This document shows, one piece after another, positions 1 to 64,000 of a stretch of 64,000 bases of DNA. A model generated the notes under the pieces. The model was not told the DNA's origin and did not search any database. It saw only the letters and a list, made by a program, of their open reading frames with translations. Location of the stretch: contig NZ_WWNE01000008.1 in assembly GCF_009909615.1 (NCBI RefSeq), positions 62,001 to 126,000 of the forward strand. Reading direction: 5' to 3'. The translations under genes were made by a program, and so were the position numbers. How positions within the stretch are numbered: position 1 is the first letter of the stretch; the number at the start of each line of letters is the position of its first letter. The stretch comes from Acidiluteibacter ferrifornacis. Lineage in GTDB: Bacteria > Bacteroidota > Bacteroidia > Flavobacteriales_E > Vicingaceae.

Positions 1-843
1 ATGGAACTGGATGAGTTAATAGAAAAGAGAGATGAATTAGAGGAGAAAATTAAATACATGTTGATACCAAAAGATCCGGAAGATTCGAAGGATGTTATAG
101 TAGAGATTCGTGGTGGAACAGGAGGTGATGAAGCAGCTATTTTTGCTGGAGATCTTTTCAATATGTATACTCGATTTGTACAATCTAAAGGGTGGAAATA
201 TGAAGTGCTATCAATGAATGAAGGAACTTCAGGTGGTTTTAAGGAGGTGTCATTTAGTGTAAGTGGTGATGATATCTACGGAACGTTAAAATATGAATCC
301 GGGGTTCACCGCGTACAACGAGTGCCGCAAACAGAGACACAAGGTAGAGTGCATACTTCTGCAGCTACAGTAGCTGTTCTTCCAGAAGCAGATGAAGTCG
401 ATATTAAATTAAATATGTCAGATGTAAAGAAAGATACCTTTAGGTCGTCTGGGGCTGGTGGGCAACACGTTAATAAAACGGAATCTGCAGTTCGGTTAAC
501 ACACATACCCACTAATACAGTAGTAGAATGTCAAGAGGGGAGAAGTCAGATCAAGAACTACGAAAAGGCCTTGACGGTATTAAGATCTAGGTTGTATGAA
601 AAGGAATTAGCTATTAAGAATGCAGAGAGGGCAGAGCATCGTAAAACTTTAGTTTCTTCTGGTGATCGTTCTGCAAAAATAAGAACCTACAACTACCCTC
701 AAGGTAGAGTAACTGACCATAGAATTAATTTGACGGTATATAATTTAGATGCAATTATTAATGGTGGCGCTTTAGATGAAATAAGTGATGCATTAAAAAT
801 GGCGGAGAATACTGAAAAGATGAAGGAAGGATCAATTGAATAA
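1..843 (+). CDS. prfA: Peptide chain release factor 1, 5'-truncated by window edge
   Basis: Class I release factor reading UAA and UAG in the ribosomal A site and triggering peptidyl-tRNA hydrolysis. The visible 280 residues show the RF1 stop-codon tripeptide P-x-T as PQT (visible residues 109-111, within [14 protein letters not shown]) and the catalytic GGQ loop (153-155, [12 protein letters not shown]). The family is usually about 355-360 residues, so roughly 75 N-terminal codons lie upstream of the window; the ATG at base 1 is probably an internal methionine (inference). The PxT tripeptide argues for RF1 rather than RF2, which carries SPF. pyrF follows 3 bases after the stop codon, so the two are probably co-transcribed, a pairing common in Flavobacteriia. 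Confidence 0.95.
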
Positions 844-846
844 GAC

Positions 847-1671
847 ATGAATAGACAAGAACTAGTTGCCCATATCAAAGCAAAGAAAAGTTTCCTATGC
901 GTAGGGTTAGATACAGATATTGAAAAAATTCCCAATCACTTAAAGGAAACAGAAGATCCTATATATGAATTCAATAAAGCAATTATTGATGCTACTAAGG
1001 ATTATTGTGTAGCTTATAAACCCAATATTGCCTTTTATGAAAGTTTGGGTAGTAAAGGCTGGTCGAGCTTAGAAAAGACATTGAATTATATACCAAAGGA
1101 TATTTTCACGATTGCAGATGCCAAACGAGGAGATATTGGAAATACTTCAAAGTTATATGCTCGTGCTTTTTTTGAGCAAATGGATTTTGATTCAATAACA
1201 GTAGCTCCATATATGGGGAGTGATTCAGTTTTACCTTTTTTATCATACGAAAATAAGTTTGTTATTTTATTGGCATTGACTTCCAATGAAGGAGCGTTAG
1301 ATTTTCAGTTTATGACATCTAATTCTACTGGACTGAAACTATATGAAAAAGTAATTGAAAAGGCGAGTACTTGGGGAAATCCAGAGAACTTAATGTTTGT
1401 CGTTGGTGCCACTCGCCCAGAGATGTTGAAGAATATACGAAAGTTGGCTCCTGATAATTTTCTGCTAGTTCCTGGTGTAGGTGCTCAAGGCGGTAGTTTA
1501 GAAGGAGTGGCCATGAATGGTATGAATAAAGACTGTGGACTATTGGTTAATTCTAGTAGAGGGGTTATTTATGCCGATCAATCAGAAAGCTTTGCAACTG
1601 TAGCTGGTGAAAAAGCAAAAGAGCTTCAACAAGAAATGGAAGGTTACTTAAAGAAATTTGGAGTAATTTAA
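847..1671 (+). CDS. pyrF: Orotidine 5'-phosphate decarboxylase
   Basis: Decarboxylates OMP to UMP, the last step of de novo pyrimidine synthesis, in the cytoplasm. The 274-residue length and the motif [10 protein letters not shown] (residues 91-100, catalytic Lys93) place it in the longer PyrF class (subfamily 2) rather than the roughly 230-residue E. coli type. The N-terminal VGLDTD motif (19-24) and the C-terminal phosphate-binding segment (VPGVGAQGG) are also visible. The start is the ATG 3 bases after the prfA stop, which gives the expected family N-terminus. The downstream DUF2851 gene begins 8 bases after its stop, so it sits inside a tight operon. Confidence 0.95.
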
Positions 1672-1679
1672 AGCAAAAA

Positions 1680-2951
1680 ATGAAAGAAGACTTTCTACAT
1701 TATATCTGGAAATTTCAAAATTTCAATACAGTAGAACTGGTTGGAACAAAAGGCGAACAGATTACAGTAAAGTCGATAGGAGTGCACAACCAAGATGCAG
1801 GTCCTGATTTTTTAAACGCTAGATTAGTAATTGATGACAGAGATTGGGCTGGTAATGTGGAGGTCCACATTAATTCCTCTGACTGGTATGCGCATAAGCA
1901 CGACCTAGATAAGGATTATGAAAGTGTTATACTCCATGTGGTTTACAAATATGACAAGCCGGTATTTCTAAGGGATGGTTCTGAAATTCCAGTTTTAGAG
2001 CTTAAATCATTAATTCCTGAGGTAGTCGTTTCAAATTATGATCGGTTGATGTTAGAGACTGATTGGTTATCCTGTAGAAATAGTCTCTCTAATATAGATT
2101 CATTTACTTTAAAAAATTGGTTAGATCGTTTGCTCATTGAAAGGTTAGAAGCTAAGGTGAGCCCCATTAATCAAACATTGTCGCAACTAAATGGGGACTG
2201 GGAAAGTGTATTTTATATCTGGTTGGCAAAATATTTTGGTTTTAAAGTGAATAGTGAACCATTTTACCAATTAGCTATTAATGTGCCTTTTCAATTATAT
2301 TCTAAGTATGAACAACAATTTCAAATCGAAGCGCTGCTTTTTGGGCAAGCTGGGCTTTTAAATAAGAATTTTGTTGATGAATATCCAAATCGATTAAAAA
2401 CAGAATACAATTTTTTGAAATCAAAACATAGACTTTTTGAACTCAATGGCAGTAGTTGGAAATTTTTAAGGTTACGACCTGCTAATTTTCCTACGATTCG
2501 GTTGTCTCAGTTTGCTAGTTTAGTTTTTCGACATAAAAAAATGTTTGCGTTGATATTAAAGACAAGCACTATTAATGAGATGATAGAATTGTTTGACACT
2601 CGAGCAAATGAATATTGGGAGAATCATTTTCTATTTGATAAACCTTCCAAACAGAACAAATACACTAATCTAGGGATTTCAGGTAAAAGAATTTTAATCA
2701 TTAATGCAGTGGTGCCAGTAATGTTTGCTTACGGGAAGAAAATAGGAGATGATCAAATTATCGAACGAGCCGTCCGTTTTCTAGAAGAATTGCGTTCTGA
2801 GGATAATACAATAATTTCACACTTCAAGTCATTTGGAATTGATTCCAAAAATGCTTTTACTTCACAATCATTAATCCAATTGAGTGTTGCCTATTGTAAA
2901 AATAAAAATTGCTTAAATTGTGCTATCGGAAATAAAATAATTAGAAGTTGA
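1680..2951 (+). CDS. DUF2851 family protein
   Basis: Recognised as the Bacteroidota-specific DUF2851 family by its N-terminal half: KEDFLHYIWKFQNF at residues 2-15, an aspartate/asparagine-rich segment (HNQDAGPDFLNARL) and GNVEVHINSSDWYAH. This layout looks nuclease-like, but I see no proven catalytic centre and the family function is unknown to me. The C-terminus carries a CxxC-type cluster (CKNKNCLNC) that could bind metal. The length of 423 residues suits the family. It lies between pyrF and the PspC-domain gene with gaps of 8 and 3 bases, so it is almost certainly in the same operon. No signal peptide is seen, so it is probably cytoplasmic. Confidence 0.8.
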   Translation: MKEDFLHYIWKFQNFNTVELVGTKGEQITVKSIGVHNQDAGPDFLNARLVIDDRDWAGNVEVHINSSDWYAHKHDLDKDYESVILHVVYKYDKPVFLRDGSEIPVLELKSLIPEVVVSNYDRLMLETDWLSCRNSLSNIDSFTLKNWLDRLLIERLEAKVSPINQTLSQLNGDWESVFYIWLAKYFGFKVNSEPFYQLAINVPFQLYSKYEQQFQIEALLFGQAGLLNKNFVDEYPNRLKTEYNFLKSKHRLFELNGSSWKFLRLRPANFPTIRLSQFASLVFRHKKMFALILKTSTINEMIELFDTRANEYWENHFLFDKPSKQNKYTNLGISGKRILIINAVVPVMFAYGKKIGDDQIIERAVRFLEELRSEDNTIISHFKSFGIDSKNAFTSQSLIQLSVAYCKNKNCLNCAIGNKIIRS

Positions 2952-2954
2952 TTC

Positions 2955-3188
2955 ATGAAGAAGAGGATTCAAGAAATATTTGAAAGAAATGCATTTGGGG
3001 TATGCGAATGGTGGGGCGAAAAACTTGGAATTAAAATTCAAAGGATTCGTTTATTCTTTATTTATTTTTCCTTTATTTCAGTAGGATTGTCTTTTTTGAT
3101 ATACCTATCAATGGCATTTATTTTGGAACACAAGGAGCTTTTTAAGCATGTTTTTTCTAAGAAAAGAACCAATATTTGGGACTTATAA
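2955..3188 (+). CDS. Small PspC-domain membrane protein
   Basis: A 77-residue protein with a PspC-like pattern: a short cytoplasmic N-terminus (FGVCEWWGEKLGI), a basic RIRLFFIY junction and a hydrophobic segment at about residues 31-55. It ends in a basic tail (KKRTNIWDL). In enterobacteria PspC helps sense envelope stress. In Bacteroidota short PspC proteins are common, and this one sits directly behind a DUF2851 gene (3-base gap), which suggests co-expression. There is no PspA or PspB neighbour, so a role in a phage-shock response is not supported by context. Single-pass inner-membrane location is inferred from the hydrophobic profile. Confidence 0.7.
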   Translation: MKKRIQEIFERNAFGVCEWWGEKLGIKIQRIRLFFIYFSFISVGLSFLIYLSMAFILEHKELFKHVFSKKRTNIWDL

Positions 3189-3227
3189 TAACAATTATTT
3201 GTAGTAAAAAATATAAAATAGATTTCA

Positions 3228-4136
3228 TTGAAAAGAATACTTATTACAGGAAGTAATGGCCTGCTTGGTCAAAAGCTGATCAAGAACTTAATAACCCTTA
3301 GAGAGGAGAATTACGATGTATTAGCCACTTCTCAAGGAGAAAATAGAATGTCTGACAGAAAAGGATATAATTATCAATCGTTGGATATAACTAATGTTAA
3401 TGACGTTGAAGCGGTATTTGATAGTTTTCAACCTGATGTCGTTATTAACACCGCAGCAATGACTAATGTTGATGTTTGTGAAACCGAAAAGGAAAAGTGT
3501 CGACAATTGAATGTGGAAGCTGTGATGCACCTGATAAATGCCTCAAGAAAGCACAATTCGCACTTGATTCATTTATCAACAGATTTTGTTTTTGATGGAA
3601 AGAGTGGACCATACCGTGAAACAGATAAACCCAACCCACTTAGTTTTTATGGACAAAGTAAATTTGACTCAGAACGACTGTTGGAGGAAAGCAATATTAA
3701 ATGGAGTATAGTTAGAACAATCATAGTATACGGTGTAGCGGAGTCTATGAGTAGAAATAATATTGTACTATGGGCCAAACAAGCATTAGAAAAAGGAGAT
3801 CCTTTGAGTATAGTAAATGACCAATTCCGGTCTCCAACTTTGGCAGAAGATCTAGCGGAAGGATGTTTGTTAATTGCAGACAAAGAGAAAGAAGGAGTTT
3901 TTCATTTGTCAGGTAAGGATCAAATGAGCATTGTTGAGTTAGTAAAAAGAGTTGCTAACTATTTTCATTTGAATACTATATCTATTAAAGAGGTGAGTTC
4001 AAGCACCCTTAGCCAAGCTGCTAAAAGACCACCTAAGACTGGATTTATTTTAGATAAAGCAATTTCAGAATTAGGGTATAACCCTCACTCTTTTGAGGAA
4101 GGATTGCAAATACTCGAGAACCAATTGCAAGCATAA
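3228..4136 (+). CDS. SDR-family NAD(P)-dependent oxidoreductase (RmlD-like)
   Basis: Extended short-chain dehydrogenase, most like dTDP-4-dehydrorhamnose reductase (RmlD/RfbD). The nucleotide-binding motif GSNGLLGQ starts at residue 8, [12 protein letters not shown] follows strand 4, and the YxxxK pair is in [10 protein letters not shown]; the 302-residue length fits. The start is a TTG at 3228: the reading frame opens immediately before the conserved MKRILITG segment and no nearby ATG would preserve the fold. No other rhamnose genes are adjacent, so the substrate is not established; it could act on another nucleotide sugar. The upstream gap of 39 bases is AT-rich. Confidence 0.8.
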
Positions 4137-4145
4137 AAAAAACAA

Positions 4146-4153
4146 TATATTTG
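4146..4153 (+). promoter_or_regulatory. Predicted -7 promoter box for the symporter gene
   Basis: TATATTTG matches the Bacteroidota -7 consensus TAnnTTTG exactly. A TTG lies 18 bases upstream (4125-4127), slightly closer than the usual 19-21. The box covers the TTG codon at 4151, which argues that translation begins at the ATG at 4190 instead. Confidence 0.55.
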
Positions 4154-4189
4154 TTAAGTTACCTAAACAAAAATCTCAAATCTTTATAC

Positions 4190-6256
4190 ATGTTTAAATA
4201 CACCAATTATTTATTAGCTTTTTTATTCATTAGTGCAAACGTATCGGCCTCTGAGTTTAAAGCGACAGTTACAACAGACAATCCATCACCTGAAATAAAC
4301 GATGGGGAAGCAAGAGTAAAAGTCAATGGTGGTGTTCCTCCTTACACTTATAAATGGAATAAACAAGATGTAAAATTATCGTCTGATTTTGCTAACGGAC
4401 TTACTGAAGGTGAAGAGTTTGCTGTAATTGTAAGAGATTCATTAGGTTCAGAAATTAGGTTGTCAGGGGTAGTAGAAACCAAATCTGGGCCCGAGGCTAT
4501 CAATTCATTTGTTAAACCTATCGTAGGTTATATGAGTGATTTTTTATTTTGGGATCCTTTTTCTGCGATAGGTATTTATGACCCTGTAGTATATGCAGAA
4601 TTAAAGAATGTAAAGGCTCCTGGATGGTCAAATCCTGAGGTTACAAAAATAATATTGAAGGAATGGAAAATTGAAGAAGGTAGTCAAGTAAAAAAGGGAG
4701 ATTTGATTGCAATTGTAACGCAAGATAATGTCAAGGATATTGAGGTTTATGCCAATGCTCAAGGCAAATTGAAACACAATACCGCTGAAGGTAAAACTAT
4801 TTTTGATTCTAACAACATAAACGATATAATTCAAGTAGGGGCTGAAAATATGGCCTCCATTGTATATGATACTCATCAACCCGTATTGCACCCAAATGGA
4901 GATATTCAGAAAAAGGGAATACCCTTTATAGTGGTTTGGTTGGTTCTTGGAGCAATTTTCTTCACTATTAGAATGCGTTTTATTAATGCAATGGGATTGC
5001 CCCATGCAATGCAGTTAATAAAGGGAAAGTTTGACAATCCAGATGATGAAGGCCAAGTTAGTCATTTTCAAGCATTGACAACTGCGTTGTCAGGTACCGT
5101 AGGTCTGGGAAATATAGCAGGGGTAGCAGTCGCAATTAGCTTAGGAGGACCTGGTGCAACATTTTGGATGATAGTTGCAGGACTAATTGGTATGGCAAGT
5201 AAATTCACAGAATGTACACTGGGGGTAAAGTATAGAGTTGTAGGTAAGGATGGTGATGTATCAGGAGGGCCAATGTATTACTTGAGTGAAGGGCTTAAGC
5301 GTAAGGGCTTAGGAGGATTAGGTAAAGTGTTGGCAGTATTGTTTGCAATACTTTGTATTGGAGGTTCCTTCGGAGGAGGTAACATGTTTCAGGCTAATCA
5401 GGCTTTTGCCCAATTGTCAGGTGAATTTCCTATCCTAGAAGGAATGGGTATTTGGTTCGGAATCATCTTAGCACTTTTGGTAGGAATCGTAATAATTGGT
5501 GGTATCAAAAGTATCGCAAAGGTTACTGATAAGATTGTGCCTTTTATGACTGGAATTTATGTGCTTTTTGCTCTAATAATAATAGGTATTAATTTCGCCA
5601 ATGTAGGTGATGTATTTTATGAGATATATGAAGGTGCATTTAATTCTCCTGCAATTAAAGGAGGAGTAATTGGAGTCTTAATTGTAGGATTTCAAAGAGC
5701 AGCTTTTTCTAATGAAGCAGGTGTAGGGTCCGCTTCAATTGCCCACTCTGCTTCCAAAACTAATGAACCTGTAAGTGAAGGTGTGGTTGCATTATTGGAA
5801 CCGTTTGTAGATACGGTATTGGTTTGCACCATGACAGCATTAGTGTTGGTATTTACAGGATATGCAGACGGAACTTCCGGGTTAGAGGGATCTGAATTGA
5901 CGTCTGCAGCGTTTGGTTCTGTCTTTCCATGGTTTTCATTAGTTTTAGTAATTGCGATTTTTCTATTTGCTTTTTCCACCATGATTTCATGGTCTTATTA
6001 TGGACTAAAAGCGTGGACCTACTTATTTGGAAAAAGCAAAACAGCAGAAAATACTTACAAGTTAATCTTTCTAATTTTTATTGTTATTGGTTCTTCAGTT
6101 GGACTTGGTGCGGTTCTCGACTTTTCAGATTTAATGATTCTTGGTATGGCATTCCCAAACATTCTAGGTCTGTTGATTTTGTCTAAAGAAGTTAGAACTG
6201 ATATGATTTCCTATTTCCAGCGAATTAAATCTGGAGAAATTAAAAAGTTCAAATAG
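4190..6256 (+). CDS. AgcS-type sodium:alanine symporter with SprB-like and lipoyl-like extensions
   Basis: Secondary transporter of the AgcS family (amino acid:cation symporter) in the inner membrane. From the ATG at 4190 it has a signal-like N-terminus (residues 1-20) and an Ig-type SprB-like repeat (about 24-92, [10 protein letters not shown]). A helix resembling the AgcS N-terminus follows (about 106-128), then a biotin/lipoyl hammerhead-like domain (about 135-225, [17 protein letters not shown]), then the symporter core from about 245 onward ([39 protein letters not shown]). AgcS proteins are usually about 450-570 residues; this one is 688. The TTG at 4151 is a possible but less likely start because it lies in the -7 box. 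What the extra domains do is unknown; external sensing or docking is inference. Confidence 0.85.
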
Positions 6257-6300
6257 TTCGGTTTTTAAAAATCAGTATATTAGAGGTGTAAAATGCCTCT

Positions 6301-7260
6301 ATGAGAAAACAAGTTCGAGACTTTTTAACATTTACAAAATTAGAAAAAGAAGGTGTTTTCGTTTTCTTGCTGCTCATTTTATTCATTTGTGGGCTTATCT
6401 ATACTATGGATTGGATAAACTGGAAGGCCAATCCGAATTCAGAAAAGTTAAAGTCGGAATTTGAGAGAGTTAAACATTTGTTTGACTCGGTACAGGCTAC
6501 GAAACCTACCTCATCTACAGTATATCAGGATTTTAAGAGAATTGATAAAGACAATCAATTAATAGATATGGTGGACGATACCATTTCATTCGCTCCGTTT
6601 GATCCTAACCACTTTTCATTAGAAATTGGAGCTTCAATTGGTTTGACTGAAAATCAATCAAATTCAATTTTAAAATATTTAAATAAGGGTGGGCAATTTA
6701 AAATCAAAAGTGACTTCAAGAAAATGTACGTAATTTCTGATGAAAAATATAAATCATTAGAGCCGTTTATTATGTTGCCTGAAAATTTTCCGGCGAAGGA
6801 TAAAATTAAATTCGAACAGTCCACAAAAGTGAAGTCTACTTCTCCCCAAATTAATGAGCCTTATATAGCGGATATTAATAGTGCTGATTCTGCGGCGTTA
6901 AGAAAAGTAAAAGGAATTGGTGGATATTATGCCAAATCGATCGTAGCTTATCGTGAGAAACTTGGAGGTTATGTACAATTGGAACAATTGATGGAAATAT
7001 ATGGAATGGATGAAGAGCGGTATTTAGCATTACAACCTTTCTTAAAGATTACAAATCCAAAACCATTTCGAAAGATAAATGTTAATACCATAACCAAGGA
7101 AGAGTTAAAACTTCACCCTTATTTTGATTGGAACTTAACCAGGTCTTTGATCAATTACAGAGACAATCATGGTAAGTTTAGGAACATTCAGGACTTAAAT
7201 AAACTTCAGTTGATAGACACTAATATATATCGTAAAATTGCACCTTATTTAACTTTATAA
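6301..7260 (+). CDS. Membrane-anchored helix-hairpin-helix (ComEA-like) protein
   Basis: A 319-residue protein with one hydrophobic segment at about residues 20-36 (FVFLLLILFICGLIYTM) followed by three helix-hairpin-helix units. These lie at about 108-160 (degenerate), 190-248 (DINSADSAALRKVKGIGGYYAKSIVAYRE) and 260-318 (INVNTITKEELKLHPYFDW). The second unit carries the classic GIGxxxA hairpin of DNA-binding HhH domains such as ComEA. Orientation would place the HhH units outside the membrane or in the periplasm. DNA binding is inferred from family; competence genes are not adjacent. A short hairpin (6282-6286 with 6296-6300) ends right at the start codon. apt begins 2 bases after its stop. 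Confidence 0.75.
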   Translation: MRKQVRDFLTFTKLEKEGVFVFLLLILFICGLIYTMDWINWKANPNSEKLKSEFERVKHLFDSVQATKPTSSTVYQDFKRIDKDNQLIDMVDDTISFAPFDPNHFSLEIGASIGLTENQSNSILKYLNKGGQFKIKSDFKKMYVISDEKYKSLEPFIMLPENFPAKDKIKFEQSTKVKSTSPQINEPYIADINSADSAALRKVKGIGGYYAKSIVAYREKLGGYVQLEQLMEIYGMDEERYLALQPFLKITNPKPFRKINVNTITKEELKLHPYFDWNLTRSLINYRDNHGKFRNIQDLNKLQLIDTNIYRKIAPYLTL

Positions 7261-7262
7261 GC

Positions 7263-7790
7263 ATGTTAGAAGATAAAATTAAAGGAACAATTCGTGATGT
7301 GATCGACTTTCCAAAACAAGGGATAGTTTTTAAAGATATTACCCCAATTTTGGAGAATCCTGAACTAACTTCAGAAATTACAAAGGCTTTTGTAAGTAAA
7401 AGTGAAGTTTTGAAGCCCGATGCAATTATAGGTATAGAAAGTCGTGGTTTTTTCTGGGGGTTACTAATCGCTCAAGCGATGGATATTCCATTTATTCCTG
7501 TTAGAAAAAAAGGGAAATTGCCATATAAAACCATTTCTTACAAATATGATTTAGAATATGGTTCAGCAGAGATTGAAATGCATGAAGATGCCTTATCTAA
7601 AGGTATGAACGTAATAGTTCATGATGATTTGTTAGCGACAGGAGGTACTGCAATGGCTGCAGCACAGCTAGTAAAGTCCCAAGGAGCTAATGTTGTAGGA
7701 TTTTCATTTTTAGTGAATCTAACATTTTTAGATGGAGAGCAAAAGATTGCACCATTTTCTAATAATATAATCAGTTTAGTCAATTATTAA
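7263..7790 (+). CDS. apt: Adenine phosphoribosyltransferase
   Basis: Purine salvage enzyme making AMP from adenine and PRPP in the cytoplasm. The PRPP-binding loop VIVHDDLLATGGT spans residues 117-129, and the family segment IGIESRGFFWG lies at 57-66. The length of 175 residues is normal for bacterial Apt. It starts 2 bases after the HhH-protein stop codon and is followed 10 bases later by an acyl-CoA dehydrogenase gene, so all three may share a transcript. Confidence 0.95.
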   Translation: MLEDKIKGTIRDVIDFPKQGIVFKDITPILENPELTSEITKAFVSKSEVLKPDAIIGIESRGFFWGLLIAQAMDIPFIPVRKKGKLPYKTISYKYDLEYGSAEIEMHEDALSKGMNVIVHDDLLATGGTAMAAAQLVKSQGANVVGFSFLVNLTFLDGEQKIAPFSNNIISLVNY

Positions 7791-7800
7791 AAAGTATATA

Positions 7801-8940
7801 ATGGATTTTAATTACAATGAAAATCAGAAAATGATTGCGGATATGATTCGTGACTTTGCTGATGCAAACATTCGTCCTGATGTGATGAAGTGGGATGAGA
7901 GCCAAGAGTTCCCGATTCATATTTTTAAAGAACTTGGTAAATTAGGACTGATGGGAGTTTTAGTGCCTACTGAATATGGGGGCTCTGGATTTACATACGA
8001 CGAATACGTAACAGTGATTTCTGAGATTGCAAAAGTGTGTGGTTCTATCGGTTTGTCTGTCGCAGCTCACAACTCCTTGTGCACAGGTCATATTTTAACA
8101 TTTGGAAACGAAGAGCAAAAGAAAAATTATTTGCCCAAATTAGCGACGGCTGAATATATTGGAGGGTGGGCATTGACTGAACCCAATACAGGTTCCGATG
8201 CTATGCGAATGAAATGTACCGCAGTTGAAGACGGAGATGACTACATTATAAATGGAACAAAGTGTTGGATAACCCATGGTAAAAGTTCCGATGTTGTAGT
8301 TGTAATAGCCAGAACCGGGGAACTCTTAGATTCACATGGAATGACAACTTTTATCGTAGAACGTTCTAATCCTGGTTTAAAAGCAGGAAAGAAGGAAGAT
8401 AAATTAGGAATGAGAGCTTCTGAAACTGCTGAAGTTATTTTTGATAACTGTCGGGTTCCTAAGTCAGCCATATTAGGTAATGTGGGTGATGGTTTTATTC
8501 AAGCAATGAAAATTTTAGATGGAGGTCGTATTTCAATAGCTGCATTAGGTTTAGGAATTGCTAAAGGAGCTTATGAGGCATCAGTTAAATATGCGAAGGA
8601 GAGAGAGCAGTTCGGGAAGCCCATTTCAGAATTTCAGGCGATTGCATTCAAAATTGCTGATATGGCAACTGAAATTGAAGCTGCCGAATTAATGATTTAC
8701 CATTCCGCAGATTTGAAGAATCGTGGTGAAAAAATGACAAAAGAATCAGCAATCGCTAAATATTATTCTTCAGAAATAGCAGTTAAAATTTCAACTGATG
8801 CAATTCAGATTTTTGGAGGGTATGGCTACACAAAAGAATTCCCGGTAGAAAAATACTATAGAGATTCTAAACTTTGTACAATAGGTGAAGGAACCTCAGA
8901 GATTCAAAAATTAGTTATTTCAAGAGAAATTTTAAAGTAG
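7801..8940 (+). CDS. Acyl-CoA dehydrogenase
   Basis: FAD-dependent alpha,beta-dehydrogenase of acyl-CoA esters. The 379-residue sequence has the N-terminal helical domain, the middle beta domain (GGWALTEPNTGSDA, and CWITHG for FAD contact) and the C-terminal helical domain ending in YGYTKEFPVEKYYRD and the segment IGEGTSEIQ, where Glu363 is the expected catalytic base. This layout matches short/branched-chain or butyryl-CoA dehydrogenases; the chain-length preference cannot be read from sequence alone. The downstream rpsU gene has its own promoter immediately after this stop codon. Confidence 0.9.
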   Translation: MDFNYNENQKMIADMIRDFADANIRPDVMKWDESQEFPIHIFKELGKLGLMGVLVPTEYGGSGFTYDEYVTVISEIAKVCGSIGLSVAAHNSLCTGHILTFGNEEQKKNYLPKLATAEYIGGWALTEPNTGSDAMRMKCTAVEDGDDYIINGTKCWITHGKSSDVVVVIARTGELLDSHGMTTFIVERSNPGLKAGKKEDKLGMRASETAEVIFDNCRVPKSAILGNVGDGFIQAMKILDGGRISIAALGLGIAKGAYEASVKYAKEREQFGKPISEFQAIAFKIADMATEIEAAELMIYHSADLKNRGEKMTKESAIAKYYSSEIAVKISTDAIQIFGGYGYTKEFPVEKYYRDSKLCTIGEGTSEIQKLVISREILK

Positions 8941-8971
8941 TTGTTTTTATATTAAAAAATAGCTACTTTTG
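8940..8971 (+). promoter_or_regulatory. Predicted promoter of rpsU
   Basis: A -33 element GTTG (8940-8943) and an exact -7 element TACTTTTG (8964-8971) are separated by 20 bases, the standard Bacteroidota sigma-A spacing. The -33 box overlaps the last base of the acyl-CoA dehydrogenase stop codon. Confidence 0.75.
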
Positions 8972-9002
8972 TCGCCCAATTAAATTTAAAAAAGGATTTA
9001 CG

Positions 9003-9194
9003 ATGATTATAGTTCCCGTAAAAGAAGGAGAAAACATTGAAAGAGCGCTTAAGAAGTTCAAGAAGAAATTCGACAAAACTGGCGTTGTTAAAGAATTAAG
9101 AGAGCGTCAGCAATTTGACAAGCCTTCTGTAATAAATAGACAGCAAAAATTGAAAGCTATCTATAAGCAGCATTTGCAGCAAGAAGAAGCTTAG
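9003..9194 (+). CDS. rpsU: 30S ribosomal protein S21
   Basis: Small basic ribosomal protein of 63 residues, with the family start MIIVPVKEGENIERALKKFK and a lysine/arginine-rich central helix. S21 contacts the anti-Shine-Dalgarno region of 16S rRNA; in Bacteroidota, which rarely use Shine-Dalgarno pairing, it helps occlude that site (established knowledge of Flavobacterium ribosomes). It has its own promoter (8940-8971) and a strong terminator (9223-9283), so it is probably a single-gene unit. Confidence 0.95.
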   Translation: MIIVPVKEGENIERALKKFKKKFDKTGVVKELRERQQFDKPSVINRQQKLKAIYKQHLQQEEA

Positions 9195-9222
9195 TAATAA
9201 GCATCTTTAATAATATATCTGA

Positions 9223-9283
9223 AGAGATATAATTTTCTGTGGCTAAGTCTTAACTTAGTGCAGAAAATTGTATCTCTTTTTTT
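9223..9283 (+). terminator. Intrinsic terminator of rpsU abutting the xerC start codon
   Basis: A long hairpin pairs 9223-9229 with 9271-9277 and 9231-9239 with 9261-9269, with an inner stem 9243-9248/9253-9258. It is followed by a T-run (9277-9283). The base after the T-run is the A of the xerC ATG. Confidence 0.85.
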
Positions 9284-10162
9284 ATGCTCAAAAAATTTAT
9301 TGATTTCCTCCGAAACGAAAAACGCTGCTCCGAGAATACCATATTAGCGTATCAGAATGACCTTGTTCAATTTTCAGAATTCTTAGAAGAGCAGTATTCT
9401 ATAAAATTAGAAGAAGAGGAGATTTTTTCAGACCATATTCGTTCGTGGATGGTTTTTATGGTAGACTCTGGAATTTCTTCACGTACTATCAATAGGAAGA
9501 TGACTACTCTAAAGTCATACTTTAAGTTTTTGCTTCAAAAAAAAATAGTAAACGCCAATCCTACTTATAAAATAAGAAGTCTTAAGAATCATAGGAAATT
9601 GCCTCAGTTTGTTTCAGAAAAGGAAATGTTTCAATTATTCGAATCTTATTTTGTAGAGGATTCCTACGAATGTTCAAGAGATCGGATAATCTTAGAGTTG
9701 TTTTATGCTACAGGTATTCGGTTGTCGGAATTGATAAATCTGAAGTTTAGAGATATAGATTATAGTAAGGGTGTTATGAAAGTGCTAGGTAAAAGGAATA
9801 AAGAGCGATTTGTGCCACTTTATACGGAGTTACTTCAACGACTATCTGCTCTTCAGATGCTCAATCAAGAACTGGTCAGTAATGCTGATTTTGTATTTTT
9901 AACAAAAAAAGGAACTAAAATATACTCTAGACTTGTATATAGAATCGTTAATACCTACCTTAGTCAAGCTAGTAATAGCGAAAAGAGAAGTCCTCACGTT
10001 CTTCGACATACTTTTGCTACACACCTTTTAAATAATGGTGCTGAATTGAATACCATAAAAGAGTTGTTGGGGCATACTAGCTTAGCTGCAACGCAAGTAT
10101 ACACCCACAATTCAATTGAAAAATTAAAAATGATATATCAACAAGCTCATCCTAGAGCATAA
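9284..10162 (+). CDS. xerC: Tyrosine recombinase XerC-like
   Basis: Site-specific recombinase expected to resolve chromosome dimers at dif. The 292 residues hold an N-terminal SAM-like core-binding domain (about 1-90) and a catalytic domain with Arg146 (ATGIRLSEL), Lys170 (GKRNKER), His238-x-x-Arg241 (HVLRHTFATHLL), His264 (LGHTS) and nucleophile Tyr273 (QVYTH). All catalytic residues are present. No flanking att sites or cargo genes are seen, so it is more likely a housekeeping Xer than an integrase of a mobile element. The start codon directly follows the rpsU terminator U-tract. hpf follows 11 bases downstream. Confidence 0.88.
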   Translation: MLKKFIDFLRNEKRCSENTILAYQNDLVQFSEFLEEQYSIKLEEEEIFSDHIRSWMVFMVDSGISSRTINRKMTTLKSYFKFLLQKKIVNANPTYKIRSLKNHRKLPQFVSEKEMFQLFESYFVEDSYECSRDRIILELFYATGIRLSELINLKFRDIDYSKGVMKVLGKRNKERFVPLYTELLQRLSALQMLNQELVSNADFVFLTKKGTKIYSRLVYRIVNTYLSQASNSEKRSPHVLRHTFATHLLNNGAELNTIKELLGHTSLAATQVYTHNSIEKLKMIYQQAHPRA

Positions 10163-10173
10163 AATTTAATAGT

Positions 10174-10476
10174 ATGGATGTAAAATTGAATGTAAGATCA
10201 GTGCATTTTGATGCAGATCAGAAATTAATAGACTTTATTCAGGAGAAAATTAACAAGCTAAGTCAGTACTTTGACAAGATTATTGATGCAGATGTCTATT
10301 TAAAGTTAGAAAATGTATCAAATCTTGAGAATAAAACTGTAGAAATTCGTGTGAATATACCAGGGAATGACTTATTTGCGAAAAAGACTTCAAAATCTTT
10401 TGAAGAGTCTACAGATGAAGTGACTGAAGCATTAAGAAGGCAAATAAAACGTCATAAGGAGAAGGTTAGAGGGTAG
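10174..10476 (+). CDS. hpf: Ribosome hibernation promoting factor, short form
   Basis: A 100-residue member of the HPF/RaiA family (sigma-54 modulation protein fold, beta-alpha-beta-beta-beta-alpha). It begins KLNVRSVHFDADQKLIDFI and ends in a basic helix (EALRRQIKRHKEKVRG). It binds the 30S subunit and blocks the mRNA/tRNA channel in stationary phase. It lacks the C-terminal dimerisation domain of long HPF, so it is a short form. It lies 11 bases behind xerC and has a perfect terminator at 10501-10533. Confidence 0.88.
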   Translation: MDVKLNVRSVHFDADQKLIDFIQEKINKLSQYFDKIIDADVYLKLENVSNLENKTVEIRVNIPGNDLFAKKTSKSFEESTDEVTEALRRQIKRHKEKVRG

Positions 10477-10500
10477 AAATTACTGACCAAAATCATTGAA

Positions 10501-10533
10501 AAATAGTGCAATTTTAATTGCACTATTTTTTTT
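10501..10533 (+). terminator. Intrinsic terminator after hpf
   Basis: A perfect 12-bp stem (10501-10512 with 10517-10528), a 4-base loop and a T-run to 10533. It isolates the xerC-hpf unit from the tRNA operon. Confidence 0.9.
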
Positions 10534-10579
10534 GTTTAAAAAAAATGGAAAAATGTTTTTTCAATAAATAAATCTTTTT

Positions 10580-10587
10580 TACATTTG
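10580..10587 (+). promoter_or_regulatory. Predicted -7 box of the tRNA-tuf operon
   Basis: TACATTTG matches TAnnTTTG exactly, 59 bases upstream of the first tRNA. The -33 region is T-rich (10555-10560) without a clear TTTG. Confidence 0.6.
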
Positions 10588-10646
10588 CAGACCTTTTTGA
10601 AGGGGATGTTAGAAACGCCTCGATTAAAGGATTGAAATTTTGAAAA

Positions 10647-10720
10647 GCCGGTGTAGCTCAGTTGGCCAGAGCAGCTGATTTGTAATCAGCGGGTCGTGGG
10701 TTCGAATCCCTCCACTGGCT
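10647..10720 (+). tRNA. tRNA-Thr (anticodon TGT)
   Basis: A 74-base cloverleaf. The acceptor stem GCCGGTG pairs with CACTGGC (one G-T), the anticodon stem GCTGA/TCAGC encloses loop TTTGTAA with anticodon TGT, and the T-loop TTCGAAT is standard. The 3' CCA is not encoded. First of four tRNAs ahead of tuf. Confidence 0.95.
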
Positions 10721-10751
10721 CTCGTTTTTTGAATATTGAAGATTAAGTGTT

Positions 10752-10834
10752 GGGGGGATACTCAAGCGGCCAACGAGGACAGACTGTAAATCTGTTGGTG
10801 TACACCTTCGCAGGTTCGAATCCTGCTCCCCCCA
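10752..10834 (+). tRNA. tRNA-Tyr (anticodon GTA)
   Basis: An 83-base class II tRNA. The acceptor stem GGGGGGA pairs with TCCCCCC, the anticodon stem ACAGA/TCTGT encloses loop CTGTAAA with anticodon GTA, and it has an extended variable arm. CCA is not encoded. Confidence 0.95.
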
Positions 10835-10851
10835 CAAAAAAACGATTAAAA

Positions 10852-10925
10852 GCGGGAGTAGCTCAGCTGGCTAGAGCATCAGCCTTCCAAGCTGAGGGTC
10901 GCGGGTTCGAATCCCGTTTCCCGCT
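10852..10925 (+). tRNA. tRNA-Gly (anticodon TCC)
   Basis: A 74-base cloverleaf. The acceptor stem GCGGGAG pairs with TTCCCGC (one G-T), and the anticodon stem TCAGC/GCTGA encloses loop CTTCCAA with anticodon TCC. CCA is not encoded. Confidence 0.95.
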
Positions 10926-10939
10926 CTTTTAATTCTTTA

Positions 10940-11011
10940 GCCGATGTAGCTCAGGGGTAGAGCGTTTCCTTGGTAAGGAAGAGGTCAGGGGTTCAATTCC
11001 CCTCATTGGCT
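10940..11011 (+). tRNA. tRNA-Thr (anticodon GGT)
   Basis: A 72-base cloverleaf with acceptor GCCGATG/CATTGGC and anticodon loop TTGGTAA (anticodon GGT). It is the second threonine tRNA in the cluster. tuf starts 65 bases downstream, a conserved arrangement. Confidence 0.95.
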
Positions 11012-11076
11012 CGAGTTTGGGAAGTTTTTTAAGTAAGTAATAAATAAAAGTTAATAATCTAAACAAGCAATAAGTC

Positions 11077-12264
11077 ATGGCTAAAGAAACATTTGATAGA
11101 TCCAAGCCGCACGTAAACATCGGTACTATTGGTCACGTTGACCACGGTAAAACCACTTTGACTGCTGCAATTACTGCAGTATTGGCAAAGAAGGGTTTTT
11201 CTGCCGCTAGAGATTTTGCATCTATCGACAACGCTCCTGAAGAAAAAGAAAGAGGTATTACAATTAACTCTTCACACGTAGAATATCAAACTGCAAACAG
11301 ACACTACGCTCACGTAGATTGTCCTGGTCACGCGGATTACGTTAAGAACATGGTAACTGGTGCTGCTCAGATGGATGGTGCTATTTTGGTAGTTGCTGCT
11401 ACTGATGGTCCAATGCCACAAACTAGAGAGCACATTCTTCTTGCACGTCAGGTTGGAGTACCATCTATCGTTGTTTTTATGAACAAAGCGGATATGGTTG
11501 ATGATCCTGAATTGTTAGAATTAGTTGAGATGGAAGTTAGAGACTTATTAAGCTTTTACGAGTTTGATGGTGATAACACTCCAATCATTATTGGTTCTGC
11601 ATTAGGAGGTCTTAATGGAGAAGCTCAGTGGGAAGATAAAATTATGGAGTTAATGGATGCAGTTGATTCATTTATTCCAATTCCTCCACGTGAAGTTGAT
11701 AAGCCATTTATTTTGCCAGTTGAAGATGTGTTCTCAATTACTGGTAGAGGTACTGTAGCGACAGGTAGAATCGAAACTGGAGTTATTAACTCAGGTGATG
11801 AGGTTGTAATTATCGGTATGGGTGCTGAAAACAAAAAATCAACTGTTACAGGTGTTGAGATGTTTAGAAAAATTCTTGACAGAGGTGAAGCAGGTGATAA
11901 CGTAGGTTTGTTATTGAGAGGTATTGAAAAGTCTGATATCAAGAGAGGTATGGTAATTGCTCGTCCGGGTACTATTACTCCTCACACTGAGTTTAAAGCA
12001 GAGGTTTATATCTTGAAGAAAGAAGAAGGTGGACGTCACACTCCATTCCATAATAAGTACCGTCCTCAGTTTTATGTTAGAACAACTGATGTAACTGGAG
12101 AGATCTTTTTAGAAGATGGTAGAGAAATGGTAATGCCTGGTGATAACGTTACTATTACTGTAAAATTAATTGCTCCTGTAGCTTTGAATAAAGGTTTAAG
12201 ATTTGCAATTAGAGAAGGTGGTAGAACTGTTGGTGCAGGTCAGGTTACTGAGATTTTAGTTTAA
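11077..12264 (+). CDS. tuf: Translation elongation factor Tu
   Basis: GTPase that delivers aminoacyl-tRNA to the ribosome. The 395-residue sequence has the P-loop GHVDHGKTT (residues 19-27), the switch II motif DCPGH and the guanine-specificity motif NKAD, followed by the beta-barrel domains 2 and 3 ending GQVTEILV. It sits between tRNA-Thr(GGT) and tRNA-Trp, the usual Bacteroidota order, and is probably co-transcribed with the tRNAs. A hairpin at 12284-12323 follows it. Unlike its neighbours it is rich in favoured codons, as expected for a highly expressed gene. Confidence 0.98.
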
Positions 12265-12283
12265 TCACTGAATTAGATTTATA

Positions 12284-12328
12284 TCAAGAAAGGTGTCTCG
12301 CAAAAGCGTGATACCTTTCTTGACTTTA
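12284..12328 (+). terminator. Hairpin after tuf, possible weak terminator
   Basis: An 11-bp perfect stem (12284-12294 with 12313-12323), then a short T-rich stretch. The weak U-tract suggests partial termination before tRNA-Trp and secE. Confidence 0.6.
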
Positions 12329-12341
12329 TAATAATAGACCT

Positions 12342-12414
12342 ACGGGTGTAGCTCAATTGGTAGAGTAGTGGTCTCCAAAACCATTGGCTGGGAGTTCGAG
12401 TCTCTCCACCCGTG
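12342..12414 (+). tRNA. tRNA-Trp (anticodon CCA)
   Basis: A 73-base cloverleaf with acceptor ACGGGTG/CACCCGT and anticodon loop CTCCAAA (anticodon CCA). It lies between tuf and secE, as in most Bacteroidota. Confidence 0.95.
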
Positions 12415-12428
12415 CAAAAATAAAAGAA

Positions 12429-12620
12429 ATGTCAAAAATTAGAACATATATCGAAGAGTCTGCGGATGAGCTTTTTAATAAAGTTTCATGGCCAACTTGG
12501 AGTGAACTTCAGAGTAGTGCTCTTGTGGTGATGGTTGCAGCTGTAATTATTTCACTTTTGATTTTTGCAATGGACTCTACTTTCAGTACGATGATGGAGT
12601 TCATTTATCAGATGTTTTAA
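12429..12620 (+). CDS. secE: Preprotein translocase subunit SecE
   Basis: Small essential subunit of the SecYEG channel. The 63 residues start MSKIRTYIEESADELFNKVSWPTW, contain the conserved amphipathic helix with VSWPTWSEL, and have a single transmembrane segment (about 31-50). The frame extends upstream to 12384, but that part lies inside tRNA-Trp, so the ATG at 12429 is the real start. nusG begins 19 bases after the stop, the universal secE-nusG pair. Confidence 0.93.
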   Translation: MSKIRTYIEESADELFNKVSWPTWSELQSSALVVMVAAVIISLLIFAMDSTFSTMMEFIYQMF

Positions 12621-12639
12621 TTTATTGGAGGGATAGAAG

Positions 12640-13191
12640 ATGAGTGAGACTACTAAAAAGTGGTACGTTGTAAGAGCCGTAAGTGGTAAAGAAAAGAAGG
12701 TTAAGTTGTACATAGAAGACGAGATCTCAAGGTTAGGATTGTCAGATTATGTAACCCAAGTACTTATTCCGACTGAGAAAATATACCAGATACGTAAAGG
12801 AAAAAAGATAAGTAAGGAAAGGAGTTTCTTTCCTGGATATATCTTAATCGAAGCAGATTTAGTGGGTGAGGTTCCTCACGTTATTAAAAATGTAAACAAT
12901 GTTATTGGTTTTTTAGGAGCTGAAAAGGGAGGAGATCCTGTTCCTTTAAGAATGGCTGAAGTAAATAGAATATTAGGAAAAGTTGATGAGCTTGCAGAAA
13001 GCGAAGAAGAGTTGAATATTCCATTTATTGTTGGAGAATCTATCAAAGTTATTGATGGACCTTTTAATGGCTTCAATGGAACAATTGAAGAAATTAATGA
13101 AGAGAAGAAAAAGCTGAAAGTAATGGTGAAAATATTCGGAAGGAAGCAACCATTAGAACTAAGCTTTCTTCAAGTAGAAAAAGAATCTTAA
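12640..13191 (+). CDS. nusG: Transcription termination/antitermination protein NusG
   Basis: Binds RNA polymerase and links it to Rho or ribosomal S10. The 183 residues show the NGN domain (WYVVRAVSGKEKKVK through FFPGYILIEAD) and a C-terminal KOW motif (about 125-160, VIDGPFNGFNGTIEEI). Unusually for this window, a GGAGGG stretch lies about 10 bases before the ATG, resembling a Shine-Dalgarno site; most neighbours lack one. It is followed by rplK after 24 bases. Confidence 0.96.
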   Translation: MSETTKKWYVVRAVSGKEKKVKLYIEDEISRLGLSDYVTQVLIPTEKIYQIRKGKKISKERSFFPGYILIEADLVGEVPHVIKNVNNVIGFLGAEKGGDPVPLRMAEVNRILGKVDELAESEEELNIPFIVGESIKVIDGPFNGFNGTIEEINEEKKKLKVMVKIFGRKQPLELSFLQVEKES

Positions 13192-13215
13192 TAGTATACA
13201 ATAAAGAAGACTAAG

Positions 13216-13653
13216 ATGGCAAAAGAAGTAAGTGGTTTAATTAAGCTACAGATTAAAGGAGGGGCAGCAAATCCATCTCCACCCGTAGGTCCTGCATTAG
13301 GAGCTAAAGGAGTTAATATTATGGAGTTTTGTAAGCAGTTTAATGCTCGAACTCAGGATAAAGCTGGAAGAATTGTTCCTGCTGTAATTACGGTTTATGC
13401 TGATAAATCTTTTGATTTTGTAATCAAAACTGCACCAGCTCCGATTCAATTGTTGGATGCTGCAAAAGTTAAATCAGGGTCACCTGAACCAAATAGAAAG
13501 AAAGTTGCTTCTGTTACTTGGGATCAAGTAAGAGCAATTGCAGAAGATAAAATGGAAGATTTAAATGCTTTCAAAATTGAATCTGCAATGTCGATGGTAG
13601 CCGGTACTGCAAGAAGTATGGGTTTAACAGTGAAGGGTACTAAACCTTTCTAA
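13216..13653 (+). CDS. rplK: 50S ribosomal protein L11
   Basis: A 145-residue L11. The N-terminal domain has the proline-rich segment [15 protein letters not shown], and the C-terminal RNA-binding domain ends [12 protein letters not shown]. It forms the GTPase-associated centre on 23S rRNA with L10 and L7/L12. It is in the order secE-nusG-rplK-rplA-rplJ-rplL with short gaps. Confidence 0.97.
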
Positions 13654-13681
13654 TTAAGTTAAGAAAAGAAAAGTTTTAAAA

Positions 13682-14380
13682 ATGGCAACATTAACAAAAA
13701 ATAGAAAAGCAGTTGAAGCTAAGTTAGATAAGAATAAAATGTATTCTTTGAAGGAAGCTTCTCAGCTAGTTAAAGAAATTACTTTTACAAAATTTGATTC
13801 TTCAGTAGATATCGATTTGCGTTTAGGAGTTGATCCTAGAAAAGCTAATCAGATGGTTAGAGGAACAGTATCTTTACCTCATGGTATTGGAAAAACGGTA
13901 AAAGTTTTGGCACTAGTTTCTGCTGATAAGGAAGAGGAAGCTAAGGCTGCTGGTGCTGACTACGTTGGTTTAGACGAGTATATTGAAAAAATCAAAGGTG
14001 GATGGACTGATATTGATGTTATTATTACTATGCCAAGCGTTATGGGTAAAGTAGGTGCTTTGGGTCGTGTATTAGGACCTAGAGGTTTGATGCCAAACCC
14101 TAAGTCAGGTACAGTAACAATGGATGTTGCTAAAGCAGTAACTGAGGTAAAAGCAGGAAAAATTGACTTTAAAGTAGATAAGTATGGTATTATCCACACT
14201 ACTATTGGTCGTATTTCTTTTGATGAAAAGCAATTAGCTGAGAATGCAAGAGAATTTATTCAGACTGTAGTGAAGTTGAAGCCTGCTGCTTCTAAAGGGG
14301 TATATCTAAAAGGAGTCGCTATTTCTAGTACTATGAGTCCTGGAATACATGTGGATCCAAAAAGATTTATAGAAGATTAA
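13682..14380 (+). CDS. rplA: 50S ribosomal protein L1
   Basis: A 232-residue L1, forming the mobile stalk at the ribosomal E site. The signature [21 protein letters not shown] lies near residues 121-141. In many bacteria L1 represses its own L11-L1 mRNA; no clear L1-binding leader was recognised here. It lies 28 bases after rplK and 24 bases before rplJ. Confidence 0.97.
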
Positions 14381-14404
14381 TACAAATAATTCAACCGAAA
14401 GGCG

Positions 14405-14926
14405 ATGACTAAAGAAGAAAAAAATAACATAGTTAATGAGCTTTCAGATAAACTGAATCAAGCGAGTGTATTTTATTTAGCCGATGTTGCTGAATTGGAT
14501 GCAATAAGTTCATCAAAGCTTAGAAGATTATGTTTTAACAAACAAGTATCTCTTCAAGTTGTGAAAAATACCCTTCTTAGGAAGGCATTAGAGCAAGCTG
14601 ATGGAGAATACGAAGAGCTATATGCTGTGTTAAAAGGAAATACTTCGATTATGTTCGCAGAAACTGGAAATGTTCCTGCAAAATTGATCAAAGATTTTAG
14701 AAAGAAAGGTACTAAACCAGCATTGAAAGGTGCTTTTATTGACTCTGCAATTTACATTGGAGACAATCAATTAGATGCATTGATTAATATCAAGTCTAAG
14801 GAAGAAGTTATTGCAGATGTTATTGCTTTACTTCAATCTCCAGCGAAGAATGTTTTATCTGCACTTCAGTCAGGTGGAGCTACTATCGCAGGACTTGTAA
14901 AAACATTAGGTGATAGACCTGAATAG
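14405..14926 (+). CDS. rplJ: 50S ribosomal protein L10
   Basis: A 173-residue L10, the base of the L7/L12 stalk. It has the N-terminal rRNA-binding domain (residues about 1-130, with VVKNTLLRKALE) and a C-terminal helix for L12 dimers (about 140-170). It lies between rplA and rplL. No L10 autoregulatory leader is evident in the 24-base gap upstream. Confidence 0.96.
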   Translation: MTKEEKNNIVNELSDKLNQASVFYLADVAELDAISSSKLRRLCFNKQVSLQVVKNTLLRKALEQADGEYEELYAVLKGNTSIMFAETGNVPAKLIKDFRKKGTKPALKGAFIDSAIYIGDNQLDALINIKSKEEVIADVIALLQSPAKNVLSALQSGGATIAGLVKTLGDRPE

Positions 14927-14981
14927 TATTGTACGCACTCAATCCAAATAATAAAAATTTAAAATAATAAAAAGTAGTAAA

Positions 14982-15359
14982 ATGGCGGATTTAAAAGCAC
15001 TTGCTGAAGAGTTGGTAAACTTAACAGTAAAAGACGTAAATGAGTTAGCAGGTATTCTTAAAGATGAGTACGGAATTGAGCCAGCTGCAGCAGCAGTTGC
15101 AGTAGCAGGTCCAGCAGGCGGAGACGCAGGTGATGCAGCAGAGGAGAAATCAGAGTTTGATGTAATCTTGAAAGCAGCAGGTGGATCTAAGTTAGCAGTA
15201 GTTAAATTGGTTAAGGAATTAACTGGTTTAGGTTTGAAAGAAGCTAAAGAATTAGTTGATGGAGCACCAAAAGCTGTTAAAGAAGGTGTATCTAAAGACG
15301 AAGCTGAGTCATTAAAAACTTCATTAGAAGAGGCAGGAGCAGAAGTTGAGCTTAAGTAA
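14982..15359 (+). CDS. rplL: 50S ribosomal protein L7/L12
   Basis: A 125-residue stalk protein. It has an N-terminal dimerisation domain (about 1-35), an alanine/glycine-rich hinge (about 36-55) and the C-terminal factor-binding domain with [19 protein letters not shown]. It recruits translational GTPases. A hairpin at 15386-15419 separates it from rpoB, as in the classical rplL-rpoB attenuator arrangement. Confidence 0.97.
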
Positions 15360-15385
15360 TATTAGTTCAACAATATAATATTTAA

Positions 15386-15424
15386 GGTTTAGACCCAGCT
15401 GTATAGTTGGGTCTAAACCCTTTT
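15386..15424 (+). terminator. rplL-rpoB intercistronic hairpin (attenuator)
   Basis: A perfect 12-bp stem (15386-15397 with 15408-15419) and a short TTTT. The weak U-tract suggests partial termination that lowers rpoB relative to ribosomal proteins. Confidence 0.65.
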
Positions 15425-15462
15425 GTCGTTTATATCTATTATTAACTAATCATTTCTCCAAA

Positions 15463-18400
15463 ATGATGAATCCAGCAGTCTCTAATAAAAAGCAAGGAAG
15501 GATAAGTTTTGCTTCCATCAAAAATAAATTAGAATATCCTGATTTCTTAGATATCCAATTGAAATCTTTTAAAGATTTCTTTCAATTGGAAACTAATCCT
15601 GAGAATAGAGAGGAAGAGGGTCTATTTAAGGTATTCAGTGAGAATTTCCCTATAACGGATGCAAGAAATCAATTCGTATTAGAATTCCTTGATTATTTTG
15701 TTGATCCACCCCGTTACACTATTGAAGAGTGTATCGAAAGAGGATTGACTTATAGTGTGCCTTTAAAAGCCAAGCTTAAATTATATTGTACAGATCCTGA
15801 ACACGAAGATTTTGAAACAATTGTTCAGGATGTATACTTGGGAACTATCCCCTATATGACACCAAAGGGTACTTTTTGTATCAATGGTGCTGAACGTGTT
15901 ATTGTTTCTCAATTGCATCGTTCACCTGGTGTTTTCTTCGGTCAAAGTCGCCATGCGAATGGGACTAAATTATACTCTGCTAGAGTAATTCCGTTCAAAG
16001 GTTCTTGGATCGAATTTGCGACTGACATCAACAACGTGATGTACGCATATATTGATAGAAAAAAGAAATTACCTGTAACCACATTGTTAAGAGCTATTGG
16101 TTACGAGTTTGACAAAGACATTTTAGATATTTTCAACCTAGCTGACGAAATTAAAGTTAGTAAAGCCGGATTGAAAAAAGTATTAGGTAGAAAATTAGCC
16201 GCAAGAGTTTTAAAAACTTGGGTAGAAGATTTTGTGGATGAGGATACAGGAGAGGTTGTTTCTATCGAAAGAAATGAAGTAATTATTGATCGTGAAACGG
16301 TATTGGACAAAGAACACATCGATGCTATCGTTGATTCTGGTGCAAAGACTATCATCTTACACAAAGAGGATGTAAATTCTACAGATTTTGCGATCATCTA
16401 CAATACATTACAAAAAGATCCATCTAACTCAGAAAAAGAAGCAGTAGAGCATATCTACAGACAACTTCGTAACTCTGAGCCGCCAGATGAAGAAACAGCA
16501 AGAGGGGTAATTGATAAGTTGTTTTTCTCTGAAAATCGTTATGATTTAGGTGAAGTTGGTCGTTACAGAATCAATAAGAAGTTGAACTTGAATATTGATT
16601 CCGAAGTAAAAATATTAACGAGAGAGGATATTATTTCCATCATTAAGTACTTAATTGAGTTGATCAATTCTAAGGCTGATGTGGATGATATTGATCACTT
16701 AAGCAACAGACGTGTAAGAACAGTTGGTGAGCAATTGTACAGCCAGTTTGGTGTTGGTCTTGCAAGAATGGCAAGAACAATCAGAGAGCGAATGAACGTT
16801 AGAGATAACGAAGTATTTACTCCTGCCGATTTGATTAATGCAAAGACTCTATCTTCTGTAATTAATTCTTTCTTTGGAACGAATCAATTATCTCAATTTA
16901 TGGATCAAACGAATCCACTAGCTGAGATTACTCATAAGAGAAGAATGTCTGCACTTGGACCTGGTGGTCTTTCAAGAGAAAGAGCAGGATTTGAGGTTCG
17001 AGATGTACACTACACGCATTACGGAAGATTGTGTCCGATTGAAACACCTGAAGGTCCAAACATTGGTTTGATTTCTTCTTTGTGTGTTTATGCAAAAGTT
17101 AACAGATTAGGATTTATTGAGACTCCTTACCGAAAGGTAGAGAACAGTAAAGTAGATTTGGATCCGGACAATGTGATTTACTTGAGTGCAGAGGAAGAAG
17201 ATGCTCAAACTATTGCTCAAGCTAATGCTCAAATTGACGAAAAGGGTTCGTTCTTGACAGAGCGAGTTAAATCTCGTTTAGAGGGTGACTTCCCAGTAGT
17301 TGAGCCAAGTGAATTATCACTAATGGACGTATCTCCTAACCAGATTGCTTCTATCGCAGCATCTTTGATTCCGTTTTTGGAGCATGATGATGCAAACAGA
17401 GCTTTGATGGGGTCTAACATGCAACGTCAAGCAGTACCTTTGATGCAACCACAAGCACCTATTGTTGGAACCGGTTTAGAAGAGCGTATTGCTATTGACT
17501 CTAGGGTATTAATTAATGCAGAAGGTGATGGGACTGTTGAGTATGTCGATGCGCGTACTATCTCTATCAAATATGACAGAACTGAAGAAGATAAGCTGGT
17601 TAGCTTTAATGAAGATATAAAAACTTATAGTTTAATCAAATATCAAAAAACGAATCAGAGTACGACCATCAGCTTAAGACCAATCGTAAGAAAGGGAGAG
17701 AAAGTTAAAAAGGGTCAAGTATTATGTGAAGGATATGCTACTGAGGGTGGAGAACTAGCTTTAGGTAGAAACTTGAAAGTGGCATTTATGCCATGGAAGG
17801 GTTATAACTTTGAGGATGCGATTGTGATTTCTGAGAAAGTAGTACGTGAAGATGTATTTACTTCAGTTCATATTGAAGAATTCGTTTTAGAAGTAAGAGA
17901 TACTAAGAGGGGATTAGAGGAGTTGACTGCTGATATTCCAAACGTAAGTGAGGAAGCAACGAAAGATTTGGACGAAAATGGTTTGATCAGAGTTGGAGCT
18001 GAAGTTAAGGAAGGAGATATCCTAATTGGTAAGATTACACCGAAAGGAGAAACCGATCCAACCCCTGAAGAGAAGTTATTAAGAGCTATTTTTGGAGATA
18101 AAGCCGGTGATGTAAAAGATGCGTCATTGAAAGTATCTCCTTCGGTTAAGGGTGTTGTTATCGATAAAAAATTGTTTGAAAGAGCAATTAAAGATCGTAA
18201 GGCAAGATCTGAAGAGAAAGTAGTTCTAGAAAAGTTAGATATCGAAATGGAAAAAGAGTTAATGGCTCTTAAGGACAGATTGATTGAAAAACTTTACTCA
18301 ATTGTAAATGGTAAAACGTCACAAGGAGTTTTTGACTTTTATAAGGAGGAGAAAATTGCTAAGGGAACGAAATTTACTCAAAAGATTTTGGCAGGAATCG

Positions 18401-19293
18401 ATGATTTTGGTCACATAGATCCAAATAATTGGACTACTCAAGATGAGTTAAATGTTTTGATTAAGAGATTGCTTCATAATCATAACTTAAAAGCAACTGA
18501 GATTCAAGGATTGTATAAGCGTAAAAAGTATGCCATTACAATTGGAGACGAGTTACCTACTGGTATCGTGAAATTAGCGAAAGTATATCTTGCAAAGAAA
18601 CGGAAGTTGAAAGTAGGAGATAAAATGGCTGGACGACATGGTAACAAAGGTATCGTAGCCAAAATCGTAAGGGCAGAAGATATGCCATTCCTAGAGGATG
18701 GTACTCCAGTAGATATTGTATTGAACCCGCTTGGTGTACCTTCACGTATGAACTTAGGTCAGATATACGAAACTGTTTTAGGATGGGCAGGTGAAAAATT
18801 AGGTTTGAAATTTTCAACTCCAATTTTTGACGGTGCTACTTTAGACCAAATCAATGAGTATACAGATCAGGCTGGAATTCCTAGAAACGGTAGAACTTAT
18901 CTTCACGATGGAGGTACAGGGGAACGTTTCCACCAACCAGCAACTGTAGGTATTATTTATATGTTGAAGTTAGGTCACATGGTTGACGATAAAATGCACG
19001 CAAGATCCATCGGACCATATTCATTGATTACACAGCAACCATTGGGTGGTAAAGCCCAGTTTGGAGGCCAGCGTTTTGGTGAAATGGAGGTTTGGGCTCT
19101 TGAAGCATTTGGAGCAGCAAATATCTTACAGGAAATTTTGACCATTAAATCTGATGATGTAATGGGAAGAGCAAAAGCTTACGAAGCAATTGTTAAAGGC
19201 GAGGCTATGCCAACTCCAGGAATTCCGGAGTCGTTTAACGTATTGTTACATGAATTAAGAGGATTAGGATTGAACATCACTTTGGGAGAGTAA
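15463..19293 (+). CDS. rpoB: DNA-directed RNA polymerase subunit beta
   Basis: The 1276-residue beta subunit of RNA polymerase, near full family length for Bacteroidota. The rifampicin-binding cluster is wild-type-like: S477-Q478-F479-M480-D481 and HKRRMSALG with His491 and Ser496 at the E. coli H526 and S531 positions, so the enzyme is predicted sensitive. The C-terminal half has the [12 protein letters not shown] motif and ends [12 protein letters not shown]. Two ATG codons start the frame (15463 and 15466); either may be used. rpoC follows 78 bases downstream after a hairpin. Confidence 0.98.
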
Positions 19294-19299
19294 TCTCTC

Positions 19300-19327
19300 A
19301 AAGTGGAGTTCTCCACTTTTTAATTTT
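19300..19327 (+). terminator. rpoB-rpoC intercistronic hairpin
   Basis: An 8-bp stem (19300-19307 with 19312-19319), a 4-base loop and a T-rich tail interrupted by AA. It resembles a terminator but lies between two genes that are normally co-transcribed. Confidence 0.5.
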
Positions 19328-19371
19328 TGTAAGCTTATTAATGTATTAACAACTTATTCAACTTAAAGAAT

Positions 19372-22300
19372 ATGGCTTTTAAGAGAGAAAATAAAACACA
19401 AAGTAGTTTTAATAAAATTACTATCAGTTTAGCTTCACCAGAGATGATTTTAGAATCTTCTAGTGGAGAAGTACTCAAGCCTGAAACGATTAATTATCGT
19501 ACATACAAACCGGAAAGAGATGGTCTTTTTTGCGAGAGAATCTTTGGTCCAGTAAAGGATTGGGAATGTCATTGTGGTAAATACAAAAGAATTCGATATA
19601 AAGGAATTGTTTGTGACCGTTGTGGTGTTGAAGTAACTGAGAAAAAAGTTCGTAGAGAACGAATGGGGCATATTTCATTAGTTGTTCCTGTAGCGCATAT
19701 TTGGTATTTCAAATCGTTGCCTAACAAAATTGGCTACTTATTAGGTTTGCCTACTAAGAAATTGGATACTATCATATATTATGAGAGATATGTAGTGGTT
19801 CAAGCAGGTATTGCTAAAAACACAAATGGAGAAGAACTAGAGTATTTGGATTTCCTTACAGAGGAAGAATACTTGGATATATTAGATACTCTTCCAAAAG
19901 AGAATCAGTATTTAGACGATACAGATCCAAATAAATTTATCGCTAAGATGGGTGCTGATGCACTTTATGAATTGTTGAAGCGATTAGATTTAGATAGTCT
20001 TTCTTATGATTTGAGACATAAGGCCAATCATGAGACTTCTCAACAAAGAAAGAATGAAGCATTAAAGAGACTTCAAGTAGTAGAGTCTTTTAGAAATGCA
20101 AATGAAAATATTGAGAATCGTCCTGAATGGATGATTGTAAAAGTTGTTCCTGTTATACCACCAGAATTGAGACCATTGGTTCCTTTGGATGGAGGACGTT
20201 TTGCAACTTCTGACTTGAACGACTTATACAGAAGAGTAATTATTAGAAACAATCGTTTGAAGCGTTTGTTAGAGATAAAAGCTCCTGAAGTTATCTTAAG
20301 AAATGAGAAACGTATGCTTCAAGAAGCAGTTGACTCTTTATTGGATAACTCGAGAAAATCAAGTGCTGTTAAAACTGATTCTAATAGAGCGTTAAAATCA
20401 CTTTCTGACAGTTTAAAAGGTAAGTCTGGACGTTTCCGTCAAAACTTACTAGGTAAGCGTGTAGATTACTCTGGTCGTTCGGTAATTGTAGTAGGACCAA
20501 GTTTAAAATTGCACGAATGTGGTTTGCCGAAGGATATGGCAGCTGAACTTTACAAGCCGTTCGTTATCCGTAAACTGATCGAAAGAGGTATTGTAAAAAC
20601 GGTAAAGTCTGCTAAGAAAATTGTTGATCGTAAGGATCCTGTAGTTTGGGATATTTTGGAGAATGTGTTGAGAGGGCATCCAGTGTTGCTTAACCGTGCT
20701 CCTACATTGCACAGATTAGGAATTCAAGCGTTCCAACCAAAGTTAATTGAAGGAAAGGCAATTCAATTGCACCCATTAGTTTGTTCGGCGTTTAACGCTG
20801 ATTTCGATGGTGACCAGATGGCTGTTCACTTACCATTAGGTAATGCTGCTATCTTAGAAGCGCAAATGTTGATGTTGTCTTCTCACAATATTTTGAACCC
20901 TGCAAACGGTTCTCCTATTACTGTACCTTCTCAGGATATGGTCTTGGGACTTTATTATCTGACCAAAGAAAGATACTCTGAGGGTGACTTAATTATCAAG
21001 GGAGAAGGAAAAACATTCTACTCGCCTGAAGAAGTTATTATTGCTAATAACGAAGGCCGTCTTGATATTCACGCTAAAATTAAAGTGAGAATTAAAGATA
21101 AGGGAGAAGTTAAAATTATTGACACCACTTGTGGTCGAGTTATTTTTAACCAAGTGGTTCCGGAAAGTGCAGGATATATCAATGAGTTGTTAACGAAAAA
21201 ATCACTTAGAGATATTATTGGAACAATTTTGAAGGATGCAGGAACTGCATTGACAGCCAAGTTCTTGGATGATATTAAGGATATTGGTTACGAGATGTCA
21301 TTCAAAGGTGGTCTTTCTTTTAACTTAGGGGATGTAATTATTCCGAAGGAGAAAGATGAGTTGATGGAAAAAGCTGCTGGCCAAGTTCAGGAAGTTTGGG
21401 ATAATTATAACATGGGTTTCATTACCAATAATGAGCGTTACAACCAAATTATTGATATCTGGACACACACCAATACTCGTTTAACAAATACCGTAATGGA
21501 TCGTTTGAAAAATGATAATCAAGGATTCAACTCTGTATATATGATGTTTGATTCTGGTGCAAGGGGTTCTAAGGAGCAAATTCGTCAGTTATCCGGAATG
21601 AGAGGATTGATGGCGAAGCCACAAAAATCTGGTTCAACAGGTCAAGAAATTATTGAAAACCCAATTCTTTCTAACTTTAAAGAGGGACTTTCAATTTTGG
21701 AGTACTTTATTTCTACTCACGGTGCACGTAAGGGTCTTGCGGATACTGCATTGAAAACAGCAGATGCGGGTTACTTAACTCGTAGATTGGTAGATGTTTC
21801 CCAAGATGTTGTTATTATCGATGAAGACTGTGGTACTTTAAGAGGCGTAATGATTTCACCGTTGGTTAAGAATGATGAGATCGTAGAGTCTATGTACGAT
21901 AGAATTTTAGGAAGAACAACTGTACATGATGTTTATCATCCAAATACTGGCGATTTAATTATTGAAGCTGGAGAGGAAGTAACTGAAGAAATTGCGAAAA
22001 CAATTGAAGAGTCACCAATTGAAGAATTGGAAATGCGCTCTGTATTGACTTGTGAATTGAAAAGAGGAGTTTGTTCTAAATGTTATGGAAGAAGTCTTTC
22101 AACAGGTAGAATGGCACAAAGAGGAGAGTCTGTTGGTGTAATTGCAGCGCAATCAATCGGTGAGCCTGGAACTCAGTTAACGCTAAGAACATTCCACGTA
22201 GGGGGTACGGCTTCTAAAATTGCTGACGAATCAAGAATTGAAGCGAAGTACGATGGTATTCTTGAAATGGATGAATTGAAAACAGTAGAAGGAGAAAATA

Positions 22301-23661
22301 AAGATGGAAAGAAAGTTCACATTGTAATTGGACGTTCTGCTGAAATGAGAATCCTTGATGAAAAAACCAATATCTTGTTAGCAACTGCTAACATTCCTTA
22401 TGGTGCTTTATTGTATCAAAAAGAAAATGGTAAGGTTAAGAAAGGAGATTTGATTTGTGAATGGGATCCGTATAACGCAGTAATTGTTGCTGAGTTCAAA
22501 GGAAAGATTGTTTTCGAAAACTTAATTGCAGGTGTTACTTACAAAGAAGAGTCTGATGAGCAAACCGGATTTAGAGAAAAAGTAGTTACTGAGAATAAGG
22601 ATAAGAAAAACGTTCCTGAGATTAAGATTGTTAACAAGAAAGGAGAAGTGCTTAAGACTTATAACTTACCTGTAGGTGCTCACATTTCGATTGACGAAGG
22701 TGATGAAATTGAAACAGGAAAGATTTTGGTTAAGATTCCTAGAGTTTCTGGTAAGTCTGGTGATATTACAGGGGGTCTTCCTAGAGTAACTGAGTTATTC
22801 GAAGCTAGAAACCCTTCAAATCCTGCCGTTGTTTCTGAAATTGATGGAATCGTATCTTTCGGTAAGATTAAGAGAGGTAATAGAGAGGTTATTGTAGAGT
22901 CAAGAACTGGAGAGGTTAAGAAATATTTGATTAACTTATCTAAGCACATTTTGGTTCAAGAGAATGACTTCGTTAGAGCAGGAAGTTCGCTTTCTGATGG
23001 AGCTATTACTCCTGCCGATATCTTAGCGATAAAAGGACCTACACAAGTTCAAGAATATATTGTAAACGAAGTACAAGAGGTATACCGACTACAAGGTGTG
23101 AAAATCAATGATAAACACTTTGAAGTAATCGTTAGACAAATGATGCGTAAGGTGGTTATTCAAGATCCAGGTGATACGCGTTTCTTAGAGAAGCAAATCG
23201 TTAACAAGACTGAGTTTATGGAAGAAAACGATTGGATTTTCGGCAAAAAGATTGTTGAGGATGCAGGAGAATCTGACGTATTGAAACAAGGACAAATTGT
23301 AACAGCTCGTAAGTTAAGAGAAGAAAACTCTAGATTGAAGCGTTCGGATAAGAAACTTGTTGTAGCTAGAGATACTATGGCAGCTACTTCGAGTTCGATA
23401 CTTCAAGGAATTACAAGAGCATCTTTACAAACGGATAGTTTCATTTCTGCTGCATCTTTCCAGGAAACGACTAAGGTGTTGAATGAAGCCGCCGTTAGTA
23501 GCAAAGTTGATTATTTAATGGGATTAAAAGAAAACGTTATTGTTGGACACTTAATCCCTGCAGGTACAGGTTTGAAAGCTTATCAAGATGTTATTGTAGG
23601 TTCAAATGAAGAATATACAAGATTAAAAGCTGCTAAAGAGGTAACTCAAGAAGTAGAATAA
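19372..23661 (+). CDS. rpoC: DNA-directed RNA polymerase subunit beta'
   Basis: The 1429-residue catalytic subunit. It shows the N-terminal zinc finger ([20 protein letters not shown], about residues 65-84), the Mg-binding loop NADFDGD (475-481), the second zinc site ([14 protein letters not shown]) and the trigger-loop region ([13 protein letters not shown]). The length and domain order are typical for Bacteroidota. It is followed 12 bases later by a DUF3467 gene, then by a strong terminator at 24007. Confidence 0.98.
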
Positions 23662-23673
23662 AAAAGAAGCGAT

Positions 23674-23985
23674 ATGAGTGACGAAAAAAAGGATGAAAAA
23701 CTCAACATTGAGTTGAGTGAAGAGATTGCAGAAGGTCAGTATTCTAATTTGGCCATTATCAGTCATTCGAGTTCTGAGTTTGTTTTTGATTTTATCAAAA
23801 TCATGCCAGGAATGCCGAAAGGAAAGGTGAAGTCTAGAATTTTGATGACTCCTCAACACGCCAAAAGATTGTTAAGAGCGCTTAATGACAATGTGGTAAA
23901 GTTTGAGTCGCAAAACGGAACTATTACTGAAGGAGAGCAGCCTAGCTTTCCGATGAATTTCGGCGGTCCTACTGCTCAAGCATAG
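23674..23985 (+). CDS. DUF3467 domain protein
   Basis: A 103-residue acidic/basic small protein. The family core EGQYSNLAIISHSSSEFVFDF and TPQHAKRLLRALNDN is recognisable as DUF3467. In Bacteroidota it is often the last gene of the rpoBC operon, as here with a 12-base gap, which suggests a role tied to transcription or translation. Its biochemical function is not known to me. There is no signal peptide or membrane segment. Confidence 0.85.
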   Translation: MSDEKKDEKLNIELSEEIAEGQYSNLAIISHSSSEFVFDFIKIMPGMPKGKVKSRILMTPQHAKRLLRALNDNVVKFESQNGTITEGEQPSFPMNFGGPTAQA

Positions 23986-24006
23986 TATAATTCGCTATAA
24001 AACATG

Positions 24007-24044
24007 AAAGGTCTTAGTCTAGAAAACGACTAAGACCTTTTTTT
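24007..24044 (+). terminator. Intrinsic terminator ending the rpoBC operon
   Basis: A 13-bp perfect stem (24007-24019 with 24028-24040), an 8-base loop and a T-run to 24044. Confidence 0.92.
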
Positions 24045-24132
24045 ATGTCTTTTAAAAATATCTGCTATGCTTAGGATTATTGCAACCTATCTGATTGGTA
24101 AACTTTTCAGTTTTAGGTAAGAGGGAGAGTTT

Positions 24133-26415
24133 TTAGTCTAAAGCCTTTTTGTTGAAAATAATATAGCCAAAATGGATTAGAAATTTGTATTGATCTACTG
24201 CTTTGTCGTAATAATTGAAGGAGGCTGCAATTGGGCCTATACGTGTTGAATATACAGCAGTTGCAGTAGCTATAAAATCCCTGGTTGACAATTCTTCACC
24301 ATAACTTGGTTGCTTATTAACGTCTAATATCTCTTGGAAAGGCTGGAATAAATACCCTTCTAAGCGAACGTCTAATTTTTTAAAAATTGAATAAATAGAT
24401 TTTAAACCAATACCTGAGTAGGAGTGTGTTCTGTATTGATATTGAAACAGGGTAGCCATTTCTGGCAGCGGTTTAAACGAAGGAGCAATTAAAACAGTGG
24501 AGGTATAATTACTAAAGAAAGGCTGATTTGTGGAGATGAACTCAAACTGTGCACCTAACTTAAACTTATGTTTGCTTAAAAAGTAATTCTCATATTTGAA
24601 TTTCAATTCAAACCACTCTCGTTTGTTAAATGATTTTTCAGACTCTAATGATGTGGAGCCCGGTTTGTTTTTTTCATCACCGTATACCCACCTGGCTTGC
24701 AATTGTAAAAAACTTCCAGTCTTTGCAAATTGTTTTTCATCCAATGTACTCCGTGTGTATCCTAAATAAGGTGAAAAACCTTTAAATTCATTTATATCAG
24801 CAGTGTCTGTTCGTAAGAAATTATTGTTTTGATAGTATTCATTCTCTAGTGAAAATAGGGTTGTTCCTAATTCCAATTTTCCTTTGAAGCGAATTGGAGT
24901 ACCTACTTTAGCCTCGATAAAGCTTTCATTTTTGATCAAATAGGAGGGATTGATGTCTTCCAATATGGTGGTAGAGCTATTAAAGAAATCCCATTTGCTG
25001 GCGGTATAACTTAATTCCGAATAGATGGGGAGTTTGTTTGGAAACTCCATTCGGGTACTAATTTTAGCTGAACTATGTAACTTCCCAAAATAGATATTCC
25101 CACTTAGTGTTAAATTGGTTTTTTTCATTCTGTTATACCTTAATCCAACAAATCCTGTGTTAATCGGACGAGTTGATATAATACCTCCAAATTCAACTTG
25201 AAAAGCTTTCTCTTTCTTTATATGTAAGTTTAAATCGTATAAGCCTGTAGCATTGTTGTATGTGGCTAATGGATAAATTTCTCTAATTCCTCGATCAGAG
25301 AGCAATCGCATATAGGATTGCTCTAATTTATCGAATTCAAAATAAGATTTATTCTTTAGTGCTTGTTTGAAAATATAATTAGTTTGCTGTTCATCAATTC
25401 CATCTACTGATACATCCCCAAATAGTAATGGCTTTTTTTTGTTGATGAATTGTCGTCGTTCTTCATATAACAAACTGTCGCTTTTACTTACTCTTACATG
25501 CTCTTTAATTGAATCCATCACATTTATGGTAGCTCTATAGCCTTCTTGAATGGCGCTATAATTCTCTTCAAAGTCAAGTAAAGTGATTTCCTCCACATTA
25601 GGAGAAATAATTATTCCTTTGGCACATTCTATCGTATAGTTAGACTCTTTACTCAACATGCTTTTTATTTGTGATATCAAATTGTCCTCCGTTGGCGGTA
25701 AGTCAGCACGAGAAACATTGCTTCCGATGATGTAATCAGGCATAAAGTCATTGTACATAATATCTGAAGGGAAATTGTTGTATAATCCTCCATCAAAAAG
25801 TAATCTATTGTTGTGTTTAATAGGAGAAAGATAAAAAGGGTAGGCCATAGAGGCTCTCACTGCAGTAGATAAATCTCCATTGTAAAAGGGATATTCCCTA
25901 CCATTAGTAATGTCTGCGGCAATACACCTAAATGGAATGAATAAACTGTCAAAGTTGTACTGTGCAGCTGCAGATGCAGGTGCAAATAATTTCAGTAAAC
26001 CGAAATCAATAGGTACCGAAGAAATAAAACTTGTAGGAAGGTTATTCTCAAAGAGAGTGTCAAGGTTAAAATCGATATTTACAACTTCTGCACTTGGATC
26101 TTCCTGTTTATAATAGAAGGAGTAACGATCGATAGCCACTCCGTTAGACCATTTAATAAAGTCGTCAGAAATAAACAATGCTTCAATTTCTCTTGGCGTT
26201 TTTCCTGAGGCATATAATGCACCTACTAAAGCACCTATTGATGTTCCAGTGATGTAATCGATTGGAATGTTATTGTCCTCTAGTGCTTTTAGTACTCCAA
26301 TATGAGCAGCACCACTTGCTCCTCCGCCACTCAACACAACACCTACTTTCTGACCATTCAATACAAATGGTAAAGAAATTAATAGAAAAGTGAGTTGGCG
26401 AATATATTTGAACAT
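24133..26415 (-). CDS. Patatin-like phospholipase with POTRA and outer-membrane barrel
   Basis: A 760-residue secreted protein with a signal peptide (about 1-21), then a patatin domain: oxyanion loop SGGGASG (29-35), nucleophile Ser59 in GTSIG and Asp208 in DGG. A single POTRA-like domain (about 330-408, FGDVSVDGIDEQQ) and an Omp85-type 16-strand barrel (about 410-760) follow. This order is that of type Vd autotransporters such as PlpD and of Bacteroidota patatin-barrel proteins. The catalytic dyad is complete, so it should be an active lipase; the substrate is unknown. It is the last gene on this minus-strand stretch and converges with the rpoC operon. Confidence 0.88.
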   Translation of the reverse strand: MFKYIRQLTFLLISLPFVLNGQKVGVVLSGGGASGAAHIGVLKALEDNNIPIDYITGTSIGALVGALYASGKTPREIEALFISDDFIKWSNGVAIDRYSFYYKQEDPSAEVVNIDFNLDTLFENNLPTSFISSVPIDFGLLKLFAPASAAAQYNFDSLFIPFRCIAADITNGREYPFYNGDLSTAVRASMAYPFYLSPIKHNNRLLFDGGLYNNFPSDIMYNDFMPDYIIGSNVSRADLPPTEDNLISQIKSMLSKESNYTIECAKGIIISPNVEEITLLDFEENYSAIQEGYRATINVMDSIKEHVRVSKSDSLLYEERRQFINKKKPLLFGDVSVDGIDEQQTNYIFKQALKNKSYFEFDKLEQSYMRLLSDRGIREIYPLATYNNATGLYDLNLHIKKEKAFQVEFGGIISTRPINTGFVGLRYNRMKKTNLTLSGNIYFGKLHSSAKISTRMEFPNKLPIYSELSYTASKWDFFNSSTTILEDINPSYLIKNESFIEAKVGTPIRFKGKLELGTTLFSLENEYYQNNNFLRTDTADINEFKGFSPYLGYTRSTLDEKQFAKTGSFLQLQARWVYGDEKNKPGSTSLESEKSFNKREWFELKFKYENYFLSKHKFKLGAQFEFISTNQPFFSNYTSTVLIAPSFKPLPEMATLFQYQYRTHSYSGIGLKSIYSIFKKLDVRLEGYLFQPFQEILDVNKQPSYGEELSTRDFIATATAVYSTRIGPIAASFNYYDKAVDQYKFLIHFGYIIFNKKALD

Positions 26416-26471
26416 GAATGCTTTAATTCGAATAAAGTTATTAAAATTTTAAATGTCGAATCTACCGTTTA

Positions 26472-27245
26472 TCATTTAAAAGAAGTCAAGTAGTTTTTTA
26501 CTTTATAAAATCTTGAACCATACCACGAAAATGCCTCTCCATCCACTATTCTAATTTTAGTAGTTGGAAATTTTTCTTGGAATTCTCTCAGATGATTTTC
26601 TTTGAATGGAAATGGTTCAGAAGATAAAAGTAGTTCATTAGGTTGAAGCAGGTTGATATCTTCTTCCGTTAACATAGGATAACGCGTTTTATTGTTCATA
26701 CAATTTTTGTAGCCAACTCTCTCTAACATATGGTTGATAAAAGTATCATTTCCGATACTCATCATTGGGTCATTCCAAATCAGATAAACAGCGGTTCTAT
26801 TTGGCTGTATTGGATCAATGGCATCCATTGTTTCCACTATTTTATTACTAATTGTTTTTGCTTCTTCTTTTCGGTCACAAATTTGCCCAATATCTGAGAT
26901 AAACGATAGTGTTTCAGTTATAGTGTTGATATCACTAATGTAGGTAGGAATAACCTCTGAAATTGCTTCAATTTCTTCTTTGGTATTCTCTTCCAAATTG
27001 GCAATAACCAGGTCTGGTTTTAAATCGAATAGCCTATTCAGTTTTACGTTTTTTGTGCCCCCGACTATGACTTTCTCCTCTCGCAGCTGCACAGGATGTA
27101 TGCAGAATTTTGTAATTCCAACTAGTTCTTCTTGAAGATTTAAATCCCAAAGTAGTTCACTTATGGAAGGAACAAGTGATACAATTTTTTTAGGAACGTG
27201 CTCAAAGTTGAGCACGTTTCCTAACTGATCTTTCAATTGTATCAT
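26472..27245 (-). CDS. Helical-backbone metal receptor (BtuF/FepB-like) without signal peptide
   Basis: A 257-residue protein with the class III periplasmic-binding-protein pattern: KIVSLVPSISELLWDL at the start of lobe 1, PDLVIANLEENTKEEIEAI, a long linker helix and lobe 2 with a late SWYGSRF segment. Relatives bind cobalamin or iron-siderophores for ABC importers. Here there is no signal peptide or lipobox: the N-terminus MIQLKDQLGN leads straight into the fold. No TonB receptor, permease or ATPase is adjacent. It lies 8 bases downstream of the cystathionine beta-synthase-like gene and is probably co-transcribed. A cytoplasmic role is inference. Confidence 0.75.
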   Translation of the reverse strand: MIQLKDQLGNVLNFEHVPKKIVSLVPSISELLWDLNLQEELVGITKFCIHPVQLREEKVIVGGTKNVKLNRLFDLKPDLVIANLEENTKEEIEAISEVIPTYISDINTITETLSFISDIGQICDRKEEAKTISNKIVETMDAIDPIQPNRTAVYLIWNDPMMSIGNDTFINHMLERVGYKNCMNNKTRYPMLTEEDINLLQPNELLLSSEPFPFKENHLREFQEKFPTTKIRIVDGEAFSWYGSRFYKVKNYLTSFK

Positions 27246-27253
27246 TTTTAATT

Positions 27254-28618
27254 TTATTTCAATGAATCAATTACATCGTGAATAGTGATGATGTGAGTTA
27301 CACCAGCAGCATCTTTGATCAACGCAGCCCTATTGTTTTTGTCGATTAGTTTTGACACATCTTCAATCGTTGAGTTGGCTTCAACAAATGGATATGCTTT
27401 ACCCATTACCGAACTTACTTTATCATCTCCAATTTTTGGGTTTTTGATTAAAGCAGCATATAATTCTGTATCGTTTAATGAACCCACATATTCTCCTGAT
27501 ATATTTGTTACAGGCACTTGAGAAATGTTGAATTTCGTCAATACTGCAATTGCTTCAGAAATGGTTTGTTCGTCATTTACTGTAACCAATGTTTTGTCTT
27601 TGTGATTTTTTATCAAATCCAAAGCTCTTGCTTTTTCTTTATCTAAGAATCCTCTGTCACGCATCCAATCGTCATTAAAGATTTTTCCTACATAACGAGA
27701 ACCGTGATCATGAAAAATAACAACTACGACATCGTCTTTAGTCAATTCATTTTTCAATTGATTTAAACCGGCCACAGCACTTCCTGCTGAGTTACCCATG
27801 AATAAACCTTCTTCTCGAGCCAAACGTCTTGTCATTAACATTCCGTCTTTATCGCTTACTTTTTCGAATTTATCGATTAATCCAAAATCAACATTCTTTG
27901 GTAAAATATCTTCTCCAATACCCTCGGTTAAGTATGAATAAATTTCGTTCTCATCGAACTCACCAGTTTCGTGGTACTTTTTAAACACAGAACCATAAGT
28001 GTCAATTCCCCAAATTTTTACGTTTGGATTTTGTTCTTTCAAATATTTTGCTGTCCCTGAGATTGTTCCTCCCGTTCCGACACCAACTACCAAGTGCGTA
28101 ATCTTTCCGTCTGTTTGTTCCCAAATTTCAGGGCCAGTTTGCTCATAGTGTGCCTTTCTATTCGACAAGTTATCGTATTGGTTGGGATAAAAAGAATTCG
28201 GAATATCTTCATTTAGCTTCTTGGCTACAGAATAGTATGATCTTGGGTCGTCAGAAGCAACATTAGTGGGCGTTACAATAACTTCAGCTCCCATTGCTCT
28301 TAAAATGTCTATTTTTTCTTGAGACTGCTTGTCAGCCATTGTACAGATTAGTTTGTATCCTTTAGCAATAGCAGCCAAAGCCAATCCCATCCCTGTGTTT
28401 CCTGAAGTTCCTTCTATGATGGTTCCGCCTGGTTTTAATATGCCTGCAGCTTCAGCATCTTCTACCATTTTAACCGCCATTCGATCCTTAATTGAATGGC
28501 CAGGGTTGAAAGTTTCTACTTTAGCTAAAACTAATGCCGGAACATCAGCTACTGTTTTGTTTAATTTAACCAATGGCGTGTTACCAATAGTTTCTATAAT
28601 ATTATTGAAATACTTCAT
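27254..28618 (-). CDS. Cystathionine beta-synthase-type PLP enzyme with CBS domains
   Basis: A PLP-dependent beta-replacing enzyme of 454 residues. The PLP lysine is Lys44 in NPGHSIKDR, the substrate loop is EGTSGNTGM, and the phosphate-binding glycine loop is GVGTGGTISG. A tandem pair of CBS domains occupies about 335-454 (TVNDEQTISEAIAVL, MGKAYPFVEANSTIEDV). This is the cystathionine beta-synthase layout (serine plus homocysteine); some bacterial homologues act as cysteine synthases, so the exact reaction is open. The N-terminal heme-binding region of the human enzyme is absent, as is usual in bacteria. Confidence 0.87.
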   Translation of the reverse strand: MKYFNNIIETIGNTPLVKLNKTVADVPALVLAKVETFNPGHSIKDRMAVKMVEDAEAAGILKPGGTIIEGTSGNTGMGLALAAIAKGYKLICTMADKQSQEKIDILRAMGAEVIVTPTNVASDDPRSYYSVAKKLNEDIPNSFYPNQYDNLSNRKAHYEQTGPEIWEQTDGKITHLVVGVGTGGTISGTAKYLKEQNPNVKIWGIDTYGSVFKKYHETGEFDENEIYSYLTEGIGEDILPKNVDFGLIDKFEKVSDKDGMLMTRRLAREEGLFMGNSAGSAVAGLNQLKNELTKDDVVVVIFHDHGSRYVGKIFNDDWMRDRGFLDKEKARALDLIKNHKDKTLVTVNDEQTISEAIAVLTKFNISQVPVTNISGEYVGSLNDTELYAALIKNPKIGDDKVSSVMGKAYPFVEANSTIEDVSKLIDKNNRAALIKDAAGVTHIITIHDVIDSLK

Positions 28619-28640
28619 GATTGTTCTTTTTTTACGACTA

Positions 28641-28648
28641 CAAAAGTA
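28641..28648 (-). promoter_or_regulatory. Predicted -7 box for the CBS-type enzyme gene
   Basis: Read on the minus strand this is TACTTTTG, an exact TAnnTTTG match, 23 bases upstream of the ATG at 28618. No clear -33 TTTG at the right spacing was found. Confidence 0.5.
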
Positions 28649-28699
28649 TCATTTTAATGACCCAAATAGAAGTGAAAACCATTCTATTTGAAAAGAAAA

Positions 28700-29923
28700 C
28701 TAATCGAATTTAATCGCTTTAGCAGGAGATATTTTAGAAATGATCAAAGAGGGGATCAATAGCATGATAACACTGATCACTAACGTGCCAATATTTAGCC
28801 CTATTATATCTAATCCGGAAATTTCTATAGGCACATGGTCGATGTAGTATGCGTCTTGATCTAATTTTAAAAACTCAAATTTGGATTGCAGGATACAAAA
28901 AGAGATGCCAATCAAATTGCCCCAAAATAATCCAACTCCCACTAGGTAAGTTGCACTGTACAAGAAAATTTTACGAACACTTAAATTATTGGCTCCAATT
29001 GACTTCAATATTCCAATCATATTGGTTCGCTCTATCACCATAATCAATAACGCAGATATAATGTTGATGCCTGCCACTAAAAGCATTAGTATGATAATAA
29101 CAAATACATTAATGTCTTGTAATTCGAGCCAATTAAAAATGTCTGCTCTGGATTTTTTAATACTTGTAGAATTGAAATTATAGCCAATTGAATGGTAAAT
29201 TTCTTCATCTACAGCTTCTAAATCTTCAAAATCATTGATAGAAACCTCGAACCCTGCCACTAAATTTTCTGACCAGTCATTCAATTTTTGAATGTGTCGA
29301 ATGTCACAAATAGCAAAGACTTCATCCATTTCGCCAAATCCAGTATTGTAGATACCCGAGATGGTAAATTTTCGAATTCTAGGAGGCTCTTGAATAAAAT
29401 AAATTTTGATATCGTCACCAACTTTTAAGAATAGTTTGTTGGCCACATATTCCGAAATTAAAATTGAATTACTTTTTGAACTGTCTTCAATGGAAAAGAT
29501 TGTACCATTCACTAATTTATCTTCGAAGAAGCTCCAATCGTAATCTTTGTCGATTCCTTTGAGAACAATACCATAAATGTCTTCATCCGTTTTTATTATT
29601 CCACCTTTGTTAGCAAAGACCTGTATGTTATCCACTTTTGGGTTTTCTTTGATGGAGGAATAGAAATCTTGATTTCTATCAATTGGTTTGGCTTCGAGTG
29701 GATTGTCGGTATTGTAGGAAGTGATGCTAATGTGTGAGCCAAAACCAACTATTTTGTTTCGAATTTCGGTTTGAAAACCTGTTACTACGGCCAATGCAAT
29801 AATCATAACTGCCATGCCTAGTGCTATCGCTAAAATAGAAATACGTATGATGGGTGCAGAAAAACGATTACCTTCGCTGTTACCTTGAAGGATTTTTTTG
29901 GCTGTAAAAAGTTCGAAATTCAA
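28700..29923 (-). CDS. FtsX-like ABC transporter permease (LolC/LolE type)
   Basis: A 407-residue inner-membrane permease. It has an N-terminal transmembrane helix (about 27-50, ISILAIALGMAVMIIALAVVTGF), a large periplasmic MacB-type domain (about 55-260) and three C-terminal helices (about 275-300, 320-345, 375-400). The segment ERTNMIGILKSIGANNLSVRKIF is the FtsX-family coupling helix. The start PIIRISILAIALG resembles LolC/LolE, which extract lipoproteins for outer-membrane transport. No ATPase gene is adjacent. It is divergent from the NamZ-like gene with only 33 bases between start codons. Confidence 0.85.
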   Translation of the reverse strand: MNFELFTAKKILQGNSEGNRFSAPIIRISILAIALGMAVMIIALAVVTGFQTEIRNKIVGFGSHISITSYNTDNPLEAKPIDRNQDFYSSIKENPKVDNIQVFANKGGIIKTDEDIYGIVLKGIDKDYDWSFFEDKLVNGTIFSIEDSSKSNSILISEYVANKLFLKVGDDIKIYFIQEPPRIRKFTISGIYNTGFGEMDEVFAICDIRHIQKLNDWSENLVAGFEVSINDFEDLEAVDEEIYHSIGYNFNSTSIKKSRADIFNWLELQDINVFVIIILMLLVAGINIISALLIMVIERTNMIGILKSIGANNLSVRKIFLYSATYLVGVGLFWGNLIGISFCILQSKFEFLKLDQDAYYIDHVPIEISGLDIIGLNIGTLVISVIMLLIPSLIISKISPAKAIKFD

Positions 29924-29940
29924 TGGGTAATATTTAATGA

Positions 29941-29948
29941 CAAAGGTA
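29941..29948 (-). promoter_or_regulatory. Predicted -7 box for the FtsX-like permease gene
   Basis: On the minus strand this reads TACCTTTG, an exact TAnnTTTG match, 18 bases from the ATG at 29923. It would give a very short 5' leader. It also lies only 9 bases before the divergent ATG at 29957. Confidence 0.45.
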
Positions 29949-29956
29949 ATAATAAG

Positions 29957-31201
29957 ATGTATCCATATAAAAAAGCATTTTCACTACTCCTGATTTTATT
30001 TTTAACAGCTTCATTTAGCCTACTAGCTTGTAATGATGTGGTGAAACGAGTAGAAAAAACGGAAGAAAAAATCCATAACACGGATCCAATTGAAACCAAA
30101 TTAATTTTAGGAGCGGAGCAGTTAGAGGTGTTACTTCCAATGTTGAAAGATAAGAATGTTGGAATAACTGGTAATCACAGTACATTAATCGGCACCGTTC
30201 ATTTAGTAGATTCTTTGTTGGCCCTAAAAGTAGCAGTCAAAAAAGTGTACAGTCCTGAGCATGGATTTCGCGGTGATGCTGATGCCGGAGAAAAAGTGAA
30301 CTCTTCTTTGGATTCAAAAACTGGGTTACCGATTTTCTCTTTGTATGGGAAAAACAAAAAACCATCCAATGAAATGTTGACGGGAATTGATGTGATGATA
30401 TTTGACATTCAAGATGTGGGAGCACGATTTTACACCTACATTTCTACGCTGCATTATGTGATGGAAGCTTGCGCTGAAAATAATATTCAAGTAATTGTTT
30501 TGGATCGTCCGAATCCGAATGGATACTATATAGATGGACCAATTTTAGAAAAAGACTATTCTTCATTTGTGGGAATGCATCCAATTCCTGTGGTGCATGG
30601 AATGACCATTGGAGAATATGCCAAAATGATCAATGGGGAAAAGTGGTTGAAGAATAAAATACAAGCTGATTTGAAAGTAATCCCGATGTTGGGTTACTCC
30701 CACAAGGATAGGTATCAGTTACCGGTAAAACCTTCACCTAACTTGCCGAATATGGACGCCATTTATTTATATCCATCGTTGTGCTTTTTTGAAGGGACGC
30801 CAATTTCAATTGGTAGAGGAACCGATAAACCTTTTCAATTATTTGGACATCCTTCATTCAAGATGTACTCATTTGCGTTCACACCTAAACCCATGTATGG
30901 TGCAAAAGATCCAAGACTAAAAGGAGTGAATTGTTATGGTCGTTTGTTGACCCAAGATGCCAGTCGAATTAAAAAAGAAGGAATGTTGGACTTGCAATGG
31001 TTGATTGATGGATATAATCAATACAGCCCCAAAGAAGAATATTTCACGAACTTTTTTTTATTGTTAGCCGGAACCAAACAATTGGAAGCTCAGATAAAAT
31101 CGGATTTATCAGCAGATGAAATTAGAGCCTCATGGCAACCAGGTTTGGAGAAATTTCAAAAGGAAGTGAGAAGCAAGTATTTGTTGTATGAGGATTTTTG
31201 A
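29957..31201 (+). CDS. namZ: DUF1343 lipoprotein, NamZ-type exo-N-acetylmuramidase family
   Basis: A 414-residue lipoprotein. The signal sequence MYPYKKAFSLLLILFLTASF ends at lipobox SLLAC. The mature part is the DUF1343 domain, with VYSPEHGFRGDADAGEKV, FDIQDVGARFYTYISTLHY and DRPNPNGYYIDGP. Characterised NamZ removes terminal MurNAc from peptidoglycan fragments, so a role in muropeptide recycling or turnover in the periplasm is likely. The frame extends upstream to a TTG at 29885, but that would bury the signal peptide and overlap the divergent permease, so the ATG at 29957 is chosen. No other MurNAc-catabolic gene is adjacent. Confidence 0.85.
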   Translation: MYPYKKAFSLLLILFLTASFSLLACNDVVKRVEKTEEKIHNTDPIETKLILGAEQLEVLLPMLKDKNVGITGNHSTLIGTVHLVDSLLALKVAVKKVYSPEHGFRGDADAGEKVNSSLDSKTGLPIFSLYGKNKKPSNEMLTGIDVMIFDIQDVGARFYTYISTLHYVMEACAENNIQVIVLDRPNPNGYYIDGPILEKDYSSFVGMHPIPVVHGMTIGEYAKMINGEKWLKNKIQADLKVIPMLGYSHKDRYQLPVKPSPNLPNMDAIYLYPSLCFFEGTPISIGRGTDKPFQLFGHPSFKMYSFAFTPKPMYGAKDPRLKGVNCYGRLLTQDASRIKKEGMLDLQWLIDGYNQYSPKEEYFTNFFLLLAGTKQLEAQIKSDLSADEIRASWQPGLEKFQKEVRSKYLLYEDF

Positions 31202-31220
31202 GAGGAATTACATACAGAAT

Positions 31221-31240
31221 CACGGACTGCAATTCCGCGG
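31221..31240 (+). repeat. REP-like palindrome, left copy
   Basis: CACGGACTGCAATTCCGCGG contains an imperfect palindrome (CGGA at 31223-31226 pairing with TCCG at 31234-31237). It resembles the short GC-richer palindromes scattered in Bacteroidota intergenic regions. An inverted, 14-of-18 similar copy lies at 31817-31834. Confidence 0.45.
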
Positions 31241-31259
31241 GAATGGGAAACTAACTAAT

Positions 31260-31772
31260 ATGAGATATCTAGGAGTTGTATTTTTATTTATTATTAGTCA
31301 AGAGTTGTTTGCTCAAAAACGGCCTATTAATATTTCTAATGAAAAAGTAGATTCTTATCTTGAAGATTCTCTTTTGTTACAAGTAAAAACAAATAATAGC
31401 TCGAATCATTACCTTGAAGTTGATAGTATAGTTGTTTCTTATCTTGATTGGAAAGTAAGAACAAGAGGTAGGTTGAGCTGTGAAGACGTGAAGAATTACA
31501 ATAATGGACGAAATGCTAGGTATGTTATATCCGATAAGGTTGTTATTCAAAAGTTTGTTAGAGCCCTCTCTTTAGTTCATATGAATCTTACTATGAAAAA
31601 AGAAGAAGGAGATATTAGAATGGTATTAGATTTCTATAAATCAGGTGAATTAAAGAAAGAAATTTGTTTAAACTATATTAGAGGAGTTTTAATTGATGGG
31701 AATTTGTATATGAGTTTACCCTTATATTTTTTAATAGATGAAGAAATTCCTAGAACTACTGCTCCATTTTGA
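31260..31772 (+). CDS. Small secreted protein, no recognised family
   Basis: A 170-residue protein starting at ATG 31260 with a signal peptide (MRYLGVVFLFIISQELFAQ, cleavage after about residue 18). The mature part is mostly charged beta/alpha sequence (SNHYLEVDSIVVSYLDWKV, then RMVLDFYKSGELKKEICLNYI) without a motif I know. The frame reaches back to 31188, overlapping the NamZ-like gene, but the internal ATG gives a proper signal peptide. It is bracketed by two inverted REP-like palindromes. I cannot assign a function. Confidence 0.65.
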   Translation: MRYLGVVFLFIISQELFAQKRPINISNEKVDSYLEDSLLLQVKTNNSSNHYLEVDSIVVSYLDWKVRTRGRLSCEDVKNYNNGRNARYVISDKVVIQKFVRALSLVHMNLTMKKEEGDIRMVLDFYKSGELKKEICLNYIRGVLIDGNLYMSLPLYFLIDEEIPRTTAPF

Positions 31773-31816
31773 TTTAATTTCTCTAGCCTTTAGCTCCGCC
31801 AGATGGGCCCATTAGT

Positions 31817-31834
31817 AGGGACTTGCAGTTCGTG
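31817..31834 (-). repeat. REP-like palindrome, inverted right copy
   Basis: On the minus strand this reads CACGAACTGCAAGTCCCT, matching 14 of 18 positions of the copy at 31221-31238. The adjoining 31785-31820 is locally GC-richer than its surroundings. Confidence 0.4.
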
Positions 31835-31896
31835 AAAAATTATCTTAAAAGTTGAAAGGATCTAGCTTGCGCTCAAAGAAGAAGAAAAGCTACAAT

Positions 31897-34296
31897 CTAC
31901 TTACTTAACAACTGCAAAGTTCCTTTGGTATTCAATTTCTTCCCATCAATAAAGTGAATCTCCATTTGATAGAAGTAAGTCCCATCAGTTGCTTTTTCAC
32001 CACTCTTGTTTCTTCCATCCCAACAAACATCTCTTCCTTCAAAAATTACAACGCCCCATCTATTTATGATCGAAAATTGATAACTGACAATGTCGTTTCC
32101 TACGGGCTCGAAGCAATCGTTAATTCCATCGCCATTTGGTGTAAATATGTTGGGTATAGTATAATCCGATGGCAAAACTTCAATGGTTTTTTGAACTTCG
32201 AAGGAACATTCTTCGGCTGATTTTAGGGTTAATAGAACAGGATAAAACCCGGGAGAATTAAATTGATAAATAATACTGTCTTGATTATGAATTTCATTAT
32301 TTTCAATTTTCCATTTCGGGAAGAGCGAATTTCGAGTGCTATTAATAAATTGAACAGAATCTCTTGTTTGAATAACTGCTGGAGTCCATTCAAAAGAAGG
32401 TTCTATCGAAGGATGAGTTTGTATAAAAATGCTGTCCCTCAATGTGTCGCAACCGTTATAAACCTCAACCCAAAATATCCCAGAATCCTGAACAGTGATA
32501 GTCGAAGTCGTTTCATTGGTTGACCATAAATAATTCGGATAAACTCCAGCAGTTAACTCCAACGATTCATTGGGGCAAATAGTAGTGTCCTTTCCAAGTG
32601 AAAGTGGCGATAGTGAAGGAATTTCAGTAATTTCTATGGAATCTCTAACACTGCCACACAAGTCAGTGGATTCTAACCAGTAGGTTCCAGCTTGGCTCAC
32701 TTTTATTGTTGCTGTTGTAGCACCATTCGACCAAGTGTAATTGGGTAATGGAGTATTATTTTGAATTAAAACCGAATCTCCGTTACAGATGGAAGTATCA
32801 TTTCCTAAGTCGATTGAGAGTGGTTGTTGGTAGCTAATGGTTATCGTATCTCTTAAAGTATCGCAGGCAGCAAGAACAGATAATATGTATTGCCCCGGTT
32901 GATTAACAGTAATTGTTTTTGAAGTCGCTCCATTTGACCATGAATAAGCATCAAAGTTTGAATTTGGATCTCCAAGTTCAATGGTTTCAGAGCCGCAAAG
33001 TAAAGTGTCTTTTCCTAATTCAATATTCCCCCGATCTTTTGTATAGCTGCAAAGGGTAGATGTTGTAATAATTTGATTTGTTGTGGAGTATGGTTCGTTT
33101 GAGTCACGAATGACTGTATTGTCAATCAGATTAGGCAATGAAAGTGGGTTGGTATTTAATGTATCTATCGTATAATTGGCGGTATAATTTATTCCTTCAC
33201 AATTCACCAATGAGAGCGTGTCATTCAGTTTGACTAAAGAAACTTTGGGAGTCAATTGAGTGGTAGTGATACCACTTGCATACAAATTGCCTTTTTTATC
33301 TTCGAACAAATCTGAGAGCGTGATATTAGAAAAATTGGGTAGTAATTCTTTAAATTTAAGAGGAGTACCATCCAATGCACTCAATTCTAAAATAGTGTTA
33401 ACTCCTGTACTTCCATCCATTCCTAGATAGACTAAGTTCCCGTTTTTAAGCAGTATTGAATTTCTTACAATAAAAGTATTGAGGTTAGAGATGTTCCAGC
33501 GCACAGAACCGTCTTTATTTAGCATTAAAAAGTTGATAGGAATAGCTGAGGAATGATCGAAGGAAGAAAAAGCATAGCCATAATCAGTTTCTATTCCCTT
33601 CATTGGATTGAATCTGCCGTTAAATTCTTTCATCCATTCTACATTACCAAGGCTATCTATTTTTACAAATGTTTTAGACATAGTGAATAATGCACCACCA
33701 TCTTTTGTTGCCATCATGAAACCATATTGCCAAGAATGAAAACCGTAAAGTTTGTACCAATCAATGGTTCCATCCGGCTTTAACTTTAGAATAGAAGGTC
33801 TACTTGCCGGTCCTGCTGTAGTAATATCATAATTTATGTAGACCAAAATTTCATTTTTAGTGGAAATCTCCATAGAGTAGGTGAGACTGCTTAAATTGGA
33901 ATTGTTGGTGATATACCTTTTGAAAAAGTTAATGCTTCCATTTTTGTCCAAGCTTACCACGTATGGTTCCCGAAAGCTATTCTCATCAAAATATCCGGCT
34001 AGGATAATATTATCATTCTGGTCAACTAGGATGTCTACCAGTCGCATATTGGTTTGATGTTCTACCAACTTCGACCACAGCACATCTCCACAAGAATTAT
34101 GAGAAGTAATAAATAGGCTTCTTTTGCTTTGAAGATTACTCTTATTTGCAGCTATAATGATTGCACCATCACTTAGTGAAGCCATTTTAGTTTGATCGAT
34201 CGTTGTGTTTGTTGGATTATCAAACTGTTTGAGGTATAAATCTTGAGAGAAGCCGAATATTGGGAGGAGTAAAATCAAAGTTATTAATCGTCTCAT
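31897..34296 (-). CDS. T9SS type B sorting domain protein with three Cys-paired Ig-like repeats
   Basis: A 799-residue secreted protein. It has a signal peptide (about 1-17), a beta-propeller-like N-terminal region (about 25-390) and three repeats of about 80 residues at about 418-660. Each repeat begins LGxDT and a Cys, carries SNGAT or a variant, and ends in a Cys-x-x-x-RD motif (CDTLRD, CGSVRD, CDTLRD). The C-terminus (about 710-799, IPNIFTPNGDGINDCF and RWGVVIFEG) is the type B (CHU_C, gliding-motility associated) sorting domain. It is exported by the type IX system, probably to the cell surface. The substrate or function is unknown. A related sequence GAAAGGTA at 34311-34318 may be its degenerate -7 box. 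Confidence 0.85.
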   Translation of the reverse strand: MRRLITLILLLPIFGFSQDLYLKQFDNPTNTTIDQTKMASLSDGAIIIAANKSNLQSKRSLFITSHNSCGDVLWSKLVEHQTNMRLVDILVDQNDNIILAGYFDENSFREPYVVSLDKNGSINFFKRYITNNSNLSSLTYSMEISTKNEILVYINYDITTAGPASRPSILKLKPDGTIDWYKLYGFHSWQYGFMMATKDGGALFTMSKTFVKIDSLGNVEWMKEFNGRFNPMKGIETDYGYAFSSFDHSSAIPINFLMLNKDGSVRWNISNLNTFIVRNSILLKNGNLVYLGMDGSTGVNTILELSALDGTPLKFKELLPNFSNITLSDLFEDKKGNLYASGITTTQLTPKVSLVKLNDTLSLVNCEGINYTANYTIDTLNTNPLSLPNLIDNTVIRDSNEPYSTTNQIITTSTLCSYTKDRGNIELGKDTLLCGSETIELGDPNSNFDAYSWSNGATSKTITVNQPGQYILSVLAACDTLRDTITISYQQPLSIDLGNDTSICNGDSVLIQNNTPLPNYTWSNGATTATIKVSQAGTYWLESTDLCGSVRDSIEITEIPSLSPLSLGKDTTICPNESLELTAGVYPNYLWSTNETTSTITVQDSGIFWVEVYNGCDTLRDSIFIQTHPSIEPSFEWTPAVIQTRDSVQFINSTRNSLFPKWKIENNEIHNQDSIIYQFNSPGFYPVLLTLKSAEECSFEVQKTIEVLPSDYTIPNIFTPNGDGINDCFEPVGNDIVSYQFSIINRWGVVIFEGRDVCWDGRNKSGEKATDGTYFYQMEIHFIDGKKLNTKGTLQLLSK

Positions 34297-34339
34297 GCCT
34301 AAATGACGAAGAAAGGTAGCGAAGGGTTGTTTTTTTGGT

Positions 34340-34520
34340 CAAAAAAAAGAATGACTGCTCTGATATCGCAAAAGGCAGTCATTCCATTCTTCAGTTAAAC
34401 AATTCAGTTTGAAGTTGAAAACAGATAAGTGCTTCAAACGTCATCATTTTAGAATAGTTTAGGAAATGGAATTTCATAGATGACGATATATTGTTCATAA
34501 TAGTTGCAAAAGATCAAATG
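34340..34520 (-). ncRNA. Candidate structured small RNA ending in an intrinsic terminator
   Basis: No open reading frame of note occupies this interval, but read on the minus strand it holds three consecutive stems. The first pairs 34479-34485 with 34439-34445 (7 bp, with an inner 5-bp hairpin 34463-34475). The second pairs 34432-34439 with 34407-34414 (8 bp). The third is a perfect 10-bp terminator (34375-34384 with 34349-34358) followed by eight Us (34341-34348). It starts just after the terminator of the aminotransferase gene, so the two are separate units. No exact -7 promoter box was found, which weakens the call. The 5' end is not determined. Confidence 0.4.
34341..34384 (-). terminator. 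Intrinsic terminator with eight-base U-tract
   Basis: A 10-bp perfect stem (34349-34358 with 34375-34384) and a run of eight A on the plus strand (34341-34348). It stops minus-strand transcription before the T9SS type B gene. Confidence 0.85.
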
Positions 34521-34564
34521 AAAAAAGTCACTTACTATTCAACTAGTGAATAATAAGTGACTTT
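34521..34564 (-). terminator. Intrinsic terminator of the aminotransferase gene
   Basis: An 11-bp stem (34524-34534 with 34554-34564) extended by 34536-34540/34548-34552, with six A on the plus strand as the U-tract. Confidence 0.9.
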
Positions 34565-34588
34565 GTAGTCAATGATATAAAATTTACA

Positions 34589-35782
34589 CTACCTATTTTT
34601 ATAAGCCTCTAATCCTTTTTCGAGGCATACAACTGCTTTCTTTAGTTTTTCAATTTCTAAAACGTAGGCTAAACGAACTTCATTTTTTCCACTTCTGGGA
34701 GTTGAATAAAATCCACTTGCAGGAGCCATCATCACAGTTTCTCCGTTGTAATCAAATGAATCCAACATCCATTGGCAGAAATGTCCTGCATCTTCAACAG
34801 GAAGCTGAGCCACGGCATAAAAAGCACCACCTGGTTTTGGGCAAAATACACCATCAATGGCATTTAAACCATCCACTAATACATCTCTTCTATGAACATA
34901 TTCTTTTATTACCCCGTCAAAATAACTTTGAGGAGTTTTCAATGCTGCTTCAGAAGCTACTTGACCTAATGAGGGAGGACTCAATCTTGCTTGCGCAAAT
35001 TTCATAGCAGTGGCCATTAATTCTTTATTTCGACTGATCATAGCTCCAATTCGAACACCACACATGCTGTAACGCTTCGATACAGAATCAACAACCACTA
35101 CGTTTTGTTCTATTCCTTCTAAATTTAAAACAGAATGATGAACATTGTTGTCGTAGCAAAACTCACGGTAAACTTCATCAGCAAATAAGAACAAATCGTG
35201 TTTTTTTACAATGTCTCTCAATGCCTCTAACTCTTCTTTTGAATACAAATAACCTGTTGGGTTACCTGGGTTGCAGATTAGAATAGCCTTGGTTTTTGAA
35301 GTAATGTTTTTCTCAAACTCTTCAATCGGAGGCAATGCAAATCCACTTTCAATAGAAGAAGCGATTGGTTTTACAGTGATTCCTGCGGTGGTTGAAAATC
35401 CATTGTAATTCGCGTAAAACGGCTCAGGAATAATTACTTCATCACCTGGATTTAGACAACTCATAAAACCAAAAATTAGCGCTTCTGATCCCCCAGTGGT
35501 AATGATGATATCCTCGTAGGAAATTCCTTTACTAATGTTATCGTAATAACCGGCCAATCCACGTCTATAGCTTTCAAAACCTGCAGAATGGCTGTATTCT
35601 ATCACTTTTGGCTCATAATTATGTACAGCTTTTAATGCTACTTCAGGCGTAGCAATGTCAGGCTGTCCAATGTTTAATTGGAAAATAGTTTTTCCTTGAG
35701 CTCTTGCTTTTTCAGCAAATGGAACCAATTTTCTAATCGGCGATTCAGGCATTTGTTGCCCTCTATTAGATATTTGAGGCAT
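34589..35782 (-). CDS. Class I/II PLP-dependent aminotransferase
   Basis: A 397-residue fold-type I aminotransferase. It has NIGQPDIATPE near the N-terminus, TTGGSEALIFGF for PLP phosphate contact, NPGNPTGYLYSKEELEAL, DEVYREF and the PLP-lysine segment SVSKRYSMCGVRIG. These resemble the aspartate/aromatic aminotransferase I-gamma group, but the substrate cannot be fixed. The frame extends to a TTG at 35809; the ATG at 35782 (MPQISNRGQQMPES) fits the family start better. Strong terminators flank it on both sides, so it is probably a single-gene unit. Confidence 0.87.
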   Translation of the reverse strand: MPQISNRGQQMPESPIRKLVPFAEKARAQGKTIFQLNIGQPDIATPEVALKAVHNYEPKVIEYSHSAGFESYRRGLAGYYDNISKGISYEDIIITTGGSEALIFGFMSCLNPGDEVIIPEPFYANYNGFSTTAGITVKPIASSIESGFALPPIEEFEKNITSKTKAILICNPGNPTGYLYSKEELEALRDIVKKHDLFLFADEVYREFCYDNNVHHSVLNLEGIEQNVVVVDSVSKRYSMCGVRIGAMISRNKELMATAMKFAQARLSPPSLGQVASEAALKTPQSYFDGVIKEYVHRRDVLVDGLNAIDGVFCPKPGGAFYAVAQLPVEDAGHFCQWMLDSFDYNGETVMMAPASGFYSTPRSGKNEVRLAYVLEIEKLKKAVVCLEKGLEAYKNR

Positions 35783-35852
35783 ATTATTTTCTTTAATGTT
35801 CAAGTGCAAAACTCAACATTATTTCTATTAAATCGAAATGAAAAATATAGGC

Positions 35853-35887
35853 AAAAAAAAAGCGTCTTGGCTTAGCCAAAACGCTTT
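35853..35887 (-). terminator. Intrinsic terminator of the DUF1573 gene
   Basis: Stem 35859-35865/35881-35887 plus 35867-35871/35875-35879, with nine A on the plus strand (35853-35861) forming the U-tract. Confidence 0.9.
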
Positions 35888-35924
35888 CGAAAAAATTAAG
35901 TTATTCGCAGTAACTTAGTTTATA

Positions 35925-36371
35925 TTAGTTCTCTACTGGGCCAGCTGGTGCTGGTTTTTCTGGAGTTGTTTGTACGTCTTTTACCGTTCCTTTTATTCTT
36001 AAGACCGTAGTTGGATTAGTTGCGTTAGAAGTAACGGTAACTGATTTGTTGATAGGTCCAACTCTATCGGTCGCATACTTTACTTTAATTGAGCCCTTTT
36101 CTCCTGGTTTGATAGGCTCTTTTGGCCAAGATGGAACTGTACAACCACAAGAACCTCTAGAGTTAGATATAATTAATGGCTGGTTACCAGTGTTTGTAAA
36201 TGTAAACTCTCTAACACCGTCAGCATATCGATCGATAGTACCGTAATCGATAACTTCTGTATCGAAAGTAATTTCAGGACCGTCTCCAGATGGCTTTGCA
36301 GTTGAACTCTGTGCATTCACGGCAAAAATAGAGCTGATTAGTATTCCAAATAGTAAGATGCTTTTTTTCAT
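35925..36371 (-). CDS. Secreted DUF1573 domain protein
   Basis: A 148-residue exported protein with signal peptide MKKSILLFGILISSIFAVNAQ. It contains one DUF1573 (ASH/HYDIN-like Ig) domain (about 30-130) marked by FDTEVIDYGTID, EFTFTNTGNQPLII and SRGSCGCTVPSWPKEPIKPGE. It ends in a proline-rich tail. The domain is widespread in Bacteroidota; its role is not established. It has a predicted promoter (36396) and its own terminator. Confidence 0.88.
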   Translation of the reverse strand: MKKSILLFGILISSIFAVNAQSSTAKPSGDGPEITFDTEVIDYGTIDRYADGVREFTFTNTGNQPLIISNSRGSCGCTVPSWPKEPIKPGEKGSIKVKYATDRVGPINKSVTVTSNATNPTTVLRIKGTVKDVQTTPEKPAPAGPVEN

Positions 36372-36395
36372 GACTCTTGTTTTTTAAGATTGTTT

Positions 36396-36403
36396 CAAAT
36401 TTA
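36396..36403 (-). promoter_or_regulatory. Predicted -7 box of the DUF1573 gene
   Basis: On the minus strand this is TAAATTTG, an exact TAnnTTTG match. A TTTT at 36424-36427 lies 20 bases upstream in place of TTTG. Confidence 0.55.
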
Positions 36404-36682
36404 AAGATAATTTGAGCTTCAATAAAAGATGTTAACAGTTCTTTAACACTTTTTTTTGAAGTATTGGAGCTGTAAATATAGGCTTATTGTTTTTTAAATC
36501 ATTTAATTAGCTTGTGGTGTTGTAGGCTTTATTATCACTCTATTTAGTCTGTTTGTACTTGTAATAGTGTAGATTGAATCCAATTAATTGACGAATTCTT
36601 CGTGTAGTATCACTAATTCAAATTTGAAATTTTAGATGCTATTTTGATTTTTAACATACCAGAGAGACAATTAAAAAATTCG

Positions 36683-36714
36683 TTAGAATAGCACAATTGG
36701 AATTGATAAATTTG
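36683..36714 (+). promoter_or_regulatory. Predicted promoter of valS
   Basis: TTAG (36683-36686, one mismatch to TTTG) and an exact -7 TAAATTTG (36707-36714) are 20 bases apart, 34 bases before the valS ATG. Confidence 0.6.
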
Positions 36715-36748
36715 CAATTCATTTTTTAATTTCAAGAATACCGTATTA

Positions 36749-39376
36749 ATGGAAATTTCAAAAGCATACAACGCAATAGAGTCGGAGAAAAAGTGGTACA
36801 GCTACTGGATGGAACAAAATTTCTTTCACTCTGAACCAGATGAGAGAGAGGCGTATACCATCGTAATTCCTCCTCCAAATGTTACCGGTGTATTACACAT
36901 GGGGCATATGTTGAACAATACAATTCAAGATGTATTGGTCAGAAGAGCGCGTATGTTGGGTAAAAATGCATGTTGGGTTCCCGGAACCGATCACGCTTCC
37001 ATTGCTACAGAAGCTAAGGTAGTTGATAAATTAAAGAAACAAGGAATCAATAAATCTGACCTTACCAGAGAAGAGTTTTTAAAACACGCTTGGGAATGGA
37101 CAGAAGAATACGGTGGTACTATTTTGAGCCAGCTTAAGCGATTAGGAGCTTCTTGTGATTGGGAACGAACCCGATTTACGATGGAAGGAGATTTGTCTGC
37201 TGCGGTTCAAGAAGTATTTATTGATTTGTTCAATAAAGGATTAATTTACCGTGGAGTTCGAATGATCAACTGGGATCCTTCGGCTCAAACGGCACTTTCT
37301 GATGAAGAAGTGGTTCATAAGGAAGTGAATTCAAAGTTTTACCATATTCAATATCAAGTAGAAGGAAGCGATGAAAAGTTGACAATTGCAACTACACGTC
37401 CAGAAACTATTTTGGGTGATACCGCTATTTGTGTCAACCCAACAGATGAGCGATATACTCACCTAAAAGGAAAGAAAGCAATCGTCCCTTTAATAGGAAG
37501 AGTGATTCCGATTATTCAGGATGATTATGTGGATGTAGAATTTGGGACAGGATGTCTGAAGGTAACTCCTGCTCACGATATCAATGATTACGAATTAGGA
37601 ATTCGTCACAATTTAGAGAGTATCGACATTTTAAATGATGACGGTACATTGAATGAAGCGGCGCAATTATATGTTGGTCAAGATCGATTTGAAGTAAGAA
37701 AACAAATCGCGAAAGACTTAAAAGAAAAAGGGGCCTTAATCAAGGAAGAAGACATCCAAAATAAGGTAGGCTATTCAGAAAGAACCAATGCTGCTATCGA
37801 ACCAAAATTGTCGATGCAGTGGTTTTGCAAGATGAAAGAAATGGCTGCTCCTGCTTTGGATAAAGTAATGGACGATACTATTAAATTTTACCCTGCAAAT
37901 ACGAAGAACACCTACAAACACTGGATGGAGAACATCAAAGATTGGTGTGTTTCTCGTCAGTTATGGTGGGGTCATCAAATTCCTGCTTTTTACTTTGGTA
38001 ATGGAGCCAATGATTATGTGGTTGCTGCAACTGCTGAGTTAGCATTGGAGCTAGCAAAAGAGAAGTCTGGAAATTTTACTTTAACAGTTTCAGATTTAAG
38101 ACAAGATGAAGATTGCTTAGATACGTGGTTTTCTTCATGGTTGTGGCCTATTTCTGTTTTTGATGGATTTAAAGATCCCAACAACAAAGATATTAACTAT
38201 TATTATCCGACTAATGATTTAGTAACTGCTCCGGAGATTATGTTCTTTTGGGTAGCACGAATGATTATGGCGGGTTACGAATACAAGGATTTGCCACCGT
38301 TTAAGAATGTATACTACACAGGTATTGTTCGCGATAAACAAGGACGAAAAATGTCTAAATCTTTAGGTAATTCGCCTGACCCGATAGAACTAATTGAAAA
38401 GTACAGCGCCGACGGTGTTCGTATTGGGATGTTGTTCAGTTCGCCTGCTGGAAATGATTTATTGTTTGACGAAAGTTCATGTGAGCAAGGAAGAAATTTT
38501 AGCAATAAGATTTGGAATGCTTTCCGATTGGTAAAAGGATGGGAAGTAGCAGACATAGAACAGCCAGAAAGCTCAAAAAAAGCCATTGAGTGGTTCGACC
38601 ATAAATTGAATGAGACATTAATAACGATTGAAGATCATTACGGGAAATTCCGAATGTCTGATGCATTAATGTCGACTTATAAATTAGTTTGGGACGAGTT
38701 CTGCTCATGGTATTTAGAGATGATTAAGCCGGCCTATCAGCAGCCAATCGATAGAGTGACTTTTGATGCTACGATAATGAATTTCGAGAGAATCCTTAAA
38801 GTGATTCATCCATTTATGCCATTTATTTCAGAGGAATTGTGGCACCTAATTGCTGATCGTGAAGAAAAGGATTGTTTGATAGTAGCACAGTGGCCAACCA
38901 TCGGAACACCTGATGAAAAGTTGTTGGCTGACTTTGATTACACCAAAGAGATTGTTTCTGCAATAAGAAACTTTAGAAAATCGAAAAACATACCAAATAA
39001 AGATGCCATTCAACTAAAGGTAAAATTGAATGATGCCTATAATAAGTCGTTTGATTCCGTATTGACGAAGTTGGGTAATATTGAAGAGTTGGAGTTCGTT
39101 ACTGATAAAGTGGATGAAGCCATGTCAATCGTAATCGGAAAAAATGAATTCTTTATTCCTGTTTCAGGGGCGATTGATGTAGAAGCTGAAAAGGAAAAAA
39201 TTCAGAAAGAACTAGAGTATACAAAAGGCTTTATGAAAGGGGTAGAGAAGAAACTGAGTAATGAACGTTTTGTTAATAATGCCCCAGAAGCTGTAGTTGC
39301 AATTGAGAAGAAAAAACTAGAGGATGCTAAAGCTAGAATTTCGGTGCTTGAAGAGCAATTGTCCAACCTGAAATAA
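36749..39376 (+). CDS. valS: Valyl-tRNA synthetase
   Basis: An 875-residue class Ia aminoacyl-tRNA synthetase. It has the HIGH motif as HMGH (residues 50-53, in [13 protein letters not shown]), an editing CP1 domain ([15 protein letters not shown]), the KMSKS motif at 534-538 ([11 protein letters not shown]), an anticodon-binding domain and a C-terminal coiled-coil (about 810-875) typical of ValRS. A strong terminator follows at 39401. Confidence 0.97.
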
Positions 39377-39400
39377 CAAATTTGAAATAATAGAATAGGA

Positions 39401-39429
39401 AAGGAGGGCTAAACAGCCCTCCTTTTTTT
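39401..39429 (+). terminator. Intrinsic terminator of valS
   Basis: A perfect 10-bp GC-rich stem (39401-39410 with 39415-39424), an AAAC loop and a T-run to 39429. Confidence 0.93.
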
Positions 39430-39547
39430 ATGCATCTAGAGGTTGTTAAAAATTGTTGAATGCTACTGTTTTTTTTACTTAATTTAATAATCAATTAACT
39501 ACAGTCATCTAAAAATCGCTTTACTTTGGAGATTCATATAATGTGAT

Positions 39548-41620
39548 ATGGCAAGAAAAGAGTGGGAATATCAAAACAGGGAGATAAGCTGGTTGTCTTT
39601 TAACGAACGAGTACTTCAAGAGGCTATGGATCCGAATGTTCCATTGTTGGAGCGGATTCGTTTTTTAGGGATTTATTCCAATAACTTAGACGAGTTTTTT
39701 CGAGTAAGAGTAGCGACTATCAGTAGAATGATAGAGTACGGGAAAAAAGCCATTCCTATTTTAGGTTATGATCCTAAAGTAACCCTGAAAGAAATTCTGA
39801 AAATAAATAAAGAACATCAATTACAATTTGAAGAAACGTATGCCGATTTAAAAAGGCAACTTTCAGAACAAGAGATTTTTATTGTTAACGAAAGAGAATT
39901 GACTTCAGATCAGGGCGTTCAAGTTACAAAGTACTTTAGAAATCACGTTCGACCATCATTGGTTCCATTGATGATCGAAGATAAGCGACCATTTCCAACA
40001 CTAAATGGGAAAGGAATTTATTTTGCGGTGAAATTGTACAATGGAGAAGGTTCCTCTAAAAAGGATATTCAGTATTCCATTATTGAAATCCCTTCTCAAA
40101 TCATTTCACGGTTTTATGTGCTACCTGAAGAGGAAGGGAAAAAGTATATCATATTGTTGGATGACGTCATCCGTTATTGTTTGGCAGAGATTTATGCCAT
40201 TTTTGAATACGAGAATGTAGAAGCTTACACCATAAAGTTTACTCGTGATGAGGAGCTAGATATGGAAGACAACGTTTCTGTTAGTTTAATTGAAAAATTG
40301 GAATCAGGAATTAAAGCTCGAAAGCGAGGTGATACCGTCCGTTTTGTTTACGATAAAACAATGCCTCAGGATTTATTGGATTTTTTGTTATCGAATAACG
40401 CTATCGAAGAAGAAGACAACATTGTAGCAGGAGGCCGCTATCACAATTTTAAAGATTTTATAGACTTCCCAGTAATAGGAGCAAAACGGCTGAGGTATAA
40501 GCCACTTCCTGCTGTAAAACACAAATATTTAGAGAGTCATGTAAGTTTGTTTACAGCCATTAAAGAAAAAGATATTTTATTGTCTTACCCCTATCAATCT
40601 TTCAATTATGTAATTGATTTGTTGAGAGAAGCGGCAATTGATCCGAAAGTGCGATCGATAAAAATTACATTGTATCGAGTAGCTAAAAACTCTAAAGTAA
40701 TTAATGCTTTAATTAATGCTGCCAAAAATGGAAAAACTGTCACTGTAATTGTTGAATTACAAGCGAGATTTGATGAGGAATCGAATATTTATTATGCTAA
40801 TAAATTACAAGAAGAAGGAATAAAAGTCAACTTTGGTATAGCAGGACTGAAGGTGCATACCAAGATAATCTTGATTAGAAGAAAAGAAGCCAATAAGAAT
40901 GTGTATTATGCCCACATTGGAACTGGTAATTTTAACGAGAAAACTTCGGAAATATACTGTGACCACTCTTTCTTAACAGCCAATACAAAAATTACCAATG
41001 AGGTAAAAAAGGTATTCGCTTTCTTTAAAGATAACTACAAAAGACATGTGTTTCGTCATTTGATGGTTAGTCCGTTTAATACTCGTCGTCAATTCATCAA
41101 GCTAGTAAAAGCGGAGATTGATAATGCTAAGTCTGGTTTGCCATCTGGAATTACTATTAAGGTCAACAACTTGAATGACGAGGATATGGCAAATGTGCTT
41201 TATGAAGCCAGTGAGGCAGGAGTCAAGGTGAACCTGATTGTTAGAAGTATTTGTAATGTTATTCCTCAGCAATCATACAGTAAGAATATTCATGCGATTA
41301 GCCTAGTCGATCGCTTGCTGGAACATGCGCGTGTAATGATTTTTCACAATGCAGGAGAGCCCAAAGTTTATATTGGCTCAGCTGATTGGATGACTAGGAA
41401 TATCGATAGGAGAGTAGAAGTGACGGTTCCTATTTTTGATTCAAGCATCAAACAAGAATTAATTGATATTATTAATATTCAGCTAAAAGACAATAAGAAG
41501 GCGAGAATTTGGGACAAAGAGCTAAGTAATCAGTATGTCAAAACAGACTCTGATAAAGAAGTTAGGGCTCAAATAGCCACTCATGAATATTTTAAGCGAA
41601 AGTTAGACGCAAAGAAGTAG
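39548..41620 (+). CDS. ppk1: Polyphosphate kinase 1
   Basis: A 690-residue PPK1 making polyphosphate from ATP. The N-terminal domain is recognisable from NREISWLSFNERVLQEA. The phospho-accepting histidine is His437 (GLKVHTKIILI), and the second active-site histidine is His600 (FHNAGEPKVYIGSADW). Conserved basic residues such as TLYRVAKNSKV are present. The ppx/gppA homologue lies 83 bases downstream, forming a synthesis/degradation pair. Confidence 0.95.
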   Translation: MARKEWEYQNREISWLSFNERVLQEAMDPNVPLLERIRFLGIYSNNLDEFFRVRVATISRMIEYGKKAIPILGYDPKVTLKEILKINKEHQLQFEETYADLKRQLSEQEIFIVNERELTSDQGVQVTKYFRNHVRPSLVPLMIEDKRPFPTLNGKGIYFAVKLYNGEGSSKKDIQYSIIEIPSQIISRFYVLPEEEGKKYIILLDDVIRYCLAEIYAIFEYENVEAYTIKFTRDEELDMEDNVSVSLIEKLESGIKARKRGDTVRFVYDKTMPQDLLDFLLSNNAIEEEDNIVAGGRYHNFKDFIDFPVIGAKRLRYKPLPAVKHKYLESHVSLFTAIKEKDILLSYPYQSFNYVIDLLREAAIDPKVRSIKITLYRVAKNSKVINALINAAKNGKTVTVIVELQARFDEESNIYYANKLQEEGIKVNFGIAGLKVHTKIILIRRKEANKNVYYAHIGTGNFNEKTSEIYCDHSFLTANTKITNEVKKVFAFFKDNYKRHVFRHLMVSPFNTRRQFIKLVKAEIDNAKSGLPSGITIKVNNLNDEDMANVLYEASEAGVKVNLIVRSICNVIPQQSYSKNIHAISLVDRLLEHARVMIFHNAGEPKVYIGSADWMTRNIDRRVEVTVPIFDSSIKQELIDIINIQLKDNKKARIWDKELSNQYVKTDSDKEVRAQIATHEYFKRKLDAKK

Positions 41621-41703
41621 GATCTATCTTTTTAAAGGAGATTGTCTCTATTTTTTAACCACATCAATCTTTCTCTTTCGTCTAAATCCATTAAATTTGA
41701 AAT

Positions 41704-42603
41704 ATGGTGGAGACATTGAGGTTTGCGGCTATTGATATTGGTTCTAACGCTATTCGGTTATTGTTTAGTAATGTTTACGAAACCCAAAGTGGACCAATAA
41801 TAAAAAAGGCCTCATTGATTAGAATACCCATTCGTTTAGGAGAAGATTCTTTTAATCTGAATAGAATTACGGAAGAGAAAGAAGCAAAACTAATCAAGAG
41901 TATGTTGGCCTTCCGAAATTTGATGGAAGCTTACGATGTAGTTTCTTATAAAGCATGTGCCACATCAGCAATGCGAGATGCTGAAAATGGGCCTGATGTA
42001 ATCAAAAGAATTTTCAAAAAGTCTGGTGTTCAGTTGAACATTATTGATGGCGAATCTGAAGCAGAGCTTATTTTTCAGACACATATCGCAGATGCCTTAG
42101 ATGCTTCTAAAACATATCTTTACATGGATGTTGGTGGAGGTAGTACAGAGTACACAGTATTCAAAGATGGAGAGAAAGTAATCGCTCGTTCATTTAATAT
42201 CGGAACTATTCGATTGAGAGATAATATTGTGAAAGAAGGTGTTTGGGATGAAATGAATACTTGGCTGAGGATGGTTGGTAAAAAGTTTGACCCTGATTTA
42301 GTGATTGGTTCAGGTGGAAACATCAATAAGCTTTTTAAGTTGAGTTCTCTACCACCGATGAAGATTTTAAAGAATGCCAAGCTGAAGCATTTGAAGGAGC
42401 ATCTCGAGTCTTTTTCTTTGGAAGATAGAATAGAAGTTCTTGGGCTTCGTCCAGATAGAGCAGATGTAATAATTCCAGCTGCAGATCTCTTTCTAAATAC
42501 TTTGAAACAGGCCAAAATTTCAGGAATTTTGGTTCCGAAAGTGGGACTTGCAGATGGTATTGTTCACAAATTATACCATGATTACAAAGCCCAAAATGGC
42601 TAG
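41704..42603 (+). CDS. ppx: Exopolyphosphatase / Ppx-GppA family phosphatase
   Basis: A 299-residue ASKHA-fold phosphatase with the phosphate-1 loop AAIDIGSNAIRLL (about residues 8-20) and phosphate-2 loop MDVGGGSTEYT (about 141-151). It lacks the C-terminal HD-like domains of E. coli Ppx, so it is a short single-module form acting on polyphosphate and/or pppGpp. Proximity to ppk1 favours polyphosphate. A TAAATTTG sequence ends 4 bases before the ATG. Confidence 0.88.
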   Translation: MVETLRFAAIDIGSNAIRLLFSNVYETQSGPIIKKASLIRIPIRLGEDSFNLNRITEEKEAKLIKSMLAFRNLMEAYDVVSYKACATSAMRDAENGPDVIKRIFKKSGVQLNIIDGESEAELIFQTHIADALDASKTYLYMDVGGGSTEYTVFKDGEKVIARSFNIGTIRLRDNIVKEGVWDEMNTWLRMVGKKFDPDLVIGSGGNINKLFKLSSLPPMKILKNAKLKHLKEHLESFSLEDRIEVLGLRPDRADVIIPAADLFLNTLKQAKISGILVPKVGLADGIVHKLYHDYKAQNG

Positions 42604-42609
42604 TGTTTG

Positions 42610-43356
42610 ATGAGGTATTTAATTTTCTTTGTATTTTCTTGTCTGCCGTTCGGCATATTTTCTCAGATAGTAAACATAGAGGATCAACGACAGAATGCAC
42701 CTGAAATGGGTTTAAGCGGACAAGCTGATTTTAATTTCAATATCAATAAGAATACTACAGTGCTCTACCAATTGGGTAATCGAATACAAGCACGCTATCG
42801 GGAAGACGAACATCTCTTTTTGTTTTTCAATGAAATTAATTTAGTAAAGGCTGACGGTGAAGATTTTGTAAATGGAGGGTTTCAACACTTAAGGTACAAT
42901 AAAATAATAAGTGAAAAATTTCGATGGGAAGCATTTACGCAAAGTCAGTATAATGGTGTACAGAAAATTGATTGGCGGTATTTGTTAGGCGCCGGCCCAC
43001 GATTTACCTTATTAAATACGGACTCTTTAGCGATAAATACTGGAGTATTGACAATGTTTGAATACGAGCAGTTGAAGGAGGGTCTGGGCTCCGAAGCAAC
43101 AGTAAGGTTGAGTACTTATTTGTCATTTAAATATGATATTACCAAAAACATGAACCTGAGTAGCACCACTTATTATCAACCCAAGGTGTGGAATTTTAAA
43201 GACTACCGTATTTCCAACGAAACAACTTTTAATATTGGTCTCACGAATAAATTGTCGCTTAAGGTTATATACACTTTAGTTTACGATTCTCGTCCTGCTT
43301 TTGAAGTTCCCGAGACCATCTACAATCTTAAAAATGCAATTTCTTATAAGTTTTAG
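42610..43356 (+). CDS. DUF481-type outer-membrane barrel protein
   Basis: A 248-residue exported protein with signal peptide (MRYLIFFVFSCLPFGIFSQ). The mature part is alternating hydrophobic beta strands, with a motif order (NKIISEKFRWEAFTQSQYNGVQKIDWRYLLGAG, LSTYLSFKYDITKNMNLSSTTYYQP) that fits DUF481/YdiY. The start is the ATG at 42610, not the TTG three bases before. It lies 6 bases after the ppx stop, so it is probably co-transcribed, and overlaps the convergent hemG stop codon by 4 bases. Function is unknown. Confidence 0.75.
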   Translation: MRYLIFFVFSCLPFGIFSQIVNIEDQRQNAPEMGLSGQADFNFNINKNTTVLYQLGNRIQARYREDEHLFLFFNEINLVKADGEDFVNGGFQHLRYNKIISEKFRWEAFTQSQYNGVQKIDWRYLLGAGPRFTLLNTDSLAINTGVLTMFEYEQLKEGLGSEATVRLSTYLSFKYDITKNMNLSSTTYYQPKVWNFKDYRISNETTFNIGLTNKLSLKVIYTLVYDSRPAFEVPETIYNLKNAISYKF

Positions 43357-44720
43357 TCGGTAATCGATTTGGCTGCTAGTACTCCTTTCTTTATCGAATC
43401 GGAAACAGAAACACCGTGAATAAAATTTCCTATTATTTGGTAATTGGGGTTCTCCGAAGAAAAAAAGTGTTCTTGTTTTACTAGTTCTTCGTGACCCATA
43501 TTATATTGGGGTATCCCTTTCTCCCATTTAATATAATTTACCAATTCTGGTTCTCCCGAAATTTCCATTATCTCAGCCAATTCAGTTTTTATTTTTTTGA
43601 GTAACTCATCTTTTGGCAATTGAGTTAATTCTGGAGATCGGGCTCCACCAATTATGATGGCAAATAAGTCTTTGTTTTTAGGTGTATTGTGTGGGAAAAA
43701 TCGATTGATAAACAAGATGCCCAAAAAACTTTTTTGTTCCTTAGCTCTAGTTAAAATACCGAACCCAGGTTCTTGATTTTTTACTTGCTTTTTATCATAT
43801 CCAAGATGAATAACCACAGTAGGTGCATAATAAACTTGGTTTAGCTGTTCGCTAAATCTAGGGTAAAAGTCTTTCCAAAAGTTAGCTTCAACGTATGCTG
43901 GTAAACCACTTATAATTTGGTCAACTTCCAATTGATGTTGCTGTCCATTTTGAGTGTAAGAAATGCGATAAGCATTTTCAATTTTCTCAATTGCGGTAAC
44001 AGAAGAATTCAACTTTAGTCGACCTCCTAATTTGTTTTGAATTAATTCTGGAATTGTACGAAGACCATCTTTGAAGCTGATCATTTTTTGCTTGGGCAAT
44101 TCTTGTTGTCTTGGGTCGGCTTTCTTTTCCTTCATCGACTTTATCATCCCTTTGATGATACTACCGTAATTTTTTTCTGCATCCCACAATGCTTTCATAG
44201 AATATTTCGCACTCATTTTTTCTGGGTCACCGGCATACACCCCCGTTACAAACGGTGCAATAACATTATCTAAAAGGGAAGTGCTGAATCTTCTTTTACA
44301 AAATGAAGCCAATGATTCATCAGCTGAATAACGATTGGCTTTTTGGAAGGGTTCTCTTAAAATGGTGGCAATGCCTCCCCACCCAATTAATTTATTTCCA
44401 AATAGGTTTCCTGGTCCTGATGGCAAAGCAACAGGCTTTTTCCCCATTAGTATAAATCGACTCTTAGCTGCGACTTCTTCTGGGTAAATGATAGAATCTA
44501 CTAGATTCAAATCTTTAAGCAGATCTAAAAATTCTGGATTGTTAAGCATCACCGAATTTGGTCCGGTTTCTAAATGATAGCCATCTTTGGTAACAGTATT
44601 CATCAACCCTCCCACTTGGTTGGATTGCTCGATTACAGTCAACTCAATGTCTTCTCGAATTAAAAAATTAGCAGCGCTTAAACCACTTATTCCTGCTCCT
44701 AAAACTGCTATTCTTTTCAT
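43353..44720 (-). CDS. hemY: Protoporphyrinogen oxidase (oxygen-dependent, FAD)
   Basis: A 455-residue flavoprotein of the HemY/PPOX type that oxidises protoporphyrinogen IX, the penultimate step of heme synthesis. The dinucleotide-binding motif GAGISG is at residues 8-13, followed by ETGPNSVM; FVTGVYAGDPEKMS is typical of PPOX. Some Gram-positive relatives oxidise coproporphyrinogen instead, which cannot be excluded, but hemN upstream makes protoporphyrinogen the likely substrate. It lies 189 bases downstream of hemN on the same strand. Confidence 0.87.
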   Translation of the reverse strand: MKRIAVLGAGISGLSAANFLIREDIELTVIEQSNQVGGLMNTVTKDGYHLETGPNSVMLNNPEFLDLLKDLNLVDSIIYPEEVAAKSRFILMGKKPVALPSGPGNLFGNKLIGWGGIATILREPFQKANRYSADESLASFCKRRFSTSLLDNVIAPFVTGVYAGDPEKMSAKYSMKALWDAEKNYGSIIKGMIKSMKEKKADPRQQELPKQKMISFKDGLRTIPELIQNKLGGRLKLNSSVTAIEKIENAYRISYTQNGQQHQLEVDQIISGLPAYVEANFWKDFYPRFSEQLNQVYYAPTVVIHLGYDKKQVKNQEPGFGILTRAKEQKSFLGILFINRFFPHNTPKNKDLFAIIIGGARSPELTQLPKDELLKKIKTELAEIMEISGEPELVNYIKWEKGIPQYNMGHEELVKQEHFFSSENPNYQIIGNFIHGVSVSDSIKKGVLAAKSITD

Positions 44721-44792
44721 TTTTTATCTTATTGTTTACCCTAAAATCATCTAAGAACAACTAAAATGCACTTAACAAAACCAAAGTTTAAC

Positions 44793-44832
44793 CGCAAAGC
44801 CCACAAAGGTTTCGCAAAGTTCGCTAAGTGAA
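44793..44832 (+). repeat. Two degenerate 20-bp repeats built on CGCAAAG
   Basis: CGCAAAG at 44793 and 44813 and related CACAAAG at 44802 and CGCTAAG at 44822 give a 20-base period. Similar CGCAAAG-rich intergenic tracts are familiar from Bacteroidota genomes; the function is unknown. It lies between hemN and the protoporphyrinogen oxidase gene. Confidence 0.5.
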
Positions 44833-44909
44833 GAATACCAATTGATTTAACTTTTTCCTTTAGCAGCGCAGCGGTCATCTAACTTCTAAAAAGCGAAGCG
44901 TTCTTCCCC

Positions 44910-46274
44910 TTAAATCGTCATCGAAAACAGCTGCGTCTGTGGTTTATTTCGAATCAATCGCACATCAAATGCCATACAAATGTTTCTGATAAAAGGCTTT
45001 CCAGCTTCTGTCACTTTTAAACTCTTATTTCCTAATTCTAAGAACCCATCTTCAATCAATTCTGTTAATCTTGGAATGCATTCATCAATAATTTCATGGT
45101 AGCTTTCTTCGTCAGCCCATGAAGTTTCGTAGTGACACATAATGTCCAAAATGTGTCTTCTAATGACCAAATCTTCCTCCGTTAATTCATGCCCTCTAAA
45201 AATTGGAATTTCTCCTTCTTCTATTATTTTGTAGTATTCTTCAACTGTCTTAACATTTTGAGCAAAGGCATACCAACTGTCGCTAATTGATGAAACGCCT
45301 AACCCAATCATCAATTGAGTTTTGGATGCAGAATATCCCATAAAATTTCGGTGTAACTCTTTGTTTTTCATGGAAACATACATGCTGTCAGTTTCTAAAG
45401 CAAAGTGATCCATTCCTATTTCTTTATAGCCAGAATCCAATAGCAGTTGATAACCGATCTCGTATAATTCTCTTTTTTCATCGTCTTTTGGAAGGTCGGC
45501 TTCGTCATATCCACGCTGGCCATTTCCTTTAATCCATGGCACGTGAGCATAGCTGTAATATGCAATGCGATCTGGCTTTAATTCCCTCACCTTATTGATG
45601 GTGTCAATGATACTCTCTTTGGTTTGGTGCGGCAATCCATAAACCAAATCAAAGCTGGTGGATGTGTATCCGGCAGCTCTGGTATTATTAATAACTTCTT
45701 CTACTACTTCAAATGGTTGAATTCGATTAATCGTTTTTTGCACTTTCGGATCAAAATCTTGAACACCGTAGCTTGCGCGATTGAAACCTAATTCGTTCAT
45801 CACTTTTAAGTGCTCCAACTTGGTGTTGTTCGGATGGCCTTCAAAGCTGTAAGAATGATTCTCAGGAATAATTCCTTTAGAAGTTAGTCCTAAAATGAGT
45901 TTTCTCAAACTTTCGGGGCTGAAAAAAGTAGGAGTGCCACCACCAAAGTGAATCTCGCTAATAATTGGAGTTTCTCCTAAAAGTTCCAAATATAAATCCC
46001 ACTCTTTTAAAACTGCTGTGATATATGGATCTTCAACTTCGTGGTTTTTGGTGATTCGTTTGTTGCAACCACAGAAAGTACACAAGCTTTCGCAAAAAGG
46101 TAAATGCACATATAGACTAATGCCTTCTTTTTCATTGCTTTCATCAAACGAAAGTTTTACAGATTTTTTCCAAGCATCTAAGTCAATTCCCTTTTCATCC
46201 CAATACGGAACGGTAGGGTAAGAAGTATAGCGAGGTCCAGGTATATTGTATTTTGCGATAAGCGATTGAGCCAT
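44910..46274 (-). CDS. hemN: Oxygen-independent coproporphyrinogen III oxidase
   Basis: A 454-residue radical SAM enzyme. The cluster-binding CxxxCxxC is Cys61, Cys65, Cys68 (CESLCTFCGC) with an extra Cys70 characteristic of HemN. YNIPGPRYTSYPTVPYW near the N-terminus and FGGGTPTFFSPE are strong HemN signatures that distinguish it from HemW. It converts coproporphyrinogen III to protoporphyrinogen IX without oxygen. An exact -7 promoter box lies 24 bases upstream of its ATG. Confidence 0.95.
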   Translation of the reverse strand: MAQSLIAKYNIPGPRYTSYPTVPYWDEKGIDLDAWKKSVKLSFDESNEKEGISLYVHLPFCESLCTFCGCNKRITKNHEVEDPYITAVLKEWDLYLELLGETPIISEIHFGGGTPTFFSPESLRKLILGLTSKGIIPENHSYSFEGHPNNTKLEHLKVMNELGFNRASYGVQDFDPKVQKTINRIQPFEVVEEVINNTRAAGYTSTSFDLVYGLPHQTKESIIDTINKVRELKPDRIAYYSYAHVPWIKGNGQRGYDEADLPKDDEKRELYEIGYQLLLDSGYKEIGMDHFALETDSMYVSMKNKELHRNFMGYSASKTQLMIGLGVSSISDSWYAFAQNVKTVEEYYKIIEEGEIPIFRGHELTEEDLVIRRHILDIMCHYETSWADEESYHEIIDECIPRLTELIEDGFLELGNKSLKVTEAGKPFIRNICMAFDVRLIRNKPQTQLFSMTI

Positions 46275-46297
46275 AATATTTCTTCGTTTTGATTCGT

Positions 46298-46305
46298 CAA
46301 ATTTA
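46298..46305 (-). promoter_or_regulatory. Predicted -7 box of hemN
   Basis: On the minus strand TAAATTTG, an exact TAnnTTTG match, 24 bases upstream of the hemN ATG. No well-spaced -33 TTTG was found. Confidence 0.5.
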
Positions 46306-46349
46306 CGAAGAAAGGAAGACTAAGGTCGAGCAAAATCGAAAAGTCTTTT

Positions 46350-47171
46350 TTATTGCTTTTTTTGGATTAGCCAGCTTACTCCTGCTGAAATAAATCGGGT
46401 GTTTGTAGAGTAGTTGTCATTTTTTAAATCTAGATTCGTTCCGAACGAAAGGTCCAATTGAAGGGTTTCCTTTGCTAGGAAAGTAACACCTCCATTTATA
46501 TAAGTCCTATGATCTATCGACTGGCTGCCGTATCCTTCTCTTAGAAATGCGTATTCTTCTATAAAAAAGCCAAATCGTTCTTTTAACTTATAGGTTGCCG
46601 CTATAGAGATAAAGACTTCATGGTATCCATATTCATAATAAGTATGCCCTAAGTTGTAACCAAAAGAAAATGAATCATCTATTTTATGTGAGATTAAAAG
46701 CCTATTGTTAATTCCAAAGCTTTCAGAGCTAAAGCCGTCAGAACCTGCTGGGACTATGAAATTTGTTAGCCAACCGAGTTTTATTAGGCGATCTTCTTTA
46801 TTTAAGAGTTGGAATTTAAATCCAACTTGAAGGTCACTAATGCCAGTTTCTGAGTATGATTGACTTAGGCCAAAGTTTGGATAGCTACTTTTTTCTTCAA
46901 ATCGATTAATCTGGGCAACTAATCTAACTTCTACATTCTTTACAAATGCATACCTTAAAGTAGTTGTAGGTATTGCAAATTGAAGTGCTTCATAATTGTC
47001 GTTTCCTTTATTTGTAGTCTTCGCAGCTGCTAACCCTGCCTCAATCTGAAAACTTCCTTGTGGTATAACTATGGCGCTCGCTCCCTGTGTAGGCCTGTCT
47101 GTATCTATGGTTTGAGCTACCAATAACACAGTAGAAAGCATTAGAAGAGGTAATAAAAATGCTTTTTTCAT
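46350..47171 (-). CDS. Outer-membrane transporter-like protein (Phenol_MetA_deg type)
   Basis: A 273-residue exported beta-barrel protein with signal peptide MKKAFLLPLLMLSTVLLVAQ. The mature start TDRPTQGASAIVIPQGSFQIEAG and the strand pattern (RYAFVKNVEVRLVAQINRFEE, ISDLQVGFKFQLL) match the 'transporter' family related to the meta-pathway phenol degradation outer-membrane proteins. The substrate is unknown. It is divergent from icmF with a 121-base gap that holds the icmF promoter. Confidence 0.75.
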   Translation of the reverse strand: MKKAFLLPLLMLSTVLLVAQTIDTDRPTQGASAIVIPQGSFQIEAGLAAAKTTNKGNDNYEALQFAIPTTTLRYAFVKNVEVRLVAQINRFEEKSSYPNFGLSQSYSETGISDLQVGFKFQLLNKEDRLIKLGWLTNFIVPAGSDGFSSESFGINNRLLISHKIDDSFSFGYNLGHTYYEYGYHEVFISIAATYKLKERFGFFIEEYAFLREGYGSQSIDHRTYINGGVTFLAKETLQLDLSFGTNLDLKNDNYSTNTRFISAGVSWLIQKKQ

Positions 47172-47263
47172 AAAAATGTAGGTTTAGGAAAAGTATCAAG
47201 ACTAAGTCTAACTGATAGTAAACAAAGCTATTAATTTCTTTTTATTCTAAGGCTTGAAAAGTG

Positions 47264-47271
47264 TAAATTTG
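47264..47271 (+). promoter_or_regulatory. Predicted -7 box of icmF
   Basis: TAAATTTG, an exact match to TAnnTTTG, 21 bases before the ATG. The region 20 bases upstream is TTTT rather than TTTG. Confidence 0.5.
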
Positions 47272-47292
47272 TGTTCTTAAAAATTTCAAGAA

Positions 47293-50200
47293 ATGATAGA
47301 CGCAAAACCATATACACCTAAGAATAAAGTCAGAATTGTAACTGCAGCTTCTTTATTCGATGGGCATGATGCTGCCATCAATGTGATGCGAAGAATTATT
47401 CAAGCTACTGGCGTAGAGGTGATTCATTTAGGTCATGATAGAAGTGTGCAAGAAGTGGTAGATACTGCCATTCAAGAAGATGCTAATGCAATTGCCATGA
47501 CATCTTATCAAGGAGGTCATGTTGAGTATTTCAAATACATGCGTGATTTATTAGTAGAAAATGGCGCAGGACATATTAAATTATTTGGAGGTGGCGGTGG
47601 AGTAATTCTTCCAGAAGAAATTCAAGAATTACACGATTATGGTATTGAGCGTATCTATTCCCCAGATGATGGTCGCTCTCTAGGATTACAAGGAATGATT
47701 AATGATTTAGTGGAGCGTTCTGATTATCCTACAGGTAAGGATATTACCGACGAGGTAGATTTCCTAAAAGCGAAAAAGTCAACTGCAATTGCTCGATTAA
47801 TTTCAGCGGCAGAAAACTTCCCTGAAGAGAGTAAAGAGGTGCTAGACAGGGTGCACGAAATGGCTGAAAAAGTAAAAACGCCAATTTTGGGGATAACTGG
47901 AACCGGTGGAGCTGGTAAATCTTCATTAGTGGATGAGTTAGTGCGCCGGTTTTTATTGGATTTTGAAGATAAAACAATAGCTATTGTATCCGTTGACCCA
48001 TCAAAGAGAAAAACTGGTGGAGCATTATTAGGAGATCGAATTCGAATGAATGCAATCAAGAATGATCGTGTGTATATGCGTTCTCTTGCAACACGTCAGT
48101 CTAATTTGGCGTTGTCAAAATACGTAGCTGAAGCCATTTCCATACTGAAAGCTGCAGAGTACGACTTGATTATATTAGAAACTTCAGGAATTGGACAGTC
48201 TGATACTGAAATTACTGACCATTCTGATGTTAGTTTATATGTAATGACTCCTGAATTTGGTGCTGCTACTCAGCTGGAGAAGATTGATATGTTAGACTTT
48301 GCTGACTTAGTGGCGATCAATAAGTTTGATAAACGAGGTGCTTTGGATGCGCTGAGGGATGTGAAGAAGCAATTCAGAAGAAATCATTTATTGTGGGAAG
48401 CCGACGATAAAGATATCCCTGTTTTTGGAACAATCGCATCTCAGTTCAATGATCCAGGTATGAATCAACTGTATCGTTCATTGATGGAGAAAGTCGAAGA
48501 GGTAACTTATGCAGGATTGAAGTCTAGTCTTGCCATTTCAGATGAAATGTCTGAGAAGATTTTTATTATTCCTCCGAGTCGAGTGCGCTATTTATCAGAA
48601 ATCTCTGAGAACAATCGAAGCTATGATAAGTGGGTAGAAGAGCAAGCTAACGTCGCAGAGCAGCTTTATGGGTTGCACAATTCTATCGAAACGATAAAAA
48701 ACTCATCCATGGATGATAAAGATCGTTTAGTGAAAGGTCTACAAGAGTCTTTTGAAACGGTAAAATTAGAGCTAGACCCTAAGAACTGGTTGCTGTTAGA
48801 AGAATGGGAAGCTAAAAAAGATAAATATAAACAACCGGTCTTTACTTTTAAAGTAAGAGACAAAGAGTTAAAAATAAAGACACATACCACGTCATTGTCT
48901 CAATCGGAGATTCCTAAAGTGGCATTGCCAAAGTATCGCTCGTGGGGAGATATATTAAAATGGAATTTGCAAGAAAATGTGCCAGGTGAGTTTCCATACA
49001 CTGCAGGTTTGTTCCCATTTAAGCGCGAAGGTGAGGACCCGACAAGAATGTTCGCAGGTGAAGGTGGTCCTGAAAGAACCAACCGACGATTCCACTATGT
49101 TTCACTTTCGATGCCTGCAAAACGTTTATCCACCGCATTTGATTCGGTTACACTTTATGGGAATGACCCAGCTTATCGCCCAGATATTTATGGTAAAATT
49201 GGAAATGCAGGTGTTTCTATATGCTGTCTAGATGACGCTAAGAAGTTGTATTCAGGTTTTAATTTATCAGATCCAATGACTTCTGTTTCTATGACCATCA
49301 ACGGACCTGCGCCGATGCTGTTAGGTTTCTTTATGAATGCAGCCATTGATCAACAATGTGAGTTCTATATTAAAGAGAATGGATTAGAGAAAGAAGTAGA
49401 AGCGAAGATTGAGAAAATTTATCAAGAGAAAGGTGTTGCACGTCCGAAATACCAAGGTGAATTGCCTGAAGGAAACGACGGACTAGGATTGATGTTGCTA
49501 GGGGTTACTGGTGATCAGGTGTTACCTGCTGGGGTTTATGAAGAAATTAAGAAATCGACTCTTACGAAAGTTAGAGGAACAGTTCAGGCGGATATATTGA
49601 AAGAAGATCAAGCACAGAATACATGTATTTTCTCCACTGAGTTTGCGTTGCGACTAATGGGTGATGTTCAAGAATACTTTATTCGAGAAAATGTTCGAAA
49701 CTTCTACTCCGTTTCTATTTCGGGATATCACATTGCTGAAGCTGGAGCAAATCCTATTACTCAGTTAGCCTTTACTATAGCGAATGGATTTACCTACGTA
49801 GAATATTATTTAAGTCGTGGAATGGACATCAATAAATTTGGTCCAAATTTATCGTTCTTTTTCTCCAATGGAATCGATCCAGAATATGCTGTAATTGGTC
49901 GAGTAGCTCGAAGAATATGGAGTAAAGCCCTAAAAAATAAATATGGGGCAAATGCAAGAGCGCAAATGTTGAAATACCATATTCAAACTTCAGGTCGTTC
50001 GTTGCATGCTCAGGAGATTGATTTTAATGATATTAGAACCACGCTTCAAGCACTTTATGCGATTTATGATAACTGTAATTCATTGCACACTAATGCCTAC
50101 GATGAGGCCATAACGACTCCAACAGAGGAGAGTGTAAGACGCGCCATGGCTATACAGTTGATTATTAATCGTGAGTTGGGGTTAGCAAAAAATGAGAATC

Positions 50201-50673
50201 CATTACAAGGTTCATTTATAATTGAAGAATTAACTGATTTAGTTGAAGAGGCAGTTCTTTCAGAGTTTGATAGAATTACCGAGAGAGGTGGTGTTCTTGG
50301 AGCTATGGAAACCATGTATCAGCGAAGTAAAATTCAAGAAGAAAGTTTGTATTATGAAGGTCTGAAGCATTCGGGTGAATTCCCAATTATTGGAGTGAAC
50401 ACGTTCTTAAGCTCTAAAGGGTCTCCTACTGTATTGCCAAGAGAAGTAATTCGGGCAACTAAAGAAGAGAAGGAGTATCAAATTGAAATGGTAGAAGCGC
50501 TGCAAAAGAAAAACGCAGATCGCTCAGAGAAGTTGCTTCGTGAACTACAGGAAAAAGCCATTGCCAACGAGAACTTATTTGAAGAGTTAATGGAAGTAAC
50601 AAAATATTGTTCTTTAGGACAAATCACTAACTCTTTGTTCAATGTAGGTGGACAGTATAGAAGGAATATGTAA
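47293..50673 (+). CDS. icmF: Fused isobutyryl-CoA mutase (B12 domain, G-protein chaperone, mutase)
   Basis: A 1126-residue adenosylcobalamin enzyme interconverting isobutyryl-CoA and n-butyryl-CoA. In order: a B12-binding domain (about 12-150; lower-ligand histidine in [20 protein letters not shown]), a MeaI-like GTPase chaperone (about 195-460; P-loop GTGGAGKSS with Lys209) and the TIM-barrel mutase (about 560-1100; [20 protein letters not shown]). This order is diagnostic of IcmF and differs from methylmalonyl-CoA mutase, whose B12 domain is C-terminal and GTPase separate. Specificity for isobutyryl versus isovaleryl/pivalyl-CoA is not proven. A terminator at 50692 follows. Confidence 0.92.
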
Positions 50674-50691
50674 TTTAAAAATCAACAACTT

Positions 50692-50717
50692 AGAGCGCGA
50701 TTTATCGCGTTCTTTTT
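50692..50717 (+). terminator. Intrinsic terminator of icmF
   Basis: A 9-bp stem (50692-50700 with 50705-50713, one G-T), a TTTA loop and a T-run to 50717. Confidence 0.88.
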
Positions 50718-50745
50718 GTTTGTACCCATCTCAAAAAAATTAAAA

Positions 50746-51564
50746 ATGAAAAAGATACTTATTGCAGCAATAGTGAGTATAGGTTTAGCTGCTTGTCAAT
50801 CTAAGTCTACCGAATCAATTGATCAAGAAGGGTCAACAAATATAAAGGAACTAAAAGATACGTCCGCCTTCTACTACTCCATTGAGGAAGCTCATAATGC
50901 CGAAAAATGGTACACTCAAGAGGTTTTTAAAACGAATATTGAGTTGATCTTTGGCGGAAAAGTTAGATTTCGAGGAGTAATGTATACTACACCAGATGGA
51001 GGTAAGACTAGAATGGAGTCTGAAGATGGGACGGTTATGGTCTTTGATGGACAGAATGCCTACATCAGTCCCGATACTTCTTCTTATCAAAGAGCGAGGT
51101 TTGATGTGCTGACATGGCCATATTTTCTGACTGCGGCTTATAAGTTATCCGATCCAGGAACGAATATTGAAAAACAAGGAAACCGACAGCTAGATGGTGT
51201 GGATTTTGAAGCAGCTAGATTGACTTTTGAAGCTAACGTGGGAGATACTCCAGATGACTGGTATATACTTTATAAAGACCCATCAACGAATTATCTTGCA
51301 GCCATGGCCTATATTGTTACGTATGGTAAGGATTTGGAAAAAGCAAATGCAGATCCACACTGTTTGACGTATGAGAATTTTGTAGACTTTAATGGAATTC
51401 CAATTGCAACCACATGGAATTTATGGACGTGGAATGAAGCTGGAGAGATTAGTAAATTGTTAGGAACAGCAACATTGAGCTATTTTGAATCTGTAAAAAT
51501 GGCTCCAGATTTGTTTAGCAAAAGTAAAAATTCTCGTTTAGCACCTATAGCAAGCGTGGAATAA
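50746..51564 (+). CDS. Predicted lipoprotein, DUF6503-like
   Basis: A 272-residue protein from the ATG at 50746. The signal sequence MKKILIAAIVSIGLAAC ends in a lipobox (LAAC). The mature part (WYILYKDPSTNYLAAMAYIV and TYENFVDFNGIPIATTWNLW) resembles the LolA/LppX-like fold seen in DUF6503 proteins of Bacteroidota, but the assignment rests on remembered similarity. The frame reaches back to 50716, within the icmF terminator tail, so the internal ATG is preferred. It lies 43 bases before a DUF2147 gene. Confidence 0.65.
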   Translation: MKKILIAAIVSIGLAACQSKSTESIDQEGSTNIKELKDTSAFYYSIEEAHNAEKWYTQEVFKTNIELIFGGKVRFRGVMYTTPDGGKTRMESEDGTVMVFDGQNAYISPDTSSYQRARFDVLTWPYFLTAAYKLSDPGTNIEKQGNRQLDGVDFEAARLTFEANVGDTPDDWYILYKDPSTNYLAAMAYIVTYGKDLEKANADPHCLTYENFVDFNGIPIATTWNLWTWNEAGEISKLLGTATLSYFESVKMAPDLFSKSKNSRLAPIASVE

Positions 51565-51607
51565 TTCAAAAGAAATAGTATTTTTAGCTAAACTTAAAAG
51601 AAAAAAA

Positions 51608-52045
51608 ATGAAGATTAAATTAATTATGCTCACTTTTTTCGCCTCAATTTTTGCTGTCTCAGCATATGCTCAAGGTGATATTTTTGGTAAATGGAAAACC
51701 ATCGACGATGAGACTGGGAAACCAAAGTCTATTGTAGAAATTTACAAAAAGGATGGTAAAGCCTATGGTAAAATTGTTAAGTTATTCCGTGAGCCGGGAG
51801 AAGATCAGGATCCGATTTGTGATAAGTGTGAAGACTATAGAAAGGATAAAAAAATCATTGGGATGACCATTATTACCGGAATGGAATACGATGAAGATGA
51901 TAAAGAATGGGATGATGGTGAAATACTAGATCCTAAAAAGGGAACTATTTACGACTGTAAATTATGGCTAGAAGATGGAGATTTGCAAGTTAGAGGTTAT
52001 ATCGCCTTCTTTTTTAGAACTCAGACTTGGAAGCGCGTAGAATAA
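51608..52045 (+). CDS. Secreted DUF2147 domain protein
   Basis: A 145-residue exported protein with signal peptide (about 1-21, ending AYAQ). The core GKWKTIDDETGKPKSIVEIY, KLFREPGEDQDPICDKCEDY and RKDKKIIGMTIITGM is DUF2147, a lipocalin-like barrel. It carries two cysteines in the CDKC motif. The family function is unknown. A terminator with its T-run to 52104 follows and overlaps the end of the convergent methyltransferase gene. Confidence 0.88.
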   Translation: MKIKLIMLTFFASIFAVSAYAQGDIFGKWKTIDDETGKPKSIVEIYKKDGKAYGKIVKLFREPGEDQDPICDKCEDYRKDKKIIGMTIITGMEYDEDDKEWDDGEILDPKKGTIYDCKLWLEDGDLQVRGYIAFFFRTQTWKRVE

Positions 52046-52067
52046 TATAATGTTGACTAAATGATAG

Positions 52068-52104
52068 AAAGGGGATGTTGATTAATTCAATATTCCCTTT
52101 TTTT
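52068..52104 (+). terminator. Intrinsic terminator of the DUF2147 gene
   Basis: Stem 52068-52076 with 52092-52100 (one G-T), inner 52078-52081/52087-52090, then a T-run to 52104. Confidence 0.8.
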
Positions 52105-52707
52105 ATATACAGCATTCGCAATGAACTCACCGTAGTAATAATGCTTGGTCAATAAGAGGTATCCATTTTTTTCAAACAGAAATGAATAATCCTCAATCCT
52201 GGAAGAGGTGATTTGGGTAGTAAATTTTAAAAATTGAAACATGGTGAATTCAATTCCCTTTTGCCACCATTTTTTAGAGACGTTAAAGTCAGCGTAAAGC
52301 CAAATTCCATTTACCTTAAGGTGGGAGTGAAGTTGGTTAAATAACATTTCAATTTCTGGCTGTTCAAATAAGTCTAGGAAAAAAAAGGTGCAAACTATGT
52401 CGTATTGCTGATCGGGAATATTTGCTATCCCTCCTCGAATAAAAACAGTATTCGGATTAGTAGACTTCTTTTTAGACAACTCCACCATTCTCGAAGAGGC
52501 TTCAATATACGTGATGTTGATTTGTGGCTTAAGGGTCTCAATTTTTTGTAGAGTTGTGCCTGTTCCTCCTCCGATGAAAAGTAAATGGCCTTCATCGGGT
52601 AGCGAATGGATTAGATCTTCCTGTGCTTTTACCGATTGTTTTAAAAAGACAATGTTATTAATGGAATCGTAAAGGTGCGCTATTGAATTATAGTTATTTT
52701 TAAACAT
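52087..52707 (-). CDS. Class I SAM-dependent methyltransferase
   Basis: A 206-residue Rossmann-fold methyltransferase. Motif I is LLFIGGGTGTTLQ (about 41-53) and the acidic residue after strand 2 is in ITYIEASSRMVELS. The post-I region IVCTFFFLDLFEQPEIEMLF follows the UbiE/MenG pattern. No catalytic specificity motif is visible, so the substrate is unknown. The start codon lies directly after the U-tract of the terminator of the upstream coiled-coil gene, as seen also at xerC. Confidence 0.75.
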   Translation of the reverse strand: MFKNNYNSIAHLYDSINNIVFLKQSVKAQEDLIHSLPDEGHLLFIGGGTGTTLQKIETLKPQINITYIEASSRMVELSKKKSTNPNTVFIRGGIANIPDQQYDIVCTFFFLDLFEQPEIEMLFNQLHSHLKVNGIWLYADFNVSKKWWQKGIEFTMFQFLKFTTQITSSRIEDYSFLFEKNGYLLLTKHYYYGEFIANAVYKKREY

Positions 52708-52735
52708 AAAAAAAGCTCCTAAGTTATCAGGAGCT
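52708..52735 (-). terminator. Intrinsic terminator abutting the methyltransferase start
   Basis: A 7-bp perfect stem (52714-52720 with 52729-52735), an 8-base loop and seven A on the plus strand (52708-52714). The next minus-strand bases are the ATG of the methyltransferase. Confidence 0.8.
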
Positions 52736-52756
52736 AAAGTAAAGGATTATTGTTCG

Positions 52757-53446
52757 CTATTGTTTAATGCCTTGTTTTTTTGATTTTAATTGATCAACGT
52801 TAGAGTCCGAAGTCCTAATTTTCATTTCAAGTTCTTTTAATTTCTTATTATTCTCTTCGATTTGCTCAGCTTTCTCTTTGTTCTCTTTGGTCATTTTTTC
52901 GATATCTTTTTTATTCTCTTCGATATCATCTATTAGATCTTTATTCTTGTCAGTAAGCTTTGATTGGTCTTTTTTTAGATCTCCACTCAGTCCTACAGCA
53001 TCGTCTAACTTTTCTTCATAATATTCTCCTAAATACTGATTGAGAAAATCTTGAAAAAGCGTCCTCATGTTTGAGAAAGCAGTGCCATCTGAAGACGGAG
53101 TAATGTATAAATCGTAACCTTTTCGGGCAAATAGAGTCATTTGAGTGCCACCATCCTTATTCTCTTTGAACGCACTATATAAGTCAATTTGGACATCGGT
53201 AATAGCAATTACCTTGCTTTGCTTTACGGCATAAAAATTACCGTTACGTTTTAGTTTTACATCGTGCTGTTTTTTTAAATATTTCTTAAATGCTTTTCTG
53301 GCTTCTTTAGGCTCCGGTGCTATTTCTACCTCCAAAGAAGTTTGACTTTTTTCTTCATGATAAGCAGTTGACTGTATTATTGAATAGGTCTGAGCAGTTA
53401 AACTAAGTGAAGCAATTGAAAATATTAGAAGTATTGTGTTTTTCAT
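52757..53446 (-). CDS. Secreted coiled-coil protein, no recognised family
   Basis: A 229-residue exported protein from the ATG at 53446 (signal peptide MKNTILLIFSIASLSLTAQ). The middle (about 25-145) has a conserved-looking beta/alpha segment (KAFKKYLKKQHDVKLKRNG, and MTLFARKGYDLYITPSSDG). The C-terminal third (about 155-225) is a lysine/glutamate-rich coiled coil (DIEENKKDIEKMTKENKEKA). The frame extends to 53536, but that would hide the signal peptide. Function unknown; a periplasmic spacer or scaffolding role is inference. Confidence 0.7.
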   Translation of the reverse strand: MKNTILLIFSIASLSLTAQTYSIIQSTAYHEEKSQTSLEVEIAPEPKEARKAFKKYLKKQHDVKLKRNGNFYAVKQSKVIAITDVQIDLYSAFKENKDGGTQMTLFARKGYDLYITPSSDGTAFSNMRTLFQDFLNQYLGEYYEEKLDDAVGLSGDLKKDQSKLTDKNKDLIDDIEENKKDIEKMTKENKEKAEQIEENNKKLKELEMKIRTSDSNVDQLKSKKQGIKQ

Positions 53447-53531
53447 GTTAAATTTTAGTGTTAGTGGATTGAATATTCCTTTAAATGTAAGCAATTGACA
53501 TGCCCTAGTACACAAAAAACAACAATTTTTA

Positions 53532-53539
53532 TACATTTG
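53532..53539 (+). promoter_or_regulatory. Predicted -7 box of the GT2 glycosyltransferase gene
   Basis: TACATTTG, an exact TAnnTTTG match, 17 bases before the ATG. No clear -33 element. Confidence 0.5.
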
Positions 53540-53556
53540 TGTTTCAAATTAGATAA

Positions 53557-54297
53557 ATGTTAAACAATAAGAAGGTGGTAGTCGTAATGCCTGCCTACAA
53601 TGCCTCAAAAACTCTAGACCGGACTTATTCAGAAATTCCATTCCCACTCGTTGATGAAGTTATTCTTGTTGATGATAATAGTTCTGATGATACATACATA
53701 AAGGCTAGAGAGCTAGGTATAAAACATGTCATCAAACATGAAAAGAATCGGGGCTATGGGGGTAATCAAAAAACGTGTTATGCAGCCGCATTGAAGCTGA
53801 ATGCAGATATCGTAATTATGGTTCATCCAGACTACCAGTATACGCCAAAATTAATCCCCGCTATGGCCGAAATGTTGACTAGTGGATTATATGAAGTGGT
53901 TTTGGGTTCTCGAATACTGGGTACGGGAGCACTCAAAGGAGGTATGCCTTTCTACAAATATTTTGCAAATCGAGTGTTAACATTTACTCAGAATCTTCTT
54001 GTAGGAGCAAAGCTATCAGAGTATCATACAGGATATCGTGCTTTTACTAAAGAGGCAATTCAGTCAATAGATATCTCTAAAAATTCAGATAATTTTATTT
54101 TTGACAATCAAATGCTTTCTCAGTTATTGATGAAAGGTTACGAAATAGCAGAAATAACTTGTCCAACGAAGTATTTCGATGAGGGTTCCTCTATCAATTT
54201 CAAAAATAGTACTATTTATGGGTTAGGAGTATTGAAAGTAAGTATTCAACATCGTTTAAAACGAATGGGGATCTACACCGCAAAAATCTATCAATAA
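53557..54297 (+). CDS. Glycosyltransferase family 2 (DPM1-like)
   Basis: A 246-residue GT-A enzyme. It has VVVMPAYNASKTLDRTYSEI at the N-terminus, the UDP-binding DDNSSDDT, the metal-binding D-x-D-like HPDYQY, and LGSRILGTGALKGGMP followed by GYRAFTKEAI, a pattern of polyprenol-phosphate mannose/glucose synthases. There are no transmembrane segments, so it is a soluble or peripheral DPM1-type enzyme. The acceptor is unknown. No adjacent polysaccharide genes. Confidence 0.85.
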   Translation: MLNNKKVVVVMPAYNASKTLDRTYSEIPFPLVDEVILVDDNSSDDTYIKARELGIKHVIKHEKNRGYGGNQKTCYAAALKLNADIVIMVHPDYQYTPKLIPAMAEMLTSGLYEVVLGSRILGTGALKGGMPFYKYFANRVLTFTQNLLVGAKLSEYHTGYRAFTKEAIQSIDISKNSDNFIFDNQMLSQLLMKGYEIAEITCPTKYFDEGSSINFKNSTIYGLGVLKVSIQHRLKRMGIYTAKIYQ

Positions 54298-54313
54298 CGC
54301 AGTAACTCTAGTT

Positions 54314-54345
54314 CTTGTTATCCCCATTTTGAAATCTTAATTTCG
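54314..54345 (+). promoter_or_regulatory. Predicted promoter of the P5C dehydrogenase gene
   Basis: CTTG (54314-54317) and TAATTTCG (54338-54345, one mismatch to TAnnTTTG) are separated by 20 bases, the standard spacing. Confidence 0.5.
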
Positions 54346-54381
54346 CATTTCCATTTATGATAAGAATTAAAAATTTAAGAT

Positions 54382-56004
54382 ATGTCAAACGCTATTTTTA
54401 AAACGCCAATTGCTACCAACGAGCCTATATTAAATTACGCTCCAGGATCTGCAGAGCGAAAAGAATTACAAGATACCGTAGCCAAAATGAAAGCTACTCC
54501 TGTCGATGTTCCAATGTATATTGGAGGTAAAGAGGTGAGGACAGGAAATACTGTAAGTATGCATCCGCCATATGATCATCAGCATAATTTGGGACATTTT
54601 CACAAAGGAGATGGTTCTCATGTGAAAATGGCTATTGATGCTGCCTTAGCAGCAAAAGAGTCATGGGCGAATACTTCATGGGAGCATAGAGCTTCTGTGT
54701 TTTTAAAGGCAGCGGAATTGATTGCAGGTCCATACAGAGCAAAGTTGAATGGAGCTACCATGTTAGCACAGTCTAAGAATGCCTTTCAAGCTGAAATTGA
54801 TTCGGCATGCGAGATTATAGACTTCTTTAGATACAATGTGCAGTTTATGCGTCAAATTTATACAGAGCAACCAGAATCAGGTCCTGGTGTTTGGAATAAA
54901 TTGGAATATCGTCCTTTAGAAGGATTTGTATTTGCATTGACTCCATTTAATTTTACTGCTATTGCAGGTAATTTGCCAGCAGCTCCAGCTATGATGGGTA
55001 ATACAGTAGTTTGGAAAGCCGCAGATACTCAGATATATTCAGCGAGAGTTATCATGGAAATTTTGATTGAGGCAGGTTTGCCAGATGGTGTTATCAATTT
55101 AGTTTATGTTGGTGGGCAAGAGGCAGGTGATGTAATTTTTAGCCACAGAGATTTTGCAGGTATTCATTTCACAGGATCTACCGCTGTTTTTGAAAATATT
55201 TGGAAAACAATTGGAAATAACATCTCTACATACAAGAGTTATCCGAGAATTGTTGGAGAGACCGGTGGAAAGGATTTTATCATAGCTCACGAGTCTGCTG
55301 ATCCTATTCAAATAGCAACTGCTATTTCTAGAGGAGCTTTCGAATTTCAAGGGCAAAAATGTTCAGCGGCTTCAAGAGCTTATATTCCAAAAAGTCTATG
55401 GCCAGCAGTTAAAGAACGTTTAGAAATAGATGTAAAGTCATTTAAAATGGGTTCGCCTGAAGATTTTACGAATTTTGTAAATGCTGTAATCAGTGAAAAG
55501 GCCTTTGATAGTATTGCCAACTATATTGATGGAGCTAAGAATTCTTCAGATGCTGAAATTATCCTTGGAGGAGGATACGATAAATCTAAAGGTTACTTTA
55601 TCGAACCAACAGTCATTGTAGCAAAGGATCCTAAATTTACCACCATGTGCGAAGAAATCTTCGGTCCAGTAATCACGATTTTTGTATACGAAGAAAATGA
55701 TTTTGAGGCAACATTGGATTTGGTGGACGACAATGCTTACGCCTTAACAGGCGCAATTTTTGCGAAAGACAGAATCGTAATTGAACATATGTGTAAGCGA
55801 TTAGTGAATGCAGCAGGGAACTTCTATATCAATGATAAACCAACTGGGGCTGTAGTCGGTCAGCAGCCATTCGGTGGAGCTAGAAAATCTGGAACTAACG
55901 ATAAGGCTGGGGCAATGCAAAATTTAATGCGTTGGGTTTCTGCTCGTACAATGAAAGAAACTTTCGTAACACCAACAGATTATAGATACCCGTTTTTGGG
56001 GTAA
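54382..56004 (+). CDS. pruA: L-glutamate gamma-semialdehyde (1-pyrroline-5-carboxylate) dehydrogenase
   Basis: A 540-residue aldehyde dehydrogenase that oxidises glutamate semialdehyde to glutamate, the second step of proline catabolism. The catalytic Cys327 lies in FQGQKCSAASRAYIP, the general base Glu293 in GETGGKDF, and NAD contacts in TPFNFTAIAGNLP. The length and GFVFALTPFNFTA match the eukaryote-like P5CDH1/RocA group common in Bacteroidota. Proline dehydrogenase is not in this window. A strong terminator lies at 56026. Confidence 0.93.
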   Translation: MSNAIFKTPIATNEPILNYAPGSAERKELQDTVAKMKATPVDVPMYIGGKEVRTGNTVSMHPPYDHQHNLGHFHKGDGSHVKMAIDAALAAKESWANTSWEHRASVFLKAAELIAGPYRAKLNGATMLAQSKNAFQAEIDSACEIIDFFRYNVQFMRQIYTEQPESGPGVWNKLEYRPLEGFVFALTPFNFTAIAGNLPAAPAMMGNTVVWKAADTQIYSARVIMEILIEAGLPDGVINLVYVGGQEAGDVIFSHRDFAGIHFTGSTAVFENIWKTIGNNISTYKSYPRIVGETGGKDFIIAHESADPIQIATAISRGAFEFQGQKCSAASRAYIPKSLWPAVKERLEIDVKSFKMGSPEDFTNFVNAVISEKAFDSIANYIDGAKNSSDAEIILGGGYDKSKGYFIEPTVIVAKDPKFTTMCEEIFGPVITIFVYEENDFEATLDLVDDNAYALTGAIFAKDRIVIEHMCKRLVNAAGNFYINDKPTGAVVGQQPFGGARKSGTNDKAGAMQNLMRWVSARTMKETFVTPTDYRYPFLG

Positions 56005-56025
56005 ATCAAATTAAGTCCACTAACA

Positions 56026-56055
56026 AACGCCTGTTAAGATTTTAACAGGCGTTTT
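56026..56055 (+). terminator. Intrinsic terminator of pruA
   Basis: A perfect 12-bp stem (56026-56037 with 56042-56053), a GATT loop and a short T-run to 56055. Confidence 0.9.
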
Positions 56056-56089
56056 GTATTTACATTGGTTTTGTATGTCTAATTTTGGA

Positions 56090-56395
56090 ATGATGAATAG
56101 ATTGTGGAATAAAATACCGCCTTTTTTTAGGAATAAATACGTTTTTACATTTATTGTATTCATTGTTTGGTTATTCTTTTTTGACCAAAACAATTGGATT
56201 GCTCAGATGCAGTATCAATTTGAGTTAAATAAATTGGACAATGAGCGGGAGTTTTACGAAGAGGAAATAAAAATTGTCACACAAGATTTAAAAGAGTTAC
56301 AGACCAATCCGAAATCATTGGAGAAGTTTGCAAGGGAAAAATACCTCATGAAAAAAGATAATGAAGAGGTATTCGTATTAATTGATGAAGACTAA
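56090..56395 (+). CDS. DivIC/FtsB-like septum formation initiator protein
   Basis: A 101-residue bitopic membrane protein. It has a short basic N-terminus, a transmembrane segment (YVFTFIVFIVWLFFF), then a leucine/glutamate coiled coil (QYQFELNKLDNEREFYEEEI) and the family segment LEKFAREKYLMKKDNEEVFVL. It is expected to link FtsL and FtsQ in the divisome. Three ATG codons are possible (56075, 56090, 56093); 56090 is chosen because it gives a normal short cytoplasmic start, but this is uncertain. The pruA terminator ends 34 bases before it. Confidence 0.82.
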   Translation: MMNRLWNKIPPFFRNKYVFTFIVFIVWLFFFDQNNWIAQMQYQFELNKLDNEREFYEEEIKIVTQDLKELQTNPKSLEKFAREKYLMKKDNEEVFVLIDED

Positions 56396-56406
56396 GAACG
56401 TAGAAC

Positions 56407-56439
56407 AAAAAAGGCTCATTTTAATCAAATGAGCCTTTT
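56407..56439. terminator. Bidirectional intrinsic terminator
   Basis: A perfect 13-bp stem (56409-56421 with 56427-56439), an A-run to the left and T-run to the right. It serves both the DivIC-like gene and the convergent fumarylacetoacetase gene. Confidence 0.88.
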
Positions 56440-56448
56440 AATTTTGGT

Positions 56449-57717
56449 TTATTTTGCGGGTAATACTTTGGTGGAAACCTCACCAAATCCAACTCTTATT
56501 CCATTTTTTTCTGCATATCCTCGCATTATAACGGTGTCTCCATCGTTAATGAATGTGCGCTCAGAGCCATCATCTAACTTTAAAGGCTTTGTTGCATTCC
56601 AAGCAAGCTCTAACATGGAGCCATAAGAATCCGGGGTGTGTCCTGAAATTGTACCACTACCGTACATGTCACCGGCTTTTATATTACATCCATTAATAGT
56701 ATGATGAGCTAATTGTTGCTCCATATTCCAATACATGTATTTGTAATTTGATTTAGAAACAACCGATTCTACACTTCCTTCAGGTTGGATTAAAACCTCT
56801 AAGTTAATGTCAATGTTTTTGTTTCCATTAAATTTAAGGTAAGGAAATACTTCAGGCTCTTGTTTAGGTCCTTCAACTCTGTACGGTTCCAAAGCATCCA
56901 TAGTAACTACCCATGATGAAATAGAGGAGGCGAAGTTCTTGGCAAGGAACGGTCCTAGAGGAACATATTCCCACTTTTGGATATCTCTAGCACTCCAATC
57001 ATTGAATAAAACCATTCCAAAAATAAAATTATCTGCTTCATCAGGTGTAATGTGATCACCTAATTCTTTTCCTGGATATGTAATAAATGCTGTTTCTAAT
57101 TCAAAGTCCAATCGTTTGCATGGACCAAATGTAGGAGCCCCATCATTCGGTTTTTGCTGGCCTTTTGGGCGATGAATGGCGACTCCGGAATTGATAATGG
57201 AAGAAGATCGTCCATGATAACCTACTGGAATATATTTCCAGTTCGGTAATAGGGCGTTGTTTGGATCTCTAAACATTGTTCCTACGTTTGTTGCGTGTTC
57301 AATGCTTGAATAAAAGTCAGTATAATCACCAATTTTTGCAGGTAAATGGGTCTGAACTCTATCTATGGGTGTAATCACTTCCAGTAATGCATTCTCTTTT
57401 TTTCTTAGTTCATCATTTCCTTTTGTGAAGATTTCAGATATTCGATCACGAATGATTCGAGTGTAGGCTTTACCCTTTTCAATAAAAGAGTTGAGCGAAT
57501 CTTGATTGAAAATATTATCCGTTTCTATTCCATCAAAGTAACCCAATTCAGCTAAGCATTGTAAGTCGATTACACTATTACCAATACGTGTAGCGACTCT
57601 TTTCGTTTTTTTGTCCGTACTGATAATTCCAAAAGGAATGTTTTGAATAGGGAAGTCCGATCCCTCGTTTATTTCAATCCAACTCGTTAATTCTGGGTTA
57701 TTGGCTTTTATATTCAT
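56449..57717 (-). CDS. fahA: Fumarylacetoacetase
   Basis: A 422-residue hydrolase splitting fumarylacetoacetate to fumarate and acetoacetate, the last step of tyrosine degradation. The active-site segment DFYSSIEHATNVGTMFRD matches the human enzyme region with Asp126 and His133. Metal ligands lie in LDFELETAF and FNDWSARDIQKWEYVPLGPF. The full two-domain length indicates true fumarylacetoacetase rather than a short FAH-fold protein. Homogentisate dioxygenase and HPPD are not in the window. A predicted promoter lies at 57741. Confidence 0.95.
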   Translation of the reverse strand: MNIKANNPELTSWIEINEGSDFPIQNIPFGIISTDKKTKRVATRIGNSVIDLQCLAELGYFDGIETDNIFNQDSLNSFIEKGKAYTRIIRDRISEIFTKGNDELRKKENALLEVITPIDRVQTHLPAKIGDYTDFYSSIEHATNVGTMFRDPNNALLPNWKYIPVGYHGRSSSIINSGVAIHRPKGQQKPNDGAPTFGPCKRLDFELETAFITYPGKELGDHITPDEADNFIFGMVLFNDWSARDIQKWEYVPLGPFLAKNFASSISSWVVTMDALEPYRVEGPKQEPEVFPYLKFNGNKNIDINLEVLIQPEGSVESVVSKSNYKYMYWNMEQQLAHHTINGCNIKAGDMYGSGTISGHTPDSYGSMLELAWNATKPLKLDDGSERTFINDGDTVIMRGYAEKNGIRVGFGEVSTKVLPAK

Positions 57718-57740
57718 GTGAAATTATATTAAGTTTTTTA

Positions 57741-57748
57741 CAAAAGTA
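57741..57748 (-). promoter_or_regulatory. Predicted -7 box of fahA
   Basis: On the minus strand TACTTTTG, an exact TAnnTTTG match, 24 bases from the ATG at 57717. Upstream -33 is TTTT. Confidence 0.5.
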
Positions 57749-57916
57749 GTATTTTGAAAGTGTTTAAAAAATGATGCAACCTCAAATGAGCTTTTTGCGT
57801 CTTGTTTTTGCAACTACTGAAAAGGGCTGCTTTGTAGTGTTGAAAAAGATTTAAGTTGTATTATTATGATACTATAATTAAATTAGCCCAACTTTAAATA
57901 ACTAATCGATTTTAAG

Positions 57917-60900
57917 ATGAGAAGAAGTTTACAATTCTTTACGTTTACCTTGACAGTAATGCTTTCTAGCATTGCTTTTTACACTTTTGGACAAACCCCA
58001 ACAGTGAATGTTTTTGAAGAGCGATTTGATGGCCCCACAATTAAGATGACTTCTTCGTCAGCTTCTGGTCTAAATAATAATCGTTGGGCTATTACTAATA
58101 GGGTGGGAGCACAAGGAAGCACTCCATATAGCAGTGATTCGGCACAAGTAGTTGCCGGAGATATTCTCTATCTAACAACAGATCCTATTGATTTAACTCC
58201 ATATGTTTCAGCGTTGTTGAGTTTTGATCATGTAGCTAAAATCGAAGGTGGGGATAGGGCTCATGTTGAGTTATCTATTGATAATGGGGCTACTTGGATT
58301 CATTTGGGAAAGAAGAATACTAACTATCAAGGTCAGACGAATATGTTACCAGATAGTGCTTGGTCGGAATTTTCTGATGTAATTGGATGGAGAGGAACAC
58401 CAACTCAAGCCAATATAGTAGCTTATCCTCAACCCTCTTGGTTTAGAAAGGAAAATTTCGATATTTCAGAATTGGCGGGGGGACAACCCAATGTGAGAAT
58501 TCGATTTGTGCTAAGAGATATGCTAAATTCTCAAGCTGGACCTTCAGGAAGAGCAGGATGGTTTCTTGATAATGTAATTGTAGCCGGTGCATTTTGTGAG
58601 TTGTTTCCACCAGCAGTTAATCTGTCGGCTCCTAGCTCTTATCCTGGTTCCTATGGAGACGGTAGAGTTTATGATACTGGTCCATTTGATTTTATTGCTT
58701 CTGTGACTGATCAATCTGGACTTTTGTTGGATTCTACCTATGTAGCATACGCTAGATATGACAACAGTAACCCAAGAGTGCTAATCGTACGAGATACTGT
58801 AAAAATGGTGAATGTTTCAGCTGCTAACTTTCGAGGAACAATACCCGCTGCTAATGTTGGAGATTCAATAAGGTATTCGTTAATTTACACCGATGCAAGT
58901 GGTTGCTTTAATAAAACCCGATTCCCATTAGCAGGAGAGCGATACATGATTATTTACCCTGATTTGCCACAGCCTTGTCAACAATTGCCTGAATTTCAAT
59001 TTCCCTATAAAGAAGATTTTGAATCATTTCCAAGGGATGAGACAGGTAAAATGTATAACAACTGGGTTAATTTGCAAGGAGATTTTCATGATTGGTGGGT
59101 AGGAGTTGATTCTACACTAACCAATGGAACTGGTCCTAAGGGAGGTAAATCTGGAATTAAATTCTTGTATTTAGAGGCAACCGGTCATGTAGGCCAAGAA
59201 GCGCATATCGTTTCACCCTGTTTGGACTTTTTTGAAACTCCAAACCCGACACTTGAATTCTGGTATCATATGAATGGTCAAAATATTGATGAATTGCATA
59301 TTGATATTTATGATGAAACTATACCAGGTTGGGTAAATGATGTCGCTCCTCCAATTATTGGGAATCAAGGTGATTTCTGGAGGTTGAAGCAAATCAATTT
59401 TTACAACTACAGAGATCGAGTAGTTCAGATACGTTTGAGAGCTAAGGCAGGAAAAGGTGGAGATATTGGCGATATTGCGATCGACGACTTCTATATTTAC
59501 AATGGTCCAATTCATAATGCTGCAGTTGTTGAAGTATATAGAACTCCTTTTACTCCAAAAGTAAATGACCAATTATCATTTAGATTAGAGAATTTTGGAG
59601 TACTACCAATTACGACGCTTAGTGCGACTTACAATATTTATGATCGATTTAATAATCTTGAATCAACAGTTACTGAAACTTTTAATGGACTCAATGTTCC
59701 ACCAGCAGCAACACAAGATTTGACTTTTTCTACTCCGTTTTTAGCACCTGATAGCATATTTTTTGCACAAGTCATAGTAAATCTTGCAATGGATACTGCC
59801 AATAATAATGATACGAATATTGCTCAATCATATGGGGTAAACAAGCGTCCTATTTCTTATTATGACAACTATGATGTGGATTCAAGGGCTGATGATTGGG
59901 TTAACTTTCCCTTACAAGTAGGGGTGCCAGATAAATGGAAGAGATTGAAACCCGGTACAGGTTTTGGTGAGCCAAAACAAGCCTTTTCACCTGATTATGT
60001 TTGGAGTGTGAATGGAACGCAGAAGTATGGCCCAGGCTCTGATAATCAGTTAATTTCTCCATTTATTGATATGAGAAATTCAGACTCTACATTTGTTCAG
60101 TTTTACATGCAAAGAGATATTGCTAACCTAGATGGTGTGCACCTAGAATACAGTTTAGATAGAGGAGCAACTTGGAGACTTGTCGCAGATGATAATAATC
60201 CGCCTGCTACTTTAAACTGGTATAATAGTATTAATTATGACGGAATACCTTGTTGGGCCGATACTACTGGCGGATACAAATTGTCGCGAATTAAAACTAC
60301 CTATTTAGATGACTTAGATGAAGTTCTATTTAGATTTAGATTCATGTCAGATACGAATGATTTTGCTGGTTTTGGTGCGGCTGTTGATAACTTTAACATT
60401 ATCAATCCTCAGCCATTAGATGTAGCGGTTACTGGTGTGTTTTCTCCTTTGTCTTATTGCGATATTGATTCAGCGAAGGTGGAGTTTAAATTGGAAAATT
60501 ACGGTAGAACTTCCATGAGTTCTATTCCAGTCGTGATATCAGTAATAGATGAAAATAACAATACAGTTAGCTCTATAAATGAGACAGTGAATGCTAATCT
60601 AGGGGTCTTTGACTCAGTAAGAGTTACATCTACAGGTTGGGTAAAGTTGCCAAGATATGGGAATTATAAAGTACAAGTAGTATCTAATTTAGCCGGCGAC
60701 GGAGATGCAAGAAATGATACTGCATTTAAGTTCACCGAAAGTTATTATGGATGTAATTTGACATTAAGGTATTCAACTAGCCTTACTATTGGTGGAGAAG
60801 GTTCATGGGAAGTCCTCGTTAATAATGCCTCACCAGAGAGGAGATTGATTGAAAAAACGGATACATTACTACCTTCTACTACTTATACGAAAGAAGTTTG

Positions 60901-62305
60901 TATAAAAGATGGACAGGAAGTAAAAGTGAACCTTAAAGATGGTAATTCTAACTTAATTCAATTTGAAGTGTTAGGTTTTGGTTATTCTTATTGGAGAACT
61001 CTAGGTGGAAACCAAAACATTAACTCAAATTCTTTTGATTGGGACTGTCCTCCCAAATTATCAATGGGGGTAACAAAAATTGACCTACAAGGATTAGCTG
61101 GGAACTTACCTTTTGCCATCGATTATCCTATAGAAATTACCTTATTAGATAATGGTTTGGATTCTATAGATGATGTGAAGGTTAACTTACAGATTGATAA
61201 CGATCCCGTTATAACAGAATCCCTTGTTTTTGACCCAGAATTGAGGTATAAAGATGTTAGAAAACATCTATTCCAAAACCCTTGGAGTGCTACACCTGGT
61301 ATTCATAAAATTAAAGCTTGGACAAGTGAGCCAAATAGTAATAATTTCCCTGATACAGATCCAACGGACGATACGGCATACTTTGATATGCATGTTTTAG
61401 ATACTGTGAAAGCCGTTTCTGTAAATAATTATTGCAACGATTTTGAGAATGTGTCAAAAGCTTGGAGAGGTTTGAACTTTAGTACGTATACCAAATTGGG
61501 AAATAGCTTTCAACTGGGTACAGGTACTAAGCCGAATCTAAATACGAGTAATAGTGGGCAAAATTCATGGATAACCACATTGGATTCCAATTATGTTGAT
61601 TATGATTCTTCTAGTGTCGTTTCTGACTTCTTTCAACTAAAAGCTCAAAAATGTTATGAAGTAAGTTTCTTCCATAAGTTCGAAACAGAGGAGGATAATG
61701 ATGGAGGACACTTCCAGTACTCAATTAACAATGGCCAGTCTTGGATTACTTTATACGATAATAGCGGAACAGCAACGGAATGGTTCAACACCCAACACGT
61801 AGCTGCTATGTTGAATAATAGCCAGAATGCTGGATGGACTGGAACAAGCGCTTGGATTCAATCTAAAAATACTTTGGGACTGTGGGAAGATAAACAAACA
61901 ATTTTCAGATTTAGATATCAGTCGGATGGTTCTGTCAGAAACGAAGGCTGGCAAATTGATGATTTTTGCATCAATGAAATTGCAAAATCTGACTCACTGA
62001 GGTACCAAACCTGTTTTCCAGTTGGGCTTAATACTTTTAACTCAAAAAATATTTCTTTAAGTCAAAATGTACCTAACCCAACTAATGGAGTAACAACAAT
62101 AACTTACGGTTTAACGAAATCAGGTCAGGTGAACTTTAATGTCACTAACATGTTGGGACAAACCTTTGCTCAAACTTCTGAATTCATGAGCGCAGGTGAT
62201 CACATGATTGAATTGAATGTTGCTGAATGGGCTGATGGAGTATATTTTTACTCTATTGAGTTTGAAGGAGAAAGAATTGTTAAGAAAATGATTATTTCTA
62301 AATAA
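57917..62305 (+). CDS. Giant T9SS type A secreted protein with MAM-like domains
   Basis: A 1462-residue secreted protein: signal peptide (about 1-26), four jelly-roll/MAM-like segments (about 35-225, 365-535, 645-840, 1170-1375), Ig-like linkers between them (one holds DQSGLLLDSTYVAYA) and a C-terminal type A sorting domain (about 1385-1462, NVPNPTNGVTTITYGL and WADGVYFYSIEFEGERIVKK). The MAM-like segments share the pattern 'W or F...hYLxxEATG...FWYHMNG...DIAIDDF'. It is probably a cell-surface adhesin or scaffold; no enzyme motif was recognised. A downstream paralog at 62378 has the same domain order. The start is the ATG at 57917. Confidence 0.87.
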   Translation: MRRSLQFFTFTLTVMLSSIAFYTFGQTPTVNVFEERFDGPTIKMTSSSASGLNNNRWAITNRVGAQGSTPYSSDSAQVVAGDILYLTTDPIDLTPYVSALLSFDHVAKIEGGDRAHVELSIDNGATWIHLGKKNTNYQGQTNMLPDSAWSEFSDVIGWRGTPTQANIVAYPQPSWFRKENFDISELAGGQPNVRIRFVLRDMLNSQAGPSGRAGWFLDNVIVAGAFCELFPPAVNLSAPSSYPGSYGDGRVYDTGPFDFIASVTDQSGLLLDSTYVAYARYDNSNPRVLIVRDTVKMVNVSAANFRGTIPAANVGDSIRYSLIYTDASGCFNKTRFPLAGERYMIIYPDLPQPCQQLPEFQFPYKEDFESFPRDETGKMYNNWVNLQGDFHDWWVGVDSTLTNGTGPKGGKSGIKFLYLEATGHVGQEAHIVSPCLDFFETPNPTLEFWYHMNGQNIDELHIDIYDETIPGWVNDVAPPIIGNQGDFWRLKQINFYNYRDRVVQIRLRAKAGKGGDIGDIAIDDFYIYNGPIHNAAVVEVYRTPFTPKVNDQLSFRLENFGVLPITTLSATYNIYDRFNNLESTVTETFNGLNVPPAATQDLTFSTPFLAPDSIFFAQVIVNLAMDTANNNDTNIAQSYGVNKRPISYYDNYDVDSRADDWVNFPLQVGVPDKWKRLKPGTGFGEPKQAFSPDYVWSVNGTQKYGPGSDNQLISPFIDMRNSDSTFVQFYMQRDIANLDGVHLEYSLDRGATWRLVADDNNPPATLNWYNSINYDGIPCWADTTGGYKLSRIKTTYLDDLDEVLFRFRFMSDTNDFAGFGAAVDNFNIINPQPLDVAVTGVFSPLSYCDIDSAKVEFKLENYGRTSMSSIPVVISVIDENNNTVSSINETVNANLGVFDSVRVTSTGWVKLPRYGNYKVQVVSNLAGDGDARNDTAFKFTESYYGCNLTLRYSTSLTIGGEGSWEVLVNNASPERRLIEKTDTLLPSTTYTKEVCIKDGQEVKVNLKDGNSNLIQFEVLGFGYSYWRTLGGNQNINSNSFDWDCPPKLSMGVTKIDLQGLAGNLPFAIDYPIEITLLDNGLDSIDDVKVNLQIDNDPVITESLVFDPELRYKDVRKHLFQNPWSATPGIHKIKAWTSEPNSNNFPDTDPTDDTAYFDMHVLDTVKAVSVNNYCNDFENVSKAWRGLNFSTYTKLGNSFQLGTGTKPNLNTSNSGQNSWITTLDSNYVDYDSSSVVSDFFQLKAQKCYEVSFFHKFETEEDNDGGHFQYSINNGQSWITLYDNSGTATEWFNTQHVAAMLNNSQNAGWTGTSAWIQSKNTLGLWEDKQTIFRFRYQSDGSVRNEGWQIDDFCINEIAKSDSLRYQTCFPVGLNTFNSKNISLSQNVPNPTNGVTTITYGLTKSGQVNFNVTNMLGQTFAQTSEFMSAGDHMIELNVAEWADGVYFYSIEFEGERIVKKMIISK

Positions 62306-62325
62306 TATTTAATTGTTATATATTT

Positions 62326-62359
62326 AAAGGGAACTATTGAGAAATAGTTCCCTTTTTTT
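62326..62359 (+). terminator. Intrinsic terminator between the two giant secreted-protein genes
   Basis: A perfect 13-bp stem (62326-62338 with 62343-62355), a 4-base loop and a T-run to 62359. It makes the two paralogs separate transcription units. Confidence 0.92.
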
Positions 62360-62377
62360 GTAATTAAAATCCATAGA

Positions 62378-64000
62378 ATGAAAAGAATAAGTCTATTTTT
62401 TGTTTTTATTTCAATGAGTATGTTTGCTTTTTCGCAAACTGTAATAGTCAATGAAGATTTTGAAGGCAGTTCAACTTCATTTAATAGTTATGCAGCTTCT
62501 AATCCATTTGCATTTTGGAATACAAACTCTGTTTTTAGTACGAGTGGTTCAAAATCCTATCGCGGAGTAGTAACTTTTAACGACACTTTATTTTTGGAGT
62601 CTAATTCATTTTCTACGATGGGCTATTTGAGTGTGGGTTTATCCTTTAATCAAATTTGTAAAATAGGAAGCCTGGACAAGGCTCATTTGCAATATTCATT
62701 AGATAATGGAATCACATGGACCTATCTCACCACTAATGAATATTTAGGTACAGGATTATTTGCTCAAAACCTGTTTTCTTCAAGATCATACGCGGATTGG
62801 TTATCCAGCCAACCTACAACCCTGCCAAATAATACGTGGTGGAAGAATGAAACTTTTGACATCTCTGCCACAGCCAACAATAGTCAAGTAAAAATTCGGT
62901 TGGTACTAGTTGATGGGGATTTTAATGGCCCTGCTTCTAATTATGGGTGGTTAATCGATGATTTTCAAATTGTGGGAGCTGCTTGTGAGCTCATTCCACC
63001 TACTCTTTCAAATGCAACGGTGATTACTGGTGCCACTTATTCCTTGTCACCAACGCGATTATCAATTGATGCCTTTGATCAATCTGGAATCTCTTCCGCA
63101 AAAGTATACTTCACTATCAATAATGGGGCGATTGACTCTGTGTCATTGAGTAATGTATCCGGAAATACGTGGACAGGAAATTTGCCATCGGGGTCAATTA
63201 ATGATACCATTTGTTATTATTATTCTATAAGAGATGCCTCCACATGCTTTAATCAAGAAGTATTGCCAGCCAGTCAATGTTATCAATTTTATATTGACCC
63301 ATTACCGCCAGTGCCTTGCATAGGAACGGCTATAACAAACTATCCCTATAACGAAGATTTTACTACATTTCTAGTTGGCACAAGTGGCGCTCTGGTTAAT
63401 AACTGGGAAAATTCGACATTTGATGATTTTGACTGGTACGTTCACTCAGGTGCAACAACTTCTACAAATACGGGACCTTCCTCAGATCATACAGGAGGAA
63501 ATGGCAAATACCTCTATATGGAAGCAACAGGGCCTTTATCAGGAGAAGAGGCTCATTTAATTACACCCTGCTATACTTTAGGTAGTAATTCATTTTATCA
63601 ATTTAGCTTTTGGTACCATATGTATGGAGTGGGAATGGGAGAGTTGCATGTAGATCTTTTTGCGAATAATATGTGGAACTTGGACATTATGCCTTCCATC
63701 GCTGGAGATCAAGGGAATCAATGGCTGAAAGCTACTATTGATGTGTCTAATTATGCAGGTCAGACCATTAAACTTCGGTTTAGAGGCCGAAAAGGCCCTA
63801 GTTATACCAGTGATATTGCGCTCGATGATATTGGTTTAAATGTAACTACAGGAGAGGATGTCTCAGTTGCATCAATTAGCAATCCAATGGATAAAACATG
63901 TTTGTTAAATCCATCTCAAAGAGTGGATGTTTCAATTTTTAATAATGGTTTCGTGCCTATTTCATCCATTCCAGTGGCTTATCAATTAAATAATGGTCCT
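62378..64000 (+). CDS. Second giant secreted MAM-like protein, 3' end beyond window
   Basis: An open frame of 541 codons from the ATG at 62378 with no stop before the window end. It begins with a signal peptide (MKRISLFFVFISMSMFAFSQ), then repeats the order of the preceding gene: a first MAM-like domain ending GWLIDDFQIVGAACELIPP, an Ig-like domain (FDQSGISSAKVYFTINNG) and a second MAM-like domain (YLYMEATGPLSGEEAHLITPC, FSFWYHMYG, SDIALDDIG). It is clearly paralogous to 57917-62305 but diverged. The C-terminal sorting signal would lie outside the window, so T9SS export is inferred. Confidence 0.82.
   Translation, partial: MKRISLFFVFISMSMFAFSQTVIVNEDFEGSSTSFNSYAASNPFAFWNTNSVFSTSGSKSYRGVVTFNDTLFLESNSFSTMGYLSVGLSFNQICKIGSLDKAHLQYSLDNGITWTYLTTNEYLGTGLFAQNLFSSRSYADWLSSQPTTLPNNTWWKNETFDISATANNSQVKIRLVLVDGDFNGPASNYGWLIDDFQIVGAACELIPPTLSNATVITGATYSLSPTRLSIDAFDQSGISSAKVYFTINNGAIDSVSLSNVSGNTWTGNLPSGSINDTICYYYSIRDASTCFNQEVLPASQCYQFYIDPLPPVPCIGTAITNYPYNEDFTTFLVGTSGALVNNWENSTFDDFDWYVHSGATTSTNTGPSSDHTGGNGKYLYMEATGPLSGEEAHLITPCYTLGSNSFYQFSFWYHMYGVGMGELHVDLFANNMWNLDIMPSIAGDQGNQWLKATIDVSNYAGQTIKLRFRGRKGPSYTSDIALDDIGLNVTTGEDVSVASISNPMDKTCLLNPSQRVDVSIFNNGFVPISSIPVAYQLNNGP

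Follow-up and report, generated by a model that had tools for sequence, protein, structure and literature searches.

Does an amino-acid symporter that carries two additional folded domains ahead of its membrane core represent a genuine protein architecture, and if so, what might these domains do? The question is raised by an agcS gene in the 64,000-nucleotide stretch of Acidiluteibacter ferrifornacis DNA analysed here (the window), which the initial annotation had described as a sodium:alanine-type symporter carrying a SprB-like repeat and an inserted lipoyl-like domain. LeuT-fold transporters are usually seen as bare helical bundles, and the AgcS protein studied here carries what are predicted to be periplasmic add-ons. 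In the open-access PMC literature, partly judged by titles and abstracts, no description of an AgcS protein with SprB plus lipoyl-like domains was found. The features of the gene are as follows.

4190..6256, + strand: AgcS-family Na+:amino-acid symporter gene (688 aa; coordinates include the stop codon)
4190..4249, + strand: putative signal peptide, about residues 1-20 (NVSA/SE), judged by eye; similar N-termini in relatives
4253..4477, + strand: SprB-type Ig-like beta sandwich, residues about 22-96 (PF13573; model strands 24-94)
4478..4585, + strand: pre-TM1 helix (100-119), FWDP motif (120-123) and outgoing hairpin arm (to about 132)
4586..4879, + strand: lipoyl/biotinyl-like insert, residues about 133-230 (profiles and models; missing at the same place in L126-L129)
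4727..4732, + strand: Asn180 and Val181, where the E2 lipoyl lysine aligns (profile alignments)
4733..4735, + strand: Lys182, proposed by the initial annotation; off the aligned modification position
4880..4924, + strand: returning hairpin arm (PVLHPNGD to GIP), residues 231-245
4925..6253, + strand: AgcS transport core, residues 246-688 (TM1, 246-262, plus the LeuT-fold helices)

An AgcS transport core with an extended N-terminus

The open reading frame starts with an ATG at 4190, its stop codon ends at 6256, and an in-frame TTG at 4151 offers an alternative start that would add 13 residues. The starts of the relatives were set by rule, at the ATG nearest upstream of the hydrophobic segment, and their agreement with the start in the window is therefore not independent. 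PF01235 (425.3 bits, cut-off 24, residues 284-684), TIGR00835 (411.7 bits, cut-off 272.65) and the match to PDB 6cse (E 1.5e-93, starting at residue 245) all agree on the AgcS core that had been claimed, and no second PF01235 match turned up in the window's genome. The AlphaFold2 model of the full-length protein (mean pLDDT 79.5, moderate) places TM1 at residues 246-262 and superimposes on 6cse with Z 48.1 and rmsd 2.3 over 421 aligned residues at 40% identity, that is, on the AgcS fold of one helix followed by a LeuT-type fold. The gene product is thus predicted to be an AgcS Na+-coupled importer of alanine, glycine or a similar amino acid. Few AGCS members have been characterised and their substrates vary, and since a Campylobacter member is reported to carry glutamine (PMC12795558), alanine should not be assumed as the substrate.

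Two beta domains precede the core

Structure prediction, which had been suggested for residues 1-250, was run on residues 1-247 (mean pLDDT 87.7) and gave a beta sandwich in the SprB region and a lipoyl-type fold, with a signal-like helix from residue 2. The models of residues 1-247 and of the full-length protein agree on a beta sandwich at 24-94, a helix at 100-119 and a beta domain at 135-231, bearing out the proposed order of SprB, helix, lipoyl domain and TM1. The comparisons below use three nested alignments: A1, with 55 rows, comprises the window protein, 45 SprB+lipoyl proteins and 9 SprB-only proteins, and leaves out L033 (shorter frame), the second copy of L031, L068 (start unclear) and all plain AgcS proteins; A2 keeps 37 of the 46 SprB+lipoyl rows of A1 after close ones were dropped; and A3 keeps 26 of those 37.

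PF13573, the SprB repeat known from the Flavobacterium gliding adhesin SprB, scores 28.0 bits on residues 1-247, equal to its cut-off of 28, and 26.3 bits, below it, on the whole protein. Across the relatives the match is general: all 37 N-termini, the window included (36/36 relatives), match SprB at E <= 0.01, with a best E of 2.7e-10, and this, together with the modelled sandwich, upholds the claimed SprB-type domain; the 37-row counts for SprB and Biotin_lipoyl use E <= 0.01 and not curated cut-offs. Decoration and neck proteins of phages are also among the profile matches of the sandwich. A Foldseek search with the entire N-terminus returned mainly multi-domain carboxylases at low TM-scores over the full query, matches that bear little on the structure of the SprB part.

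For the second domain, single-sequence profile scores fall short of the cut-offs (PF00364, 21.8 bits versus 22.1 on residues 1-247 and 19.8 on the whole protein; PF13533, 24.4 bits versus 29.8 on residues 1-247). Biotin_lipoyl is nevertheless matched by 35/37 N-termini, the window included (34/36 relatives), at E <= 0.01 with a best E of 4.3e-8, and a profile search against E2 lipoyl domains gave a best E of 3.8e-5, to PDH E2. The predicted model of the domain adopts the lipoyl-type fold, aligning in VIA-align with lipoyl, biotinyl and HlyD-type domains at Z 9.0-11.1 (for 3crk_D, Z 10.2 and rmsd 2.2 over 76 aligned residues); a Z below 8 may reflect merely a common arrangement, a value that all the lipoyl rows exceed, and rows 1 and 2 are integrative models rather than crystal structures. 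The lipoyl-like domain and its insertion between the pre-TM1 helix and TM1 therefore stand as originally claimed.

The insertion site is the tip of a hairpin that relatives possess without the domain. A pre-TM1 helix similar to that of the window occurs in shorter AgcS proteins lacking the extra domains, and in lipoyl-less relatives the hairpin-like stretch before TM1 typically reads (I/L)YDPV..., a few residues, ...PNGD...IPF. Within the window's family, six residues separate (D/N)PVVY from PVLHPNGD in L126, L128 and L129 (L127 is similar), and L130-L133 carry the lipoyl domain between the same hairpin arms; overall, lipoyl-bearing proteins are about 90 residues longer between the arms than lipoyl-less relatives. 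As judged from the fold, the lipoyl domain would begin and end on neighbouring strands, which suits the tip of a hairpin. Around the site N105, P110, V112, F120, W121, D122, G128 and P132 are invariant in 37 rows, and N236, G237 and I244 are invariant across 55 rows, 9 of them from lipoyl-less proteins. Mean identity to the window across 45 relatives is 0.41 for the lipoyl domain, 0.42 for the SprB domain and 0.67 for the core, namely that the modules change faster than the core.

The extra domains are probably periplasmic

In the structural comparison, LeuT-fold rows other than 6cse start at model residues 271-296, so that TM1 (246-262) precedes the LeuT fold. The first helix of LeuT begins in the cytoplasm, and with TM1 ahead of this fold the N-terminus should therefore lie outside. 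Loop charges mostly agree, with five K/R in residues 348-374, three in the last seven residues and none in 413-419 or 556-581, but the inside assignment of loop 263-291 (three K/R, four D/E) is not backed by charge. The signal-like segment, the fold and the charges are thus consistent with the external placement of the domains that had been claimed, and we predict both to lie on the periplasmic side. Separately, in plain AgcS proteins of another lineage (L103-L110) TM1 is separated from the SHFQAL motif by a longer, acidic stretch, which would be a cytoplasmic loop by the topology adopted here.

The arrangement is patchily shared within Bacteroidota

A search across Bacteroidota had been recommended, and the same architecture was found in many relatives. 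Genome-by-genome profile searches covered the window's phylum, where AgcS at E <= 1e-60 is present in at least 161/296 genomes and the full N-terminus in at least 5/296, the window's own included; the N-terminal and full-length profile searches identified the same 5 genomes. Class-wide, at least 12/395 genomes match the N-terminal profile, at least 9 of them over its whole length. In the window's order (46 genomes, all of one family) at least 15/46 match, 11 over the whole length and 4 only to residue 135-159; in these four, which belong to the window's family, the SprB part is present (in L126 PF13573 scores 18.0 bits, below the cut-off) and the lipoyl domain is absent. Since few first-look candidates were scored per genome (with the N-terminal profile 9 for the phylum, up to 60 for the order and 7 for the class; with the full-length profile 3), these genome counts are lower bounds.

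A collection scan over all bacteria and archaea used six short query patterns, and the best 80 of at least 588 relatives were analysed; two of the patterns lie inside the extra domains, and the 80 kept loci are therefore enriched for these domains. The SprB+lipoyl loci among the best 80 bear Bacteroidota titles except L018 ('Algicola'), which is Pseudomonadota in the tree taxonomy, yet clusters with Allomuricauda and Flagellimonas. Among the SprB-only loci, L054 and L064 carry Chlorobi/Chlorobiota titles. The SprB+lipoyl arrangement is thus shared by many Flavobacteriaceae and by members of the window's family and is not confined to this genome; its distribution within Bacteroidota is patchy. 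The patchiness reaches down to a single genus of the window's family (g149), in which G325, G326 and G329 have the lipoyl domain and G327, G328 and G330 do not.

Evolutionary history and gene neighbourhood

On trees of the core the SprB state requires 5 changes with either 123 or 84 rows, and the lipoyl state 3 with 123 rows and 5 with 84. The 123-row tree was built after dropping the window duplicates L086 and L091, the fragment L079, L065 (ambiguous letters) and identical cores; the 84 rows were chosen from 131, some of which are one gene fetched twice, without the second copy of L031, several long or plain outgroup rows and many close Flavobacteriaceae. A single clade for the SprB+lipoyl proteins (33/84 rows) was rejected (p-AU 6.45e-107), which implies more than one gain, loss or move of the state. 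In a quick tree, the lipoyl-less L126-L129 are nested among lipoyl-bearing rows, and holding together the 11 lipoyl-bearing rows of the window's family, a group named after viewing the tree, gave a p-AU of 0.0575; loss of the lipoyl domain within this family is likely, though not proven. Distances of both modules follow those of the core (Mantel r 0.745 for the lipoyl domain and 0.790 for SprB, 46 rows, with 0 of 999 permutations as high in either case), the pattern that joint descent of modules and core would give. The simplest reading is a single early insertion followed by losses, and transfer or repeated gain of the lipoyl domain is possible.

The neighbourhood is largely shared. In 46/51 SprB+lipoyl, 10/14 SprB-only and 17/30 plain AgcS copies, one of the two genes that follow agcS is the helix-hairpin-helix gene (window 6301-7260, HHH_3), and DUF2851 (window 1680-2951) occurs within four genes upstream in 43/51, 4/14 and 8/30, respectively; some loci in these counts end early at contig ends, and one further agcS copy without the SprB part has neither gene. 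The neighbour names apt, acyl-CoA dehydrogenase, xerC/D, hpf and tuf were read from the sequence by eye. Given the shared neighbours, many agcS copies are likely orthologues altered in place. A partner gene was sought near agcS, with Pfam for the window genes in 1-7260 and by eye for the others, and none was convincing. A short gene, lipoprotein-like by eye, directly follows agcS in 8 loci (L002 and L126-L132) and is absent from this place in the window and in L133; its L002 copy (L002:8056-8721) has no Pfam match at E <= 0.01.

Some loci depart from the common pattern. L011, L017, L019, L025 and L031 hold two lipoyl-bearing AgcS copies a few kilobases apart, whose second copies form their own branch in the core tree; in that of L031 the SprB part is missing from the frame and the gene may be broken. 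The AgcS of a Flavobacteriales MAG (L053:2989-3594) has, in front of the pre-TM1 helix, a different N-terminal extension with a weak resemblance to lipocalins (PF13648, 18.4 bits, below the cut-off of 22.4), and another AgcS (L106:2989-3414, minus strand) has an unrelated insert of about 80 residues at the corresponding site before TM1, the sole Pfam match of this stretch, DUF6705 (17.4 bits, below cut-off), lying ahead of the insert. The AgcS loop before TM1 can take up whole domains, and domains may have been gained there repeatedly.

Proposed role of the extra domains

Based on these findings, we propose, at a probability of roughly 0.55, that the protein is an ordinary AgcS importer bearing unmodified periplasmic contact modules, for docking or spacing, at its pre-TM1 hairpin. 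The outer N-terminus would have acquired the Ig-like SprB domain, and the tip of the older hairpin just before TM1 an unmodified lipoyl-fold domain. Transport would be performed by the core alone, with the two beta domains serving as periplasmic contact modules, in docking or spacing as in HlyD-type adaptors, linked to TM1 via the hairpin; the lipoyl module would be an accessory that lineages can lack. Docking or spacing is favoured because the lipoyl module is missing in near relatives, and if those predicted lipoyl-less copies do transport, the domain is not needed for transport. The docking role is suggested by the type of fold; no partner, ligand or phenotype was found, and a regulatory role would explain equally well why many Flavobacteriaceae retain the domains.

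The initial annotation had also considered gating and sensing, and a possible if unlikely alternative is indeed an ectodomain in which the SprB and lipoyl-like domains cover the outer vestibule and, having bound the substrate or some ligand, change access by way of the hairpin joined to TM1. The modelled strands 135-142 and 220-231 continue the hairpin into TM1, so that a movement could be passed on, and conservation is higher in the returning arm (231-245) than in the lipoyl domain itself (mean identity 0.57 versus 0.41). However, L126-L129 do without the lipoyl module, with hairpin and core otherwise alike, TM1 precedes the LeuT-fold helices, and only 3/98 lipoyl columns (Y, A, G) are invariant in the 26 rows of A3, which gives no hint of a common ligand site.

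It is somewhat more doubtful that both domains are neutral passengers, which a permissive loop tolerates and which serve no selected function. Such a reading accords with the patchy presence of the whole N-terminus (at least 5/296 genomes phylum-wide and at least 9/395 class-wide) and with the other N-terminal additions in L053 and L106 (the latter unclassified and near the hairpin), but both modules remain recognisable across wide divergence (Biotin_lipoyl 35/37, SprB 37/37).

A bolder form of the contact-module proposal, to which we give little weight, is that a periplasmic docking head recruits a periplasmic or outer-membrane partner into a trans-envelope assembly for amino-acid uptake in Bacteroidota, loss of the partner leading to loss of the domain; the inserted lipoyl-fold and SprB domains would then work like the lipoyl ring of HlyD/RND adaptors. 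The natural sets of proteins (SprB+lipoyl, SprB only and neither), largely at one locus and even within one genus, make the effect of the add-ons testable by swaps.

The lipoyl-like domain is very unlikely to be modified

A true lipoyl or biotinyl carrier, whose modified lysine would join chemistry tied to Na+ transport, is very improbable, clear as the lipoyl/biotinyl fold is. The initial annotation had placed Lys182 near the expected modified position, and here the alignments speak otherwise: the lipoyl lysine of E2 proteins falls at profile position 48 (first domains of three E2 chains) or 49 (the others shown), corresponding to Asn180 and Val181 of the window protein, and the lysine that carrier domains hold at the turn between their two halves was not found there. 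Lysine occurs at column 180 in 8/37 rows, which could speak for a carrier, at column 181 in 1/37 and at column 182 in 5/37, and is nowhere conserved from 177 to 182 (at most 8/37). Additionally, lipoyl and biotin ligases work in the cytoplasm, and the domain, preceded by a signal-like segment, is predicted on the outer side. Lipoylation or biotinylation was therefore rejected as very unlikely. As for a frame or assembly error joining unrelated genes, nothing was found in its favour and it can be practically dismissed, since the extension is kept in relatives and the same fusion recurs in many separate genomes, in a single open frame and mostly among the same neighbours.

Comparison with known systems

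A functional analogy may be drawn with HlyD/RND adaptors, which likewise hold a lipoyl-fold domain in the periplasm. HlyD (5c21; Z 10.0, rmsd 1.9, 72 aligned residues, 29% identity) and BesA (4kku; Z 9.3) are the periplasmic proteins in the list of structural matches to the lipoyl-like domain, and their lipoyl domains are not known to be modified either. However, the window model has no helix between the strands of 135-206 and hence lacks the long helical hairpin that separates the two lipoyl halves in adaptors, no adaptor family appeared in the Pfam lists and NCBIfam RND_mfp only at E 0.033, and the adaptors are separate proteins, whereas the domain described here is part of a secondary transporter. 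The E2 lipoyl and biotin carboxyl carrier domains resemble it in fold (Z about 10) and in sequence profile (E 3.8e-5), but the window protein lacks their conserved turn lysine and its domain is probably not cytoplasmic; a lipoyl match of this kind should not be taken to imply a lipoylated enzyme. The SprB-type domain shares with the PF13573 repeat an Ig-like sandwich and a sequence match around a GG-PPY-Y-W stretch, and differs in being a single copy on an inner-membrane transporter. Finally, the transport core is that of AgcS 6cse (40% identity over 421 residues, Z 48.1), although the aligned 6cse chain starts at its residue 17 and the window protein has about 245 residues first, with a signal-like segment and the SprB-type and lipoyl-like domains. 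This protein presents a new domain arrangement on a known transporter family.
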